Of a DNA stretch of 64,000 nt, positions 1-64,000 are shown one piece after another. The stretch is from Cyanocohniella sp. LLY (GTDB lineage: Bacteria > Cyanobacteriota > Cyanobacteriia > Cyanobacteriales > Nostocaceae). The position numbers were made by a program, and so were the translations under genes. How positions within the stretch are numbered: the stretch's first letter is position 1; every line of letters starts with the position of its first letter. Location: NCBI GenBank assembly GCA_022241785.1, contig JAKOMP010000001.1:62001-126000 (forward strand), read 5' to 3'. The notes beneath the pieces are model-generated. The model was not told the DNA's origin. It saw nothing but the letters and a program-made list of their open reading frames with translations, and did not search any database.

Positions 1-1
1 G

Positions 2-826
2 AAAATTGCCCAAATAGCAGCACAGGTGAAATTAACCAGAAGGTTAAATAATTTATTGCGAATTAATGAAACCCAGGAAATAGATCAAAGTTATCTTACT
101 AGGGCTGAGTATCAGGAGTTTATCAAAGATACTTTTGGAAAAAATACTGTTGAACAAGGCTTTTTACCAGTTGATGTGCATAACATTTCTCCCACTCAAC
201 CTGTTACCGGGATTAGTTTCCCAGCTGCTAATCGGTTTTGTGCTTGGTTGAGTTTAAATTCTAATTTTGGTAACAACCTAATTCGTTATAGATTACCAAC
301 AGAAGCAGAAGCAAAACAGTATCCAGCCAGAGAAGAGAAACATCTTACCTGTTGGACTCAGGAAAATCGCACTGATGGAGAAGGAATCAGGGTTGTTAAA
401 GATCAATGGCCAGAACAATACAAGCAACTTTTAGAACACTTAGCTGCTGGAAATTGGCGCGAGGCTGATGAGGAAACAGCTAAAATGATGCTGAAAGTAG
501 CTAACCGAGAACGTGAAGGATTTTTAGATGTTGATGCTATTGACAAATTTCCCTGTTCTGACCTCCGCACTCTTGACCAACTTTGGGTACAATATAGTGA
601 CGGTCGCTTTGGTTTGAGTGTTCAAAAGCGTATCTACGAGCAGAAAGGAAGAGACTGGAAAGCAATGTATGACGCATTGGAATGGTCAAGCGTAAATTAT
701 AGTATCAAAGCCCCAACGGGACACCTACCTAAATGGGGTGTAAAGCCTAGACACATAAAGCCAACGATGCAGGCGCGCGAATGCGCTAGAGAGTTCTTCT
801 CTCGCGCAGATACTTGTAAATTGTAA
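2..826 (+). CDS. FGE-sulfatase / GUN4 domain protein, 3' part (cut by left edge)
   Basis: The reading frame is open to base 2 with no stop, so the gene starts outside the window; a GTG at 26 is only an internal candidate. The first ~100 visible residues look like the end of a formylglycine-generating-enzyme (FGE-sulfatase) domain, with YLTRAEYQEFI, PVTGISFPAANRFCAWL and YRLPTEAE. After them comes a GUN4 domain: NWREADEETAKMML, GFLDVDAIDKFPCSDLRTLDQLW and DGRFGLSVQKRIY. GUN4 domains bind porphyrins and assist Mg-chelatase; in cyanobacteria they are also fused to signalling modules, and here the fusion partner is an FGE domain. The last ~25 residues are unlike the usual GUN4 tail and cover an imperfect inverted repeat (GCGC-TA-GAGAG / CTCTC-GCGC, 783-807), so the end may be repeat-derived. 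Domain calls are good; the function of the whole protein is unknown. Confidence 0.8.
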   Translation, partial: KIAQIAAQVKLTRRLNNLLRINETQEIDQSYLTRAEYQEFIKDTFGKNTVEQGFLPVDVHNISPTQPVTGISFPAANRFCAWLSLNSNFGNNLIRYRLPTEAEAKQYPAREEKHLTCWTQENRTDGEGIRVVKDQWPEQYKQLLEHLAAGNWREADEETAKMMLKVANREREGFLDVDAIDKFPCSDLRTLDQLWVQYSDGRFGLSVQKRIYEQKGRDWKAMYDALEWSSVNYSIKAPTGHLPKWGVKPRHIKPTMQARECAREFFSRADTCKL

Positions 827-846
827 ACTATAGAGCTTTCAGTCAA

Positions 847-1212
847 TCATAAACATTTCTTATTGCCAACTTTTCTACGACGTTTCAAGGTTTTCAGGTT
901 TTCGATACCTGGCGCTCCCCCCTGATGGTTGATAGCAATTCGCCATAACAAATTTATCAGCCACTGCCTGAATTTCTGGTCTGTTGCTTCCCATGTGTTC
1001 CAAGGCAGATTCATTTGTCCTGGTGATGTTTTCTTTTTATTCGGCTTTCCTTTCAACTTCATTCCTGCTAGCAGCTTGCTTCCCCAGTGGTTACGCTTTT
1101 CTGATTTTGGCTTTGGCTTGTACTTGCGACAAAACCCCCGATATCTAGCAGCACACTCATCTAGAGTCTTTCCCAGCCGTAAAAATGCAGGATGCCATTC
1201 TATTAAGCCAAA
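847..1212 (-). pseudogene. C-terminal remnant of a Y1-type (REP-associated/IS200-like) transposase
   Basis: Read on the minus strand, a frame beginning just after the ndhD terminator encodes EWHPAFLRLGKTLDECAARY, then RGFCRKYKPKPKSEKRNHWG, and continues to a stop at 847 (ending RRRKVGNKKCL). The 'HPxxLxLGxTxxExxxxYR' block is what is seen near the C-terminus of REP-associated tyrosine transposases. The catalytic HUH and Tyr part is absent, so this is a fragment without a proper start; an ATG exists only at 1062. It is probably the scar of a mobile element beside ndhD. Family assignment is from memory of this C-terminal pattern. Confidence 0.5.
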
Positions 1213-1246
1213 AATAATAAAAAAGAGCGGGTTTTTGACCCGCCCC
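1212..1246 (-). terminator. Rho-independent terminator of ndhD
   Basis: On the minus strand the stem GCGGGT/ACCCGC (1227-1243, extended by flanking G/C pairs) is followed by a T-rich tract. It lies about 35 bases after the ndhD stop. Confidence 0.85.
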
Positions 1247-1279
1247 TAAAGTAATATTAATTCAACTAGCGATCGCTAC

Positions 1280-2854
1280 TTAATTAGCAATTTCTGGCGC
1301 TTTCAAAGATAGCTGTGGTGCCTCGTTTCGGTGCGCTAAAGTCGGTACAGAATCACGCAACCTTTCTGTTAACTGCACTGTGGTTGCGTCATACATCTGA
1401 GTCAATAATTTGGGATAAAACCCAATACCAATAATTGGCACCAACAAACAAGCAATGATAAACACTTCGCGGGGTTCCGCATCTATCAAGGCTTGGTGAG
1501 AAACTAATTCTTCGTTTTCTTGACCGTAGAAAATTTCCCGCAACATAGACAGCAAATAAATTGGAGTTAAAATTACTCCAACTGCCATCAAGAACACCAC
1601 GATAACTTTAAAAGTGGAGCTATAAGCATCGCTGGTGGCAAAGCCAACAAACACCATTAATTCTGCTACGAAACCGCTCATGCCTGGCAATGCTAAAGAA
1701 GCCATAGAACAGGTGGTGAACATAGCAAAAATCTTTTTCATCCTCTTACCGACACCACCCATTTCGTCCAACATCAGGGTGTGTGTCCGGTCATAAGTTG
1801 CCCCTACCAGGAAGAACAAACTGGCCCCGATTAAACCGTGGGAAACCATTTGTAAAACTGCCCCACTTAACCCCAAATCGGTGAAGGAGGCAAAACCAAT
1901 CAGCACAAAGCCCATGTGAGAAATTGAGGAGTAGGCAATTTTCCGCTTGAGGTTGCGCTGGGCAAAGGATGTCAGGGCAGCGTAGATAATATTCACCACC
2001 CCCAAAACCACTAACACCGGTGCAAAATAAGCATGGGCATCGGGGAGCATTTGGGCATTCATGCGAATTAAGGCATAACCACCCATTTTCAGCAGAATCC
2101 CGGCTAGTAACATGTGTACGGGGGCTGTAGCCTCACCGTGGGCATCAGGTAGCCAAGTATGTAAGGGAATAATTGGCAATTTGACAGCGTAGGCAATTAA
2201 GAACCCGCCATACAATAACATCTGGAAATTTAAGGCGAAATCCTTCAAGGCGATCGCTCGCATGTCGAAAGTCACCGTATCGCCATAAAATCCCATTGTC
2301 AGGGCAGACAGCAAAATAAATAGCGACCCGCCAGCGGTGTATAAAATGAATTTAGTTGCTGCGTATTGCCGCTTTTTGCCTCCCCAAATCGACAGCAGAA
2401 AATATATTGGTACCAGTTCTAGTTCCCACACCAGGAAAAATAACAGCATGTCCTGAACGGCGAACACGGCAATTTGACCGCCATACATCGCCAATATCAA
2501 GAAATAAAATAGCTTGGGCTTGAAGGTGACAGGCCAAGCTGCCAAAATCGCCAGTGTGGTAATGAATCCAGTCAAAATAATCAGGGGCATAGACAAGCCA
2601 TCTGCCCCCACTGACCAATTCAAACCCAATTGTGGTACCCAGGGGTAACTTTCGACTAACTGCAAATCTGGATTGGAAAAGTCGTACCCAGTATAAAAGG
2701 CGTAAACAATTAGTGCAAAATCTATTAACCCCACAATCAGGGAATACCAGCGCACTGTTTTGCCTTCTTTGTCAGGGATGATGGGAAGAAGTAGCGACGC
2801 CGCTATTGGTAACAAAATAATGGTCGTCAGCCACGGGAAATTAGCTGTATTCAT
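1280..2854 (-). CDS. ndhD: NAD(P)H-quinone oxidoreductase subunit 4 (NdhD1-type)
   Basis: Proton-pumping membrane subunit of the thylakoid NDH-1 complex, homologous to NuoM. The 524-residue protein is almost entirely hydrophobic helices (about 14 expected). It carries the conserved glutamate in [13 protein letters not shown] (E144), the TM7-8 lysine and [11 protein letters not shown] block (K225, 232-242), and other proton-antiporter family motifs. NDH-1 takes electrons from ferredoxin and passes them to plastoquinone while pumping protons, in respiration and cyclic electron flow. It lies downstream of ndhF on the same strand. Pairing of an ndhF with an ndhD of this length suggests the NDH-1L (D1/F1) pair rather than the CO2-uptake D3/F3 set, because no cup genes are nearby. 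The gene has its own terminator at 1212-1246. Confidence 0.95.
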
Positions 2855-2954
2855 CGCAATTCGTCTGCAATCAGAATCATGTTTGGCAAAAAGACACTAG
2901 CTATTTATTAAGTAACAGCTTTTTGGTTATTTAGTCTGGCTTGTTAGGTTGATT

Positions 2955-3006
2955 TAATAAAACAAAGAAAGATGAAGGAGGGAAAATGTATACCCTGCCT
3001 TCATCT
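2955..3006 (-). terminator. Hairpin terminator between ndhF and ndhD
   Basis: Stem AGATGAAGG/CCTTCATCT plus GGG/CCC (2970-3006). On the minus strand it is followed by a T-rich run (TTTCTTTGTTTTATT). It sits after the ndhF stop, so ndhF transcripts may end or be attenuated before ndhD. Confidence 0.7.
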
Positions 3007-3102
3007 CGTAAAACAGTGCTGAGTGCTGAAGAACCAGTGCTGAATGGCGAACTGGTGTGTTTGAGTAAGAAGAGGATTCAAATTCACCACTCAACCATGA
3101 AG

Positions 3103-5196
3103 TTAGGTTATACCGAATAAAATCACTAAGCCCAAAACAGCCCCGAAGATAATTAAGGCATAGAATTGAGCGCGACCGTTTTCTAGGTATTTCAGACCTT
3201 CACCACTTACCAGGGTGAAAAAGCCTGTGAGGTTAACTGCACCATCGACAACGCGGAAGTCAACTTCCATCACTTGTCTGGCTACACGACGTAAGCCCAA
3301 GACAAAGACACGATGGTAAATGTCATCAAAGTACCACTTGTTGAGGGATAGCTCGTAAAGTGGTTTGATTTGCGAGGCGATGCCAGCTGGGTTAATTTTA
3401 CCCTGCAAATACATCAGCGAAGCCAAGGTAATGCCAATTAAGGAAATGCCCACAGAAGCCCCCGCCATGACGTAAAATTCGGTCGGGTTAAACTCAGCGG
3501 CTTTTTCCAGCACTTCGGTGAGGGTTTCGCTAGGGGGAAAAATGAACTCCTCGAAGTAGTTGGCGTAGGGTGTTCCTAACAAACCAATCAACATTGAAGG
3601 TATAGCCAACAATGCCAAGGGCAAAGTCATCGTCCACGGTGATTCATGGGGAGTATCACTGTGATGACCTATGGCGTCATGGGCATCATGTGCTGCCAAT
3701 TCTCCTTGTTTCATCGCTCCAGGCCCAAAATTAGGCGCTGGTTCGGCTGACTCTAATTCCCAGACAATTGTGGATGCAGCTTGCTTGAGTTTGGCTTTAA
3801 TTTTCTCGTCAGTACCCCGAAATTTGCCTTCAAATGTCATGAAATACATTCTGAACATGTAGAAAGCAGTAATGCCGGCAGTTAGCCAGCCAATTAACCA
3901 CAGAAATGGGTTAACTTCAAAAGCATTGCCGAGAATTTCATCTTTTGACCAGAAGCCAGCAAATGGCGGAACACCAGAAATTGCCAAGCAACCAATCAAA
4001 AAGGTAATGCTGGTAACGGGCATATACTTTCTTAGTCCCCCCATCAACCGCATATCCTGGGCCAAAGCAGGGTCATGACCAACAACGCCTTCCATACCGT
4101 GAATCACTGAACCAGAACCCAGGAAAAGCATGGCCTTGAAGTAGGCGTGAGTCATCAGGTGGAATAAACCAGCACTGTAGGAGCCTAGCCCCATTGCCAT
4201 CACCATGTAGCCTAATTGGGAGATGGTGGAGTAAGCTAGACCCTTTTTGATGTCATTTTGGGTTATGGCGATGCTAGCCCCTAAAAACGCCGTAAATGCC
4301 CCGGTAAAGGCAATGACGTTCATGGCAACTGGTACGTGTTCAAAGACTGGGTACATGCGGGCAATGAGGAATACCCCGGCCGCCACCATTGTTGCTGCGT
4401 GAATTAGGGCAGAAATGGGTGTGGGTCCTTCCATTGCATCTGGTAGCCAGACATGCAGAGGGAATTGGGCGGATTTAGCAACTGGCCCCAAGAACACTAA
4501 AATCGCCAAGAGAATGGCGAGAAAATTGCTCACAGAACCGGTTTCTACTAGTTGGGCCAGGCGATCGCCCATGACCCCAAAATCAAAGCTGCCTGTGGCC
4601 CAGAACAGTCCCAGGATGCCGAGGAGTAAACCAAAGTCACCCACCCGGTTGGTGACAAATGCCTTTTGACAAGCATCTGCTGCGGCCTGGCGATCATACC
4701 AAAAGCCCACTAGCAAATAGGAACACATCCCCACCAGTTCCCAGAAAATGTAAATCTGTACCAGGTTGGGACTAACTACCAGACCCAACATCGAGGAACC
4801 AAACAAGCTGAGATAGGCGTAAAACCTCACATATCCTGGGTCATGAGCCATATAGCCATCGGTGTAGACCATGACTAATAAAGCTACTGTGGTCACAATC
4901 ACCAGCATCACAGATGTGAGGTGGTCGATAGTGTAGCCCATACTCAGGTGAAAATTACCTGCTGCTGCCCATTCTAGGGTGCGGATATAAGGCGCATGTC
5001 CTTGAATTTGGCTCCACAGCAAGGCCAACGAGAACGCCATCGCTGTTCCCATCAGGGAGATGATCACCACAGCGTTGAGTTGTCGCAGGCGGTTTGTCAC
5101 CTGATTTAAAGAAATTAACCCTAGACCAACTAGCATTGCCCCTAAAAGGGGAAATACTGGAATTAGCCAGGCATATTGATAGATTACTTCCATCAC
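3103..5196 (-). CDS. ndhF: NAD(P)H-quinone oxidoreductase subunit 5 (NdhF1-type)
   Basis: Largest membrane subunit of NDH-1, homologous to NuoL. The 697-residue protein has the N-terminal Proton_antipo_N region (about 70-125), then the antiporter core with FWELVGMCSYLLVGFWY (E153) and FPLHVWLPDAMEGPTPISAL. After the core come a soluble loop around 470-520 and a C-terminal helical extension matching the lateral helix of this subunit. It is followed by ndhD on the same strand across 248 bases that contain a hairpin terminator. Two ATG codons open the frame (MM), so the start could be one codon later. Confidence 0.95.
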   Translation of the reverse strand: MMEVIYQYAWLIPVFPLLGAMLVGLGLISLNQVTNRLRQLNAVVIISLMGTAMAFSLALLWSQIQGHAPYIRTLEWAAAGNFHLSMGYTIDHLTSVMLVIVTTVALLVMVYTDGYMAHDPGYVRFYAYLSLFGSSMLGLVVSPNLVQIYIFWELVGMCSYLLVGFWYDRQAAADACQKAFVTNRVGDFGLLLGILGLFWATGSFDFGVMGDRLAQLVETGSVSNFLAILLAILVFLGPVAKSAQFPLHVWLPDAMEGPTPISALIHAATMVAAGVFLIARMYPVFEHVPVAMNVIAFTGAFTAFLGASIAITQNDIKKGLAYSTISQLGYMVMAMGLGSYSAGLFHLMTHAYFKAMLFLGSGSVIHGMEGVVGHDPALAQDMRLMGGLRKYMPVTSITFLIGCLAISGVPPFAGFWSKDEILGNAFEVNPFLWLIGWLTAGITAFYMFRMYFMTFEGKFRGTDEKIKAKLKQAASTIVWELESAEPAPNFGPGAMKQGELAAHDAHDAIGHHSDTPHESPWTMTLPLALLAIPSMLIGLLGTPYANYFEEFIFPPSETLTEVLEKAAEFNPTEFYVMAGASVGISLIGITLASLMYLQGKINPAGIASQIKPLYELSLNKWYFDDIYHRVFVLGLRRVARQVMEVDFRVVDGAVNLTGFFTLVSGEGLKYLENGRAQFYALIIFGAVLGLVILFGIT

Positions 5197-5266
5197 TGAC
5201 GCTTACTTTTAGAATTCTTGACTAACTTGGCGGAACTGTTAATAATTGTGACACACACCCTTGAGG

Positions 5267-5302
5267 ATAAAATACCCCACCCAATGAGCTTTGGGCGGGG
5301 TA
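5267..5302 (-). terminator. Terminator downstream of the thioredoxin gene
   Basis: Stem TACCCC-A-CCCA / TGGG-C-GGGGTA (5273-5302). Read on the minus strand it ends in a short T-tract (TATTTTAT). It lies between the thioredoxin gene stop and ndhF. Confidence 0.75.
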
Positions 5303-5399
5303 ATTAAGCATGGTTTTATATTTTAGCGACTGGGGACTAAGTACTAGCTCAGAAAAAAGAGTGTTCTTCACGCCCAGTACCCAACCCTTCATCACCTAG

Positions 5400-5786
5400 T
5401 TATGCTGAACGACATTCTAAATCTGCTGTCATGGCACTGTTGTATGTTTTAGTGCGATTACTGTAAGTAAGATTAATTTGTTCTAAAGCCAAACGTAAAT
5501 CGTCTCTGCCACGAAAACCTTCTAGGCGCTGCCTAACTATGCCGTTTTCTACTAATAGTAAAGTAGGTAATGACTTTAGTTGATAAGCATTAGCCAGTTT
5601 AAAATTTTCGTCAGCATTGACCCCGACTAATTTGATTTGATCCCCACATTGAGCATTAAATTGCAACAATAAAGGATGAATAATTCGACACAAGCCGCAC
5701 CAAGGTGCTTCAAAATTAACTAAAACAGGAATTGGTGATTCTAAAACTTCTTGAGTAAATGTCCGCTCACTAACCGACAACACCAT
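5400..5786 (-). CDS. Thioredoxin-fold protein with WCGLC active site
   Basis: A 128-residue thioredoxin-like protein with the strand-active-site-helix block VLVNFEAPWCGLCRIIHPLL, the cis-Pro region SLPTLLLV, and the usual domain length plus a ~20-residue tail. The active site is C-G-L-C instead of C-G-P-C. Both cysteines are present, so redox activity is expected, but the changed residue should alter the redox potential. The chosen ATG has AGAGG a few bases upstream. An earlier ATG at 5819 would place a TATAAT-like box (5799-5804) inside the gene. A perfect 14-base palindrome, TTTTGATATCAAAA, lies at 5808-5821. It sits upstream of ndhF but is separated by a terminator. The partner is unknown. 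Confidence 0.85.
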   Translation of the reverse strand: MVLSVSERTFTQEVLESPIPVLVNFEAPWCGLCRIIHPLLLQFNAQCGDQIKLVGVNADENFKLANAYQLKSLPTLLLVENGIVRQRLEGFRGRDDLRLALEQINLTYSNRTKTYNSAMTADLECRSA

Positions 5787-5819
5787 GACGCCTCTAAAAT
5801 TATAGGGTTTTGATATCAA

Positions 5820-6308
5820 AACTAGCTATCAGTCGTGGGAATTGGCAAGCTGTCTAGTGCCTAAATCATGCCCTTTTGGGTAAACATGATTGTGCAACTA
5901 TTTCCGCTCTTATTTTAACTTTGATAAACAAGCCACCGTGAAGTCGCGCTGGCTTTTTGGCTTTTCAACTCCTGATTGCTGCTCCCGAAGGAATTAAACT
6001 GGTTTGCCATCGCGCTCCCCAGATAGGCATTAGACCAGCAATATACTTTTATAAATTTTGAACTTCACACGACTCAAAATCGCGTGATTCGGTGCTTCAA
6101 CGATCTCCGCCTGAATTGCTCCAGGACTTACAAGTTCTCTACAGGCGTTTTGAAAGTCTCCCTAGCACCGACGGCGACCTATCAAACTGACTGACCCCAC
6201 TCCCACTGACAGCTGTTTGCATTCATCCTACATTGATTTGGTAGCAGTTGATAAGGGGAAATTTTCATGACTCTTGTATTTTCTGGGGATCGTGGGGATC
6301 ATCTGAAA
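5820..6308. other. 489-bp intergenic region, possible decayed IS end
   Basis: No convincing gene. It holds the promoter side of the thioredoxin gene and the region downstream of the NnrU gene. An imperfect 7-bp hairpin (TCACACG ... CGCGTGA, about 6066-6086) lies next to a broken minus-strand frame, which weakly resembles the 3' end of IS200/IS605-type elements. An AGCCA/TGGCT hairpin followed by T's lies near 5930-5965. Confidence 0.3.
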
Positions 6309-7031
6309 TTACCATTCTACCCTACTAGTCGCTACAAGCAATAGAGGATGTGCCCACCATAACAGACCTATAAAAATTGTTACTCCTAAATAGGCTGGAC
6401 GGATAAATTCCTGCCATTTGATAGATTGACGACCATCAATAATTGCTTGGAAAGGAATAATTGAAGTCCGTTGTTTGGCAATTTCAAAAGCTTCTCCATA
6501 ACGGGAAGCTAGCCGGCGATCGCCATGCCAAACACCAAACATATGGTGCAATATCAAACCAATGGAAGTAACTAGGGTAAAACTAGTCCCTAACCACAGA
6601 GTATGGGCAACACACCAGATTATTTGCCCTACCATCTGCGGATGGCGGGTAATACGAATGATGCCTGTCTCGTAGAGGGATACTTGGGGCTTTTGAATAG
6701 CGGCAATTTCTAGTAGATTGAAGGTGGCAGGATACAAAAACAAAAACGAAATTGCTGACAACACCCAAACTACTGACTTTACGCCAGGTACGCCCTGCAC
6801 CTGCCACATTTGTAAGCCATCGTAGCGATGATTAAAAAAATAAATAATTAAGATCACAGCCAACGGTAAACTAACTAATGCAAAAAAAATGCGATAAAGC
6901 CTTGGCCCTATGTACTTCTCTGCCCAAGGACGTAGAGCGGCTCCTCCACTGTGGGCGATCGCAAAAGCTATTTGTAACCCCAACATGACAAAATGACTGG
7001 GAGTAAGCCAAGAATTCAGCATCATATACAT
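6309..7031 (-). CDS. NnrU family membrane protein (possible Z-ISO-like carotene isomerase)
   Basis: A 240-residue integral membrane protein with about six hydrophobic helices. The NnrU core includes AFAIAHSGGAALRPWAEKYI, GIIRITRHPQMVGQIIWCVA and a GDRRLASRYGEAFE segment. In plants and some cyanobacteria, members of this family are 15-cis-zeta-carotene isomerases (Z-ISO) that bind haem through conserved His residues; several His residues of the HPQMVG and ILHHMFG type are present here. In proteobacteria NnrU is linked to nitric-oxide metabolism. The carotenoid role is therefore a family-based inference. It is divergent to rbcR, and their shared 206-bp promoter region contains nested palindromes. 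Confidence 0.85.
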   Translation of the reverse strand: MYMMLNSWLTPSHFVMLGLQIAFAIAHSGGAALRPWAEKYIGPRLYRIFFALVSLPLAVILIIYFFNHRYDGLQMWQVQGVPGVKSVVWVLSAISFLFLYPATFNLLEIAAIQKPQVSLYETGIIRITRHPQMVGQIIWCVAHTLWLGTSFTLVTSIGLILHHMFGVWHGDRRLASRYGEAFEIAKQRTSIIPFQAIIDGRQSIKWQEFIRPAYLGVTIFIGLLWWAHPLLLVATSRVEW

Positions 7032-7073
7032 AGGTGAGGGAATTTAACAAAAATTTAATTCAGTACAACCAAT

Positions 7074-7117
7074 ACCACAAAGTATTCCCTAGGGAACTTT
7101 CGTCAAAATGTTGTGGT
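7074..7117. promoter_or_regulatory. Nested palindromes between nnrU-like gene and rbcR (candidate operator)
   Basis: Outer inverted repeat ACCACAA (7074-7080) / TTGTGGT (7111-7117) encloses a perfect 12-bp palindrome TTCCCTAGGGAA (7085-7096). It lies in the middle of the divergent promoter region. LysR regulators commonly bind dyads upstream of their own divergent genes, so autoregulation by RbcR is plausible but not shown. Confidence 0.4.
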
Positions 7118-7237
7118 ACTGTCTTTTTCGAGTCAAGCTTCCAAGTTTTAAATGCAACAAAAAATTTGTGGCTAGAAAGCTATGAAACTTGATTTGTTGC
7201 CAAAGCTGCTTTTTTCCAAGTTTGTGGGTTGAGCCTT

Positions 7238-8251
7238 ATGTCTGACCTTCCTTTCACTTTAGATCAGTTACGTATCCTGAAAGCGATCGCTGTAGAAGGC
7301 AGCTTCAAGCGTGCCGCTGATAGTCTTTATGTCTCACAACCTGCTGTGAGTTTGCAAGTACAAAATTTAGAACGGCAACTAGATGTACCCTTATTTGACC
7401 GGGGAGGACGCCGCGCACAATTAACCGAAGCGGGGCATTTACTCCTCAGCTATGGGGAAAAAATCCTCAGTTTGTGCCAAGAAACTTGTCGCGCTATCGA
7501 AGATTTACAAAACCTCCAAGGCGGTACCTTAATTGTCGGTGCTTCTCAAACCACCGGCACTTATCTGTTGCCAAAAATGATCGGTATGTTCCGGCAAAAG
7601 TACCCTGATGTGGCAGTCCAACTACACGTCCACTCTACCCGGCGTACCGCTTGGAGTGTCGCTAATGGGCAAGTGGATCTGGCGATCATCGGGGGTGAAA
7701 TTCCCGCAGAACTGGGCGAATCTTTGGAAGTTGTGCCTTACGCAGAAGATGAACTGGCACTGATTCTGCCCGTATTTCATCCTTTTGCTAAACTCGAAAC
7801 CATCCAAAAAGAAGACCTATATAAACTCCAATTCATTGCCCTCGACTCCCAATCAACTATCCGCAAAGTAATTGACCAGGTATTAGCACGCGCTGATATC
7901 GATACCAGGCGGTTTAAATTTGAAATGGAACTCAATTCCATAGAAGCAATTAAAAACGCCGTGCAATCAGGTTTAGGCGCTGCCTTTGTCTCTACTTCCG
8001 CCATCGCTAAAGAATTACAAATGGGTGTACTACAATGCACTCCCATTGAAGGCGTGGTGGTGAAGCGGACGCTCTGGCTGATTTTTAATCCTAATCGTTA
8101 TCGATCCAAAGCAGCCGAAGCCTTTAGTCAGGAAATTCTTCCGCAATTTGCTACTCCAGACTGGAATCAAGACATGTTAAAATTATCACACAAGAAACTA
8201 GTGGTAAATACACTGGATGCAGCAACCCCAAGTTCCTCTGACGCAGGCTAA
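7238..8251 (+). CDS. rbcR: RbcR-type LysR transcriptional regulator
   Basis: A 337-residue LysR-family activator. The N-terminal winged helix-turn-helix reads [20 protein letters not shown] and [20 protein letters not shown], followed by the two-lobe effector-binding domain. The sequence matches my memory of the cyanobacterial/plastid RbcR (Ycf30), which activates Calvin-cycle and carbon-concentrating genes in response to metabolites such as RuBP, 2PG or NADPH. The ATG at 7238 is preferred over an in-frame TTG at 7229. It is divergent to the NnrU-like gene. Confidence 0.85.
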
Positions 8252-8264
8252 AATCTAGTCATTA

Positions 8265-8400
8265 TAATTACTAATTCGTAGTTCGTAATTCGTAGTTAAT
8301 AAATTCAGAATTTATTAATTAACAAAAAATCATGATGGCAAGCAACTTTATTGATGGCATGACAATTACGAATTACGAATTAACAATTACGAATTATTCT
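8265..8400. repeat. AATTCGTA / AATTACG short tandem repeats around a perfect hairpin
   Basis: Three TAATTCGTA-like units at about 8271-8295 face inverted AATTACGAATTACG units at about 8361-8398. Between them lies TTAATAAATT-CAG-AATTTATTAA (8296-8318), a perfect 10-bp stem. This is the short tandem repeat type common between genes in Nostocales. It may serve as the rbcR terminator. Confidence 0.7.
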
Positions 8401-8422
8401 GACTAATGACTAAAAAACTAAA

Positions 8423-9787
8423 ATGGAAGTCTACTGCACCCGTCCTCGCTGTCCGCGCCCTAAAAATCATTTTGCGGATTTAGATGATGTCACAACATTA
8501 AGAACAACACAGCAAAAATACTGCACTACCTGTGGGATGCCACTTCTGCTGGATGGTCGGTATGTACCCATTAAGTTACTGGGAAAAGGTGGTTTTGGTG
8601 CAGCTTTTCTCGCACGCGATCGCCGGATTCCCGGAATGCGTGAATGTGTAGTTAAGCAATTCCAACCGGCGGGAAATTTAAGCGCTACTCAACTACAATT
8701 AGCACAACAGCTGTTTGAAAGAGAAGCTGAAGTTTTATCCCAAATCGGCAACGAACATGAGCAAATACCTGACTTATTTGCTTTTTTTCCCGTGGCAGTT
8801 AATAGCTTGCAACCAGGACAACAAGACCAATTTTTTTACTTAGTTCAAGAATATATTGATGGGCTAAATCTCGAAGAAGAGTTAATGCAAAATGGTAAAT
8901 TTTCGGAACAGCAGGTTGTAGAAGTACTATCAGAAATTTTGAAAGTATTACAGTTTGTTCACGATAGACGCATTATTCACCGAGATATCAAGCCTTCTAA
9001 TATTATGCGTCGTCGAGATGGCAAACTTTTTCTGTTGGATTTTGGCGCAGTTAAGCAAGTAACAAATGCCCCATCAGCCGGTGCGGGTTCTTCTACAGGT
9101 ATTTACTCTATGGGATTTGCCCCACCTGAGCAAATGGCAGGTAATCAAGTCTTTCCATCAACAGACTTATATGCTTTAGCTGTAACTATGCTGAATTTGC
9201 TCACAGGCCAAGAAGCAAATCAGTTATTTGATGCCTATAGCAACCAGTGGAAATGGCGCTCTCAAGTCAGTATTAATCCTCGACTAGCTGATATTTTAGA
9301 TAAAATGCTGCTACCAGCGGCTAATCAACGCTTTCAGTCAGCTAATGAGGTGCTGACAGCCCTAAATGAGCCATCCACACTCCCTGTTATACCCAAACCC
9401 CAGCCCCAGATACAGTCCCAAGCAACACCATCTCAACCGACGTTTGCCACTTGGGAATTATTAGGTGGTGCCGCTTTTAGTGGCTTCGAAGGGGCATTAA
9501 TTGCCATCGCCTTGTTTAGTTTATTGCCAGAAGTTATTATTACCTTGCCAGTTGCCGCCTTAATTTTAGGTATACTAATTTTTGCCCAAACTAGGCGGTG
9601 GATTGAAAAATTTGATTTATTAATAATTTCGGGAATCACCTTCGCTATTATTGTTTTTACTCCCTGGTTTCAGGGTAATTTAGGTGTTCCAGAAATCGCA
9701 CTTTTTGCAGTGGCATCTGCTTTAGTGACCATTGCCGTGACAGCAATATTTCGCCTGATTTATAAATTATTATCTTTGATATTTTAG
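8423..9787 (+). CDS. Membrane Ser/Thr protein kinase with N-terminal zinc ribbon
   Basis: 454 residues in three parts. First is a probable zinc ribbon with Cys at 5, 10, 34 and 37 (CTRPRC ... YCTTCG). Next is a Hanks-type kinase with the glycine loop LLGKGGFGAAFLARD, the catalytic loop HRDIKPSNIM and the DFG motif in LFLLDFGAVKQV. A Pro/Gln-rich linker then leads to three or four C-terminal membrane helices (about 345-450). All catalytic motifs are intact. The next gene starts 20 bases downstream on the same strand and encodes a membrane-anchored periplasmic-binding protein, so the pair looks co-transcribed and may work as a receptor-kinase unit. Targets are unknown. Zinc-ribbon kinases of this design are frequent in filamentous cyanobacteria. 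Confidence 0.9.
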   Translation: MEVYCTRPRCPRPKNHFADLDDVTTLRTTQQKYCTTCGMPLLLDGRYVPIKLLGKGGFGAAFLARDRRIPGMRECVVKQFQPAGNLSATQLQLAQQLFEREAEVLSQIGNEHEQIPDLFAFFPVAVNSLQPGQQDQFFYLVQEYIDGLNLEEELMQNGKFSEQQVVEVLSEILKVLQFVHDRRIIHRDIKPSNIMRRRDGKLFLLDFGAVKQVTNAPSAGAGSSTGIYSMGFAPPEQMAGNQVFPSTDLYALAVTMLNLLTGQEANQLFDAYSNQWKWRSQVSINPRLADILDKMLLPAANQRFQSANEVLTALNEPSTLPVIPKPQPQIQSQATPSQPTFATWELLGGAAFSGFEGALIAIALFSLLPEVIITLPVAALILGILIFAQTRRWIEKFDLLIISGITFAIIVFTPWFQGNLGVPEIALFAVASALVTIAVTAIFRLIYKLLSLIF

Positions 9788-9807
9788 TTAAAATTAAAAA
9801 GTTAGCT

Positions 9808-11199
9808 ATGTCTTCTAAGAAAGAAACTACTGTTCTTATTATATCTTTGCTAGTTACATTAGGCTTAGTAGGTACTGGTTTGTGGTTATTTCAAAATCGA
9901 ATTTTCCCCCAAAACCAGTCAAGTAATAATTTAATAAATGCTAATGAATCCATTGCTGACCGGATTAGTTTTGGTGAAAAAACTTTAACTCCTGGTGAAA
10001 TAACGCCAGTGAAAAAAGAGGGAATACAGGCGTTAGCTGATGAAAATTATCCTCAAGCGATCGCTCGTTTAGAAGCATCATTAAACCTCCAGCGTAATGA
10101 CCCAGAAGCGCTGATATATCTAAATAATGCCCGCATTGGTTCTTCTCAAAGCTATACCATTGTTGCCTCTGTACCGTTGGGTACTGACCCCAATGCTTCT
10201 TTAGAAATTTTACGTGGCACTGCCCAAGTGCAAAATGCCGTTAATACTTCTGGAGGAATTAACGGAGTACCCTTAAAGGTCGGCATCGCCAATGACGATG
10301 ACAATCCAGAAATAGCCCAACAAATTGCGGCTACCTTAGTCAAAAATCCGCAAATATTAGGTGTGGTTGGCCCTAATAGTAGTGATACCACTTTAGGCGC
10401 AGGCAATATCTATAATTCTGGAAAACTGGTAGCTATTTCTCCCACGAGTACTTCGGTAAAAATTTCTAATTTTAGCCCCTACGTTTTTCGCACGGTTCCC
10501 AGTGATTTTATTGCTGCTAGAAGTTTAGCCAACTATATGGTAAAAACTTTGCAGCGAAAAAATGCCGTGGTTTTCTTTAATTCCCAGAGTAATTACAGCC
10601 AGTCCTTAAAATCTGAGTTTGTTTCTTCTGTTTTGTTAGAGGGTGGACAAGTATCACGGGAATTTGACTTGTCTCAAGCCAACTTTAGTGCGGCGCAAAG
10701 TCTAGAACAAGCCAAGCAGCAAGGTGCAGAAGTGTTGATGTTAGCAACCAATACCGACACTTTAGATAAAGCCTTACAAGTAGTTCAACTCAACCAGAAG
10801 CAATTAAGTATTCTTGGGGGCGATGATGTGTACACAGTTAAAACTTTAGAAATTGGCAGAGAGCAAGCAGTGGGAATGGTAGTAGCAGTTCCCTGGCATA
10901 TTGCAGGCGATACCACATCAACATTTCCCCAAGAGTCGCGGCAGTTATGGGGTGGTGATGTCAGCTGGCGCACTGCCCTGGCCTATGATGCCACTGTGGC
11001 ACTCATTGTGGCATTAGAACGTAATCCTACCCGTTCTGGAGTCCAACAAGCACTTGCGTCATCTGACTTTGCTGCTCTTGGTGCTTCTGGAGCAATTCGA
11101 TTTTTACCCTCAGGCGATCGCAATGCGGCTGTGCAACTAGTACAAATAGTGACTGGTAATCGTTCGCGTACTGGCTATGACTTTGAACCACTAAGGTGA
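9808..11199 (+). CDS. Membrane-tethered branched-chain amino-acid-type periplasmic-binding protein
   Basis: 463 residues. There is one N-terminal membrane helix (about 8-28) and no lipobox cysteine. A short TPR-like helical hairpin follows (about 70-115; ALADENYPQAIARLEASLNL). The rest is a Peripla_BP_6 (LivJ/AmiC-like) two-lobe domain with GGINGVPLKV, GVVGPNSSDTTLGAG and VFRTVPSD. Such domains bind amino acids, amides or other small molecules. No permease or ATPase is adjacent, and the gene directly follows a membrane Ser/Thr kinase (20-base gap), so a sensing role is more likely than transport. The ligand cannot be told from sequence. Confidence 0.85.
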   Translation: MSSKKETTVLIISLLVTLGLVGTGLWLFQNRIFPQNQSSNNLINANESIADRISFGEKTLTPGEITPVKKEGIQALADENYPQAIARLEASLNLQRNDPEALIYLNNARIGSSQSYTIVASVPLGTDPNASLEILRGTAQVQNAVNTSGGINGVPLKVGIANDDDNPEIAQQIAATLVKNPQILGVVGPNSSDTTLGAGNIYNSGKLVAISPTSTSVKISNFSPYVFRTVPSDFIAARSLANYMVKTLQRKNAVVFFNSQSNYSQSLKSEFVSSVLLEGGQVSREFDLSQANFSAAQSLEQAKQQGAEVLMLATNTDTLDKALQVVQLNQKQLSILGGDDVYTVKTLEIGREQAVGMVVAVPWHIAGDTTSTFPQESRQLWGGDVSWRTALAYDATVALIVALERNPTRSGVQQALASSDFAALGASGAIRFLPSGDRNAAVQLVQIVTGNRSRTGYDFEPLR

Positions 11200-11337
11200 A
11201 CCGTGGCGTTTTTTGGCACAATTTCCCTTTGAGAAGGCGAGAAAATAGGCGATCGCTGCATCCACTGGTCAAGAAATTAGTTTATCCTGGAAATAGTGAA
11301 AGTTTAAGAAATTTTAAGCTCTGTTTCCAAAATACTC

Positions 11338-12210
11338 ATGCAATGCATTGTTAATCGCCGCGCTCAGTTTTCGGCTAGTCATCGCTATTGGTTGCCAGAA
11401 TTGAGTGAAGCTGAGAATACTGAGAAATTTGGTGCTTGTTCGAGATTTCCCGGACATGGACACAACTATGTTTTATTCATCTCTCTAGCGGGAGAATTGG
11501 ATAAATATGGCATGGTGTTGAACTTGTCTGATGTGAAACATGTAATTAAGCACGAAATTACCAGCCAACTAGACTTTTCTTATCTCAATGATGTGTGGGC
11601 AGATTTTCAAGAAACTCTACCTACCACCGAGAATATTGCACGGGTTATCTGGCAACGTTTAGCACCCCACTTGCCTTTAGTCCGTGTACAGTTATTTGAA
11701 CATCCTGAACTTTGGGCAGATTATATAGGAAACGGAATGGAAGCCTACCTCAACATCAGCACTCACTTTAGCGCCGCCCATCGGCTGGCTCATCCTGACT
11801 TGAGTAACGAAGAAAATTCCCAGATTTATGGTAAGTGCGCCCGTCCTCATGGCCACGGACATAACTACCATTTAGAAGTTACCGTGAAAGGGGAAATTGA
11901 TTCGCGCACGGGGATGATTGTCGATTTAGGTGCTTTAAATCAGGCAATAGAAGATTATGTGATAGAAGCATTTGATCACACCTTTTTAAACAAAGATATT
12001 CCCTTCTTTGCCAACGTTGTACCCACAGCTGAGAATATTGCACTTTACATTAGTAATTTACTGCGATCGCCTGTTCAGGAATTAGGCGCTACACTGTACA
12101 AAATAAAACTGATTGAAAGTCCTAATAACTCCTGTGAAATTTATTGCACAAATTCAGAAACCAAGAATGTCAGTACAATATCACAAGAGCCAGTTTTAGC
12201 GCGTATATAG
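11338..12210 (+). CDS. Tandem 6-pyruvoyl-tetrahydropterin synthase / QueD-family protein
   Basis: 290 residues made of two complete PTPS/QueD domains. Domain 1 (about 1-130) has zinc ligands H15, H40 and H42 (SASHRYW, PGHGHNY) and catalytic-type C34. Domain 2 (about 135-270) has H149, H173, H175 and C167 (SAAHRL, GHGHNY). PTPS/QueD enzymes act on 7,8-dihydroneopterin triphosphate, giving pyruvoyl-tetrahydropterin or carboxy-tetrahydropterin for queuosine. Domain 2 keeps the Asp-His of the triad (AFDHTFLN, D213/H214). Domain 1 has LDFSYLN, so the His is replaced by Phe80 and this half is probably not a normal catalyst. No other queuosine gene is adjacent. A role in cyanobacterial pterin synthesis is possible but not shown. 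Confidence 0.88.
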   Translation: MQCIVNRRAQFSASHRYWLPELSEAENTEKFGACSRFPGHGHNYVLFISLAGELDKYGMVLNLSDVKHVIKHEITSQLDFSYLNDVWADFQETLPTTENIARVIWQRLAPHLPLVRVQLFEHPELWADYIGNGMEAYLNISTHFSAAHRLAHPDLSNEENSQIYGKCARPHGHGHNYHLEVTVKGEIDSRTGMIVDLGALNQAIEDYVIEAFDHTFLNKDIPFFANVVPTAENIALYISNLLRSPVQELGATLYKIKLIESPNNSCEIYCTNSETKNVSTISQEPVLARI

Positions 12211-12551
12211 TCTACCAACTGTATTTTAAAAAATTCCTAATGTCCCTGACTTATTGAATAAGTCGGGGATATGTTTTTTGAGTTGATTTATGCGGTGAAA
12301 TTTACAATTTCATGATCAATGGTTCAATTGACACCTAATATTGGTCAACTATACCCAAAATTTAAATATGGTTCATATTAGCTTGAAAAATTAAAAAATA
12401 TAGCTACTATTTTATTTAAGCCACAGATGCATGTAAATACCATGCACATAGCACATACAAGATAAATGTGCTGAGATTTTGATTGGAAACATATTCGTAA
12501 TTGCAGTCAATCATCTCCAAATAGTCACAAATAATACTGGTTATAGTAATT
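12211..12551. other. 341-bp intergenic region with terminator and small inverted repeats
   Basis: After the terminator at 12243 the stretch is AT-rich and has no gene. Two short inverted repeats are visible: TGCATG...CATGCA (about 12428-12446) and AGCACAT...ATGTGCT (about 12449-12473). They lie roughly 80-120 bases before the glycosyltransferase gene and could be regulatory. Confidence 0.4.
12243..12279 (+). terminator. Terminator of the tandem PTPS gene
   Basis: Stem TCCCTGACTTA / TAAGTCGGGGA with a five-base loop, followed by ATGTTTTTT. Confidence 0.85.
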
Positions 12552-13583
12552 ATGAAAGTTTGGTTTACATCAACTGCAAAAGGACAACATTCTCATGCCC
12601 ATCAGGCAAAAAAACTGATTTCTTTAGGGAAAAATAGTTTGCACAGCGACTTTAATACAAGATATAGCTTGGCTAAAAGTCCCGAAGATGCAGATTTAAT
12701 TGTTTATGTTGAGCCGGGGTATATTAAGTTAAGACCTTATATTTATACCCTACTTTCCGAAGAGTTAATAGTCACACATCCTAATAAATGTTTTGTGATT
12801 GATTGTGCCGATACTTCTTGGGAACTAATGCCTGGAGTTTATACGGGTTTAAGATCATCTCAATTTAATCGTCAGAGATATAGATCTGGTGGCTATCTCA
12901 CAGAATATAATCCCGTGTGCCAACAAGTTTACGCACAAAAAAAGAATATTGAGCCTCAACTGTTGTTTTCATTTCGTGGTGCTGCATCTTCAGCAGTGCG
13001 CCAAAATATTTTTGCCGCAAATTTTACTGGAAATGATATATCAATACAACAAACTTATGCATGGTGTAATCATTCTTCTGAAGAACAATTGCTTTATGCG
13101 GAAGAACTGATTAACAGTAAATTTATCCTGTGTCCTGGTGGCAATTGTCCGGCATCAATTCGTTTATTTGAAACCATGAAAATGGGTAGAGTACCGGTGA
13201 TTCTTTCAGATGATTGGGTTGCGCCTGAAGGGCCTGCTTGGCAAGAGTTTTCTATTCGGGTTTCCGAAAGTAGAGTTAATGAATTACCAGAAATTATTCG
13301 CCGCTATGAACCTGATGCCTTGGTGATGGGTAAATTGGCTAGGCAGGCATGGGAAGATTGGTTTAGTCCTGATGTAATTTATATCCGAATGCTTAACTAT
13401 ATAGAAAGCATTTATTTAGAGCGGGATAGTAACCATAACGAACAGAAATACCAACAAGAATGGTTATCTTGGCAATTTCAATGGCAAAGAAATTGGACAC
13501 CTGTACAGAGATTTATAGATGCAGTCAACCGCGGGACTTTAATCGAGCAGGTGCAATCTAAATTATCTCTCAATCTGTTTTAA
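12552..13583 (+). CDS. Exostosin-like (GT47-type) glycosyltransferase
   Basis: 343-residue soluble protein. The region around 195-235 (SKFILCPGGNCPASIRLFET, MKMGRVPVILSDDWVAPEG) is the nucleotide-sugar-binding signature of the exostosin/GT47 family. Such enzymes in cyanobacteria are usually tied to exopolysaccharide or cell-surface glycan synthesis. It has no signal peptide or membrane helix, so it is expected to be cytoplasmic. It stands alone, with no polysaccharide cluster around it; an FkbM methyltransferase occurs 3 kb away. The donor and acceptor are unknown. Confidence 0.75.
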   Translation: MKVWFTSTAKGQHSHAHQAKKLISLGKNSLHSDFNTRYSLAKSPEDADLIVYVEPGYIKLRPYIYTLLSEELIVTHPNKCFVIDCADTSWELMPGVYTGLRSSQFNRQRYRSGGYLTEYNPVCQQVYAQKKNIEPQLLFSFRGAASSAVRQNIFAANFTGNDISIQQTYAWCNHSSEEQLLYAEELINSKFILCPGGNCPASIRLFETMKMGRVPVILSDDWVAPEGPAWQEFSIRVSESRVNELPEIIRRYEPDALVMGKLARQAWEDWFSPDVIYIRMLNYIESIYLERDSNHNEQKYQQEWLSWQFQWQRNWTPVQRFIDAVNRGTLIEQVQSKLSLNLF

Positions 13584-13934
13584 CAAAATGTAGGGGTTTA
13601 AGTCCCCGGCTTCTATCAAGCCGCAAGTGTTGTGGCGGGATCTACATCCACGTTACAACACGTAATTGCGAATTGCGAATTGCGAATTGGTTTAACGGGA
13701 GCATCCCAAATATGCAAAAAGCCCTAAGACTGGAAGTCTGGGGCTATATAAACCAAGTTCGCAGTTCGACTGACTTGTACTGAGCCTGGTCGAAGTAGCT
13801 TCGCCAAATCTCCTGCGCGGACTAAACTTAGAAATAAAATTTCCGATAGAGCCGAATTTCGTAATTCGTTCTGAATATTGCCTGAATATTAATATTTTTT
13901 ATGTTGAGTATTTTCTGCATTAATACAGTACTCT
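13584..13934. repeat. 351-bp intergenic cluster of hairpins and GCGAATT repeats
   Basis: The stretch contains, in order: a perfect hairpin CGGCTT-CTATC-AAGCCG (13607-13623); TGTTGT ... ACAACA (about 13629-13660); tandem GCGAATT units (about 13668-13689); GCCC-TA-AGACT-GGA-AGTCT-GG-GGGC (about 13721-13744); and TTCGAC ... GTCGAA (about 13766-13795). No gene is visible. The density of hairpins suggests a non-autonomous mobile element or a structured RNA. Both remain open. Confidence 0.5.
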
Positions 13935-14126
13935 CTAGGACACTTGCAATAAATAGCTCATACAGTGTCCCATGAGAAAGTAAACTACCAACATAGCAGC
14001 CGCAGCAAGTGCCACCAATGTCCCAGCGAGCATTAAAGAAAATTCTTTATGCTCAACGGCTTTCTCCATGAGGTGGAGTGACCACGCTACCAGCGCCACA
14101 TCAAATAGTAAAATAGGGATCAACAT
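13935..14126 (-). CDS. Small two-helix membrane protein, unknown
   Basis: 63 residues with two hydrophobic helices (about 1-18 and 30-52) joined by a charged loop, MEKAVEHKEFS. I do not recognise a family. The frame, the ATG and its isolated position make it a credible small gene. It lies about 105 bases downstream of hisF on the same strand, so it could share the hisF transcript. Confidence 0.5.
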   Translation of the reverse strand: MLIPILLFDVALVAWSLHLMEKAVEHKEFSLMLAGTLVALAAAAMLVVYFLMGHCMSYLLQVS

Positions 14127-14231
14127 ATTTCTTAATATTTATTCATACTCGTAAATTAATGTTAACACTGTTTTAGAGAACTGTATCTAACTTGTGATAG
14201 ATGTGATTACTTTTCGATCATGTTGAACACA

Positions 14232-15005
14232 TCATGATAATAATCGAATTGGCACAGAGCGATCGCCTAGATAATTTTTGATCTCGGCTACGCTTAATTG
14301 TCCGTAATGCAGTAATGATGCTAATAATGCAGCTTCGGCTTTACCCTCAGTTAGTGCCGTATAGATATGTTCACAGTTACCTGCACCACCAGAAGCAATC
14401 ACAGGAACTTGTACAGATTCAGCGATGGCTCTGGTTAACGCTAGGTCGTAGCCAGCTTGAGTCCCGTCAGCATCCATACTAGTGACTAGGAGTTCTCCTG
14501 CACCTCGTTTTTCAACTTCTTGTGCCCAACGTAAAGCATCTAAGCCGGTGTTTTCCCTACCACCTCGCACGTACACATCCCAGCCGGGGTTGTTGGGGTC
14601 AATCCTGCGTCTAGCATCAATAGCAACAACTATGCATTGATTACCAAAGCGATCGCTTGCCCGATCAATCAAGTCTGGATCACGTACGGCCGCAGAATTA
14701 ATACTAACCTTGTCTGCGCCTGCTCGTAACAAAGCTTTAACATTTTCTAAGGATTGAATCCCCCCACCCACAGTCAAAGGAATAAAAACTTGTTCAGCTG
14801 TGCGGTACACCACATCAATAATTGTATCCCGGTCTTCATGAGTGGCTGTAATATCTAGAAACACTAACTCATCAGCACCAGCCTCGTTGTAAACTTTTGC
14901 TAGTTCTACCGGATCACCTGCATCCTTGAGATCTACAAAGTTAACTCCTTTGACAACCCGTCCCGCCTTAACATCTAAACACGGTAAGATTCTTTTAGAC
15001 AACAT
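14232..15005 (-). CDS. hisF: Imidazole glycerol phosphate synthase, cyclase subunit HisF
   Basis: 257-residue TIM barrel. It starts [20 protein letters not shown] and has both catalytic aspartates, D11 and D130 (VVAIDAR), plus the phosphate-binding loops TVGGGIQS and ASGGAGN. HisF uses ammonia made by HisH to convert PRFAR into imidazole glycerol phosphate and AICAR in histidine synthesis, in the cytoplasm. hisH is not in the window; cyanobacterial his genes are scattered. It is divergent to ruvB across 154 bases. Confidence 0.97.
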
Positions 15006-15159
15006 AATAACTTTTTCACTCCTGGGTAATCATCCGGAATTTAAATTCTAAATTGGTGCGCGCAGTTCCCACAAAAAATTTTGCAATCGTGTTTAGTCGT
15101 GGCCATTGTGGCCTCGATGGCACTCAAACAGTCCTCAAGTCAAAGTTGATAGCTGAATT

Positions 15160-16260
15160 ATGGCGATAATCTCCTCGAAAAAACAGCCTCAAGAACCCAA
15201 CGGACAACCAAAGCAGCGTCAGGAGTCTGCGCCCAAACCCTCCAATGAAACTATTTTGCAACCAGAAGCTGCTGTTGATGAACAAGGTAAGCAAGAAGAG
15301 AGTATCCGGCCACAGCGATTTGCTGATTACATAGGTCAGAAAGACTTAAAGGATGTGTTAGATATTGCCATCAAAGCAGCTAAGTCACGCAGTGAGGTGT
15401 TGGATCACTTGCTGCTATATGGGCCGCCGGGATTAGGTAAAACAACAATGGCCATGATTTTAGCATCGGAGATGGGAGTAAACTACAAAATTACCAGTGC
15501 GCCAGCGTTAGAGCGTCCAAGGGATATTGTAGGGCTACTAGTGAACCTTAAACCCGGCGATATATTATTTATTGATGAAATTCACCGTCTTTCGCGGATG
15601 ACTGAAGAAATTCTCTATCCGGCCATGGAAGATTATCGCTTAGATATTACTATTGGCAAAGGTTCCAGCGCCCGGATACGAAGTGTACCACTGACTAAAT
15701 TTACCTTAGTAGGAGCCACAACCCGTGTGGGTGCCTTAACTTCACCATTGCGCGATCGCTTCGGGTTAGTCCAGAAATTGCGCTTTTATGAAGTTGACGA
15801 ACTCAGCCAAATTGTCTTACGCAGTGCTGAATTTCTGAAAACTCCCATTGCACAAGATGGAGCCACAGAAATTGCCCGTCGTTCACGTGGGACGCCCCGT
15901 ATTGCTAATAGATTACTTAAGCGTGTACGTGATTATGCGGAAGTCAAATTATCTGGTGAAATTACAGAAAGTGTCGCAGCCGAAGCATTGCAACTATTTC
16001 AAGTCGATCCATGCGGTTTAGATTGGACAGACCGCCGAATGTTGAGTGTAATTATTGAACAATTTAACGGTGGCCCAGTGGGATTAGAAACAATAGCCGC
16101 AGCCACAGGTGAAGATACCCAAACAATTGAAGAAGTTTATGAACCGTACCTAATGCAAATTGGCTATTTAAGCCGCACTCCTCGTGGTAGAACAGCCACA
16201 ACCGCTGCCTACAAGCATTTAGGATTTAAGCCCCCTAATGAACAGTTGTCGTTGCTGTAA
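15160..16260 (+). CDS. ruvB: Holliday junction branch-migration ATPase RuvB
   Basis: 366 residues. A ~50-residue polar N-terminal extension (Gln/Pro/Glu-rich) typical of cyanobacterial RuvB precedes the AAA+ core, with Walker [10 protein letters not shown] (88-96), Walker B LFIDEIHR, the sensor block [19 protein letters not shown] and the [12 protein letters not shown] arginine region. The C-terminal winged helix ([20 protein letters not shown]) binds DNA. RuvB hexamers drive branch migration together with RuvA, before cleavage by RuvC. It is transcribed away from hisF. Confidence 0.97.
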
Positions 16261-16317
16261 AAACACAGCATACACAGATGCTTGTATTACCATTTGCTAG
16301 GTAAATTAATCATCTTC

Positions 16318-16411
16318 AGGACTTACGTAACCAACCATGTATTTTCGTCACTGTGACCGGAGGCTCTAGCAATCTCAAAGCCTTTATTTTCATGACGAGT
16401 GCGTAAATCCT
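16318..16411. repeat. MITE-like repeat, copy 1 (AGGACTTACG ends)
   Basis: About 94 bp beginning AGGACTTACGTAACCAACCA and ending GAGTGCGTAAATCCT, so the ends are inverted repeats. A closely similar 92-bp copy lies at 44686-44777. Both sit in intergenic DNA with no gene inside. Confidence 0.8.
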
Positions 16412-16449
16412 AATCTTGTTTGTCTCGATCTGGAAACTATTATAAATAT

Positions 16450-17271
16450 ATGAAAAATTCTTTCATGCCAGAAACTCGGCTTTCTAATGGGATGAAAATC
16501 TTTTGTCTGCAAAAGAATGAAGCCCAATTAATGTATAAGGAAGTACAAAACTATGTGAAACATGGTATTGCTTTAGAAGCGGGTGACACCGTTTTTGATG
16601 TTGGTGCAAATATTGGATTATTTACACTTTGGTTATCTCAAGAATTTAATCATAAAATCAATATTTATGCCTTTGAACCCATACCCGACATTTATGCCGT
16701 ATTAAATGCTAATGTTAAGCGTTTCACTTTGGAAAATGTCAAATTATTTCCTTGTGGACTTTCGCAACAAGCTGGTGATGTGAACTTTACTTATTATCCA
16801 AACATGACTTTTGGTTCCACTGTATATCCAATTACTGAAGAATCAGAAATAAATAAACTTCAAGAAATCAGCATAGCAAATTTCAAACATTTTCCTGCCT
16901 CTATTTCCTGGTTACGCTGGTTGCCACATTCTTTATTTTCTCGAATTATCAATTATAAATTGACAACAAGTTTTCAAGGACAGCAAGTTCATTGCCAATT
17001 AAAAACTATTTCAGAAATTATTAGTGAACAGCAAATTAAAAAAATTGATTTACTAAAAGTAGATGTAGAAAAAAGTGAAATGGATGTGTTGTTGGGTATT
17101 AAGGATGAGGATTGGAAAAAAATTAAGCAAGTGTTTGTGGAAGTACATGATTTAGATTTTCGTATAGACCAGATCAGTAATTTGCTCAAAAATAAAGGAT
17201 TTAGAAATATTAAAGTTGAACAAGAACCCGCACTCAACGGTTCTGACATTTTTAGTTTGTATGCTTGGTAA
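16450..17271 (+). CDS. FkbM family SAM-dependent methyltransferase
   Basis: About 273 residues from the ATG at 16450; in-frame TTG 16420 and ATG 16465 are alternatives. The SAM-binding motif is TVFDVGANIGLFTLWLSQEF, followed by IYAFEPIPDIYAVLNANV and the family block KIDLLKVDVEKSEMDVLLGI (an FkbM signature). FkbM enzymes O-methylate sugars or secondary metabolites. It is preceded by a MITE-like repeat, and its AT-rich codon use differs by eye from ruvB, so recent arrival is possible. The substrate is unknown. Confidence 0.85.
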   Translation: MKNSFMPETRLSNGMKIFCLQKNEAQLMYKEVQNYVKHGIALEAGDTVFDVGANIGLFTLWLSQEFNHKINIYAFEPIPDIYAVLNANVKRFTLENVKLFPCGLSQQAGDVNFTYYPNMTFGSTVYPITEESEINKLQEISIANFKHFPASISWLRWLPHSLFSRIINYKLTTSFQGQQVHCQLKTISEIISEQQIKKIDLLKVDVEKSEMDVLLGIKDEDWKKIKQVFVEVHDLDFRIDQISNLLKNKGFRNIKVEQEPALNGSDIFSLYAW

Positions 17272-17406
17272 CAATATTATGAAATCAAATCTCTAGAGGA
17301 GTTTAATAAAAAATTTCTATATTCTTAGCTGGAGATGTATTTTATTGTTAACTAATAATTGAAGATTGTTTTATGATAAATTATGTTGCATATAAAAGAC
17401 AATTAA

Positions 17407-18213
17407 ATGATTAAAATAATTGGGATTTTTTTAAGTCTATTAGTTATATTTGGCTGGAGTACACCAGTTATGGCAGTATCCCCACCGCCTAGCATTACTC
17501 AAGAACAGTTACAACAGGGAGATGAATTAGCAAATAAGGCTTTTACAGCTACGAATAAAGGTGATTTTGCCACAGCGGAAACTTACTGGACACAGATTAT
17601 CGAGCAATTTCCCACCAATGCCGGCGCATGGAGTAACCGGGGCAATTCGCGGGTGAGTCAGAATAAGTTACAAGCTGCATTGACAGATTACAACCAAGCC
17701 ATAGAATTGGCTCCCAACGCCACCGATCCTTATTTGAATCGTGGTACAGCCTTGGAAGGTTTAGGAAAATGGGAAGAGGCGATCGCAGATTATAATCATG
17801 TCCTGGAACTAGATCCAAATGATGCGATGGCGTATAACAATCGAGGTAATGCCCAATCAGGTTTAGGAAAATGGGAAGAGGCGATCGCAGATTATCAAAA
17901 ATCAGCAGAAATTGCCCCAAATTTTGCCTTTGCCCGTGCTAATTATGCCCTCGCCCTTTATGAAACTGGTAAAACTGACCAAGCCATCCGCGAAATGAAG
18001 AACATAGTCCGCAAATATCCGCAATTTGCCGATATGCGTGCCGCCCTCACAGCAGCTTACTGGGTAAATGGCAATAAAGGTGAAGCGGAAAGTAATTGGG
18101 TGGCAGCTTATGGACTAGATAATCGCTACAAGGATATGAACTGGGTAACAAATATCCGCCGTTGGCCTCCCAGTATGGTGCTAGCTTTAGATAAATTTTT
18201 GAAACTTCAGTAA
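17407..18213 (+). CDS. Exported TPR-repeat protein
   Basis: 268 residues with an N-terminal signal peptide (IIGIFLSLLVIFGWSTPVMA, cleavage near residue 23). About five tetratricopeptide repeats follow, for example AGAWSNRGNSRVSQNKLQAA and DPYLNRGTALEGLGKWEEAI. TPRs mediate protein-protein contacts, so it is probably a lumenal or periplasmic scaffold. Two repeats share a 36-bp identical stretch (17758-17793 and 17860-17895) exactly 102 bp apart, which is one 34-residue TPR, so one repeat arose by recent duplication. Each copy contains a HIP1 site. The partner is unknown. Confidence 0.85.
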   Translation: MIKIIGIFLSLLVIFGWSTPVMAVSPPPSITQEQLQQGDELANKAFTATNKGDFATAETYWTQIIEQFPTNAGAWSNRGNSRVSQNKLQAALTDYNQAIELAPNATDPYLNRGTALEGLGKWEEAIADYNHVLELDPNDAMAYNNRGNAQSGLGKWEEAIADYQKSAEIAPNFAFARANYALALYETGKTDQAIREMKNIVRKYPQFADMRAALTAAYWVNGNKGEAESNWVAAYGLDNRYKDMNWVTNIRRWPPSMVLALDKFLKLQ

Positions 18214-18325
18214 GTATTACTGACTCTGCATTCTGGGCTAACTATCAAAAATCTGTCTGATAGACCTTCTGTAAACTGTCCCTGTTTTCTGGTATACATC
18301 TTGTAACCAACCAAAAATAGGGATT

Positions 18326-19609
18326 ATGACTCATTTTGGCATCATCTGTCCTGGCTCCACTGGTCCCATCAATACGATGCTTCCTTTAGGACAAGAACTT
18401 CAAAGACGTGGGCATCGCGTCACTCTATTCGGTATCCCTGACGCTAAATCCAAAACACTGGCAGCAGGTGTGGAATTTCAAGCTGTTGGTGAGGAGGATT
18501 TTCCGGCAGGAGCAACGGCAGAATCGTTTACACAACTAGGGCAACTTAGTGGATTAGATGCATTGAAATATACTATTGACCTACTCAAGCAGTTGGCAAC
18601 AATTATGCTTCGAGATGCTCCAGATTTAATAAAAACAGCAGGTGTAGAAGCGTTATTAGTCAACCAAGGTTCGTCAGAAGGAGGGACTATTGCAGACTTT
18701 CTAGGCATTCCTTTTGTTACCGTATGTAGTGCCGTCGTCCTGAATCGAGAAACTGGCGTTCCTCCTTTTAACACTGTTTGGCCGTATAGCCCAACTTGGT
18801 GGGCGCATTTACGTAACAAAATGGGTTATGCGTTACTGAATCGCGTTGCCAAACCGATTGGAGATGTGATTAATCAGTATCGCCAAGAGTGGAACTTACC
18901 CTTACACACTCACCCTAATGAACGCTATTCTCAACTGGCTCAAATCAGTCAAGCGCCTGCTGAGTTTGAATATCCCCGACAAGAATTGCCTCCTTGGTTT
19001 CATTTCACAGGAACTTACCATACTTCTGCAAGTCGCCCAGATGTTCCTTTTCCCTACGAAAAGTTGAATGGAAAACCTTTGATTTACGCTTCAATGGGAA
19101 CATTACAAAATCGACTGACTTGGGTTTTTCAAACCATTGCCTCAGCTTGTGAGGGTTTAGATGCCCAGTTAGTAATTTCTCTGGGAGGTTCTGCTAAACC
19201 AGAATCACTGCCAGAATTGCCTGGTAATCCCTTAGTAGTTGAGTATGCACCGCAATTAGAATTGCTAGAAAAAGCCACCCTGATGATTACTCATGCGGGC
19301 ATGAATACAACAATGGAATGTGTAAAAAATGGAGTGCCGATGGTGGCAATTCCCATTGCGAATGATCAGCCAGGAGTAGCAGCACGTATTGCTTGGACAG
19401 GTGTGGGTGAGCTTGTCCCCCTAAAGAAATTAAACGTCCCCAGGTTGCAACATGTCATAAAAAGGGTATTTACAGAACAATCTTACAAACAGAATGCGCT
19501 CAGATTGCAAGCAGCGACTCTTCAAGCTGGAGGGGTGACTAGAGCCGCCGATATTATTGAGCAAGTGGTATCTACAAGGAAACCTGTATTAGCTCAAATC
19601 AGAAAATAA
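18326..19609 (+). CDS. UDP-glycosyltransferase (GT1, CrtX-like)
   Basis: 427 residues of the GT1/MGT type. The N-terminal Rossmann lobe begins FGIICPGSTGPINTMLPLGQ. The C-terminal donor-binding signature is THAGMNTTMECVKNGVPMVA followed by IPIANDQPGVAARI, close to the zeaxanthin glucosyltransferase/macrolide glycosyltransferase pattern. It would transfer a sugar from a nucleotide donor to a small lipophilic acceptor such as a carotenoid, terpenoid or polyketide. It converges on a CYP110-like P450 gene that ends 97 bases away, a suggestive pairing for a modified lipid or terpenoid. The acceptor is inferred, not seen. Confidence 0.82.
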   Translation: MTHFGIICPGSTGPINTMLPLGQELQRRGHRVTLFGIPDAKSKTLAAGVEFQAVGEEDFPAGATAESFTQLGQLSGLDALKYTIDLLKQLATIMLRDAPDLIKTAGVEALLVNQGSSEGGTIADFLGIPFVTVCSAVVLNRETGVPPFNTVWPYSPTWWAHLRNKMGYALLNRVAKPIGDVINQYRQEWNLPLHTHPNERYSQLAQISQAPAEFEYPRQELPPWFHFTGTYHTSASRPDVPFPYEKLNGKPLIYASMGTLQNRLTWVFQTIASACEGLDAQLVISLGGSAKPESLPELPGNPLVVEYAPQLELLEKATLMITHAGMNTTMECVKNGVPMVAIPIANDQPGVAARIAWTGVGELVPLKKLNVPRLQHVIKRVFTEQSYKQNALRLQAATLQAGGVTRAADIIEQVVSTRKPVLAQIRK

Positions 19610-19705
19610 GAATATTTTTCCGTGCTGGTGTACTAAAAATTTTTAACCATTTAGTATTTGGCAACTAGTTGTAGTGGGATGCGATCGCACCACACCCCCT
19701 TGGTT

Positions 19706-21094
19706 TTACACTGAACTAGTCTCAGGGACTGGCTGATATTGCTCACGCCTGCCTTTGACTAACATTTGCACACCTCCTTTGGGCCCAAACAACAAGCCCT
19801 TACGCTGTGGCTGTACTGGTTCACTATTAGCCAATTCCATTTGCCAGTTCGACAACACTGTCGCTAAGACCAACTTCATCTCAAATAAGGCAAAAGCCAT
19901 GCCAATACAGCGACGGTTGCCACCACCAAAGGGTAAATATTCCGAAGCTGAAAACTGTTTTTCTAAAAAACGCTCTGGTTTAAATGTCTTGGAATCAGGA
20001 TATAAATCTTCCCGATGATGAGTTAAATAAACACAGGGAATCAATAAAGTCCCAGGAGCAAACTTATATTCTCCAATTTGTAGGGGTGATTTGACTAATC
20101 TAGTCAACGTCAACATTGCGACTGGATAAAGACGCAGTGTTTCCGAACAAACTGCATTTAAATAAGGTAATCGGAAAATAATATTGGGGTCAGGGTTTGC
20201 TCCCAGAGTGTCCAACTCTTGCAATAGTCGCTCACACACGTGGGGCTGATGATGAATCCAGTACAAAGCCCAAGCAAGTGATGTAGCTGTAGTTTCATGA
20301 CCTGCTACTAATAAAGTCATCAATTCATCACGTAACTCTACATCTGTCATTGGCTCACCCGCTTCATCACGAGTTGCCATCATCAAGGATAAAATATCAG
20401 TACGGGATGAGTCAGGCTTTGCCTTGCGTTCTTGAATCTCAGCATAGATGAGTTCGTCGATTTGCTGTCGTAAACGCAGAAACTGTCCCCAAGGACTCCA
20501 CGCACCTAAATCCCGGCGCAGTGATGGTAACACCAGTAGAATTACCCGTACAATAGGTCTTTTGGGATTGAGGATAGCAATTAAAAGTTCCTTGATCTTT
20601 TCGTAACGAGGCCCTTCAGATAAACCAAATACAGCCTTTAAAATCACCTGAAAGGAAATGGCTTGCATCGATGACAAGACGGAAATAGTCTCGCCAACCT
20701 GCCATTGATTAGTTACTTGCTTACTGATATCACTAATTAACTCACCATAGGCTAGCATTCGTTCCCCATGAAAGGGTGGAGTCAATAGCTTGCGTTGTCG
20801 CTGATGCGGCTTACCATCTAGAGACAGTAATGATTGCTGCCCCAATAAAGGCGATTTAAATCCAGCAGCTTCACCAGAGTCTAAATATTTGGGGTCGGTG
20901 CTAAAAATCTGCTGAATAGCTTGGGGGTTGCTAACGAATACTTGAGGCTTAAAAACTGGGCCAATGCGGAGAGTGAACATATCACCATAGCTTTTAGCAC
21001 ATTCCTCCATATATCCCAAGGGGTTAGTCAGCCATCGATATGTTTGTAGCCAAGGCGGAGATTGAGGGCCATCAGGTAGTTGAAGAGTAGGCAT
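19706..21094 (-). CDS. Cytochrome P450 (CYP110-like)
   Basis: 462 residues with all P450 landmarks: the I-helix AGHETT (264-269), K-helix ExxR (SETLR, 318-321), PERF, and the haem-binding loop FGGGNRRCIG with ligand Cys396. Sequence style (LPDGPQSPPWLQ at the N-terminus, AGHETTATSLAWALYWIH) matches the CYP110 family common in Nostocales, whose members hydroxylate fatty acids, alkanes or terpenoids. It has no membrane anchor, so it is expected to be soluble and to need ferredoxin. It is transcribed towards the glycosyltransferase gene. Substrate unknown. Confidence 0.92.
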   Translation of the reverse strand: MPTLQLPDGPQSPPWLQTYRWLTNPLGYMEECAKSYGDMFTLRIGPVFKPQVFVSNPQAIQQIFSTDPKYLDSGEAAGFKSPLLGQQSLLSLDGKPHQRQRKLLTPPFHGERMLAYGELISDISKQVTNQWQVGETISVLSSMQAISFQVILKAVFGLSEGPRYEKIKELLIAILNPKRPIVRVILLVLPSLRRDLGAWSPWGQFLRLRQQIDELIYAEIQERKAKPDSSRTDILSLMMATRDEAGEPMTDVELRDELMTLLVAGHETTATSLAWALYWIHHQPHVCERLLQELDTLGANPDPNIIFRLPYLNAVCSETLRLYPVAMLTLTRLVKSPLQIGEYKFAPGTLLIPCVYLTHHREDLYPDSKTFKPERFLEKQFSASEYLPFGGGNRRCIGMAFALFEMKLVLATVLSNWQMELANSEPVQPQRKGLLFGPKGGVQMLVKGRREQYQPVPETSSV

Positions 21095-21259
21095 ATTGAT
21101 GAATCTCTCAAAAACTAGATCAGGAATCTATAGCCGAGAACAGGCTTGAAAGGCTATTTTTGTAAGGATTTTATGAGCAGTTTATGTTTTATGCTATCGG
21201 AAAACTGCTATGTTAGCCAGGAATTGATGCACCTATTGCTTGATTTCTGCAAGCCTCAG

Positions 21260-21282
21260 ACTCGTGACTTTGAGTCATGAGT
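21260..21282. repeat. Inverted repeat between P450 and GH13 genes
   Basis: ACTCGTGACT-TTG-AGTCATGAGT, a 10-bp stem with one mismatch. It lies downstream of the GH13 gene but has no T-tract on that strand, so it is not a clear terminator. Confidence 0.5.
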
Positions 21283-21374
21283 TAGGCGTTTTATTAATCT
21301 TAGAACACATATAGCAATCCGGCTTTGCTGAATATGTTCATAATTCACTAAGAATTGAAATAGGTACGCACAAA

Positions 21375-23189
21375 TTACTGCGATAGCATCAAAACACTGT
21401 ACGCACCAATACCAGTATTTCCACTGAAAGCCATGCCATCAGTATCACCCCAAATAGCCCTGCCTGCTGTTGTATCGTAGCCCGGTTGGTTGCCAAAATC
21501 TGGGCTAAAACCTTGCCAGTCGCTATTAAATCGCACGTACCAAATGCCTTCACGGGGAAAGCCAATATTGTAACTGTTGTAGTTGCGATCGCTCATATTT
21601 ATAACCACAATTACATCATCTCCCGGGCCGCCATTTTCCCAACGATGGAAAGCAATCATTTTGTCATTGTTATTGACATGATGAACATTTACATGCTGTC
21701 CTCTCAGCCCACGGGTATTGTTGAACCAATTACGACGCAAGCGAATCAGGGCTTGGTACATATCCCAAATACCGCTATATGTGTCTTTCTGACTCCAATC
21801 AATAGGAGTATGGTCACTCCAACTACCCCATGCCAAAAATTCTTGACCTTGGAAAAGCATGGGAATACCAGGAGATGTCAAAACTAAAGCCGCTCCCAAG
21901 GTTGAACGTTTGCGCGAAAACCAACTATCTGCATTACCCCGCCATATATCTTCTGGTACACGGTATCTGTCTGGCTTATCATCTAAAGATTTGGCGACTT
22001 CATCATGTGATTCTGTGTAAATAACACGTTTAAAACCATCTGTTTCAAAGCGAGAGTAAATAGCATCTCGCACTGCAAACATATTGCGCCCTTGGTCACT
22101 GGGGTTAACTATGGCTTCACGAATCACATTATGAAAATTCAAATCCCACTGAGAACCAAAGCCTGCACCACCCGAACCTGTATCTTTAGTTAGCCATTCA
22201 TTATTACGGATATCTTCGGCGATGGTAATTTTTTCAGGCTGTCTGGCGCGGATTTCGTTGTTAATCCATTGCATCAGGCTCCAGCCATCGGGAATATCAT
22301 TAGCTGGATCGTTGTTGTTACCAAAAGTATTTCTGATAAATGCCGTAGCATCTAACCTCAGACCATCTACATGGCACTCTTCTATCCACATTAAAACGTT
22401 ATCACGAATATATTCCCGGACTTCTCCACGGCCGTAGTCTGGTCTTGTTTGTCCCCAAGGAGTATCGGAACGTCTATCGTTGTAGAAGTAAATTCCACCT
22501 TTGCCGTCTATATTCCAACCCGTGAATTGCCACAGATCCAAGTCATTAGGCCCTAAATGGTTGTAAACTACGTCCAAAAGTACGGCAATGCCATGTTCGT
22601 GGGATGTTTGAATAAAATTTTTAAAGTCTGTGAGTGTACCCAAAACACTTTCTATGGCAAAGGGATGAGATGGGTTGTATCCCCAGGATAAATCTCCGGG
22701 AAATTCTGCCGTAGGCATAACTTGTATAGCATTGATGCCGAGTGCCTGTAACTCTGGTAATCTAGCTCGGACACTGCGGAAGGTTCCTAAACCTGGGTCT
22801 ATGTCATCGTTGAACGTGCCCACGTGCATTTCATAAATTACTAGTTGATTCCATGCTGGCATCGTAAAATTGGTGGGTGACCAATCGTAACTAGAATCAT
22901 AAATAATGCAGTTGCCGTCAGAGTTGTTGAGGTTTCTGGCGTAGGGGTCTTGTTTCCAAAGAATTTGCTCACCGTTGCGAATGACGAATTTATATTCTTG
23001 CCCAACTCTGGCATCTAAGACATCTGTTGACCAGTAGCCATTAACTTCGTGAGTCAACAGATTCGCTGTCTCAGACCAGGCATTAAAGTCACCGACAACA
23101 GCAACACTACTAACAGAGGGTGCCCATACACGAAAAGCTACACCGCCATCGAAAGGAATAGCACCCATCCCTGTATGTGTAGAAACCAT
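21375..23189 (-). CDS. GH13 alpha-amylase family protein, branching-enzyme-like, with CBM48
   Basis: 604 residues. The N-terminal CBM48/isoamylase-like domain (about 10-105; FRVWAPSVSSVAVVGDFNAW) is followed by a GH13 barrel with all four signatures: DVVYNH (206-211), GLRLDATAF with nucleophile D280, acid/base E325 in IAEDI, and the transition-state His-Asp of ESHDE (395-396). A C-terminal beta domain ends the protein. It resembles 1,4-alpha-glucan branching enzymes and glycosyltrehalose hydrolase-type relatives more than simple amylases, and is shorter than the ~760-residue GlgB. It acts on glycogen-like glucans in the cytoplasm. The exact reaction is uncertain. A second glucan-active enzyme of an unrelated family (GH57) lies at 50256-51845. 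Confidence 0.85.
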   Translation of the reverse strand: MVSTHTGMGAIPFDGGVAFRVWAPSVSSVAVVGDFNAWSETANLLTHEVNGYWSTDVLDARVGQEYKFVIRNGEQILWKQDPYARNLNNSDGNCIIYDSSYDWSPTNFTMPAWNQLVIYEMHVGTFNDDIDPGLGTFRSVRARLPELQALGINAIQVMPTAEFPGDLSWGYNPSHPFAIESVLGTLTDFKNFIQTSHEHGIAVLLDVVYNHLGPNDLDLWQFTGWNIDGKGGIYFYNDRRSDTPWGQTRPDYGRGEVREYIRDNVLMWIEECHVDGLRLDATAFIRNTFGNNNDPANDIPDGWSLMQWINNEIRARQPEKITIAEDIRNNEWLTKDTGSGGAGFGSQWDLNFHNVIREAIVNPSDQGRNMFAVRDAIYSRFETDGFKRVIYTESHDEVAKSLDDKPDRYRVPEDIWRGNADSWFSRKRSTLGAALVLTSPGIPMLFQGQEFLAWGSWSDHTPIDWSQKDTYSGIWDMYQALIRLRRNWFNNTRGLRGQHVNVHHVNNNDKMIAFHRWENGGPGDDVIVVINMSDRNYNSYNIGFPREGIWYVRFNSDWQGFSPDFGNQPGYDTTAGRAIWGDTDGMAFSGNTGIGAYSVLMLSQ

Positions 23190-23288
23190 GAAAAGTCTCC
23201 TACCTAAAGTGACTTCATAAACCTCACTTCCTCTAGGCGGTGTTCCAGAAAAGTTAGGAAATCGGGTGTTGTTGATTAATCAGATGAA

Positions 23289-24944
23289 TTATATTTCTAC
23301 AGCAGGGGAACGCAAATCTTCTATTAAGGCTTGAATTTCTGGTGGTGGGGGTGGTGTGAGACGAGAAACTACTAGGGTAACTACAAAATTAATCAGCATT
23401 CCCAAGGTGCCAATACCTTCGGGAGAGACGCCAAAAAACCAAGGTTGCATACCTGCAAATTTTACGCCGATGATATAAATCATAGTGAAAATTAAACCAG
23501 TTAACATCCCCGCGATCGCACCTGGGGAATTGGTACGTTTGTCGAAAATTCCCAGAAAAATTACCGGGAAGAAGCTAGCAGCCGCTAAACCAAAGGCAAA
23601 AGCTACCACTTCGCTGACAAATCCTGGTGGGTTGACGCCAAAATATCCCGCCAGGACTAGAGAAACACCCACCATAATCCGCCCCACAAATACGCGTTTT
23701 TGTTCTGAGGCGTTGGAGTCGAGGATGCGGTAGTAGATATCATGGGCAACGGAACTAGAAATTACTAACAATAATCCCGATGCTGTAGACAAAGCTGCGG
23801 CCAAACCCCCAGCGGCTACTAGGGCAATTACCCAAGGTGCTAATTTAGCTACCTCTGGGGTAGAAAGTACGATGATATCTCGGTCAATTTGAATTTCGTT
23901 GGTATCAATACTGGGAGTTAACTGGTAACGCCCATCATTATTTTTGTCTTCAAAGGATAGCAATCCTGTTTTTTCCCACTTAGCCGCCCAGTCTAACTGC
24001 TGTACTTCGGCAACTGTATGATTATGCAAAGATTCAATTAAGTTATAACGGGCAAACATGGAAAGGGCAGGAGCGGTGGTATAAAGAATGGCAATAAATA
24101 ATAATGCCCAACCAGCAGAAAACCGAGCTGCCCGGACACTGGGAACTGTGTAAAAACGAACGATAATATGAGGTAAGCCAGCTGTCCCTACCATCAAAGC
24201 AATGGTGGTAAACAATACATCCAGCATCGACTTGTTGACGAAGGGCTGAGTATACTCTTGAAATCCCAAATCAACTTGGATTTTATTGAGCTTATCAGCA
24301 ACATCACTGAAAGTGAATGCTAACTGCGGCACAGGATTACCCGTAAGTAACCAGGCGATCGCCACCGCTGGAATTAAGTAAGCAAAAATCAAAACTCCAT
24401 ACTGGGCTACTTGTGTCCAGGTGATGCCTTTCATACCTCCCAGCACAGAAAAAAAGCCGACAATCACCATGCCGATGATTACACCTGTATTAATATCTAC
24501 TTGCAGGAAGCGGCTAAAAACAATGCCTACGCCCCGCATTTGTCCAGCAACATAGGTGAGGGAGACAAAAATAGCTGCCACGACTGCCACTAATCTGGCC
24601 ACATTGGAGTAGTAGCGATCGCCTACAAAATCTGGCACTGTATACTTACCAAATTTTCTGAGGTAGGGCGCTAAAAGTAATGCCAGCAATACATAACCAC
24701 CAGTCCAACCCATTAAATAGATAGAACCGTCATACCCCAAAAAAGATATCAGTCCGGCCATGGAAATAAACGAAGCTGCGGACATCCAGTCGGCGGCGGT
24801 GGCGGCTCCATTAGCAATGGAAGGTATTCCCTGACCTGCTATGAAAAAATCTTTACTATTTTTGACTCGTGATTGCCAACCAATGTAAATGTAACCCAGG
24901 AAGGAAAGTCCTACCAACAAAATCGTCCAAATTTCTACTGACAC
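23289..24944 (-). CDS. Sodium:solute symporter, ActP-like
   Basis: 551 residues with about 13 membrane helices of the SSS family. Characteristic segments are DFFIAGQGIPSIANGAATAA, GGMKGITWTQVAQY, GTAGLPHIIVRFYTVPSVRA and AAGGLAAALSTASGLLLV. The closest style is cation/acetate symporter ActP. It is preceded 9 bases upstream by a small DUF4212 gene, an arrangement known for acetate/monocarboxylate symporters that need a two-helix accessory subunit. Substrate is probably a short carboxylate; exact identity unknown. Confidence 0.88.
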   Translation of the reverse strand: MSVEIWTILLVGLSFLGYIYIGWQSRVKNSKDFFIAGQGIPSIANGAATAADWMSAASFISMAGLISFLGYDGSIYLMGWTGGYVLLALLLAPYLRKFGKYTVPDFVGDRYYSNVARLVAVVAAIFVSLTYVAGQMRGVGIVFSRFLQVDINTGVIIGMVIVGFFSVLGGMKGITWTQVAQYGVLIFAYLIPAVAIAWLLTGNPVPQLAFTFSDVADKLNKIQVDLGFQEYTQPFVNKSMLDVLFTTIALMVGTAGLPHIIVRFYTVPSVRAARFSAGWALLFIAILYTTAPALSMFARYNLIESLHNHTVAEVQQLDWAAKWEKTGLLSFEDKNNDGRYQLTPSIDTNEIQIDRDIIVLSTPEVAKLAPWVIALVAAGGLAAALSTASGLLLVISSSVAHDIYYRILDSNASEQKRVFVGRIMVGVSLVLAGYFGVNPPGFVSEVVAFAFGLAAASFFPVIFLGIFDKRTNSPGAIAGMLTGLIFTMIYIIGVKFAGMQPWFFGVSPEGIGTLGMLINFVVTLVVSRLTPPPPPEIQALIEDLRSPAVEI

Positions 24945-24953
24945 GGTTTTGCC

Positions 24954-25208
24954 TCACTTCCTCAAATTATACTTGCGGTCTAGCTTGTCCATTTGGAAAG
25001 CATAAATAAAAATCAATGCCACAAATACAATGATTGATCCTTGCTGTGCCATCCAAAAACCAAAAGGTACGCCAAAGAAACGGATTGCATTTAATGGTTC
25101 CACCAGCAAAATACTGAAAACGATGGAAACCAATGCCCAAACAATTAAAAGGTTACGAATTAACGCAGTATTAGCACGCCAATAAGAGCGCCGCTGATGT
25201 TCGTCCAT
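24954..25208 (-). CDS. DUF4212 small subunit of sodium:solute symporter
   Basis: About 84 residues from the ATG at 25208; another ATG at 25229 adds seven residues. It has two hydrophobic helices (about 18-42 and 49-72), opens with the family motif RRSYWRANTALI and ends with the family-like MDKLDRKYNLRK. DUF4212 proteins are accessory subunits of the ActP-like symporter encoded directly downstream, 9 bases away, so the two form one operon and likely one complex in the plasma membrane. Confidence 0.85.
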   Translation of the reverse strand: MDEHQRRSYWRANTALIRNLLIVWALVSIVFSILLVEPLNAIRFFGVPFGFWMAQQGSIIVFVALIFIYAFQMDKLDRKYNLRK

Positions 25209-25296
25209 TTTTGTTGATTTTAGGTGCATCCCGCATCATATCAATGAATTAGCTAGATAAATGATTTCATACCGTAAAATTACGTTACAGCAAACA

Positions 25297-26286
25297 TTAA
25301 AATAATACTGTCCATCCTTCGCTTTGGGCATCTTGTTTGGTATAAGCAACACCATCGATTTTGAGACCTTGATCATCTAGCAGAGTAATCATGCCACCAT
25401 TGTTGCCTAGTTGGATGCCGTCTTGATGCAAAGCAACTTGCAAAACTTCACCAGGATAAATAATCCCCTTAAGGCGTTGCTGGCGCTTGATACGATCTGC
25501 CAGAGTCCAACCGTTCAAATCTATGGGGTGCGGTGAAGTATTGATTAAACTGACTGTTTCCTGATTTAAATCTTCTCCCACAGGATTCACCATAGCCGCA
25601 AAAATGCGAATCGATGTAGTTGTAGGCATAATCACATCAAGTTTATTGCCAGTGGTATCGTCAGTATGAAATGACTGGGACTGAAATGCTAAAAAGATGC
25701 CTACCCACTGGTTGCGGGCTGGGTAGTGAATCAGCATTCCGCCATCTTGGAAAACACCATTATCTGTTTTAAATTGTCCAATACTACCCTGATTCATGTG
25801 GAGATTATGAATACTGTTCCCAGGGAGAAAACCAAAATGCTTGTCTTCAATATCTTTTTCTAGGCCCCATTGTTCACCAAAGGGATAAAGGATGGCATCT
25901 GTAGAAACGATCGCCCGCGCCATGTATAGTTCTAGTAACTCATTTAGATCGTTATCTGGCCCCGGTAAGTCATATGGTACGGACTTTATCAAAGACGAAT
26001 CAAACAAATTTCCGCGAATGTAGTCTAAAGCCAATCCCCCGGGTTTTCTCTCCAACTCATGAAAGCCAAAATCTAACTCTTGCAATTCCTTAATAATGGG
26101 ATGGGAGAAATTTTCATCGACAAAATACAGCAACTCTGATGGCTTTTCCTGGGATTTGACGTTGATGGCAAGGCGATATTTTTGCGTCTCGTCAGTTACA
26201 AGCACTTGATAATGGGGAGATGGGCCTTCAGCAAATCGGCGGTTCATCGCCCGACTTTTAAGAACACCGTAATTTTTTAAAGGCAT
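25297..26286 (-). CDS. DUF2278 (YukJ-like) protein with lamin-tail domain
   Basis: 329 residues. Residues 1-220 resemble the DUF2278/YukJ family: it begins MPLKNYGVLKSRAMNRRFAE and contains HYQVLVTDETQKYRLAINVK and IHNLHMNQGSIGQF. The C-terminal ~100 residues look like a lamin-tail (LTD) beta fold (VSLINTSPHPIDLNGWTLAD). No catalytic site is obvious. LTD domains often sit on secreted or nucleic-acid-linked proteins, but no signal peptide is seen. Function unknown. Confidence 0.75.
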   Translation of the reverse strand: MPLKNYGVLKSRAMNRRFAEGPSPHYQVLVTDETQKYRLAINVKSQEKPSELLYFVDENFSHPIIKELQELDFGFHELERKPGGLALDYIRGNLFDSSLIKSVPYDLPGPDNDLNELLELYMARAIVSTDAILYPFGEQWGLEKDIEDKHFGFLPGNSIHNLHMNQGSIGQFKTDNGVFQDGGMLIHYPARNQWVGIFLAFQSQSFHTDDTTGNKLDVIMPTTTSIRIFAAMVNPVGEDLNQETVSLINTSPHPIDLNGWTLADRIKRQQRLKGIIYPGEVLQVALHQDGIQLGNNGGMITLLDDQGLKIDGVAYTKQDAQSEGWTVLF

Positions 26287-26568
26287 TTCTTCCTCCTACA
26301 TTGCATAGTGCAAAAGACGACATCAAGGTAATTGCTGCCTATAGAGCATTTATCTTTTAAGTAAAGTCGCTTATTTAAAAGCGTAATATTTTTTAACGTC
26401 AATCTAATATGATGTTAACATGGTGTCTCCGTGTTATTAAGGATGAAGTTAACCTGGAAATCCTATCATAAAAAAATATTCAATCACTTGAAGATGAGGA
26501 AAATCAGGGGGATGACGGAGACAAAGTTTATCATTTGTGTGGATTTATGGGGTTGCCATTAAACCAAC

Positions 26569-27201
26569 TTACGTTGCGAGTTTGCACACATGGCCTAGCC
26601 AATGAGGATAAGCATAAGAATTGGCAGCTATTAATTTTGGCCCTTGATAAGTACTCAATACACAATCTGCTGTGACTTGGAGATTATCCATCAGGCGATC
26701 TCCTGGGCCAAAGGCTTCAAATGCTAAACTCCACCAAGATTGATTTTGAATTACAAGCTGAGTAATTTCCACACTACACCCGTTATCAATTGATGCATCA
26801 CTCATGATAGGCTTTACTGAATTATTTTGTAAAATTTGATACTGTTGTAGATAACGAACTTTCTGGATATTTACCCAATAGGCATGATCTGTAACCGTGG
26901 CAACTTGAAAACTTTCACCCGTGCGATCGCTACACGAGCACTTACCCCATTTTTCAGCTTTGCCCTCTACAGATTTGCCAAAACAGACTACACCAAATTC
27001 TGCCTGACGCCATTTGATTTCCAAACTTCCTTGCCGCAATTTGATCCCCATATAGTCAGAATCGGGAACACAAAGATATACATCTTCCCGTTTTTCGGGT
27101 GTTTCCATCGGGTTAATTAGACAATTTTGCTGAAACCAAACTACAACATCTGTAGGTATTGTATCTGGGTAAAACCAGCGTAATTCGTGACTTGTAAGCA
27201 T
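26569..27201 (-). CDS. Conserved-looking hypothetical protein
   Basis: About 210 residues from the ATG at 27201; a GTG at 27249 adds 16. I do not recognise a family with confidence. The start MLTSHELRWFYPDTIPTDVV and the pattern KLRQGSLEIKWRQ alternate charged and hydrophobic residues like a beta-barrel, faintly reminiscent of CYTH proteins, but the ExExK signature is not clear. It contains five Cys, two of them close together (KCSCSD). It is soluble with no signal peptide, and is divergent to the CyanoP gene. Confidence 0.6.
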   Translation of the reverse strand: MLTSHELRWFYPDTIPTDVVVWFQQNCLINPMETPEKREDVYLCVPDSDYMGIKLRQGSLEIKWRQAEFGVVCFGKSVEGKAEKWGKCSCSDRTGESFQVATVTDHAYWVNIQKVRYLQQYQILQNNSVKPIMSDASIDNGCSVEITQLVIQNQSWWSLAFEAFGPGDRLMDNLQVTADCVLSTYQGPKLIAANSYAYPHWLGHVCKLAT

Positions 27202-27341
27202 AAATTTGTCTAGTCTAAAGTAAACATTTACCACATTTTCCCGATTCACTGCATCATGCGAAGCGACACGGTTGATGGGACAATATATACGGGAAATAAC
27301 GCTGATCCTATTTTGTTGCCAGCCTAAAGGAATCTTGAGAA

Positions 27342-27887
27342 ATGTGGAAAAGAATTGTATTTATTTTGCTATTGGTATTGAGCCTAAATCTGAGTAATCC
27401 TGGTGTAGCTAATGCGGCTGGATTCAAAAGCTTTGTAGATTCTTATGATGGCTATGAGTTTTTATACCCTAACGGCTGGTTACAAGTTAAAGTGTCCGAC
27501 GGCCCCGATGTAGTATTTCATGACTTAATTGAAGTATCGGAAAATGTCTCTGTGGTAATTAGTCCCGTTCCCGATAACAAAAGCCTAGAAGAACTGGGAA
27601 CACCAACAGAAGTAGGATACAAATTGGGCAAAGCTGCACTTGCTCCTCCTGAATCTGGTCGTTCGGCTGAATTAGTCAATGCCTTTGAGCGCGAATCTAA
27701 GGGAAAAACATACTACATATTAGAGTATGAAGTGAAACTGCCCAACCGGGAAGAACGACACAACGTCACCAGTGTTGCCGTCAGCCGTGGTAAGCTGTTT
27801 ACTTTCAACGCCTCAATTTCCGAAAGACGTTGGCCCAGAATCCAAGGCTTGATCAAGAATGTGGTCAATTCCTTCTCTGTATATTAG
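27342..27887 (+). CDS. PsbP-family photosystem II protein (CyanoP)
   Basis: 181 residues. A signal peptide (RIVFILLLVLSLNLSNPGVA, cleavage near ANA-AGF) precedes the PsbP fold, with FVDSYDGYEFLYPNGWLQVK, YYILEYEVKLPNREERHNVT and the terminal RIQGLIKNVVNSF. CyanoP is a lumenal PSII assembly factor. In Synechocystis it is described as a lipoprotein; here the signal peptide has no cysteine, so this copy should be soluble or peripherally bound. AAAGGA about 10 bases upstream serves as the ribosome site. Confidence 0.9.
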   Translation: MWKRIVFILLLVLSLNLSNPGVANAAGFKSFVDSYDGYEFLYPNGWLQVKVSDGPDVVFHDLIEVSENVSVVISPVPDNKSLEELGTPTEVGYKLGKAALAPPESGRSAELVNAFERESKGKTYYILEYEVKLPNREERHNVTSVAVSRGKLFTFNASISERRWPRIQGLIKNVVNSFSVY

Positions 27888-27966
27888 GAAGTAGGGAGTA
27901 GGGAGTAGGCTTCGCCGTGAGCGTCAGCCGAACGGGAGTGGGGAGTAGGGAGTAGTAAATTGTGAA
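27888..27966. repeat. GGGAGTAG array with GTAGGCTTCG cassette, copy 1
   Basis: Tandem GGGAGTAG units surround GTAGGCTTCGCCGTGAGCGT and CAGCCG (27905-27930). The same cassette occurs at 31605-31656 and 46407-46458. Confidence 0.8.
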
Positions 27967-27975
27967 TTGCCAATT

Positions 27976-28569
27976 ATGAAAACGCCTCCATTTGTACTTG
28001 CTTCAGCTTCTCCGGCACGGCTTCGCTTGCTGCAAACTGTGGGAATTGCACCGATAGTCAAGCCTAGTGATTTTGATGAGTCGCAAATCCAAATTGATGA
28101 TCCTGCACAGTTAGTGCAAACTCTTGCACAACGCAAAGCTGAAACTGTCGTCCCGCAGTTTGAATCAGCCTTAATTATGGGTTGCGATTCAGTTTTGTCC
28201 ATGAATGGTGAGATTTATGGTAAACCAGCAGATGCAGCCGAAGCGATCGCTCGTTGGCAATTAATGCAAGGTAAATTTGGTGATCTGTATACAGGTCATG
28301 TCTTGATTGACTTGTGCCAAAATCGCACCCTAGTTAGATGTCAGATGACAAGAGTGTACTTTGCCCAAATGAGCGATCGCACTATCCAAGCCTATGTAGC
28401 TACAGGCGAACCCCTCAAATGTGCTGGTGCGTTTGCCCTTGAAGGTTTCGGTAGTCTGTTTGTGGAAAAAATTGCAGGTTGTCACAGCAACGTTATCGGT
28501 CTGAGTTTACCCTTGCTACGGCAGATGATTGAGGAAATAGGATACAACGTCACTGATTTTTGGCAATAG
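27976..28569 (+). CDS. Maf-family nucleoside triphosphate pyrophosphatase
   Basis: 197 residues from the ATG at 27976; a TTG at 27967 is less likely. The Maf signature [19 protein letters not shown] is at the N-terminus, followed by the ExKA-type block [17 protein letters not shown] with the metal-binding Asp, and the [10 protein letters not shown] and TGHVL motifs. Maf proteins hydrolyse non-canonical or normal NTPs to NMP and pyrophosphate (m7GTP, dTTP/UTP classes), cleaning the nucleotide pool in the cytoplasm. Subclass not assigned. Confidence 0.93.
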
Positions 28570-28596
28570 TTAATAGACAGCAATACAAAATATCAA

Positions 28597-29856
28597 CTAT
28601 TCCATCGCTCGAATTTGCTGATTAGCGGCATTTTGCCCCCGAACCATAGCCTGCTGTAAAGATTGTTGACCCAACAAAGCACTAATAAACTGATTATCAA
28701 AATTATTAGAAATCGCCCCTGGATATTGGCCCACCTGCCAAGGAGTAGCATAATCTACACCAGCCACCAAAGGCGATCGCAGAACATCTTTGTCATAACC
28801 CAACTTTTGCGCCACCGATTTACGTGTTGGTAGTGCAAACCCCGTACCCGTCCACTTTGCCATACCTTCCTTACCAGTCAGATAAGAAATCAACTCCCAA
28901 GCTGCGGCTTTGTGCTGCGATTCCTTATTCATCACATAGGCAACAGTAAACACCATCGTACCTTTTTTGTCATTTATACTAGGTACTTCTGCTGTAGCAA
29001 AATCCAATTGTGGAAAAGTCGTCTCCAAAAAAGGAATCGCCCAATTACCTTCAATCACCATTGCTACCCGACCCTGGCCAAACATTTCCGTACCTGAGTT
29101 AGTTCCCACATCCGTAGGTTGAGCAGATGTGCGCTCTTTTTGATACTGGTCTACCACCAACTGTAATCCCTGCACACCTTCAGGACTAGCAAAAGCCGCA
29201 TAACCATTTTGATCAACTACTTGCCCACCAAAAGCCTGTATTTTATAAGCTTGACGGCTTAACTCTGGAGAGATTCCAAAACCGTATTTGCTGACTTTGC
29301 CAGTTAACTGCTGAGAGTAGGTGCGTAATTCATTCCAAGTAGTTGGTGGATTACTCAAACCTACATCAGCAAAAGCTTTTTTGTTATAAAACAGTGCCAG
29401 AGTGGAATAATCTTTAGGCAGACCATAGATGTAATTCTGGGACTGAAAATTTGCCAGTAAACTCTCCTCAAAGTCCCCCAGGTCAAAATCCGGGGTGATG
29501 TAAGCATTTAGCGGTTCCAGGACATTCTGCCTCATCAAGAAAGGCGCTTCCAGTGCTTCCAGATAAAAAACATCAGGTGCAGCATCCCCTATCAGACGGG
29601 TTGTCATCACATCCATATATTGGTCAGAAATCACCTCATATCTGACCTTAATCGTGGGATGTTGTGCCTCAAACTCCTGTAATAACTGCCTTAAAAGTTT
29701 TTGCTCCACCGGATTACCAGCCCAGCCACTCAGTTTAATGGTGACGGCGGTAGATACTGACGGTGACATTACTAGATTATGGCAGCCAAACACAGCGAAG
29801 GCGATCGCAATTACCAGTACCCAAAATTTAACCCAGCTTTTGTTGATCACAAGCAA
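28597..29856 (-). CDS. ABC transporter sugar-binding lipoprotein (family 1)
   Basis: 419 residues. The lipobox is AFAVFGC, with lipid-bearing Cys near residue 25. The rest is an SBP family 1 (MalE-like) solute-binding protein with TIKLSGWAGNPVEQKLLRQL, GDAAPDVFYLEALEAP, FYNKKAFADVGLSNPPTTW and GRVAMVIEGNWA. Such proteins capture oligosaccharides or polyols for an ABC importer. No permease or ATPase is adjacent, so its partners must be elsewhere, as is common in cyanobacteria. Substrate unknown. Confidence 0.9.
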   Translation of the reverse strand: MLVINKSWVKFWVLVIAIAFAVFGCHNLVMSPSVSTAVTIKLSGWAGNPVEQKLLRQLLQEFEAQHPTIKVRYEVISDQYMDVMTTRLIGDAAPDVFYLEALEAPFLMRQNVLEPLNAYITPDFDLGDFEESLLANFQSQNYIYGLPKDYSTLALFYNKKAFADVGLSNPPTTWNELRTYSQQLTGKVSKYGFGISPELSRQAYKIQAFGGQVVDQNGYAAFASPEGVQGLQLVVDQYQKERTSAQPTDVGTNSGTEMFGQGRVAMVIEGNWAIPFLETTFPQLDFATAEVPSINDKKGTMVFTVAYVMNKESQHKAAAWELISYLTGKEGMAKWTGTGFALPTRKSVAQKLGYDKDVLRSPLVAGVDYATPWQVGQYPGAISNNFDNQFISALLGQQSLQQAMVRGQNAANQQIRAME

Positions 29857-30175
29857 ATGCCAGTTCTTTATTTATATATAGCTCCTGGGGAGTAGGGAGT
29901 GGGGAAAAGTCTTTTTATTTTGTAAATTTATATTGAAGTAATCTGTATTTTTATTGAGAAATGCAATATAAAATAACGAATAATTATCACCAAAGTCTAT
30001 CACTCATATCTTTCACCAGGCGACTGGAAGTCACGGCTACACAGGCGAAACCCACCTACGTGGGTTCAAAACCCTTGTTTTTCCGTGAGTCCGCGTAGGC
30101 GGACTTTGTTTGTATAGCCGCGATTTCTAATCGCCAGGGTTTGGTGCTTGGGTATTTGCCCAGTCAACATAAGTT
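29857..30175. other. 319-bp intergenic region containing a structured repeat
   Basis: Promoter side of both the lipoprotein gene (minus) and the MFS gene (plus). A short GGGAGTAG run lies at about 29887-29902 and a structured element at 30015-30138. No gene is seen. Confidence 0.5.
30015..30138. repeat. 124-bp cruciform-type repeat element
   Basis: The ends pair: CAGGCGA (left) with TCGCCAG (right), then CGGCTACACA with TGTATAGCCG. Inside are two further hairpins, ACCCAC-CTAC-GTGGGT and AGTCCGC-GTAG-GCGGACT. The whole can fold as a three-way junction. This type of folded intergenic element is multicopy in Nostoc relatives as I remember it; only this complete copy is visible here. Confidence 0.65.
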
Positions 30176-31594
30176 ATGACCTTTGTTCCACTTGACACAT
30201 CAGTACCAGTAACTCTGGAAATTCCCCAGATTGCCCCACCACCAACAGCAATCTCTCCCGTTTCTCCAGCCAACTCTAGAATTGCCAAAGATGCGATTCG
30301 CACTAGTTTAAAAGCCTCAACCTTAGATGCAGTCTTCGCCGCAGTTTTTTCCCTGTGTACCAGTGGAATTTTGTTGAGTAATTTTTTGGTGGAATTAGAT
30401 GCGAGTCCATTCGTATTTGGGATGCTATGTTCCATCCCCATGCTGGTAAATCTTGTTCAACCCTTAGGCGCTTACCTATCGGAACAAACTACCAGCCGCT
30501 TTCAGTATTCCCTGCGGACTCATGGAATTGCACGCTTACTGTGGCTAATTTTAGTAATAGCTATTGTAGGTTGGAGTTGGAGAGGCTTCAATCCTCATCA
30601 TTTAGTGGTATTGACATTATTAATTGTTCTGTTTAGCCATCTTCTAGGAGGATTAGGAAGCGCATCTTGGCTAAGTTGGCTAGCAATGATTGTTCCCCGG
30701 AAATTGCGCGGTAGGTATTTTGGCATCCGCAATAGCGCCGCCAGCCTGACAAATTTGCTTTGTGTCCCCTTAGCTGGTTTAGCTGTATCCCACTGGAAAG
30801 GCGGGAGTTTACAAGGCTATGGGGTAGTGTTGCTGATTGGTGTCGTGTTTGGGATTGTAGGGTTAGGGTGTCAGTACTTTAAAGTTGATGTGAATCCCAA
30901 GTCACAAAACACCGTAATTAATTACCCTCAAACAGAGGAATTTGGGAGTGAATTTATTTCTGCACCACAAATCACGGCTCCACAAAACCCGCTGGTGGGG
31001 AGCATTTGGCAAAACTCGAATTTTTTGAAATTTTTGGTTTATTTTTGCTTTTGGATGTTTGCTGTTAATCTCAGTGCGCCTTTTTTTACCCTGTATATGC
31101 TAGATAACCTAGATTTAGATATCAGTTGGGTGACACTCTACAGCAGTCTCCAAGCAGGAGCAAACTTGTTAATGTTGATTCTGTGGGGAAAATTAGCAGA
31201 CAAAATTGGCAATCGTCCCATTCTAATATTTGTAGGGATTTTGGTGGCAATTACACCAATTTTATGGTTGGGAATTAGCAGCAATCACCTTGACCTGTGG
31301 TTATGGCTACCACTGTTACATATCTTAACTGGAGGTACATGGGCAGCCATTGACTTGTGTACCAACAATATGCAACTAGAGATTGCGCCCCTGAAAAATC
31401 AGTCTATCTACTTTGCGATCGCAGCTGCCATTGCTGGACTAGGAGGTGCATTAGGTACAACCATAGGCAGCTTAATAGCGCAATTTACCAACTGTGGAGG
31501 CTTACTAGGACTGTTTGCCCTCTCTAGTGTTTTGCGTTTGTTCGCACTTATACCACTGATGTTTATTAATGAGGGAGTAGGGAGTAGGGAGTAG
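30176..31594 (+). CDS. Major facilitator superfamily transporter
   Basis: 472 residues with about 12 hydrophobic helices after a 45-residue hydrophilic N-terminus. The loop after helix 4-5 (MIVPRKLRGRYFGIRNSAAS) and the repeat WGKLADKIGNRPILIFVG in the second half are MFS signatures. It could export or import a small solute; the substrate cannot be told. The last residues (EGVGSRE) are encoded by GGGAGTAG repeats, so the natural end was probably replaced by repeat expansion. Confidence 0.85.
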   Translation: MTFVPLDTSVPVTLEIPQIAPPPTAISPVSPANSRIAKDAIRTSLKASTLDAVFAAVFSLCTSGILLSNFLVELDASPFVFGMLCSIPMLVNLVQPLGAYLSEQTTSRFQYSLRTHGIARLLWLILVIAIVGWSWRGFNPHHLVVLTLLIVLFSHLLGGLGSASWLSWLAMIVPRKLRGRYFGIRNSAASLTNLLCVPLAGLAVSHWKGGSLQGYGVVLLIGVVFGIVGLGCQYFKVDVNPKSQNTVINYPQTEEFGSEFISAPQITAPQNPLVGSIWQNSNFLKFLVYFCFWMFAVNLSAPFFTLYMLDNLDLDISWVTLYSSLQAGANLLMLILWGKLADKIGNRPILIFVGILVAITPILWLGISSNHLDLWLWLPLLHILTGGTWAAIDLCTNNMQLEIAPLKNQSIYFAIAAAIAGLGGALGTTIGSLIAQFTNCGGLLGLFALSSVLRLFALIPLMFINEGVGSRE

Positions 31595-31769
31595 GGAGTG
31601 GGGAGTAGGCTTCGCTGTGAGCGTCAGCCGTTAGCATAGTTTCCCAAAGGGTACGGGAGTAGGGAGTGTGGAATAGGGAGTGTGGAGTAGGGAGGGAGTA
31701 ACGAAGAAATTTCCCCCCCTGCCCCCTGCCCCCTGCCTCTTTCCCCCTGCCTCTTTCCCCCTGCCTCTT
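31595..31769. repeat. Mixed repeat array: GGGAGTAG, GTAGGCTTCG cassette copy 2, CCCCTGC units
   Basis: GGGAGTAG-type units, the cassette at 31605-31656, then tandem CCCCTGC and CTGCCTCTTTCC units up to the accD stop. The array fills the whole space between the converging MFS and accD genes. Confidence 0.85.
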
Positions 31770-32720
31770 CTATTCAGCGGCCGTAGGACTTAAACTCATT
31801 GTTTCCCACAGTACCATCGGGTGTGTAGTGGGAATTGGTTGGTGCAAAGCAATTAGCTGGGCTAAGGTTTTCTTTAATTGGGTACGGGATACGATGTCAT
31901 CCACAAAGCCATGCTTTAGCAAATCTTCTGCGGTTTGAAAATCTTCTGGGAGCTTTTCTCGTAGGGTTTGCTCAATTACTCGCCGACCAGCAAAACCAAT
32001 GGTTGCTTTTGGTTCTGCAATGATAATATCTCCCAACATGGCGAAACTAGCGGTAACACCGCCTGTGGTGGGATTGGTCAAAATAGGAATGTAGAGTAAT
32101 TTGGCTTGGCGATGGCGTTCTAAAGCTGCGGAGATTTTGGCCATCTGCATCAGGGACAGCATACCCTCTTGCATCCTGGCTCCACCAGAGGTACAGATGA
32201 TGACTACAGGATATCGTCGCTGAGTTGCTTGCTCAATCAAGCGGGTGAGTTTTTCACCGACGACTGAACCCATACTACCGCCCATAAAGCGGAAATCCAT
32301 CACACCCAAGGCCACGGGTAAGCCGTTGATTTCTCCTAAACCAGTTTTTACCGCGTCTACTAAACCCAGTTTTTCTTCCATTTCCCGCAAGCGATCGCTG
32401 TAGAGTTTGCGATCGCGAAATTGTAGGGGATCTGTGGGGCGCAAATGCTCGTCTATTGGTCGCCAAGTATTGTTATCTATCAATTGGCGGATGCGCTCAT
32501 CGCTATCTACTCGATTATGATGTCCACATTCAACGCAGACCATTTGATTAGCCCGCAGGTCTTTTGTATAGCTTAATACACCACATTTAGGACATTTGTG
32601 CCACAGCCCATCAGCAATTTCACGTTCTTGACGTTCCAAATTGGTAGACCCTGATTTCCGTCGATTTGCAAACCAATCTAACAGAGACTTTAAACCACGT
32701 GATTCTTCGTTGTTCGCCAT
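31770..32720 (-). CDS. accD: Acetyl-CoA carboxylase carboxyltransferase subunit beta
   Basis: 316 residues. The zinc ribbon has C43, C46, C62 and C65 ([20 protein letters not shown]), and the carboxyltransferase core includes [39 protein letters not shown] and [11 protein letters not shown]. With AccA it transfers CO2 from biotin on AccB to acetyl-CoA, giving malonyl-CoA for fatty-acid synthesis. Length and motifs are typical. The gene is alone here, as usual in cyanobacteria. Confidence 0.97.
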
Positions 32721-33314
32721 TTTTATCTTTTTTTAAGTGGGTATGAGGTTGAAAACATATCAAGCCACTATTGGGATGCCTAGATGAAAAAGTCTTAAGT
32801 CCAGAACAATTAATTGTGACTCTTGACCTAACGCTTTCAAAGTCTCCAGATTTGCTCTTGTACAGACGCACATAACACCCCAATTCTAGCTCTTGATTCT
32901 TGACTACATCTCAAATTACGCTTCTTAGCAATCCAGACCTTATTTTGTATCTTTGGTTGCCAGCTTAACGAAAATGCTCATACCAACACAAGTCTCTTGC
33001 AAGCTTGAGTTTTGTAAGTGTATTAGCAAAGTCAAGATCATTTAGATATATCAATCCCCAATCAAGAGGCCCTTTCCCAAACCCTAAGGAAGTGTGCTTG
33101 CCAACAGTGACTCTTTATCAAGAGGGTGACACAAGTCACAAGCTGATATTACCAAAGACTTAAGAGGGGTTGGGGTAATGACGGTTACAAACATGGGGAC
33201 ACTTCTCTGTGAGCCGCTCCCCACTAGGCGTATCTATGTGCATTGCTGGGGATTAGGAACTGGGTAGATTTTCTTCCTCATGCCCTTCATCTCCTTGATC
33301 CTCTCTACTTCTCT
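32721..33314. other. 594-bp intergenic region upstream of accD
   Basis: No convincing gene on either strand. It contains the accD promoter region (minus strand) and the area downstream of pilD. A short dyad GTGACACAAGTCAC occurs at about 33127-33140. I see nothing else that can be named. Confidence 0.4.
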
Positions 33315-34124
33315 TTAAAAAAACAACCCCATATAGGCAGATAAAATCGCTTCGCCAGTAAATAGGGTGATGACTGACCCTAAAGCAAGAAAAGGGCCAA
33401 AGGGGATTTTTTGACTGCTTTTTTGGCGCGATCGCCATATGACAGCGCCACCAATTAATACGCCTACAGCACAAGCAATAAAACTCGCCAGCAGCAGGTA
33501 TCTCCAACCTAACCAAGCGCCCATCATGGCTGCTAATTTGGCATCGCCGGCTCCCATTGCGGTTTTACCTAAGGCGATGGAACCAATATGAGCGATGGCA
33601 TCAAATAGCCATAAGCCTAATACTGCGCCCACAATTGCCATCATCAGGTGATTGATTAATCCCACCCAACCAGCTTGGATAAAACCAAGAGCCATTTGAA
33701 AGATGATCCCTAAGACCAAACCCGATTGCGTCAGTGGATTAGGCAGGGTCATGGTATTCAAATCAATCAGCGATAAGGCTAATAACCAACTGCAAAATGC
33801 CCAATAGCCTATAGTAATAATTGAAACTTGAAATACCGTAAATACCAGCAAAAAAATTATGCCCGTTATCGCTTCTACCACTGGATAACGGACAGAAATT
33901 TTGCTTTTGCAATAGCGGCATCGCCCTCTCAACCATATCCATCCCAGCACAGGCACATTGTCATTAGCTTTAAGCTGGTTTAAGCAATGGGGACAGCGAG
34001 AAGGCGGCCACAAAATAGATAATTTAGCGGGTAACCGATAAACTACAACATTAATAAAGCTACCAATAGATGCACCCAGCGCGAAGACAATGATACTCGC
34101 CGGGACGACCATCACAATGTCCAT
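33315..34124 (-). CDS. pilD: Type IV prepilin peptidase / N-methyltransferase
   Basis: 269-residue membrane protein. The N-terminal methyltransferase part has SFINVVVYRLP and two CxxC pairs (C44/C47, C69/C72). The aspartyl peptidase part has D121 (LIDLNTMTLPNP) and GAGDAKL with D194. PilD removes the leader of type IV pilins and methylates the new N-terminus in the inner membrane. It is far from pilB in this window (63149), but both belong to the type IV pilus system used for motility, hormogonia and DNA uptake. Confidence 0.95.
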   Translation of the reverse strand: MDIVMVVPASIIVFALGASIGSFINVVVYRLPAKLSILWPPSRCPHCLNQLKANDNVPVLGWIWLRGRCRYCKSKISVRYPVVEAITGIIFLLVFTVFQVSIITIGYWAFCSWLLALSLIDLNTMTLPNPLTQSGLVLGIIFQMALGFIQAGWVGLINHLMMAIVGAVLGLWLFDAIAHIGSIALGKTAMGAGDAKLAAMMGAWLGWRYLLLASFIACAVGVLIGGAVIWRSRQKSSQKIPFGPFLALGSVITLFTGEAILSAYMGLFF

Positions 34125-34198
34125 ATAATCCTTGTGTCATTTGTTCTGTGTCATTTGTCGTTGATTTTTTGTTCTTTGTCGAGAGTAAATCAATCAAC

Positions 34199-34290
34199 TA
34201 ATGACCAATGACTTACCCTAAGCGTAGCTGAAGGTACAATGATTTACCCTGAGCGCAGCCGTTCGCGGTAGCGTCTCGTAGAGAAGGGCC
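34199..34290. repeat. AATGACTTACCCT-type intergenic repeat
   Basis: AATGACTTACCCTAAGCGTA recurs 31 bases later as AATGATTTACCCTGAGCGCA. GGTAGCGTCTCGTAGAGAAG follows, and a similar version (CAGCGTCTGGTAGAGAAG) occurs at about 43137-43154. It lies between pilD and the downstream end of the next minus-strand gene. Confidence 0.6.
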
Positions 34291-34295
34291 AATGA

Positions 34296-34694
34296 CTAAT
34301 ACATATGTGATTCAATTTGATTCAACGGGACAAAACATTCTTGCGGTAAAAGAACTGGTTGGTCAGTAAAAATCACTTTACCTCGATGATTCACGCGATT
34401 AATTGCTACTCCTGAAGGCTGTCCAGCTATTTCAGGATGTACTTCACAGTGGGTATAGTATATCTGCCCTGCTGCTCTGATTACGGCTGGATCAATCAAA
34501 GGAGACTGGTTTTTGGGGGCAGTGAATTTTGTTTGTTCTTGTCGTAATGCGTACACTATCGACTGCTGTATAATTGCTAGATTTGTCCTTAGTCTATCCG
34601 AAACTTTTAGCAAAGACTGCCAAATTGCCAGATTTAGGCGAAAAATTATTATTTTTCCAAAGCTTTGATGAGCGAGTCTCCCATAGCGCGACAA
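34296..34694 (-). CDS. Hypothetical protein overlapping the end of leuB
   Basis: The frame runs from an ATG at 34694 that overlaps leuB by 46 bases. Internal TTG (34613) or GTG (34556) starts would avoid the overlap and are plausible. The likely conserved part is the C-terminal ~70 residues ([40 protein letters not shown]). I do not recognise the family. It is soluble with no catalytic motif that I can name. Its position suggests it is co-transcribed with leuB. Confidence 0.55.
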
Positions 34695-35734
34695 CCTAAA
34701 AGATTCATGTTAGTAGACATAATATCCCCTGTGCGATCGCCTTGGGCTAAAACTTGTAATACAGCTTGTTCGATTTTTTCAGCTGCTTGGGGCTGGTCTA
34801 AACCGTAGCGTAACATCATCGCTGCACTTAAAACCTGAGCTAAAGGATTGGCTTTATCTTGTCCGGCGATATCTGGGGCGGAACCGTGGACGGGTTCAAA
34901 TACACCAGGCCCAGAAGCGCCTAAACTAGCTGAGGGTAACATCCCAATGCTACCTGTGAGCATAGCCGCTGCATCAGAGAGGATATCACCAAACAAATTG
35001 CCAGTGACAATGGTATCGAACTGTTTGGGAGCGCGTACTAATTGCATGGCCGCATTATCTACATATAGATGGGATAGTTCCACATCGGGGTATTCCTGAG
35101 CCAATTGAGTCATGCGATCGCGCCACAATTGAGATACATCTAATACATTGGCCTTATCCACCGAACATAGTTTTCCGCCGCGTTTCCGTGCTGCTTCAAA
35201 AGCTACTCTACCAATGCGGTCGATTTCCGATTCAGTGTAAACCATTGTATTCACACCGCGTTTTTCTCCGGTGTCGGTGGTAAAAATCCCCTTAGGTTTA
35301 CCAAAATAAATGCCACCAGTGAGTTCACGCACCACCATAATATCTACGCCTTCCACAACTTCCCGCTTTAAAGTCGAAGCATCAATTAATTGGGGCAAAA
35401 TTTGGGCTGGACGTAAATTGGCAAATAAACCCAAACCTGCACGTAAACCCAACAAACCTGCTTCTGGACGTGAATGAGAGGGGAGAGAATCCCACTTATA
35501 ACCACCAATAGCTGCAAGTAAGACAGCATCACTATTGCGGCAAGTATCGAGGGTAACATCTGGCAAAGGTTCACCTGTAGCGTCAATGGCTGCACCGCCG
35601 ATGAGAGTTTCTTGAAATGCAAACTCAATATCAAATTGCTTCCCTACGACTTTCAGCACATCTACCGCCACTGCCATAATTTCAGGGCCAATGCCGTCGC
35701 CAGGGAGTAAAGTAATGCGGTAGTTCTGAGTCAT
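34649..35734 (-). CDS. leuB: 3-isopropylmalate dehydrogenase
   Basis: 361 residues beginning with [20 protein letters not shown]. It has the substrate/metal block VDNAAMQLV and the cofactor region [20 protein letters not shown], both typical of LeuB. It oxidatively decarboxylates 3-isopropylmalate with NAD+ in leucine synthesis. A divergent PIN-domain gene starts 61 bases upstream. Confidence 0.96.
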
Positions 35735-35794
35735 AGTTGGTTTTTACTAGGTAAATCCTTGCAGATTAAATATCATACCTAGCAAAATGCACCT

Positions 35795-36259
35795 ATGGAG
35801 CTTTCAATTTATTTAGATGTGTGTTGTTTAAATCGACCGTTCGATGATCAGACACAAGAGAGGATTCGTTTAGAAGCTGAAGCAGTACAACTGATTCTGG
35901 CTCGTTGTCAACGCCGTGAATGGCAGTTAATTACCAGTGAAGTAATTGATGATGAACTCGATCAAACACCTACTGGAGAAAGAAAAAGACAAATGATACT
36001 TTGGACATTTCTCGCAACCACCAAAGTTATGGCTAGAGAACAGGTTAGGTACCGTGCTAGAGAAGTTGTTGCTCTCGGATTAAAAACCTTTGATGCATCT
36101 CATATTGCTTGTGCAGAAGCTGGAAATGCTGGCGATATCTTTTTAACAACTGATGACAGAATGTTGCGCTTAGGAGCAAAATACAGCGCCATGCTACAAG
36201 TGAGAGTAGAAAACCCATTGCGGTGGGTATCGGAGGTAATAAATGCTAGACGTGACTAA
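35795..36259 (+). CDS. PIN-domain protein, probable toxin
   Basis: 154 residues with the acidic residues expected of a PIN RNase: D8 in IYLDVCCLNRPFDD, SEVIDDELD around 48-56, FDASHIACAEA and TTDDRML near the C-terminus. PIN toxins are Mg-dependent RNases that cut tRNA or mRNA. The stop overlaps the start of the next small gene by 17 bases, giving a two-gene toxin-antitoxin-like unit with the toxin first, which is the less common order. Confidence 0.85.
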   Translation: MELSIYLDVCCLNRPFDDQTQERIRLEAEAVQLILARCQRREWQLITSEVIDDELDQTPTGERKRQMILWTFLATTKVMAREQVRYRAREVVALGLKTFDASHIACAEAGNAGDIFLTTDDRMLRLGAKYSAMLQVRVENPLRWVSEVINARRD

Positions 36260-36470
36260 GTTGACTCAAGCTGAGATTAGGCGACTGGGAATAGAAGCCT
36301 TAACAAAGGCTCTTGGCCCTGCTGGAATGGCAAGATTTATGCAGCAATTTGAAATAGGTAGTGGAGATTACACACGAGACAGGGATCAAATCTTAGGAAA
36401 TTCCACTATTGATGAAATCTTTGCTCGCATTGAGGAGCGACGAAAACAGCAGGAGAAGGGCGAAAAGTAG
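36243..36470 (+). CDS. Small antitoxin-like partner of the PIN protein
   Basis: 75 residues, mostly helical and charged: LTKALGPAGMARFMQQFEIG in the middle and IFARIEERRKQQEKGEK at the end. It starts inside the last codons of the PIN gene (17-base overlap), so the two are translationally coupled. I know similar 'GPAGMARFMQQF' proteins only as partners of PIN genes in cyanobacteria. The antitoxin role is inferred from position. Confidence 0.75.
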   Translation: MLDVTKLTQAEIRRLGIEALTKALGPAGMARFMQQFEIGSGDYTRDRDQILGNSTIDEIFARIEERRKQQEKGEK

Positions 36471-36481
36471 AAAAGTTTTAT

Positions 36482-36524
36482 GTAGTAATAATTATCTAGA
36501 CTTAACAATCTAGATAATTACTAC
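36482..36524. terminator. Hairpin between converging PIN/antitoxin and EcsC-like genes
   Basis: GTAGTAATAATTATCTAGA pairs with TCTAGATAATTACTAC with a three-base bulge. Its position between converging genes suggests a bidirectional transcription stop, although T-tracts are weak. Confidence 0.55.
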
Positions 36525-36609
36525 GTTATCTTAAGTAATTGGACAAAAATATTTACACTCATTATACTCCTAATGACCTTGTGTAATTAATTCTGTCCGA
36601 CTACTTACT

Positions 36610-37218
36610 TTATAATCTGTTCCAAGCCTTAATAAAGGCAACTACTGAGTATCCGCAAGCATTCATCATTACCCCATTGACCGTACCACCGATCGCAGAC
36701 CCGATAAAAGGCATCATTGTTGCTACGTTGACTAAAGTTTTCTCGCCTGCTTTGGAAATTAGCTTAATTCCTAAAGCTTTGTTTATCTCAGCAAAAGTTT
36801 TACCAGGAATGGACATTAAAGTTTTTTGAATAGCTTGTGATCCTACTTGTGTTCCTAATTGATTAGCCAGTTCAGATACACTCACTCCAGCCGCAGCAGC
36901 TAAAACTGGTACTCGTGCAGATTCGCTTCTTGTATCAATGCCATAAAGAGCAAAAAGAGCTGATGCTAGTTTTATCTTGGAATACAAAGTAATCGTAATA
37001 TCAGTGGGTATTCCGGCTAGCCCTATGAATCCACTGAAAATACCGTTGCCTACAGACCAAGCGGTTGACTCTAATATCATCAGGTTTGCAATATTATCTC
37101 TATTACCTACCCAATAAAAATTGTTGGTAAAAGATAGTCCCCATTGTCTACCATCTTCAATAGCATAAGCAATAGCTTGCGCGATAGCAGGCATATTTAT
37201 AATTGATTCAAAATCCAT
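36610..37218 (-). CDS. EcsC-family-like protein
   Basis: 202 residues. The C-terminal block KAGEKTLVNVATMMPFIGSA, with IGGTVNGVMMNACGYSVVAF, follows the EcsC pattern (K-x-G-E-K-x-L-V-N ... P-x-x-G-x-x-I-G-G). The middle has a long amphipathic helix pair, and GFIGLAGIPTDITITLYSKI recalls the membrane-associated part of this family. Function of EcsC proteins is poorly known; in Bacillus EcsC is encoded with an ABC transporter, and here two ABC transporter operons lie just downstream on the other strand. No link is proven. Confidence 0.65.
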   Translation of the reverse strand: MDFESIINMPAIAQAIAYAIEDGRQWGLSFTNNFYWVGNRDNIANLMILESTAWSVGNGIFSGFIGLAGIPTDITITLYSKIKLASALFALYGIDTRSESARVPVLAAAAGVSVSELANQLGTQVGSQAIQKTLMSIPGKTFAEINKALGIKLISKAGEKTLVNVATMMPFIGSAIGGTVNGVMMNACGYSVVAFIKAWNRL

Positions 37219-37450
37219 ACAGCTTTTACCTGATTAACTGAGAAAACCTAGAGATTTCTAGCTTTAGTATTCCCCTGTAGCAAAACTTAATAATTACTAT
37301 TGTTTAAAACTTTAGTGAAGATAGTGGTAAATAATGCCCCTGACTAAAAGCAGCATTATATAAAGTCAGTTACAATTTCCGAAACGAGGCTGACAACAGT
37401 TGTATCCAGAAGCTAGGTTAGTGTGTAATCAACAACCGCCCCTAGCAGGT

Positions 37451-38401
37451 ATGGTAAAAGAATTAGCAATTTCCACCCGTGGACTCACGAAGCAGTTTGA
37501 GCGTCATGTTGCTGTTAATGACGTTGATTTAGACATTCAACAGGGTGAAGTATACGGTTTGATTGGGCCTAATGGCGCAGGTAAAACAACTCTCATTCGC
37601 ATGTTGGCCGCCGCTGAAGAACCAACTACGGGTGAGATTTATATTAATGGCGATCGCCTGCGTCGTGACAAGAGTAACCCCACTCTCAAACGTCGTCTAG
37701 GCTACTTACCCGATGACTATCCACTGTATGAGGAGTTGACAGTCTGGGACTACTTAGATTATTTTGCCCGTCTGTATCGTTTGCGAGAACCACGCCGCAC
37801 TCAACGCTTACATGAAGTTTTAGAACTGATTCAACTGGGTAATAAACGTCACAGTCTGATTTCTACCCTGTCGCGGGGGATGAAGCAGCGCTTGAGTTTA
37901 GCGCGGACTATTATCCATGAACCGATTTTACTGTTATTAGATGAGCCTGTTTCTGGACTTGACCCCATCGCCAGGATGCAATTCCGCGAAATTATCAAGG
38001 CGTTGCAAGAAGCAGGGATGACAATATTGATTTCCTCCCATGTCCTCAGCGACTTAGCAGAATTATGTACATCTGTGGGGATTATGGAACTTGGTTTTCT
38101 GGTGGAAAGTGCTTCACTCAAACAACTTTACCAGCGTCTTGCTCGGCAGCAAATTTTAGTATCTACCCTCGGTAATTTAGAGACACTTGTATGTGAACTG
38201 AGAAATCAACCTTTGGTGGAAGAATTACAGGTAATTTCCGGAAAAAACAGTGTGCGTTTGAATTTTTCTGGTAAAGAAGAAGACAGTGCTGAGTTATTGC
38301 GATCGCTCATTCATTCTGGCATTCCTGTAACTGATTTTCACTGTACTCAAGAAGACTTAGAAACTATTTTCTTGAAGTTAGGACACAAACAAGCATCTTA
38401 A
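37451..38401 (+). CDS. ABC-2 type transporter ATP-binding protein
   Basis: 316 residues from the ATG at 37451; the frame is open from a TTG at 37400. Walker A is GLIGPNGAGKTTLIRMLAAA, the signature is TLSRGMKQRLSLAR, Walker B is LLLLDEPVSGLDP, and the H-loop is ISSHVL. The ~90-residue C-terminal domain is that of exporters of the DrrA/NatA/CcmA type. It should pair with the 567-residue permease encoded 220 bases downstream on the same strand. Confidence 0.9.
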   Translation: MVKELAISTRGLTKQFERHVAVNDVDLDIQQGEVYGLIGPNGAGKTTLIRMLAAAEEPTTGEIYINGDRLRRDKSNPTLKRRLGYLPDDYPLYEELTVWDYLDYFARLYRLREPRRTQRLHEVLELIQLGNKRHSLISTLSRGMKQRLSLARTIIHEPILLLLDEPVSGLDPIARMQFREIIKALQEAGMTILISSHVLSDLAELCTSVGIMELGFLVESASLKQLYQRLARQQILVSTLGNLETLVCELRNQPLVEELQVISGKNSVRLNFSGKEEDSAELLRSLIHSGIPVTDFHCTQEDLETIFLKLGHKQAS

Positions 38402-38621
38402 TTAGTCAATATTTACACTCCCTATCCTTGGATATTTTTGAGCATGACTCTAAAATTAGCTGAATTTTCTGTCTGAGCTTTATTAAATATGCGACTGATA
38501 AAATAAGTTAAATTAGCAGGAGAATATACGACAAAAGCATTGCTAACAGGACGTTAAATAATTTGATGTTACCCATAGCTACGCTTCATTACTAACTCAT
38601 ACTTTTAGAGGGTTGTAAATT

Positions 38622-40325
38622 ATGAAATCTCACTGGCTCAATCAAATAGGTGATTGGAATCCTCAACTGTTACGCGAAATTAAAGGCCGTATAAAAATGC
38701 GTAACATTTTATTGGCAATTAGTATTTCAATACTGGGGCAATTTGTACTATTAATTTATGACCATTCCCAACTACCTTCTAATAATAATCTATCGTATCC
38801 TTCCCCTAATAAATATTGCACGAGTCAAGTTTTTGGGGAGAAGCCCAAATGTCTAGGGGATGAATTAGGAAATATCATTATCAACTGGCAATTGTGGTAT
38901 TTAGATGTATTTACCTGGCTCAGTATTATTGGTTTTTTTGCTCTTTTAGTTGGAGGAACATATTTATTAATCAGTGATTTATCCAGTGAAGAACGGCGTG
39001 ATACGCTCAATTTTATTCGCCTGAGTCCCCAATCACCTCAAAGTATTTTATGGGGAAAAATGCTAGGTGTGCCTATTTTGCTGTATGTGGTTGTATTGTT
39101 GGCAATTCCTTTACATTTGTGGTTAGGGTTTGCAGCTAAAATTCCCTCAACTATGATTTTCAGTTTCTATATACTTATATTTGCTGCTTGTTTTTTTTAC
39201 TACAGTGGAGCATTACTTTTTGGCTTAATTGGTTCCTGGTTGGGCGGTTTTCAAGCCTGGTTAGGAAGTGGTACAGTTTTGGGATTTCTCATTTTCTCTA
39301 AAGAAGCGCTAAATCATAATGTAGCATCTGACAATCCATTAGTTTTTTTGAAATTGATTAATCCTTGTTATTTAGTGCCACACTCTTATGTTAGTTCTAC
39401 ATACCCATCAGATAATCCACTATTAAGCGAGTTTCATTGGTTTAGCAAATCAATAGGAATGGTATTTTTCGCCACCGTCTGCTTTGCTTTATTAATTTAT
39501 GCCATCGGCTCATATTTTATTTGGCAATCTTTGCAGCGTTGCTTTCGTGATTCTCATATTACTATGTTAAGTAAGCGGCAGAGTTATATACTAACTACTT
39601 GCTTTGCCATTATTACTATAGGATGCGCTAATTGGCAAAATTTGGTATTTGGTCAGTATTATAACTATGGTACATTGTACGAAAATATAGCTGGGCTATT
39701 ACTTTTGAATTTTGGTCTATTTTTGTACTTAATTGCTGCCCTTAATCCTCATCGTCAAACGCTACAAGATTGGGCCCGTTATCGACATAGTTATTATTTT
39801 CAAGAATTAGGTAATAAAAGCTTAATTCAAGATTTAATTTGGGGTGAAAAAAGTCCAGGTACTTTAGCGATCGCTCTTAATGCCATTATTGCAATTACCT
39901 GCTTAAGTGGATTTGTTTTAGTTTCACAAGTCGATATAAGTAATAAAATTCCTGCGTTTATTTCTCTTGCTTTTTGTGGTACTTTAGCTGTCACTTATGC
40001 ACTCTTAGTCCAAATACTATTATTCATGAAGAATGAGCAGAGATTATTCTGGACAACTGGCGTATTGGGTGCAGTAATTGTATTACCACTAATTTTATCT
40101 ATATTATTTTCCCAATCTGGAAACAATTCTTTTATCTGGCTATTTTCAATAACTGCACCATTGATGGTTTTATTTTCTTCAGGAAACTATCCACCATCTT
40201 TTTATCATTACATCATAGCAATTGTTGGTCATCTGATAATTGTGGGATTATTGTTGTTACAACTAACGCGGATTTTAAAAAAAGCAGGTGAATCATCTAC
40301 GAAAGCAATGGCTGTAAGAAATTAA
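38622..40325 (+). CDS. ABC-2 type transporter permease
   Basis: 567 residues with about 12 hydrophobic helices. The cytoplasmic motif LSSEERRDTLNFIRLSPQSP, followed by QSILWGKMLGVPILLYVVVL, is the typical 'E-R-x-x-G-T-L' coupling region of ABC-2 permeases. It directly follows the ATPase gene and is probably its partner for exporting an unknown compound. A long extracytoplasmic loop with two Cys (KYCTSQ ... KCLGDE) lies between helices 1 and 2. Confidence 0.8.
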   Translation: MKSHWLNQIGDWNPQLLREIKGRIKMRNILLAISISILGQFVLLIYDHSQLPSNNNLSYPSPNKYCTSQVFGEKPKCLGDELGNIIINWQLWYLDVFTWLSIIGFFALLVGGTYLLISDLSSEERRDTLNFIRLSPQSPQSILWGKMLGVPILLYVVVLLAIPLHLWLGFAAKIPSTMIFSFYILIFAACFFYYSGALLFGLIGSWLGGFQAWLGSGTVLGFLIFSKEALNHNVASDNPLVFLKLINPCYLVPHSYVSSTYPSDNPLLSEFHWFSKSIGMVFFATVCFALLIYAIGSYFIWQSLQRCFRDSHITMLSKRQSYILTTCFAIITIGCANWQNLVFGQYYNYGTLYENIAGLLLLNFGLFLYLIAALNPHRQTLQDWARYRHSYYFQELGNKSLIQDLIWGEKSPGTLAIALNAIIAITCLSGFVLVSQVDISNKIPAFISLAFCGTLAVTYALLVQILLFMKNEQRLFWTTGVLGAVIVLPLILSILFSQSGNNSFIWLFSITAPLMVLFSSGNYPPSFYHYIIAIVGHLIIVGLLLLQLTRILKKAGESSTKAMAVRN

Positions 40326-40389
40326 AGTTTGTAGTCCTAAATCGCCACTAGGAGCCACAATAATATATAGCCAGTTTTCACTGTCAACC

Positions 40390-41145
40390 ATGCGACAAAA
40401 TAATCCCATTACTGTAGAATTTCGTCACGTCACCTTTAGCCGCAACCATCGCCCTTTAGTATCAAATTTGAACTTCTCGATTCACCAGGGCGAAGCCTTA
40501 GTATTACTCGGACGTAGTGGTAGCGGTAAAACTACAACCATGAAATTAATCAATCGCCTACTGACACCCACCCAAGGCGAAGTTTTATTTAATGGTATCC
40601 CTACAACTCAGTGGGATGAAATTCAACTGCGGCGCAAAATTGGTTATGTGATTCAAGAAACTGGCTTGTTTCCCCATTTCACGGTAGAACGCAATGTGGG
40701 TTTAGTCCCGGCTTTAGAAGGTTGGCCACCAAAACAAATTAAAGCGCGAGTTTATGAATTGTTACAATTGGTAGGCTTAAATCCCCAAGAATTTGCAGGA
40801 CGCTATCCCCATGAACTTTCGGGAGGACAAAAGCAACGGGTGGGTGTTGCTAGGGCTTTAGCTGCTGATCCGCCTGTATTATTGATGGACGAACCATTTG
40901 GCGCACTTGATCCCATCACCCGTTTAGAACTGCAACAAGAATTTCGGCGGTTACAACAAGAATTAAGTAAGACAGTGGTGTTTGTCACCCACGATATTCA
41001 AGAAGCCTTTGTTTTAGCTTCACGTATTGGTTTAATGTATGACGGAGAATTGGTAGTATTGGGGACAAAGGATGAATTTAAGCGATCGCAACATCCAGAA
41101 AGTTTAGCTTTTCTTGAATGTCTGCGTTCTCTAGAAAATATATGA
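40390..41145 (+). CDS. Osmoprotectant (glycine betaine/choline) ABC transporter ATPase
   Basis: 251 residues. Walker A LGRSGSGKTTTMKLINRLL, Q-loop YVIQETGLFPHFTVERNVGL, signature LSGGQKQRVGVARAL and Walker B VLLMDEPFGALDP identify the ProV/OpuBA group. It lacks the C-terminal CBS domains of some members. It is the first gene of a three-gene importer operon; its stop overlaps the permease start by ATGA. Confidence 0.93.
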   Translation: MRQNNPITVEFRHVTFSRNHRPLVSNLNFSIHQGEALVLLGRSGSGKTTTMKLINRLLTPTQGEVLFNGIPTTQWDEIQLRRKIGYVIQETGLFPHFTVERNVGLVPALEGWPPKQIKARVYELLQLVGLNPQEFAGRYPHELSGGQKQRVGVARALAADPPVLLMDEPFGALDPITRLELQQEFRRLQQELSKTVVFVTHDIQEAFVLASRIGLMYDGELVVLGTKDEFKRSQHPESLAFLECLRSLENI

Positions 41146-41771
41146 ATGACTTTTTCCTGATCAAGTATGGCCCGGAAATCCTCCAGCATACCCTAGAACA
41201 TTTATTCATGGTGAGTATTGCGATCGCAACTGCTACACTCATCGGTATTCCTTTAGGTATCTTAATCACCCGCAAAACTCATCTGCGTCAACCGATTCTC
41301 GGTATTGCCAATATTCTGCAAACTATCCCCAGTCTGGCTTTGTTTGGTTTACTGATTCCAGTCCCTGTAATTGGTGGTATTGGGGTTGTCCCCGCTATTG
41401 TGGCTTTAACTGTATATTCCTTTCTGCCAATAATTCGTAATACCTACACAGGGATAACAGGGGTAGATCCAGCAATTCGGGAAGCTGGCAAAGGTATGGG
41501 TATGACAGATAGACAGTTATTATTACAGGTAGAAATTCCTTTGGCAATGGGTGTAATTTTGGCAGGTGTGCGGGTAGCAACAGTCATTGCTATTGGTATT
41601 GCAACTATTGCAGCCGCTATTGGTGCTGGGGGTTTGGGTGTGTTTATTTTTCGCGGAATTGCTGTGGTGAACAACCAGTTAATTTTAGCTGGGGCTGTAC
41701 CTGCGGCGGTAATCGCTTTACTGGCTGATTGGGGTATTGGTTGGGTGGAGAAAAAATTGAAAATTAAATAA
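41142..41771 (+). CDS. Osmoprotectant ABC transporter permease
   Basis: 209 residues from the ATG at 41142, which overlaps the ATPase stop (ATGA), indicating translational coupling. It has about five or six membrane helices and the binding-protein-dependent permease motif REAGKGMGMTDRQLLLQVEI. It matches ProW/OpuBB-type permeases, forms the channel with the upstream ATPase, and is followed 31 bases later by the binding protein gene. Confidence 0.93.
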   Translation: MNDFFLIKYGPEILQHTLEHLFMVSIAIATATLIGIPLGILITRKTHLRQPILGIANILQTIPSLALFGLLIPVPVIGGIGVVPAIVALTVYSFLPIIRNTYTGITGVDPAIREAGKGMGMTDRQLLLQVEIPLAMGVILAGVRVATVIAIGIATIAAAIGAGGLGVFIFRGIAVVNNQLILAGAVPAAVIALLADWGIGWVEKKLKIK

Positions 41772-41802
41772 ATCAGGGGCTAGAGGCTAGAGGCGAGAAA
41801 TC

Positions 41803-42705
41803 ATGAAAAAGTTGTTGATCTTATGTATTTTAACTTGTGTCATGGCGGTGGCGATCGCTAGTTGTAACTTCAATACAAATATTACTAGTCGCGGTGATAT
41901 TGTTGTTGCTTCTAAAGATTTTACTGAACAAGATATTTTAGGTGAACTTTTAGCCCAGCAAATCGAAGATACTACTAATTTGACAGTTGCTCGTCGTCCC
42001 CGTTTGGGTGGGACTTTTGTTTGTCATAATGCTATTCTTTCTGGACAAATTGATGCTTATATTGAATATACAGGTACAATTTTTACTTCCATTTTAAAAC
42101 AAGAAGTTATTAATGACCCTCAAATAGTACATGAAAAAATACAACAAGCTTATGCTGAAAAATTTAACCTAGAAGTCATGCCAAGTCTGGGTTTTGAAAA
42201 TACGTTTGCGATGATTGTCCGGGGGGAAGATGCTAGACGCTACAACATTCAAACCCTCTCGGAAGCTGCTAAATATACACCCCAATGGCGCGGTGGGTTT
42301 GGTTACGAGTTTTTAGAACGAGAAGATGGTTTTCCAGGATTAGCTAAAACCTACAATTTAAGTTTTGCTAGATCTCCCCAAATTATGGACTTGGGTTTGA
42401 TATATCGGGCTTTGATGCAAAAACAGGTGGATATGATTGCAGGAAATTCTACAGATGGGCAAATTTCTCGTCTGGGTTTAGTGGTACTGCAAGATGACCA
42501 AAAATATTTTCCACCTTATGAAGCTGCACCAATTATTCGGCAAGAAACTTTAACTAAATATCCACAGTTAAAAAATGCCATCAATCAACTGAGTGGAAAA
42601 ATTACAGCCGATGAAATGCGGCAATTAAATTATTTAGTCGAAGGGGAGTTACAAGATATTAAAGATGTTGTCCGCGAGTTTCGTAAATCTAAAAAAATGG
42701 TTTAA
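41803..42705 (+). CDS. Osmoprotectant ABC transporter substrate-binding lipoprotein
   Basis: 300 residues. The lipobox is VAIASC (Cys near 21), followed by an OpuAC-like domain: VVASKDFTEQDILGELLAQQ, IDAYIEYTGT, QVDMIAGNSTDGQISRLGL and the C-terminal LSGKITADEMRQLNYLVEGE. The EYTGT and STDGQI patterns are typical of OsmF/OpuCC-type binders of glycine betaine, choline or related compounds. It completes the ATPase-permease-SBP operon, needed for osmotic adaptation. Confidence 0.93.
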   Translation: MKKLLILCILTCVMAVAIASCNFNTNITSRGDIVVASKDFTEQDILGELLAQQIEDTTNLTVARRPRLGGTFVCHNAILSGQIDAYIEYTGTIFTSILKQEVINDPQIVHEKIQQAYAEKFNLEVMPSLGFENTFAMIVRGEDARRYNIQTLSEAAKYTPQWRGGFGYEFLEREDGFPGLAKTYNLSFARSPQIMDLGLIYRALMQKQVDMIAGNSTDGQISRLGLVVLQDDQKYFPPYEAAPIIRQETLTKYPQLKNAINQLSGKITADEMRQLNYLVEGELQDIKDVVREFRKSKKMV

Positions 42706-42719
42706 AAATTAGTTATGCT

Positions 42720-43040
42720 TTACTTAGCACCTTCAATAATTACATCTTTGATAAAGTTTTTTCATTCATTTTGATTAATATAATGAGATGTTTTATTTCC
42801 TTTAATATTCACATCTTGAATTTCTACAATTGCATGGCGAATAGATGCAATTCAAGAATTTGTTAATTGGTGTTCTATGTGATTCTTAATTAAATGTATC
42901 AATAAAATTTTCAGAAAAGACTTAATCTGCCGCAGAATTGCCTTTTTACTCATCCCCTCTAATTCATCAACAATTGCCAAAGCATCTGCATAACGTCCTT
43001 GTAAGATGCTATTTCTGAGGTCAGTGAGTTCCTGTGTCAT
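42720..43040 (-). pseudogene. DUF29-family gene fragment, copy of the 43269-43790 gene with two in-frame TGA
   Basis: The first 62 codons (MTQELTDLRNSILQGRYADA...) are almost identical to the intact DUF29 gene next to it. The frame then continues through two TGA codons to a TAA at 42720 without any frameshift. Both TGA codons stand exactly where the intact gene has tryptophan (LTNS-W and NQDE-W), so two TGG to TGA changes, or one change followed by decay, ended the protein. The rest (IASIRHAIVEIQDVNIKGNK) is still recognisable. It came from a tandem duplication. Confidence 0.85.
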
Positions 43041-43268
43041 TGTTTACCAAAAGATAAGGTTTAAAGCCGAGTGGAATTGTGGGCGATAGCTCCCTTGCTC
43101 TGGTGGTTGTACTCCTACGGAGAAGCAAGCTACGCGCAGCGTCTGGTAGAGAAGCCCCAACGCCACTTGACGCCAGTCCACTCAAGTCGGGAAACCCTTC
43201 CACCGCAGTGGCTCCTCCTTGTGGGTGGTTTTTCTCCCCTGCCCTCTGCCCCCTGCCCCCCTGCTTTT
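43041..43268. repeat. Dispersed repeats between the DUF29 copies
   Basis: Contains TCCTACGGAGAAGCAAGCTA with CGCGCAGCGTCTGGTAGAGA (about 43111-43152), then CCTGCCCTCTGCCCCCTGCC-type units at about 43238-43263. No gene. Confidence 0.7.
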
Positions 43269-43790
43269 TCACCATCTCCCTGCTTTCCAATCTTCACCAC
43301 CAGGTAACTGAGTTAAAGTATTCGCCACAATTGCGGGTAATTGTTTCGCTGAATAGTCATATGTAAGGGTTAAAAACTTTAAAGCATTTTCAATTATCTC
43401 GGTTCTATTAATAACATCAGCTAATTGAAATTGACTGTACTTTCCATTCATCACTTCCAAACTAGCATCAGCTATAGCATCTTCGATTACTTCCTCTTCT
43501 ATTAAATTTATCCATTCGTCTTGATTGACATAATAAGATGTTTTATTTTCCTTGAGATTCACTTCTTGAATTTCTCGAATTGAGTTGCGAATAGAAGCTA
43601 CCCAAGAATTTGTTAATCGCTGCTCTATTTGATTTTTAATTAAATGAATTAATAAAATTTTGAGAAAAGATTTAATCTGCCGCAGAATTGCTTTTTTACT
43701 CATCCCCTCTAATTCATCCACGATAGCCAAAGCATCTGCATAACGTCCTTGCAAAATACTCTGTCTGAGGTCTGTTAATTCTTGTGTCAT
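43269..43790 (-). CDS. DUF29 family protein
   Basis: 173 residues. It has an all-helical N-terminus (QGRYADALAIVDELEGMSKK, SFLKILLIHLIKNQIEQRLT) and the family's SWVASIRNSIREIQ block. DUF29 proteins are abundant in filamentous cyanobacteria and have no known function. The C-terminal part is acidic. A truncated twin follows downstream on the same strand. A short direct repeat around the ATG and similar spacing show tandem duplication. Confidence 0.85.
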   Translation of the reverse strand: MTQELTDLRQSILQGRYADALAIVDELEGMSKKAILRQIKSFLKILLIHLIKNQIEQRLTNSWVASIRNSIREIQEVNLKENKTSYYVNQDEWINLIEEEVIEDAIADASLEVMNGKYSQFQLADVINRTEIIENALKFLTLTYDYSAKQLPAIVANTLTQLPGGEDWKAGRW

Positions 43791-43970
43791 TATCTACCTC
43801 CATGACCAACGTATTAGCGTAATATATATAATATTCACTATTATTATAATGTTGCTTCTAATGAAAATACGACTATCAATCGAAGCCAACATTTAGTAAA
43901 TAAATTAAACTTACACATTTAGGATAATCCCGGTTTATTTTTTTTCTTACCTGGAAAATACTTATTCAAT

Positions 43971-44672
43971 ATGGACAAATTGCCCCCAAAGCAGCTGCTT
44001 GAAAGTATTTATCAGCAACTATTACCTACCTTACAAATTGAAAGTATCAATCCCCGTAATCCCATCAAGGTTAGTTATCTTCCACAACCCTGGCGACTAC
44101 TTGGCACAGGAAATTACGCTGCTGTAGTCTATCACCCTGACTACCCTGACTCTGTAGTCAAAATTTATGCCCCCGGACGACCAGGCTATGAAGAGGAAAT
44201 AGAAGTTTACCGTCGCCTAGGTTCTCATCCGGCTTTCTCCGAGTGTTTGTATGCCAAAGATTGCTTTTTAGTCTTGAAACGGCTTTATGGAACAACGCTC
44301 TATGATTGTCTGCACTTGGGTTTACCTATTCCCAAACAAGTAATACGGGACATTGATGAAGCTCTCGACTATGCCCAAAGTCGCGGACTCCACCCTCATG
44401 ATGTCCACGGTCGTAATGTCATGATGCACCAAGGACGAGGATTAGTTGTAGACATCTCAGATTTTTTGCATCAAGAAGCCTGTTCAAAGTGGAAGGATTT
44501 GAAAAAAGCCTATTACTGGTTCTATCTTCCCGTATTGTCTCCACTGCGACTGCGTGTGCCATACTCTGCCTTAGATATGAGCCGCAAATATTATCGTCTA
44601 GGAACTTCTTTTAAAACTTCCTGTTGTCAATTAGTCCGAAGATTAGGTCACTTTAAATATTTAAATCGGTAG
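43971..44672 (+). CDS. Protein-kinase-like protein, atypical
   Basis: 233 residues with a minimal kinase fold. LLGTGNYAAVVYHPDYPDSV, followed by VKIYAPG, looks like the glycine loop and beta-3 Lys. The catalytic loop is HPHDVHGRNVMM and the metal loop VVDISDF replaces DFG. It is too short for a normal Hanks kinase and resembles RIO/aminoglycoside-kinase-type proteins. The Asp in the catalytic loop and the Asp of DIS are kept, so it may be active. The last 60 residues are basic and aromatic. Substrate unknown. Confidence 0.65.
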   Translation: MDKLPPKQLLESIYQQLLPTLQIESINPRNPIKVSYLPQPWRLLGTGNYAAVVYHPDYPDSVVKIYAPGRPGYEEEIEVYRRLGSHPAFSECLYAKDCFLVLKRLYGTTLYDCLHLGLPIPKQVIRDIDEALDYAQSRGLHPHDVHGRNVMMHQGRGLVVDISDFLHQEACSKWKDLKKAYYWFYLPVLSPLRLRVPYSALDMSRKYYRLGTSFKTSCCQLVRRLGHFKYLNR

Positions 44673-44685
44673 TTTAACCCTTTAC

Positions 44686-44777
44686 AGGACTTACGTAACC
44701 AACCACGTATTTTCGTCATTGCGACCGTAGGGAAGCAATCTCAAAGCCTTAATTTTCATAGCGAGTGCGTAAGTCCT
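44686..44777. repeat. MITE-like repeat, copy 2 (AGGACTTACG ends)
   Basis: 92 bp, AGGACTTACGTAACCAACCA ... GCGAGTGCGTAAGTCCT. The ends are near-perfect inverted repeats (AGGACTTACG/CGTAAGTCCT). It is very similar to 16318-16411 and lies downstream of the kinase-like gene. Confidence 0.85.
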
Positions 44778-44838
44778 ACCTTTATAGACAAAAAATATAA
44801 TTCAAGACGACTTTTGACTTCATGGCTGTACTAGTCTT

Positions 44839-45585
44839 TTAAAGCGGTTTTTGAGTGGGTATACCAACACCGCGGGGAAAATCATCTGGCGTATTTGCTA
44901 TTTTACGCACATATAAACAATGACGAATGCTGTCACTTAGGGGAGTAGTAAAGTTATCAATTAATTCAATTACCCCGCCTAATTGTTTAACGGCATGTTG
45001 TAAAGCTGTTGTTTCCTCCTCTGTCCAATTACCACGATAAATCACAGCTAAACCACCCTGTTTGAGCAATGGTAGGACATATTCTGCACAGACAGAAGCA
45101 TTACCCACAGCACGAATTAAAGCCACGTCATAGTTTTGACGATGCTGGTTTTGATGACCTATTTCTTCGGCTCTAGCAATCACAGTTTTGGCATTTTTTA
45201 AATTAATTTCAGTTAATAGTTTTTCGAGAAAATTAATTTTTTTACGAGTTGAATCCACAAGAGTAATTGTGCCATTAGGCAAAGTAATTGCTACGGGAAC
45301 ACCTGGAAAACCTGCACCTGTACCAATATCAATCACAGATGCGTTCTCTGAAAAATTCGAGATAAATTTTTGTTGTGGTGCAATTCCTCGCAGAGAATCC
45401 CAAAGATGTTTTTCCCAAAATTCTTGCGTGTCAGTAATGCGAGTTAAATTTAACTGACGATTACCTTCTAGGATTAAATCATAAAGCTGCTGAAATTGTT
45501 GCTGCTGCTGTTGTGTGGGTTGCCAATTCAACGTTTGCTGCCAAATTTCCGTCATTTCCGGAAGCAGGAGAGTGGAGTTAGTCAT
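44839..45585 (-). CDS. rsmG: 16S rRNA (guanine-527-N7) methyltransferase
   Basis: About 248 residues from the ATG at 45585. In-frame ATGs at 45606 and 45555 are alternatives, and the first lies in TAGTCAT repeats. The Rossmann methyltransferase has SVIDIGTGAGFPGVPVAI, TLVDSTRKKINFLEKLL and VIARAEEIG, all RsmG/GidB signatures. The N-terminus (WEKHLWDSLRGIAP) matches the family. It methylates G527 of 16S rRNA with SAM. The Gln run (QQQQQQ at about 27-32) is a mild oddity. Confidence 0.93.
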   Translation of the reverse strand: MTNSTLLLPEMTEIWQQTLNWQPTQQQQQQFQQLYDLILEGNRQLNLTRITDTQEFWEKHLWDSLRGIAPQQKFISNFSENASVIDIGTGAGFPGVPVAITLPNGTITLVDSTRKKINFLEKLLTEINLKNAKTVIARAEEIGHQNQHRQNYDVALIRAVGNASVCAEYVLPLLKQGGLAVIYRGNWTEEETTALQHAVKQLGGVIELIDNFTTPLSDSIRHCLYVRKIANTPDDFPRGVGIPTQKPL

Positions 45586-45589
45586 TAGT

Positions 45590-45701
45590 TCTGAGTCATT
45601 AGTCATTAGTCATTAGTCATTAGTCATTGGGAATTAACTTATCACCTATTCTTTACTCCCTACTCCCTACTCCCCACTCCCCACTCCCCACTCCCCATTA
45701 T
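45590..45701. repeat. TAGTCAT and CTCCCCA tandem repeats upstream of rsmG
   Basis: Four to five TTAGTCAT units (about 45594-45629), then TACTCCC/CACTCCC units to 45697. The array enters the 5' end of rsmG. Confidence 0.85.
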
Positions 45702-46376
45702 CTACACTGCTGCTTGTGGTTCTTTAACCTTCGCTGCTAGCATTTCGGGGTCTACTGATTGTAGTTCACCGTGGTTGAGTGTCCAACAACAATCTGCGAT
45801 CGCCAGCATATCCCCAGCGTCATGAGTCACTACTAATAGTGTCCAATGTTGTTTCAGTTTCGCTAATAAATTTACTAATTGCCGACGCATTGACCAGTCC
45901 AATCCAGCGGTAGGTTCGTCTAATAACAATATGTTTGGTTGACGAATTAATTGTACCGCCAAAGCTAAACGCCTTTGTTGACCACCACTTAAAGCATGGG
46001 GGGCTGTGGAGAGTGATAAATGCTCTAATCCTACTTCACTTAATGCCTGCTTAACTCTCTGGGAGCCTAATTCGGGATGCCCTAAACGCAATTCTTCTAA
46101 AATTGTCCCACCGCAAAAGTGACGTTCGGGAAACTGAAATACTAATCCAGCCAATTGTTGTAGCTGTTCAGGTATCAGTTCTTGCTCTCGCCAAAATAGT
46201 GAGCCAGAAGTTGGTTCGGCTAGTCCAGATAAAATTTCCAATAAGGTACTTTTGCCAGAACCACTCGGTCCAATAATCAAACCCAGCTTTTGGGGTGCTA
46301 ATTGTAGGTTAATTGACTTGAGAATCGCTGTGGGGCTAGCTGTGGGATGATAATTTAGATTTTTAAGATAGAGCAT
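45702..46376 (-). CDS. Energy-coupling-factor-type ABC ATPase
   Basis: 224 residues. Walker A is IIGPSGSGKSTLLEILSGL. The Q-loop region VFQFPERHFCGGTILEELRL is diagnostic of EcfA/CbiO ATPases, with signature LSGGQQRRLALAVQL and Walker B ILLLDEPTAGLD. Ecf ATPases power vitamin or metal uptake with EcfT and an S component. No such partner gene is adjacent, so it is a lone ATPase that probably joins subunits encoded elsewhere. Confidence 0.85.
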   Translation of the reverse strand: MLYLKNLNYHPTASPTAILKSINLQLAPQKLGLIIGPSGSGKSTLLEILSGLAEPTSGSLFWREQELIPEQLQQLAGLVFQFPERHFCGGTILEELRLGHPELGSQRVKQALSEVGLEHLSLSTAPHALSGGQQRRLALAVQLIRQPNILLLDEPTAGLDWSMRRQLVNLLAKLKQHWTLLVVTHDAGDMLAIADCCWTLNHGELQSVDPEMLAAKVKEPQAAV

Positions 46377-46782
46377 TTGTGAAAAAAAATAGAGAGTAGG
46401 GAGGGAGTAGGCTTCGCCGTGAGAGTCAGCCGTTAGCGTAGCTTCCCAAAGGGTACGGAAGTAAAGAGTAGGGAGTGGGAAAAGACTATGATGGCATGGA
46501 TTTTAATCCACTAAAGTGGGCTGGAAGCTATTAGCGAGGAAATAAATTTCTGGACGGGAGATTTGAGATAATAATTAAAAAAAACCAAACCTGTTTCTGC
46601 TTTCCATTGTTACAGACTTACCTCTAACCAAGGCTACAAAAATCATGGGAACTTGGCAAATTAATGGCAGTCAACCTGTGTAGAATATTTGGGCTAAAGC
46701 AGACGCAAGTTATAGTTAACCGTCCTTTGCATTCTAAGTATCATCTAGAACTATTTCAACAGCAGTTTTGCTGAGAATTACA
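46377..46782. other. 406-bp intergenic region with cassette copy 3
   Basis: Contains the GTAGGCTTCG cassette (46407-46458) in GGGAGTAG-like units, then a fragment around ATTTTAATCCACTAAAGTGG (46500-46519) that resembles the hairpin part of another dispersed repeat. The last ~150 bases are AT-rich promoter region of the TPR gene. No gene seen. Confidence 0.5.
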
Positions 46783-47721
46783 ATGACTGAACGGTGTTCT
46801 ACCCCTCAACCAATAGCATTTGCCAGACTCTCTCAGCTCGCTCAGACAGCCTTTGCCGCAGCGATCGCCCTCAATTTATGGGTGAATCCTTCTCTGGCTG
46901 GCGATCCATTTCGCACTACCGAACCGCGTAACATTGGCGACAACACAGAAGCAGCTTTTAAAGCAGTTTTCCAACAAGGTGATTATCCCGCCGCCGAGCG
47001 TCACTTGCAACAAGCAATATCCACTGAGCCAAATGAACCTCTAGCTTATGCTATGAAGGCATCTTTAGCATACGCCAACAAAGATTTAGCTACACTAGAC
47101 ACTTACAGCAAAAAAACTTTAGAAGCCGGACAAAAGTTGATTGCTACTGATCAATTACGTGGCAACACGTACACTGCTGTCGGACATTTTTTGGAAGGGG
47201 CAGTAATTTTGACCCGTGAAGGTACCCTCAAAGGTGCGCCCCAAGCTTTAACTAGACTACGGCAAGTTTATCAACATTTAGATAGAGCAGAAGCGATCGC
47301 ACCTCAAGATCCAGAATTGAATTTACTCAAGGGCTATATGGATTTGATGCTAGCCGTTAATTTACCCTTTGCCAGTCCCGATGATGCCATCGACAGGTTA
47401 AAGACAAATGCAGCCCCGCAGTATTTAGTAGATCGAGGCATTGCCCTTGCTTATCGTGACTTAAAACGCTACCCTCAAGCTTTAGAGTATGTTAACCGTG
47501 CTTTAAATACAACATCTGATAACCCAGAGTTGTATTATCTCAAAGCCCAAATCCTCAGAAAACAGGGACAAAACGATAAAAGCCAGTCACTGATTAAAGA
47601 AGCGATCGCTAACTTTGACAAAGCCTTAACTAAACGAACCCAACTCCCAGCTACTTTAGTCAGACAAATTGAGCGTGAACGTAACAATACGATGAATAGC
47701 CTCAATGCTATGGGTGGTTAA
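46783..47721 (+). CDS. TPR-repeat protein (Sll0314/Alr1548-like)
   Basis: About 312 residues from the ATG at 46783; a TTG at 46768 is also in frame. A hydrophobic N-terminal segment (about 18-38) ending NPSLAG suggests export. TPR units follow: GDYPAAERHLQQAISTEPNE, DRAEAIAPQDPELNLLKGYM and YPQALEYVNRALNTTSDNPE. I recall a cyanobacteria-specific TPR family with this layout. Function unknown; probably a lumenal or periplasmic adaptor. Confidence 0.75.
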   Translation: MTERCSTPQPIAFARLSQLAQTAFAAAIALNLWVNPSLAGDPFRTTEPRNIGDNTEAAFKAVFQQGDYPAAERHLQQAISTEPNEPLAYAMKASLAYANKDLATLDTYSKKTLEAGQKLIATDQLRGNTYTAVGHFLEGAVILTREGTLKGAPQALTRLRQVYQHLDRAEAIAPQDPELNLLKGYMDLMLAVNLPFASPDDAIDRLKTNAAPQYLVDRGIALAYRDLKRYPQALEYVNRALNTTSDNPELYYLKAQILRKQGQNDKSQSLIKEAIANFDKALTKRTQLPATLVRQIERERNNTMNSLNAMGG

Positions 47722-47829
47722 TTTAGATAGAGCGTGGCGACAAGGGGATAAGGGAAAAACTAAAATACTTCCCCATTCCCCACCTCCTCATCCTGATATG
47801 CTTATTACTAATTGAGCTATTTGACCGTA

Positions 47830-48282
47830 ATGCAAATTCAGTTCCGCGAGATTAATCCTTTTGATGTGTGGATTTGGCTGCAATTCAGCACAGTTCCTTC
47901 TGGACGAGAAAAACAATATGTAGAAGAAGTTTTTAATTCTTGGTTTTATTTGGGCAAACTGGGTGCATTTAATGCCGAAAATCTCCAGGTACAAGACACC
48001 GGGCTGGAAATCAGCTACATGAATTATGACCAACAAGGTTATGACAAAAGCTTGGTGGCATTAATGCACAATATGGGTGAATTTGAGTATGAGGGACAGT
48101 GGGCGCGTTGTTGGTTTGACTTGGGAACCAGTGATGCGATCGCTCTTGATATATTGGTCAATGCCCTCACCCAGCTAAATCAGGAATATGTCACTATTGA
48201 GGATTTGTACATTGGCGGCGAAAATGAAGATTGGCCGGTTGAGGATAGCGACAGCCATCATTCCTCTAATTACGATAATTAG
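47830..48282 (+). CDS. DUF3531 family protein
   Basis: 150 residues starting MQIQFREINPFDVWIWLQFS, which matches the cyanobacterial/plastid DUF3531 family. Other features are EVFNSWFYLGKLGAFNAENL, MHNMGEFEYEGQWARCWFDL and an acidic tail. The protein is soluble and its function is not known. It is followed 8 bases later by a NUDIX gene on the same strand, so they are likely co-transcribed. Confidence 0.8.
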   Translation: MQIQFREINPFDVWIWLQFSTVPSGREKQYVEEVFNSWFYLGKLGAFNAENLQVQDTGLEISYMNYDQQGYDKSLVALMHNMGEFEYEGQWARCWFDLGTSDAIALDILVNALTQLNQEYVTIEDLYIGGENEDWPVEDSDSHHSSNYDN

Positions 48283-48290
48283 TGACAACA

Positions 48291-48722
48291 ATGAGCAAAG
48301 CAAACGAAATTCGGGTATTAGCCTTGGGGCTGATTCGGGATGGTGAGCGTATTTTTGTTTCTGAAGGTTATGACCCCGTAAAGCAGGAAACATTCTATCG
48401 CGCTTTGGGTGGTGGGGTTGATTTGGGCGAAACTAGCCAAGCTGCTTTAAAAAGAGAATTTCAAGAAGAAATTCAAGCAGACTTAATAAATATTCGCTAT
48501 TTAGGTTGTATAGAAAATATATTTACATTTAACGGTAGGCAAGGTCACGAAATTATTCAACTTTACCAATGTGATTTTGCTGATACTAAATTTTATCAAT
48601 TAGAAAGCTTAATATTTTCTGAATCAGAACATCATCAACATAAGGCACTGTGGTTAGAAATTTCCCGCGTTAAATCTGGTGAACTAAAATTAGTTCCCGA
48701 AGAATTTTTCAAATATTTGTAA
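48291..48722 (+). CDS. NUDIX hydrolase
   Basis: 143 residues from the ATG at 48291. The Nudix box GGGVDLGETSQAALKREFQE, continuing EI, fits G-x5-E-x7-R-E-U-x-E-E. It would cleave nucleoside diphosphates linked to another moiety (substrate unknown), using Mg. It follows the DUF3531 gene closely. Confidence 0.9.
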   Translation: MSKANEIRVLALGLIRDGERIFVSEGYDPVKQETFYRALGGGVDLGETSQAALKREFQEEIQADLINIRYLGCIENIFTFNGRQGHEIIQLYQCDFADTKFYQLESLIFSESEHHQHKALWLEISRVKSGELKLVPEEFFKYL

Positions 48723-48736
48723 ATAATTACAAATTC

Positions 48737-49069
48737 CTAGTCATATCTATCCTTTTTTGATTTAATCACTTTGAGGACATCATCATGCTGTTGACCTTCT
48801 ATGATGTCTTTCAAATGTATTTTCCCTTCAATATATTGAATATGGATACGCCATCCAGATATTTTATCGATATCGGCTCTGTATATTGCTTGTTTAATCC
48901 CAGTGACTTTATGGAGTCTTGTCTTATGAAAATTTCGAGTTCTGTGACATTCATTATCTTCTAGTTCAGCCAAAGCTTCCAGAAAATTACATTTTAGGTT
49001 ATTTGGCAAAATCTTCATCGCCTCATTAATCACACCATACTCGTCTAGAAGAGGTTTGATTTGTGACAT
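48737..49069 (-). CDS. Small protein partner of a RelE-like pair
   Basis: 110 residues. The region HKVTGIKQAIYRADIDKISG, followed by WRIHIQYIEGKIHLKDIIEG, has the strand-rich layout of RelE/HigB-like proteins, preceded by two helices (MSQIKPLLDEYGVINEAMKI, LLPNNLKC-like). Its ATG overlaps the stop of the upstream gene (TAATG), so the two are translationally coupled. Antitoxin or second toxin-like role cannot be decided from sequence. Confidence 0.6.
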   Translation of the reverse strand: MSQIKPLLDEYGVINEAMKILPNNLKCNFLEALAELEDNECHRTRNFHKTRLHKVTGIKQAIYRADIDKISGWRIHIQYIEGKIHLKDIIEGQQHDDVLKVIKSKKDRYD

Positions 49070-49455
49070 TAGCGCAAATTAACCTTAACCTCTTGATTTT
49101 CCACCGTAAAATCTTGGTACAGTGACTCAGCAACTGAATTGTATGCTTTTGGTGCATCTTCGGGCTTGACAACTCTAAATAAAGTTATCAGTGTCCTTTC
49201 AAATATTGGATCATCATCAATAGTCAGAATTATCCTAATTTTTTCATTAATTCTCAAAGAATATATGGAAGAATCATAGTTCTCATTGAGCCTAATTTCT
49301 CTTAGTTGTGTACTATTTTGATAAATTAAATTTTTCTCTTCAGAGAGAAGTTCCACATATCGATTCAGTTTTTTAATAATCTTAAATTTTTCTGTATTAC
49401 TAAATTTCTCTAAATCTTGTTCAAACTCTTTTGTTGACTCAATGAGTATATCCAT
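49069..49455 (-). CDS. RelE/ParE-superfamily toxin-like protein
   Basis: 128 residues. It opens with a helix pair (STKEFEQDLEKFSNTEKFKI) and then has the strand block SLRINEKIRIILTIDDDPIF, ERTLITLFRVV, typical of RelE/ParE mRNA-interferase or gyrase-poison folds. It is followed by the coupled 110-residue gene. A toxin-antitoxin function is inferred from fold and gene coupling only. Confidence 0.6.
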   Translation of the reverse strand: MDILIESTKEFEQDLEKFSNTEKFKIIKKLNRYVELLSEEKNLIYQNSTQLREIRLNENYDSSIYSLRINEKIRIILTIDDDPIFERTLITLFRVVKPEDAPKAYNSVAESLYQDFTVENQEVKVNLR

Positions 49456-49937
49456 CGCATTATCTCCTAGACGGAAATCCCCAACTTACTTCAAATTTAA
49501 CGTAGAGCTATCAATAATTGAAGTGTTCCAAGTATGGTAATTCAAGGTGAGAAATTTTTGTTGTTTTTTTCCGTTCTATGACGCGTAAATTTGTTTACTT
49601 GATACTAAAACCCTATTTCTCTAAGATTTGAGGAACTGTTCTGCGTAATTTTTAATAGTACGGTAGTGTGGAATCTAACTTTTCACGGTATCTGGAAAAC
49701 CTCTCTCTAAATCTCTCTCCTGGGAGGATAGAGACTTTGACTTCTCCCCATTCCCTCGTAGGGAAGGGGGTGGGGGGTTAGGTTTTGCGACCTTTTCCAC
49801 ATGACGTGAAAAGTCAGAGTGTGGAATACCCTACTTATTCATCGGCTAGCACACCAAGTCACTATATTGCCACTTTTGCATAAATAACGTTATATTTATT
49901 TACATAAAGTTACAAATTTTAAATTAAGAGGTTCGCC
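49456..49937. other. 482-bp intergenic region holding a MITE-like element
   Basis: Apart from the element at 49675-49818 there is AT-rich DNA, including the promoter area of the small Psb35-like gene (TATATTTATTTACATAAAGT upstream at about 49889-49908). No other gene is visible. Confidence 0.5.
49666..49827. mobile_element. MITE-like element with TIRs and 8-9 bp flanking direct repeats
   Basis: GTGTGGAAT occurs at 49666-49674 and again at 49819-49827. Between them are inverted ends CTAACTTTTCACG...GGAAAA and TTTTCC...CGTGAAAAGTCAG (49675-49818, 144 bp). The centre is CT-rich and GGGGTGGGG-rich, without a gene. The direct repeats look like a target-site duplication. Confidence 0.75.
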
Positions 49938-50165
49938 ATGACTATTTTAATTGCATTATTGACAGTAGGTTGGGTGGCTGCTTCAGTCTTAGGCTCTTTG
50001 GCTTACTTCCTCGGAGAACAGAGTAAGCCCATCCATGAACGTAACTGGCATTCTGAGTCTTTTGAACAGTTAGCCAAGTCGATTACTGGTATGGATACAG
50101 ACTATGGCGTTCGTGTCCCAGCTTATGCAATGGACGCGTACACTAGCCGTAATCTTTCCCGCTAA
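49938..50165 (+). CDS. Small single-helix membrane protein, Psb35-like
   Basis: 75 residues. One N-terminal membrane helix (about 3-25; ILIALLTVGWVAASVLGSLA) is followed by a conserved-looking hydrophilic part with YFLGEQSKPIHERNWHSE and YGVRVPAYAMDAYTSRN. I believe it corresponds to the small PSII assembly protein Psb35 (CP47 module/HliD-associated), but this is from memory and moderate. It has its own terminator. Confidence 0.65.
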   Translation: MTILIALLTVGWVAASVLGSLAYFLGEQSKPIHERNWHSESFEQLAKSITGMDTDYGVRVPAYAMDAYTSRNLSR

Positions 50166-50194
50166 CAACCGTCTGCCGAAATGTGGATAAATTT

Positions 50195-50230
50195 AACCCC
50201 CAGCATCAAGACTGGGGGTTTTGCTTTTTT
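50195..50230 (+). terminator. Terminator of the small Psb35-like gene
   Basis: AACCCCCAG ... CTGGGGGTT stem (50195-50221) followed by TTGCTTTTTT. It lies between converging genes, so it may also stop the GH57 transcript. Confidence 0.9.
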
Positions 50231-50255
50231 AAGTTAAGCCAAATTAATCCAACTA

Positions 50256-51845
50256 CTACAACGGACGATAGACGCGATAGTTGATTTCAGGAAAGATATT
50301 ATCCATTAATTCGACTTTTTGCAACCAACCACTATCGACTTTGCCAATTTTCACGTCTTCGTAGAGCTTATTGAACCGCATCAAGTGCGATCGCGTCCTT
50401 CTTACGGCGTAGGGTACCATTGTTCCTGTCCGCATAATAAACGCCCAGTCAGAAGATTGCGCTAGTAATAGTTCCCGCGCTGCTTGGTTCAGTGCTTTTT
50501 CCTGCAATTTATCTTCAGCTTCTATGTGTGATATTTCAATCATCCGCTCGGCTGCTTTGTGCAAATGTGGATAAATCCAAGCATTTGTATCATTTAACCA
50601 ATACTCATGGAAACCTTTAAAGCCCCAACTTGACTGTGAAGGGCGACATACTTGCTGCGATGGTTCTGCCCGCAAATAATCAGCCAGATGAGTCATTTGA
50701 TAAGTTCCTTGGTCATACCATGACTTGCGGAACAGGTAATCAATGAACCAAGGGCCTTCATACCACCAATGTCCAAACAATTCGGCATCGTAGGGCGAAA
50801 CAATAATTGGAGGACGACCCATAATACCGTGTAAATGTTCAGCCTGGCGCTCACGGTTATACATGAAGTTATCCGCGTGTTCTGCTGCCTTTTCCCTGGC
50901 CCAATAAGGGTCGTAGAGTGCCTTATCTGAAAGCCCTAAACCACGGCCTGTTATTTTGTGATACTTAATGCCCGTATTTTTCCGTTGACCATTGGGCATG
51001 ATATAGGGCTTAATATACTCATATTCTGCTTCCCAGCCCAAATCTTTGTAAAATTCCCGATATTCTGCCGCACCAGGATAGCCAACTTCTGAAGACCATA
51101 CCTGTTGGGATGATTCATGATCTCGACCAAAAACTGCCACACCGGTTTCTGTAAAAATCGGGGCATAAGTGCCAAAACGTGGGCGAGGACGAGCATATAA
51201 AATCCCGTGTCCATCGGTGAGGAAATAGCGCAAACCAGCATCTGCCAGCATTCGCTCAAGACCTTCATAATAGGCACATTCCGGTAACCAAATACCTCTG
51301 GGTGCTTGTCCAAAGGTTTGCTCGTAGTGTTCACAAGCCACCTGAATTTGCGCCCACACAGCTTGTGGATACATTTTCATTAATGGCATGTAGCCATGAG
51401 TAGCACCACAAGTGATAATTTCTAAATTGTTACTATCTTGGAATTGCTTAAAAGCTGTTACCAAATCACCTTTGTAGCGTTCCCATAGCTCACGCGCTTC
51501 TTTAAACTCAGCGGCGTAATGTTCAGCTAAATAACGAATATGCCCGTTGTGGACATTACGTTCAGCTTCTAGTTCTGTAAGTTCTTCTAGTTTGGCTAAG
51601 TGCGCGTCATAGCGTTCTTGCAATAGGGGATCACGAAGCATCGACACTAGAGGTGGTGTCATACTCATGGTGATTTTAAAGTCGATACCGTCTCGCTTTA
51701 AGCCCTCGAATACTTTCAATAAAGGAATGTATGTTTCGGTAATGGCTTCATAGAGCCATTCTTCCTCCAGCACGTAGTCACTTTCTGGGTGACGAACGAA
51801 GGGCAGATGTGCATGAAGTACAAGGGCGACGTAGCCGATAGCCAT
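50256..51845 (-). CDS. GH57 family 1,4-alpha-glucan branching-enzyme-like protein
   Basis: 529 residues. GH57/DUF1957 motifs are HAHLPFVRHPE (residue ~11), GATHGYMPL, GIWLPECAYYEGLERML with the catalytic Glu, and SPYDAELFGHWWYEG with the catalytic Asp. The C-terminal domain (about 400-529) is helical. GH57 branching enzymes form alpha-1,6 branches in glycogen-like glucans in the cytoplasm. The exact activity of this subgroup in cyanobacteria is less certain. The window also holds an unrelated GH13 glucan enzyme. Confidence 0.88.
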   Translation of the reverse strand: MAIGYVALVLHAHLPFVRHPESDYVLEEEWLYEAITETYIPLLKVFEGLKRDGIDFKITMSMTPPLVSMLRDPLLQERYDAHLAKLEELTELEAERNVHNGHIRYLAEHYAAEFKEARELWERYKGDLVTAFKQFQDSNNLEIITCGATHGYMPLMKMYPQAVWAQIQVACEHYEQTFGQAPRGIWLPECAYYEGLERMLADAGLRYFLTDGHGILYARPRPRFGTYAPIFTETGVAVFGRDHESSQQVWSSEVGYPGAAEYREFYKDLGWEAEYEYIKPYIMPNGQRKNTGIKYHKITGRGLGLSDKALYDPYWAREKAAEHADNFMYNRERQAEHLHGIMGRPPIIVSPYDAELFGHWWYEGPWFIDYLFRKSWYDQGTYQMTHLADYLRAEPSQQVCRPSQSSWGFKGFHEYWLNDTNAWIYPHLHKAAERMIEISHIEAEDKLQEKALNQAARELLLAQSSDWAFIMRTGTMVPYAVRRTRSHLMRFNKLYEDVKIGKVDSGWLQKVELMDNIFPEINYRVYRPL

Positions 51846-51959
51846 AGTGATTTTGGGGTAGTACTTGTAAGTTGAAGGACGAGGGTTTTGGCGAAATTAA
51901 CAATATTTTAAGACTTTATGGGGATCGTGACAGTAGTTTTCTCTTAGTTGTACTTTAAG

Positions 51960-52069
51960 ATATTTGCTCAGAGTTAATACCTGCACCTCGCAAGCGTGCT
52001 GCTAATTTTTCAGCCCGTTGACGTTCTTGTTCTAGTTGTTGCTTGGCTTACTGTAACTGTTTACTAAAA
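51960..52069 (-). pseudogene. Detached C-terminal coiled-coil tail of a Uma2-type protein
   Basis: On the minus strand, just after the Uma2 stop, a frame encodes FSKQLQ, a stop, then AKQQLEQERQRAEKLAARLR and GAGINSEQIS. This QERQRAEKLAARLRxxGIN pattern is the usual tail of cyanobacterial Uma2 proteins. It is separated from the gene by stops and a frame change, so it is decayed. Confidence 0.6.
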
Positions 52070-52639
52070 CTATACAAAAAAGTTCTCAACCAGAACGCAG
52101 AAACCTGGTAACAGTGGTGAAGTGATTTCGTCGTTAATCAGCAAGGTTGCGATGAGTTTTAATTGTGCGGCTTCTCGGCGATAAACTTCTAGCTGCTGTA
52201 ATTGCCAATTAGCAATCCAATATTCTTGGACTCCCGTGGATGAATATAGTTTTAGCTTAGCTTCACGGTCTCGGCGTTCGTTGGTTGTCCCAGGAGAAAG
52301 CACCTCCGCAATCAGTTCTGGCGCTCCTCTTAAATGTCCTTCGTCATCTAGTAATTGCTTTAATCGCTCACAACTAATCCAAACTACATCGGGTATGACA
52401 TTATTGATGTCTTGAAAAATTATTCCAGGAGTTGTAATCGGTTCACCTAGTTTACTAGAGCGAGACCAAACTTCTAATTCTAAATGAATGTTACCCGCAG
52501 TTCGCTGATGTTTCCAGTGAGGCGCTCTAGTCACAAATAGTTCTCCATCAATAATTTCGTAGCGCTTCCATTCGTCAGTTGCCAGTAATTCTAAGTCTGA
52601 GGTTGTCCAACGGACTTGATCAGATAGTGTTTGGTTCAT
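52070..52639 (-). CDS. Uma2 (DUF820) family putative endonuclease
   Basis: 189 residues. The restriction-endonuclease-like core has WKRYEIIDGELFVTRAPHWK, PDVVWISCERL, APELIAEVLSPGTTNERRDR (the Asp/Glu-x-Lys-like motif) and EAKLKLYSSTGVQEYWI. Uma2 proteins are greatly expanded in cyanobacteria and have no established function. The usual C-terminal coiled coil is missing; its remains lie downstream in another frame (51960-52069), so this copy is shortened. Confidence 0.85.
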   Translation of the reverse strand: MNQTLSDQVRWTTSDLELLATDEWKRYEIIDGELFVTRAPHWKHQRTAGNIHLELEVWSRSSKLGEPITTPGIIFQDINNVIPDVVWISCERLKQLLDDEGHLRGAPELIAEVLSPGTTNERRDREAKLKLYSSTGVQEYWIANWQLQQLEVYRREAAQLKLIATLLINDEITSPLLPGFCVLVENFFV

Positions 52640-52796
52640 AGCACTCTTGTTCTATGCTGAGTTTAGAGATGAGATTCTTGCACCTTCTGTGACACCTTAT
52701 ATACTAAGTGTGGCAGCAAGCCGCTGAAATATAACAAAACAATATTTGTGTTTGTATCTATGCTACCGTGGTAAACCCAACTCTATGCCCTAAGTA

Positions 52797-53945
52797 TCAT
52801 TGCTCTTCGCTTTCTTGATATAAGTGTTCTAATTCTTGCAACTGTGTTTTCCGAGATACGCGACGATACTTTTTACTCTCTAATTTCGGTTCGTACTGTT
52901 GCTTACCCTTACCTTTAGTTTTCATCTTCAGCGTTGATTCGGGATCGGCCTGTTGGTTAAGATGAGTTTGCCGCGCGATCGCCTCATCTAAAAATTCCAA
53001 ATAATGTACATACCTTTCCCAGTCGCCTCGCACTACACAATCAGGCTCATCTCGATGTAGACAATCACTAAATCGACAGTTAGCTTCAACTAAAGGCTTT
53101 CTAGCTTCTGGGAAATAATAGATTAATTCTTCCGGGGGACAATCCAAATCAGGCTGATTAAAACCGGGAGTATCTGCCAGTAAGCCTCCATCTGGCATTT
53201 CAAATAATTCTACATGGCGGGTGGTATGACGACCACGAGCTAATTTACCGGAAACTTCCCCCACGCGCAGGTTAACAGTGGGTATCAGCGCATTAATTAG
53301 GCTAGATTTGCCCACACCGGAAGGCCCAGCAATTACTGTAATTTTGTTGCTCAGATGATTAGCTAATTTGTCAATATTTATGCCATTTTGGACACTAATA
53401 AATAAAGGTTGATAGCCCCATGCCAACAGGCGATCGCTTATTTCTTGTTGTTCCTGTGGTGAAACCAAATCACATTTATTCAAACATAAAAGCACATCCA
53501 CATCAGTAGACTCAGCTTTCAGCAGAAACCGACTTAATTGGTAAGGTTCTAGCGGCGGATCAGCAACAGCAAACACTAAAAGAATTTGGTCAACATTAGC
53601 GATCGCTGGACGATCCAATTGGCTGGAACGGGGTAAAACATCAGAAATTGCCCCTCTACCCCCAGACCAATCTGGTTCTTCCACAACCACGCGATCGCCC
53701 ACCATCACCTGTTGCCCGATTTTTTTCAGACGGGTTCTGCGAGTACAGAGGAGGATGGGAGTTGGGAGTTGGGAAGAATCATTTTCTTGTTCCCCCCTGC
53801 CCCCTGCCCCCTGCCCCCCTGCCTCTTCTGCCTCTTCTGCCTCTTCTGCCTCTTCTGCGTCCAGCTGTACGCGATAAAAATTTGCTTGCACGGCTACCAC
53901 CGTACCAATTAACTGTCCGGTAGTAGAGATAGTATCTACTGTCAT
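52797..53945 (-). CDS. rsgA: Ribosome small-subunit-dependent GTPase RsgA
   Basis: 382 residues from the ATG at 53945, which overlaps the tusA stop (ATGA). It is a circularly permuted GTPase: NKCD (G4) comes first, then GPSGVGKSSLINAL (G1) and DTPGF (G3). The C-terminal zinc motif is NCRFSDCLHRDEPDC. RsgA helps late 30S maturation. In the N-terminal OB domain, an insert of about 37 residues (EEAEEAEEAEEAGGQG...) is encoded by a 9-bp repeat (53818-53859) plus CCCCTGC and GGGAGTT units, the same sequences that occur between genes elsewhere in the window. This insert is in frame. Confidence 0.93.
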   Translation of the reverse strand: MTVDTISTTGQLIGTVVAVQANFYRVQLDAEEAEEAEEAEEAGGQGAGGRGEQENDSSQLPTPILLCTRRTRLKKIGQQVMVGDRVVVEEPDWSGGRGAISDVLPRSSQLDRPAIANVDQILLVFAVADPPLEPYQLSRFLLKAESTDVDVLLCLNKCDLVSPQEQQEISDRLLAWGYQPLFISVQNGINIDKLANHLSNKITVIAGPSGVGKSSLINALIPTVNLRVGEVSGKLARGRHTTRHVELFEMPDGGLLADTPGFNQPDLDCPPEELIYYFPEARKPLVEANCRFSDCLHRDEPDCVVRGDWERYVHYLEFLDEAIARQTHLNQQADPESTLKMKTKGKGKQQYEPKLESKKYRRVSRKTQLQELEHLYQESEEQ

Positions 53946-54199
53946 TGGGCAGTAACAGGACGGCGGACTAGCAAGGCAAAATAGCCCATGCAATCTGTAA
54001 TTTGCTCAACATGATAACCTGCCATTGTCAAGCTATCAGGAACTTGCTCAATTGGTTCTCCAGAGTCTAGCCATACTTCTAGCAAACCTCCTGGCGACAT
54101 TTTTTCCAGATATAATTTTGTTCGCACGAAGTTAATGGGACAAGGTGTGCCACGTAGATCAAGTTGAGCATCGGGAGATGAAAGGGAGGATAAAATCAT
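53942..54199 (-). CDS. TusA-family sulfurtransferase
   Basis: 85 residues with the sulfur-carrier motif LDLRGTPCPINFVRTKLYLE, in which C20 would carry the persulfide. TusA proteins move sulfur for tRNA thiolation, molybdenum cofactor and other pathways. The ATG overlaps the dnaJ stop (TAATG) and the stop overlaps the rsgA start, so the three genes form a tightly coupled operon. Confidence 0.9.
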   Translation of the reverse strand: MILSSLSSPDAQLDLRGTPCPINFVRTKLYLEKMSPGGLLEVWLDSGEPIEQVPDSLTMAGYHVEQITDCMGYFALLVRRPVTAQ

Positions 54200-55335
54200 T
54201 ACTTAAATAGATTTCCCAAGAATCCTTCTAGACCACCTTTACCGGTACGGTCTCCCTTGATTTTAGCCAGTTTCTCCAGCAATTCTCTTTCCTCTGGAGT
54301 CACCTTGTTAGGAATGTCAATTAATACCGTCAGCATATGATCTCCGCGACTGACAGGATTACCTAACCGGGGTACGCCTCTATTTTCCAGCTTCATCACT
54401 GTATTTGGCTGGGTACCTGCGGGAATAATCAATTCCACGGGTCCGTCTACTGTCTCTACCTCCAAACGACATCCTAAAATTGCTTGCAGATAACTGACTT
54501 TAATTTCTGAGAGAACATTAATTCCATCCCGCTGGAATTCTTCATCTTCATTGACAAATAAATAAACGTACAAATCTCCAGGAGGTCCGCCACGTTGTCC
54601 TGCATCCCCTTCTTGGGAGATTCGCAAGCGTGTACCATTGTCCACTCCAGCCGGAATGGTAATTTTTAGTTTCTTGGGTACTTGATTTGTCCCCTTACCA
54701 TCACAAGCATCACACTTATCTTCAATTACCATGCCCGTACCGTTACAGGTGGGACAAGTCGAAACTTGAGTAAAGCTGCCAAAAGGCGTTCTCGTAACGC
54801 GGCGTACTTGACCCGAACCGCTACAAGTGGAACAAGTGCGCGGACGAGTTCCCGCTTTAGCACCGGAACCACCACACACGTCACACACTTCTAAATGCGA
54901 AATGCGAATTTCCTTTTCGCCACCAAATACCGCTTCGCGAAAGTCTAATTTTAGGTCTAGCCTTAAGTCGTCACCTCGTACTGGCCCGCTGCGCCGTCTT
55001 TGTGTTGGGCCACCAACGCCGCTACCAGCAAAGCCACTAAAGATACTTTCAAAGATATCGGCAAAACCGCCCATATCCCCCATATCTTGGAAGCCTGCGC
55101 CAGCAGCAGCAGCGCCTGAAACACCAGCTTCACCAAAACGGTTATAACGCTCTCGAACATCTGGCTCAGAAAGCACTTCATAAGCGCGGTTAATTTCCTT
55201 AAACCGATCTTCCGCTCCCGGTTCTTTGTTCACATCTGGGTGATACTTCCGGGCTAAACGGCGGTAGGCTTGTTTGATGTCTTCTTTGTCGGCGTCACGA
55301 GAGACACCCAGAATTTCGTAATAGTCGCGGGCCAT
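54199..55335 (-). CDS. dnaJ: Chaperone protein DnaJ
   Basis: 378 residues from the ATG at 55335 ([20 protein letters not shown]); an upstream ATG at 55392 adds 19 unlikely residues. The J domain has HPD in YHPDVNK, then a Gly-rich stretch, then four CxxCxGxG-type repeats ([32 protein letters not shown]), then the substrate-binding part. It is the DnaK co-chaperone. It heads the dnaJ-tusA-rsgA operon. The usual neighbours dnaK/grpE are 4.4 kb upstream, separated by an insertion-like island. Confidence 0.96.
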
Positions 55336-55846
55336 ATAACAAAGGTAAAAGTTAGGAGGAAGAAAGCAGAAGGCATTAAACGCCACAGTCATTTACTACC
55401 CTACGGTAAGCCGTATCCTGCAAAAGCGACTACCTGTAAAATTAAGGCAATCAGTCTGTTAACCCAAGGGTCAAAACTTTTTCAAGTTACTTGTTTTTGT
55501 AACGTAGTATCCTGAGTTGGGCGGCTTGCCGGAAGCTAGGTAGAAGGCAAAAATAAATTTTTATTAATATATTGATTTTACCTTTTACATTTGACAAAAA
55601 TCACCAGCAAGTTGGAAGCAACAGTTACTTTCCTCATCAAATACAACAAAAGCTGCCAAAGTTAGGAGCTGAGCCTGTCTCTTTTACAATTGTGCTACTT
55701 AGTAGGGTCAAAACACGCTGATAAACCATAGGAGCTAGCCGTACCTAATGGTGCGGAAAACCCTCCAGATAAAATTTAGGCGCATCTGTACTGGTACACT
55801 GTCTAGCCCACGGCAATTCGCTTTTATAATCTAGCAAAATTAGGGG
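55336..55846. other. 511-bp region upstream of dnaJ
   Basis: Holds the dnaJ promoter area (minus strand) and no recognisable gene. A short stretch at 55730-55850 may be the left remnant of a locus broken by the IS630-type insertion that begins at 55848. Confidence 0.4.
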
Positions 55847-55931
55847 CTAGTGGTCTGTCAAGCTAAAAATTGTGAGTTTGAGGGAAAATAGAGCGGCTAT
55901 GCAGTGTAAACTTCACCAGATATCCTAATAA
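55847..55931. repeat. IS630-type left end, copy 1
   Basis: CTAGTGGTCTGTCAAGCTAA ... TATCCTAATAA, 85 bp, nearly identical to the reverse complement of 59552-59636. It carries the terminal inverted repeat of the IS630 derivative. Confidence 0.9.
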
Positions 55932-56279
55932 CTGAGCATGTTCAAGAACTATATTGTCCGGTTAAGTCAAGAGGAACGGCAGACCCTAAAAGATTTGGTA
56001 TCTACAGGGATTGAGGCGGCTTACAAAATAAAGCACGCCAATATTCTATTAAACATTGATGTAAATGGACACAGATGGACGGATGAAGAAGCGGCCGCTG
56101 CCTTTAGTAGCCACCGTAACACCGTCGCAAATCTCAGGGAGCGATTGGTAAATGTTGGTTTAGAGTCAGCCTTAAACCGCAAGCCTAGTAAAAAGCCGCC
56201 TCGTCAACAGGTTATTGATGGAGAGGTGGAAGCAAAACTCATCGCTTTGCATTGTGGGGAACCGCTTGATAGACCACTA
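55848..56279 (+). mobile_element. Internally deleted IS630-family element
   Basis: Begins TAGTGGTCTGTCAAGC (55848) and ends GCTTGATAGACCACTA (56279). The ends are inverted repeats of about 16 bp and are flanked by TA, the known target duplication of IS630/Tc1-mariner elements. It contains only the N-terminal third of the transposase. After about 330 bp of coding sequence it jumps directly to the right end, so the catalytic DDE part was deleted. Confidence 0.8.
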
Positions 56280-56324
56280 GATACAAGCCAAACTTTATCA
56301 CCTGGTGTTGGGACGAAGCGATGA
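55938..56324 (+). pseudogene. IS630 transposase, N-terminal fragment
   Basis: 128 codons are open. The first ~110 (FKNYIVRLSQEERQTLKDLV, WTDEEAAAAFSSHRNTVANL, GLESALNRKPSKKPPRQQVI) form the helix-turn-helix N-terminus of IS630-type transposases. After LHCGEP the sequence runs into the element's right inverted repeat (LDRPLD) and flanking DNA. The DDE catalytic domain is missing, so it cannot transpose alone. Confidence 0.85.
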
Positions 56325-56433
56325 AAAACTTCACCCAAACCCCGACTGGCACCAAAAATCACAAAACGGCTCATCTTCTATTGAAAGCTTTAGAAAGTCT
56401 CAAGGAAGTACTGGGGCTGAAAGAACTATATTA
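56284..56433 (+). other. Unexplained open stretch at the right side of the IS630 derivative
   Basis: Directly after the TA target, a frame encodes YKPNFITWCWDEAMKNFTQT and continues to ESLKEVLGLKELY before a TAA. It has no start and I do not recognise it. It may be the 3' remnant of a gene interrupted by the element. Confidence 0.3.
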
Positions 56434-56436
56434 AAC

Positions 56437-57753
56437 TTAAGATTGTAACCAATCTTTTATTTCATCTATCAACCAATGACCTTCTACGGTTGCTAAAGGA
56501 GTAGTAGTAATTCTTTGCTTTTTCATTAATTCAATAGTTACACCTATAGGTGCTGAAGCTGCTATTTTATCCTCTTGATGAATCTCTTGAATAAATTTAG
56601 TTTTACCACTTTTTTGCCAATAACAAAGTCCAAATAATTTCCATTTTACTTCAAAATTATCTCGGTTAAAATATAACTCTGTATGCCCAAAAAATGATAA
56701 TAAGACAACTAAAATACCCAAAATTAGCGATAAGAAAATAATAAATTGAAAATACCACCAATTATAAGTATTAATTGTAATATTTATAACTTGTGGTAAA
56801 AAAGCGACAAGAAAGCTAGCTAGATATACAAAACGTAATGATTTACTTCCACGTTTCGGAATTTTAATTTTAAGAAAGCTAGCTGTTTTTTGAAGCTGGA
56901 TTTTACTACCTGTTGGTTTGTGCTGAGTAATAGCAGGACTTAAAGTATATTTATTCTCAAGAGCAGCAATTGCATCACTTGCTGTGTTAATTCTATCTGC
57001 AATGTTGGGTTCAGTAAGTTTACCAATCCAATTAATCAATCCCAAATCAATGCTAATGAGACTGGCAAATTCGATTCGGCAATTACGATGTGGTAAATCA
57101 GCAGGACTAGTCCCTGTTATTAAATGAATTAATGTTTCACCTAGTGCATATAAATCAGATGCTGGTTCTGCACGTCCAGCAAATTGTTCCATTGGCACAT
57201 AACCATAAGTTCCTACTACAGTAAAAGTGGCACCTTCTGCTACTGCTTTATCTTGTACTGCACCAAAGTCAACTAAATAAACCCGTTTATCATCTCCCAA
57301 AATTAAATTACTCGGTTTAATATCACGATGTAATACAGGTGGTTCTAATGAATGCAAGTAAACTAAAATACTTAATATCTCAATGGCAATTTTTTCGACT
57401 TGTGATTCTGAAAATCGCTGTCCTTGGTTGAGTAATTCTTGCAAAGAGTTACCAGAAATATAACTTTGTACTAAAATAAACCAAGAAAATTTTGAGCCAG
57501 GTAAATTGTCAACAATAAAACAATCTTCATACTGGGGAATGTAGGGATGGTTGAGGTTTTTTAAAACTTGAGCTTCCCGTTCAAATAATTTATGTTCTTT
57601 CCATTGTATTTGTGGATTTAAAGTTAATAGCTTTAAAACTACTTGTTTTGGCGATATTAATGATATTGCTAACCAAGTTTGATGACTACTATTTTGCCCT
57701 AATTTTTTTTGTAATTGATAGCGATTATCGATTACTTGCCCAACTTCTATCAT
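56437..57753 (-). CDS. Membrane Ser/Thr protein kinase (island copy 1, intact)
   Basis: 438 residues. The kinase domain (1-260) has VVLKLL (K41), FEREAQVL (E60), VLHRDIKPSNLIL (HRD 142-144) and VYLVDFGAVQD (DFG 162-164). The glycine loop is degenerate (LGQNSSHQ). Two membrane helices (about 312-360) follow, and then a ~75-residue cytoplasmic-type tail (FNRDNFEVKWKLFGLCYWQK). It lies 26 bases downstream of a paralogous, broken kinase on the same strand and inside the dnaK-dnaJ island. Substrate unknown. Confidence 0.88.
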   Translation of the reverse strand: MIEVGQVIDNRYQLQKKLGQNSSHQTWLAISLISPKQVVLKLLTLNPQIQWKEHKLFEREAQVLKNLNHPYIPQYEDCFIVDNLPGSKFSWFILVQSYISGNSLQELLNQGQRFSESQVEKIAIEILSILVYLHSLEPPVLHRDIKPSNLILGDDKRVYLVDFGAVQDKAVAEGATFTVVGTYGYVPMEQFAGRAEPASDLYALGETLIHLITGTSPADLPHRNCRIEFASLISIDLGLINWIGKLTEPNIADRINTASDAIAALENKYTLSPAITQHKPTGSKIQLQKTASFLKIKIPKRGSKSLRFVYLASFLVAFLPQVINITINTYNWWYFQFIIFLSLILGILVVLLSFFGHTELYFNRDNFEVKWKLFGLCYWQKSGKTKFIQEIHQEDKIAASAPIGVTIELMKKQRITTTPLATVEGHWLIDEIKDWLQS

Positions 57754-57779
57754 TTTTTATTCCAATTAAATTTCTCACC

Positions 57780-59101
57780 TTAAATTCCTAACCAATTCCT
57801 AATTTCCAAAGCAATACATTGGCTTTCTTTTTTTGTTAAACCTTTCTTCAAACGACCAAATGAATATTCATCAACACCGACAGACAAAATTATTTCAGAA
57901 ACTCTATTTCGACCTATACCCCCAGTTTTATAAATATAAATTTTCTCGATGTTTAATACATTGCCACGCTTTCTCATGAAAGTCACACCAAATAATTTCC
58001 ACTTGATTTCAAATTTTTTATTATTGAAACAAATATTATTTTCTACGAACCCAGGTAATGTCAACCAAGCGATGATTGAAGCTCCAAATATAAAAAATAG
58101 CCAGCCTACCCAAATACTTGCTGTACCACCGGAAGTGAGAATAAAAAGTATCCATAGAAGTAATGCACTTCCTCCAAATAATAATTCAATCACATTCTGA
58201 TTCGTGGGAATATCGATTTCTAATTTATCTAATGATTTACGTATAAATACAGGAGTGTAGGGAATATCGTTGTTTGTATTATTTATTGCCAGTTCGTTTG
58301 TTTCCAGTGCTTTGAGTGCCTCTGCTGCTCTGCCAAAGCGAAATTCTGGATTAGGTTCGGTCATTTGCTGTAACCACCTCATTAAACCTGGGTTGAGTTT
58401 TGTAAGATGAGCAAACTGCATCCTTGAATCAAACTGTGGCAAATCTGCTGGTGGAATACCTGTCGCTAAATTTATCAAAGTCGCCCCCAATGCATAGAGA
58501 AGAGATCGGATGCAGGTGTCGCCCGTCCACCAAACTGCTCTAGAGGGGTATATCCATATGTACCAACGACTGTAAATGTTGCACCTTCTGCTGCTGCTTT
58601 ATCTTGTACTGCACCAAAGTCAACTAAATAAACTTGATGTTTATTTTTTGAAGAGTCTAGTAGTAAGTTGCTGGGTTTGATATCGCGGTGCAAAACAGGG
58701 GGGCTGAGTTTATGAAGATAAATTAGTATTTTTAAGACCGCTCGAGCTATTTGTCTGACCTCAGTTTCGCTAAAAGTTTTCCCAGAAGAAAGCAATTCTT
58801 TGATGGATTTTGCATTTATGTATTCTTGCACTAAAGTAAAATATGTAATTTCGCGCTCCAGAACAAAATCATCCTTGTATTGAGGAATGCAGGGATGATC
58901 TAATTGTCGTAGAACTTTCGCTTCGCGCTCAAAAAGTCGCAAATTATCCCACTGTAATTGGTCGCTAGCCATCAGCAGTTTAACAACTACTTGCTCTTGA
59001 TCTATCAAATCCCATGCTAACCAGGTTTGACGAATCGCACTCTCACCCAATACTCTTTGAAGTTGATACCGTTCTACTAATATTTCTTGCGCTTGTAACA
59101 T
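57780..59101 (-). pseudogene. Membrane Ser/Thr protein kinase (island copy 2), frameshifted
   Basis: The N-terminal part (from the ATG at 59101) has VVVKLLM, HRDIKPSNLLL and DFGAVQDKAAAEGATFTVVG. It then shifts frame at PASDLF and stops after 208 residues. The continuation in another frame (ALGATLINLATGIPPADLPQ onward) contains the rest of the kinase lobe, two membrane helices and the same FEIKWKLFGVTFMRKRGN tail as copy 1. The break is AGAGAAGAGA at 58496-58505: removing one AGAGA restores SDLYALGATL, exactly like copy 1 (SDLYALGETL). So a 5-bp tandem duplication caused it. Confidence 0.92.
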
Positions 59102-59256
59102 CGTACTCCTTTTGCTCAGGGGTGCATTATCCTATTGTTTTTTATATCTCTGATAGAAAAAAAAGCTCTGACTGTGAAGCTAATAGATATAAAAGTACAT
59201 TTTGGGGATATTGAGGTGAGAATTTTATGTGTTGGGTACTAGATATGTTTCGGTAG

Positions 59257-59337
59257 ATTGTGGAAATCGTTCTTAGACCTTTGGAAAAGAAAGGTTTTGT
59301 ACTTTTACCCAAACTGGAATTACTCAATAACAATTAA
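59257..59337 (+). pseudogene. Scrap of an IS5-type transposase
   Basis: 27 codons read IVEIVLRPLEKKGFVLLPKL and then a stop. The pattern 'VEIV-R-x-x-x-KGFV-LPK' is that preceding RWVVERTF in IS5-type DDE transposases. The catalytic continuation is absent. Confidence 0.45.
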
Positions 59338-59487
59338 ACAGGCACTGAAGATCAAAAATAAGAAATATGCTGTTTGTAAAAACTCAAATTACAACAGATG
59401 ATCAGCCAACAATTAATCTAGTACAACCTACTTTTATTTGGCTAGTTACTTGATAAGTATTTGACTATTTAATACTAAATTAATAGT

Positions 59488-59524
59488 TTAAAAAAATAAT
59501 ATCTATCTCCAGATAGATATTATT
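59488..59524 (-). terminator. Perfect hairpin with T-run downstream of dnaK
   Basis: AATAATATCTATCT-CC-AGATAGATATTATT, a 14-bp perfect stem. On the minus strand it is followed by TTTTTTTAAA. It could stop dnaK transcripts before the island genes. Confidence 0.7.
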
Positions 59525-59551
59525 TTGGGGTTCTTATTTAATCCTCATTCC

Positions 59552-59636
59552 TTATTAGGATATATAGTGAGGTTTACAGTGCATAGCCTCTCTATTTTCC
59601 CTCAAACTCACAATTTTTAGCTTGACAGACCACTAG
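59552..59636. repeat. IS630-type left end, copy 2 (inverted)
   Basis: 85 bp, the near-exact reverse complement of 55847-55931 (ends CAATTTTTAGCTTGACAGAC, CACTAG). No transposase is attached to it. Together the two copies bracket 3.6 kb containing the kinase genes. Confidence 0.9.
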
Positions 59637-59702
59637 AGACTAGGGACTAGGGACTAGGGACTAGTGAAGTTTTTGTTTACCTCTAACCTCTAGCCTCTCA
59701 AA

Positions 59703-61664
59703 TTAATCTATTGCTTCATAATCAGCCTGTGCGGTACTTTCTTCATCAAAATCAAAGTTGAATTGAGGTATTAGGGTGCCATTCATGGGTTGCTCTGATT
59801 CAGATGTCAACCGACTATCTGGAGCTTCTTCGACTTTTTCACTATCTTGGTCGTTAGCTCGATTATAGACATCAGCACCAATGGCAAATAAAGTTTCTTG
59901 GAAGTCATCTAAACACTGTTGAAATTCTATGAGCGAGATGCTGGGATTTGTCATTACGGCTTGGAGTTGCGCGACTTTTTCGGTGGCTGAAGCTTTCATC
60001 TGCTCGCCAATAAAGAGGCCATTATCCTTTAAGGTGGATTCGTAACTGAATAAAAGATTATCTGCTTGATTTTTGAGCGCAACTAGTTCTTTACGTTTTT
60101 TATCTTCCTCGGCAAATACTTCGGCTTCTTGGCGCATCTTTTCTACTTCGTTGGTACTCAAACCACCGGTATTGGTAATCCGAATACTTTGCTCTCGACC
60201 AGTGCCTTTATCTTGGGCTGCAACTTTGAGGATACCGTTGACATCAATTTCAAAAGATACCTCTATTTGTGGCACTCCACGGGATGCGGGGGGAATTCCT
60301 GTCAGCAGAAATTTACCCAAACTCTTGTTGTCCCTTGCCATTGCCCGTTCACCTTGGAGGACATGAATTTCTACTGATGTTTGTCCATCAACGGCAGTAG
60401 AAAACACTTGGGATTTACTGGTGGGAATTGTGGTGTTGCGTTCGATAATTTTGGTAAATACCTCGCCTAAGGTTTCAATTCCTAAGGACAAGGGTGTAAC
60501 GTCTAGTAACAACAGATTATCAACTTCACCACCCAGTACCCCTGCTTGAATCGCCGCTCCCAGCGCTACTGCTTCATCTGGGTTAATAGAGCGATCGGGC
60601 GCTTTACCATGAAAAAACTTGACGAGGGCATTTTGAACTGCGGGAATGCGGGTGGAACCACCTACTAAAATAATCCGATCTATATCTTGCGCTTGGAGAT
60701 CTGCATCTTTGAGAGCTTGAATCATCGGTTCGATGGTGGCTTCAATTAACCGCCCTGCCAGTTCTTCAAATTGAGCGCGGCTGAGTTCCATTTCTAGATG
60801 CTTGGGCCCACTCTCATCGGCAGTGATAAATGGCAAATTGATGGAGGTACTTGCCATGCTGGAGAGTTCAATTTTTGCCTTTTCTGCTGCTTCCCTGAGG
60901 CGTTGCAGTGCCATTTTATCGAGGGAGAGGTCAATTTCTTCTTCTTGTTGGAAGTGTTTGATCATCCAGTTGACGATAGAGTTATCAAAGTCGTCTCCGC
61001 CTAAGTGGTTGTTACCACAAGTTGCCTTAACTTCAAAAACTCCGTCGCCCAATTGCAGGATAGACACATCAAAGGTGCCGCCTCCCAAGTCGAATACTAA
61101 AATCAACTGTTCTTGGTCTTGCTTTTCCAAACCAAAGGCTAAAGCAGCCGCAGTTGGTTCATTAATGATTCGCAAAACTTCTAATCCGGCAATGGTACCC
61201 GCATCTTTAGTTGCTTGTCGTTGAGCATCTGTAAAATACGCTGGTACGGTAATTACTGCCTGAGTTACAGCTTCACCTAAAAAATTTTCCGCATCCTGCT
61301 TGAGTTTTTGCAGAACCATTGCGGAAATTTCTTGGGGTGTATAATTGCGTTCCCGAATTTGGACATCAACGGTATCGTCTCGGCCTTTGATACAGGTATA
61401 AGGCACACGACTGCGTTCTGTTTCAGTATCTTCCCAGCGACGACCGATGAATCGCTTGATACTGTAAATTGTGTTTTCAGCATTAGTTACGGCTTGGCGC
61501 TTTGCCAGTTGACCGACCAAGCGATCGCCACTTTTCCCAAATCCTACAATACTAGGCGTGGTACGTCCGCCTTCGGAGTTGGAGATCACAATCGGTTGAC
61601 CACCTTCCAAAACTGCGACGCAACTGTTTGTAGTGCCTAAGTCGATCCCAATAACTTTTCCCAT
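59703..61664 (-). CDS. dnaK: Molecular chaperone DnaK (Hsp70)
   Basis: 653 residues. The ATPase domain has [57 protein letters not shown] and [13 protein letters not shown]. The linker [20 protein letters not shown] leads to the peptide-binding domain and a lid with an acidic tail ([19 protein letters not shown]). The tail differs from the EEVD or KD ends of other Hsp70s, as in several cyanobacterial DnaK paralogues. It follows grpE on the same strand (293-base gap); the expected dnaJ neighbour is displaced by the kinase island. Confidence 0.96.
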
Positions 61665-61839
61665 ACGTACAGTATTTTTACTGAGTGCTGCTGCCGTGAT
61701 TTTTCGCGGACTATTTTTTGTATGGGCTAAAGCTTACGGTAAAGTCTGTGGAACTCCTCTTGGAAGCAGTTGAAACACGGACTGTTGTTTAAGGTTGGCT
61801 TTTTGTGAAAAAGTTACACCCTAGATGCAAGCTGCTATC

Positions 61840-61889
61840 AAAAGGAGGGCTGCAAAAGTCCGGCTAACTATCAACAGCCCTATCCTTTT
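61840..61889. terminator. Hairpin in the grpE-dnaK gap
   Basis: AAAAGGAGGGCTG pairs with CAGCCCTATCCTTTT across a 22-base loop, with two extra bases on one side. On the minus strand it follows grpE, so it may act as an attenuator or partial terminator before dnaK. Confidence 0.45.
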
Positions 61890-61957
61890 TGAGATATGCG
61901 ATGCTTGTTCTTAATAGAACCTAGGCACTTATGGTCAATTAGGCAAGCAACGACAGG

Positions 61958-62701
61958 TTAACTGTCAGCTGAACTCGACTGATCTTCCTGTGCAGGTGGT
62001 GCGTCTTCCTGAGGAGCAGCCACCTTGACCATTGAATGGCGCAGCACGCGATCGCCCAAATAATATCCGCGTACTAACTCTTCTAACACTGTTCCTTCCG
62101 GATGTTCATCCGTAGGTTCCCGCATAACTGCTTCATGAAGGTTAGGATCAAAGTCTTGACCTTCTGGACGCATTGGTGATACGCCTATGCGTTTGAGGCA
62201 ATCCACAAGTTGTTTATAAACTCCTTGATAACTTTTGTGAATTGTCATCTCGCCATCGGTTTGTGGCTTGAGATGCGCTCGCGCCCGCTCGAAGTTATCG
62301 ACTATGGGCAGCAATTCCAAAATAGTATTGCGTTTTGCCTGCACATCTAGCTCTTCTTTTTCCTTGATGGTGCGTTTACGGTAATTTTCAAAATCTGCCG
62401 CAATCCTCATATATTGAGTATTGCGTTCTTCTACTTGCGCTTTTAGGGAATCGATTTGTTGACTCAATTCTGCCAAAGCCGCCGTTTCTATTTCTTTCTT
62501 ATCTGTTGCAGCGACGCCATTTTCTGCTGGAAGTGTCGCATCTCCCGATACATTAGTTGGAGTTGTCACTTGCTCAGTAGCCTCGCTGCCAGATTCATAG
62601 GAATTGATGTTGGCCGGGGAGTCGCTGTTCATTGCTTGCTTTACCTCTGTTGGTTCACCCAATTGTTGGCTGATATTGTTTACCTGTTTATTTTCGTCCA
62701 T
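61958..62701 (-). CDS. grpE: Nucleotide exchange factor GrpE
   Basis: 247 residues. A ~75-residue acidic/Ser-rich N-terminus precedes the coiled coil ([20 protein letters not shown]) and the family signature [31 protein letters not shown]. The C-terminal beta part has [20 protein letters not shown] and [17 protein letters not shown]. It releases ADP from DnaK. It is the first gene of the grpE-dnaK unit on the minus strand and is divergent to pilB. Confidence 0.96.
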
Positions 62702-63148
62702 GATGTCTACTCATCCCAGATTGTTTTTATGGCAATATGTCACCACAGCCTACAACTGAGGCTAATTTGTTGCTGACATTTTTCTGGAAGTGATGTCACC
62801 GTTTTCATTATTGTGACAAATGGTGAACACCTTAGCGTAGACACCCCTGGGTCGGTATCCCGAACGAGTAGGGTAACACCAGGAGTAAGCCTTAAAGAAG
62901 AGAGTCGCGTCCGATTATCTGCTTCTCATCATTAGTCATAAGTCTATTTTTTAACGAATTACACCGGAAATATCCCCAACTCCTCAATCTTATAATCCCT
63001 AGTAAATGAAGGGATTGAGAATTTTCTGCCCTCCAAATCTCATGAAGCTGCAAAAATTTTGACCTAAATTTACTCAGTGTTCATGAAAATTATTTACCCC
63101 AGCCTGGGAATACTGTAATCAGAGGTTTTCCCTACTCATTGCTCACCT
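62702..63148. other. 447-bp divergent promoter region, grpE / pilB
   Basis: No gene seen. A GC-richer stretch at about 62840-62925 (CCTGGGTCGGTATCCCGAAC, AGTAGGGTAACACCAGGAGT) could be part of a 5' leader or a small RNA, but I cannot fold it convincingly. No CIRCE element (TTAGCACTC-N9-GAGTGCTAA) was seen upstream of grpE. Confidence 0.4.
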
Positions 63149-64000
63149 ATGACTTACTCGTCTCCACAACGGCGCAGTACCGCTTTAACTACAAGAACCG
63201 AGTTTTCTCCTTTTGGCAACAAGCTAGTCCAGTCTGGCTATGTCAATACCGAACAGATGCGGCAGGCGTTGATTGAAAGTCGCAAATCTGGCAGACCCCT
63301 GACAGAAGTGCTGGAGTCCCTCACCGGTCAACAACTATCACCAGAGTTCCTTAGGCAGTATAAAAAACAGCAGTTATTTGAACTTAAAATACTATACGGT
63401 GTTGAGTTCCTAGATCCGGAAGTCAACAACATTGGCAATACCAGTGTAGGGAATCTCATTGAAACCCTCATCCCAGCTGATATCTGTCGTCGTCATCGCT
63501 TGGTACCATTATCCAAAAATGATGACCAAAACCCGCCCTGTGTCTTGGTGGCAATGGTCGATCCGGATAATCTTGAGGCTTCCGACGACCTCAACCGCAT
63601 CCTGCGCCCCCAGGGTTTGGCTTTACAGCGCATGGTAATTACCCAAGAAGATTACCAACAGCTAATTAACCAATATTTGGATGAATTGGCTGTGCGACAA
63701 AAGCACATAGAAAAAGAAAAGTTTACGGATATTAATCAAGATTTAGAAAATCTCAGTAATCTTGATCTAGACGATGCCCCAGAAGAGATGGAGGCTGACT
63801 TAGGGGCAGCAATGAAGGGTGCGGAAGATGCCCCAGTCATCAATCTTGTGAACCGAATCTTGGCTAAAGCCTTACATGAAGGGGTTTCCGATATTCACAT
63901 CGAACCGCAGGAAGAAAATTTACGCATTCGGTTTCGCAAGGATGGGGTATTGAGTGAAGCTTTCGATCCCCTACCGAAAAAAATTGTGGCTGCGGTCACA
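63149..64000 (+). CDS. pilB: Type IV pilus assembly ATPase PilB, N-terminal part (cut by right edge)
   Basis: The frame opens with an ATG at 63149 (MTYSSPQRRSTALTTRTEFS) and has no stop before base 64000, so 284 codons are visible. The N-terminal MshEN/GspE-N domain (about 35-180; GYVNTEQMRQALIESRKSGR, VLVAMVDPDNLEASDDL) is followed by DAPVINLVNRILAKALHEGV and SDIHIEPQEENLRIRFRKDG, the start of the GspE/PilB ATPase core. The Walker motifs lie outside the window. PilB powers pilus extension. Confidence 0.92.
   Translation, partial: MTYSSPQRRSTALTTRTEFSPFGNKLVQSGYVNTEQMRQALIESRKSGRPLTEVLESLTGQQLSPEFLRQYKKQQLFELKILYGVEFLDPEVNNIGNTSVGNLIETLIPADICRRHRLVPLSKNDDQNPPCVLVAMVDPDNLEASDDLNRILRPQGLALQRMVITQEDYQQLINQYLDELAVRQKHIEKEKFTDINQDLENLSNLDLDDAPEEMEADLGAAMKGAEDAPVINLVNRILAKALHEGVSDIHIEPQEENLRIRFRKDGVLSEAFDPLPKKIVAAVT

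Follow-up and report, generated by a model that had tools for sequence, protein, structure and literature searches.

How did genes for membrane Ser/Thr kinases come to lie between dnaK and dnaJ in Cyanocohniella sp. LLY? The window (the whole 64,000-nucleotide stretch analyzed here) carries grpE, dnaK, dnaJ, tusA and rsgA, all assigned by Pfam. The initial annotation had read grpE-dnaK and dnaJ-tusA-rsgA as one ancestral locus into which a composite-transposon-like unit brought the kinases. Judging from sequence comparison, we consider it very probable that the island between dnaK and dnaJ is the decayed remnant of such a unit, made up of an insertion sequence (IS), the kinase genes and a second IS end, that moved into the dnaK1-dnaJ gap. 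The chaperone side of the locus has these features:

54199..55335, minus strand: dnaJ, 378 aa from the conserved start
55336..55847, minus strand: undisturbed region upstream of dnaJ; a conserved block in it finds a match in 31 of the 40 relatives' loci
59636..59665, no strand: heptad repeat (TAGTCCC type on the minus strand), broken by the island; the register resumes on the dnaJ side
59703..61664, minus strand: dnaK, flanked by grpE and dnaJ as dnaK1 is, with orthology by position only and locus naming that follows PMC9239167

Comparison with relatives bears out the single ancestral locus. We took the loci of 40 of the 58 relatives with a dnaJ match (two, L043 and L074, end early at contig ends, and the one genome of the genus in the collection is that of LLY itself, which counts against the composite reading). 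dnaK adjoins dnaJ in 37 of these loci, the island-free adjacency that the initial annotation had proposed to look for, and none has kinases there; its opposite case, relatives with kinases in the gap and no IS end, was sought in the same 40 loci and not found. In the closest relative found, G010 (LEGE 11386), the interval is empty, and the window's flanks without the island align with it across the junction. The dnaK-side flank is of low complexity and aligns poorly with G010, which counts against reading the island as one composite unit. When the two outer flanks are joined, they restore a single CTAG within a 7-bp repeat whose heptad register is continuous. Because the element itself begins with G, a CTAG at a border is partly forced, and the motif is evidence only in the joined empty site. 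A search for the heptad repeats by name gave no match.

The borders themselves can be read directly from the sequence, and they agree with the earlier report of the same 85-bp IS630-type end on both sides in opposite orientation: the arms of an inverted repeat, 55847-55931 and 59552-59636, are 85 nt long and 94% complementary. The outer three bases of each arm (C plus TA) are flanking target, such that the element ends at 55850 and 59633. The ends proper (55850-55931 and 59552-59633) are 82 bp long, identical at 77 of 82 positions and outward-facing, with a TA outside each. The IS features are:

55848..55849, no strand: TA target duplication at the dnaJ-side border; the empty site is CTAG with one TA retained
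55850..56277, plus strand: left IS630-family copy, internally deleted, 428 bp, both terminal repeats present
55938..56324, plus strand: truncated transposase ORF (N-terminal HTH part), reading from the IS into the cargo
56278..56279, no strand: inner TA of the left IS, equal to the TA that the G010 kinase locus has within its own CTAG (L130 8408-8409)
59552..59633, minus strand: right IS630 copy, truncated to a left end only, 82 bp, 77/82 against the left copy's outer end
59634..59635, no strand: TA target duplication at the dnaK-side border

By BLAST (E <= 0.001), the 94-bp left end occurs in only two places in the 6.78-Mb genome (E 4e-43 and 1e-31), a result that rules out a chance origin of the inverted repeat. 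Other kinase genes flanked by this end, suggested earlier as a check, did not turn up in the genome, as the end occurs only at the island. Both borders are left ends, from two IS copies. The 82-bp match cannot represent the two ends of one IS because the left and right ends of full-length relatives share only about 12-15 bp; a single IS with 85-bp terminal repeats was rejected on the same grounds. Two copies of one IS, both partial and in inverted orientation, surround genes unrelated to transposition, with a single target duplication at the outer ends and an empty site in relatives.

Compared with full-length relatives of 1229 and 1238 bp, the left copy is short by about 0.8 kb; it has a second terminal repeat and a TA at its inner end. 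Its transposase ORF keeps only the HTH part, scoring 26.9 bits with NCBIfam transpos_IS630 (cut-off 100) and below cut-off with Pfam HTH_32 and HTH_29. In the full-length relative L131 (86.6% identity over 417 bp), both DDE_3 and IS630 score above cut-off. Short terminal inverted repeats and the TA duplication are as expected of the IS630 family, whose transposases act at the terminal repeats and duplicate TA (PMC2170065). Of 9 complete copies among related ISs and their MITEs, 8 restore CTAG, with implausible inner repeat pairings ignored and no complete copy yielded by G101, G063 and G014.

At the right border, we infer that a second full IS once stood where only its end is left. A MITE was rejected for this border: the sequence follows the IS inward, without a second terminal repeat about 93 bp away. 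MITEs of the same family in other Nostocaceae (93 bp in L138, L039, L037 and L034; 92 bp in L035) share the left end and the TA/CTAG target, but differ from the border in having that second repeat. The inner junction of the right copy is blurred by about 27 bp of uncertain origin, which counts against a composite unit, as does the fact that no close full-length copy of the IS was found in the genome, where the sole other match to the transposase piece is 42% identical. A search of plasmids with the IS gave partial matches only (4 records). With about 0.8 kb missing from the left copy and only an end remaining of the right, the unit contains no intact transposase gene, and for this reason we class it as a fossil; it is dead and not an active element.

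What lies between the IS ends is as follows:

56278..56397, no strand: donor-type flank, 93% identical to G010 L130 8408-8525
56437..57753, minus strand: kinase 1 (kin1), intact, 438 aa, with a Ser/Thr kinase domain, two predicted membrane helices and a C-terminal PH-like domain
57780..59101, minus strand: kinase 2 (kin2) pseudogene, split into 208- and 236-aa ORFs by 5 extra bases near 58500
59102..59548, no strand: upstream region of kinase 2, part of the cargo, with 90% identity to G010 up to 59524; 59525-59548 belong only probably
59493..59526, minus strand: AT-rich 15-bp hairpin and T-run, terminator-like towards kinase 2, fold -14.3 kcal/mol

Of the two paralogous membrane Ser/Thr kinase genes described at first, kinase 1 is intact but kinase 2 is a pseudogene: an intact gene was rejected on account of a 5-bp insertion relative to G010, and two overlapping ORFs in different frames stand against a single 437-aa ORF there. 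Kinase 1 matches Pfam PF00069 (Pkinase) with 107 bits (cut-off 31.7), and PDB kinase matches agree. Invariant columns of a kinase alignment contain HRDIKPSN and DFG, which we take to be the HRD and DFG motifs (21 of 26 sequences were kept; L199 was dropped for a stop codon, and L197, L209, L228 and L238 were dropped too). In the predicted structure of the C-terminal part, two membrane helices lie inside the PH-like domain, whose best fold match is 8kei_D, a chain of the NADPH oxidase 2-p22phox-EROS complex (Z 10.7 over 145 residues; Foldseek E 3e-5) and presumably EROS itself. Sequence homology of this C-terminus with Ycf4 was rejected, as an hhalign profile comparison was not significant (3.5% probability). 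PADLOC PD-T4-6 models matched with E down to 4e-54 (G010 kinase 2) and 1e-52 (kinase 1), and different PD-T4-6 models made up 22 and 23, respectively, of the 25 matches listed for these proteins, mostly over the kinase domain. A defence role deduced from PADLOC alone was rejected, since the kinase models are broad.

The same cargo is known from another place. G010 contig C35, away from the dnaJ locus, holds the same kinase pair (92.5% over 3129 columns), and a further 122-bp match to this contig starts at a native CTAG, exactly where the left IS ends, so that the IS abuts the cargo at the G010 kinase locus's own CTAG. The donor-type flank then stops where about 817 bp, which in G010 include a transglutaminase-like gene, are missing from the island. 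The donor-type locus as such was not found in the LLY genome: outside the island, matches to the G010 contig are dispersed fragments (among them a DUF2267 gene region, 98% over 454 bp, on C173; 377 bp at 92%; 310 bp at 88%). A near-identical second copy of the kinases is absent from this genome, where the next best matches reach 44-60%. Plasmid searches yielded no closer homologue of the kinases, with 561 records that were all under 60% identity. In a scan of the genome collection (80 of 140 loci retained, the best 32 of the 80 considered), the two kinases are adjacent in the best 14 loci, and none of the 14 shows this dnaK or dnaJ within the stretch of DNA examined. In the eight genomes with both kin2 and dnaJ placed, the two are on different contigs in seven and about 3 Mb apart in one. 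With inverted ends, an empty CTAG and cargo found elsewhere in G010, the composite-transposon-like unit proposed initially holds up well.

Two independent IS insertions, with the kinases reaching the dnaK-dnaJ gap in a different way, seem to us unlikely. It is true that the right end lacks a transposase, as noted from the start, and has an unclear inner junction, and in one relative (G014) a 1.9-kb dnaK-dnaJ gap contains a short ORF, WD40-like by eye, indicating that the gap may accept insertions. We nevertheless disfavour this alternative because joining the flanks yields a single CTAG that keeps the repeat register, and the left IS and the cargo meet at the CTAG native to the donor-type locus, with no dnaK-dnaJ DNA between them; that both ends are outermost and face outward argues in the same direction. 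A circular intermediate carrying the kinases and one IS could instead have recombined with an IS resident between dnaK and dnaJ. IS-bracketed segments can form in this way, but the IS copies would be left in direct orientation, whereas here they are inverted, making this route very improbable.

Misassembly, in which a kinase contig was joined into the chaperone locus, deserves equally little credence. The assembly is a draft in 244 contigs; however, the island's junctions lie within a 195-kb contig and are of the TA/CTAG transposition type, and IS ends unique to the island, together with kinases lacking a near-identical copy, leave no usual repeat for a mis-join. Least credible of all is an ancestral place for the kinases in the chaperone locus, followed by their loss from it in the relatives, with the IS ends arriving later: we found no point in its favour, and both the 40 loci without kinases and the separation of kin2 from dnaJ in eight genomes speak against it.

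For the composite unit that we prefer, events may have run as follows. Two IS630-family copies, or one copy and one solo end, would have come to flank tandem membrane Ser/Thr kinase genes elsewhere. An IS630-type transposase using both outward-facing left ends could then have mobilized the 3.8-kb block (or a longer one), which would have inserted between dnaK1 and dnaJ at the TA of a CTAG, with duplication of that TA. Before or after transposition, the left IS would have lost most of its transposase and the right IS been trimmed to its end; likewise before or after, the transglutaminase-like gene would have been deleted and kinase 2 frameshifted, with kinase 1 still intact. That a single transposition event moved all the parts, and the order in which they decayed, are what we infer from the present arrangement.

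The kinases may also have been shared horizontally with the G010 lineage. Their synonymous divergence from G010 is 0.10-0.23 and that of all 21 background genes measured is higher (0.30-1.13), hinting at such sharing. Against it, kinase protein identity (89-92%) is not above the background (75-96%), and the 26-bp spacer between the kinases is 77% identical to G010. A nine-gene baseline omitted the window gene at 40390-41145 (40% identity) and the C35 match of 8423-9787 (35%). A doubtful but conceivable extension is that filamentous cyanobacteria possess, in kin2-kin1, a mobile signalling module: the pair would be kept together in differing neighbourhoods, be patchy in distribution, have been shared between lineages later than core genes, and carry a predicted membrane-split PH-like Ycf4/EROS-type domain in each member. 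Instead of housekeeping, such a module might serve defence against phages or the surveillance of membrane proteins, and landing by a hormogonium-type dnaK1 could give it new control.

IS630 composite transposons are already known as a kind. The IS630-associated composite transposon of Tenzen and Ohtsubo 1991 reportedly prefers the TA in 5´-CTAG-3´. The island resembles that element in its outermost IS630-family ends, passenger genes inside and insertion at TA in CTAG, and differs in having a cyanobacterial IS, present as two defective copies, and a pair of Ser/Thr kinase genes as cargo. PknB and StkP carry PASTA repeats. Kinase 1 is like kinases of this type in its kinase domain (by Pfam PF00069 and PDB matches); in contrast, its C-terminus has the predicted helix-bearing PH-like domain and no PASTA match by Pfam. 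ISY100 of Synechocystis is likewise of the Tc1/mariner/IS630 family, with cut-and-paste transposition into TA for which short terminal repeats suffice, but according to PMC2170065 it is a single 947-bp IS with one 282-aa transposase and no cargo; the full-length relatives of the island's IS, unlike ISY100, are 1.23 kb long with two overlapping ORFs. A literature search turned up no paper title describing a cyanobacterial composite transposon with kinases, which does not prove that none has been described. The locus indicates that kinases can be among the cargo of IS630 elements in cyanobacteria, and is a well-documented example of regulatory genes relocated by IS elements to a conserved chaperone locus, with empty site, donor-type locus and native-CTAG insertion all visible. 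It leaves the general view of transposition unchanged, being a clean but ordinary gene move, now fossilized.

The initial interpretation as a whole is partly supported. Its further suggestion, that the island cut dnaJ off from the grpE promoter and left it in need of its own, is unsupported: most relatives have a long dnaK-dnaJ gap even without an island (94-1898 bp, counted from the end of the dnaK match), the conserved block beside dnaJ is intact, and in the grpE-dnaK1-dnaJ11 locus of Nostoc punctiforme, as PMC9239167 describes it, dnaJ11 is constitutive and independent of dnaK1, which is expressed in hormogonia only. The gap thus tolerates 3.8 kb without losing the conserved dnaJ upstream block. 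A known RNA was rejected for this block, as Rfam has no match there; over 55300-59800 (E <= 1), the one Rfam match was the Alphacoronavirus 5´ UTR (E 0.17, 59490-59526), far under its cut-off. Scans for promoters and terminators gave no more than chance would (12 found where 13.9 were expected, and 2 where 2.7 were expected), and the hairpin at 59493..59526 is missing from the output of the consensus terminator scan. G010 is predicted to form the same hairpin, with both bases of one stem pair replaced.

The kinase genes between dnaK and dnaJ belong to a block that the relatives examined lack at this position. The features of the locus, in window coordinates, are:

54199-55335, minus strand: dnaJ
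55640-55845, minus strand: conserved block upstream of dnaJ
55850-59633: island
55850-55931: end of the left IS630 copy
56264-56277: second terminal repeat of the left IS630 copy
56437-57753, minus strand: kinase 1
57780-59101, minus strand: kinase 2, a pseudogene
59493-59526: predicted hairpin in the cargo
59552-59633: right IS630 end
59703-61664, minus strand: dnaK

A dnaJ match was obtained in 58 relatives, and we fetched the loci of 40 of them (34 from the same family and 6 from the same order); tblastn (E ≤ 1e-5, at least 40 aa) found no kinase match up to 8 kb upstream or 2 kb downstream of dnaJ in any of the 40. In 37 loci dnaK directly adjoins dnaJ, without the island, the two being separated by about 94 to 1898 bp; in three (L061, L071 and L078) there is no dnaK beside dnaJ. 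This agrees with the arrival of the kinases on an island, as the initial annotation suggested. In Nostocales cyanobacterium LEGE 11386, whose dnaJ is the closest to that of the window, the gap measures about 615 bp and could be aligned through the junction with both window flanks; the dnaJ side aligned well, the low-complexity dnaK side weakly. When the window flanks are joined with a single TA retained (CTCTAGCC), the 7-bp repeat TAGTCCC stays in register. The 1.9-kb gap of another relative (G014, locus L051 6112-8000) contains a 72-aa ORF (6542-6760, minus strand) that is WD40-like by eye, and thus may hold another insertion.

The inverted 85-bp arms described for the island borders are real. 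After trimming, the element ends are 82 bp, with a TA beside each, and 77 of 82 positions agree between them; in a BLAST search of the strain's own 6.78-Mb genome the left end matched at these two borders only. The second terminal repeat of the left copy is followed by TA (56264-56279), which indicates a 428-bp internally deleted IS, and its transposase ORF is truncated. Full-length relatives of 1229 and 1238 bp are found in two other Nostocaceae genomes. Given that their own terminal repeats agree over about 12-15 bp only, the 82-bp border match comes from the left ends of two IS copies that lie inverted to each other. Of the right copy only an end is present, and its inward sequence tracks the IS rather than the variant found in the 92-93-bp MITEs. 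These MITEs, derived from the same IS630 subfamily, are inserted at CTAG in several Nostocaceae genomes (L138 about 1548-1640, L039, L037, L034 and L035).

IS630-type elements are described as moving by cut-and-paste into TA, which is duplicated (PMC2170065), and a title in the reference list of that paper reports a CTAG-preferring composite transposon associated with IS630. Complete IS relatives and MITEs restored CTAG in eight of nine cases, the remaining one giving CTAC; among the eight is a more distant IS630 from the strain's own genome, with a transposase piece 42% identical. The same kinase pair is present on contig C35 of LEGE 11386 (92.5% identity over 3129 columns), where a 122-bp matching piece starts at CTAG, the exact point where the window's left IS ends. 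The left IS thus lies between two CTAG sites, the cargo's own and that of the dnaK-dnaJ gap, as transposition of the whole block predicts. LEGE 11386 carries about 817 bp between its two matching pieces, including a transglutaminase-like gene; the window lacks this segment. Comparison with this genome and the IS relatives suggests that the unit decayed through IS deletion, transglutaminase loss and a kinase 2 frameshift, and, as decay is read from comparison, the 817-bp difference could instead be a gain in LEGE 11386.

Of the two kinase genes initially annotated, kinase 1 is intact (438 aa), but kinase 2 is broken by 5 extra bases into two frames of 208 and 236 aa, its LEGE 11386 counterpart being a single 437-aa ORF. 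Pfam places a protein kinase domain in kinase 1 and in the N-terminal piece of kinase 2. Besides the kinase domain, the predicted structure of kinase 1 has a pair of membrane-type helices and, at the C-terminus, a beta domain ending in a helix (mean pLDDT 75 in both models, below 50 in the activation-loop region). In isolation, the C-terminal part is predicted to adopt a PH-like fold; the membrane part of these kinases (56437-56946 in kinase 1) would be a PH-like domain interrupted by a hairpin of two helices. Its best solved fold match is chain 8kei_D, from a complex with EROS (Z 10.7), and EROS has been termed an ortholog of Ycf4, a photosystem I factor of plants (PMC13296129). Sequence profile comparison did not confirm a Ycf4 link for the kinase C-terminus.

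Synonymous divergence from LEGE 11386 amounts to 0.18 in kinase 1 and to 0.10 and 0.23 in the two parts of kinase 2, as compared with 0.30-1.13 in nine genes around the island and 0.36-1.09 in 12 genes elsewhere. Non-coding sequence upstream of kinase 2 shows 90% identity, versus 76-88% in three intergenic stretches of the chaperone locus. On these comparisons, the two lineages probably exchanged the kinase pair after their split. Against this, kinase protein identity (89-92%) is no higher than background and the 26-bp inter-kinase spacer is 77% identical; alternatively, synonymous change in the kinases could be slow. A DUF2267 gene adjoins the LEGE 11386 kinase locus, and the strain's own copy, on 10-kb contig C173 (L253 2150-2603), is 98% identical. 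This is far above the 82-85% DNA identity between the strain and LEGE 11386 in all eight matches of a 20-kb sample, and is another sign of shared mobile DNA.

Kinase 2 relatives occur in 36 of 208 family genomes (our strain included) and 15 of 56 genera. The best 14 loci in the genome collection have the two kinases next to each other, always in the same order, with kinase 2 incomplete in L181. Two gene neighborhoods recur among these loci, in 5 and 4 of them, and five others are not shared. Among 80 kinase loci, several of which end at contig ends, dnaK was found only at L242 and L243 (60% identical, about 9 kb away).

Most relatives already have a dnaK-dnaJ gap of hundreds of bases. The conserved block upstream of dnaJ was matched in 31 of 40 loci, a count that includes LEGE 11386, the source of one of the two query blocks, and some matches of only 46-90 bases. 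In an alignment with nine relatives it begins no more than about ten bases from the island border (more weakly in L048), and the insertion left it intact. The dnaK1 gene of Nostoc punctiforme sits between grpE and dnaJ11; grpE and dnaJ11 are reported as constitutive, and dnaK1 as expressed in hormogonia only, from a promoter inside grpE (PMC9239167). By position, the window dnaK would be dnaK1. The long gaps, the intact block and this expression pattern together argue that dnaJ probably already possessed a promoter of its own when the island arrived, and the proposal that the island left dnaJ newly in need of one is not upheld. The block, about 200 nt, unannotated and found in Nostocaceae (core GGGGGGTTTTCCACACC..GGTGCGGCTAGCCCC..GTAGCACAATTGTAAAAG), had no match in an Rfam search and is a candidate promoter or structured leader; one hairpin arm is changed in the window copy. 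The cargo hairpin (15 bp followed by a T-run) is also predicted in LEGE 11386, where both bases of one stem pair differ, and was absent from the consensus scan output; it may stop transcription arriving from dnaK.

Simple repeats at 53790-53860, with CCCCCTG- and GCCTCTTCT-type units, extend into the 5´ part of the rsgA frame, giving an EEA repeat run at the RsgA N-terminus.
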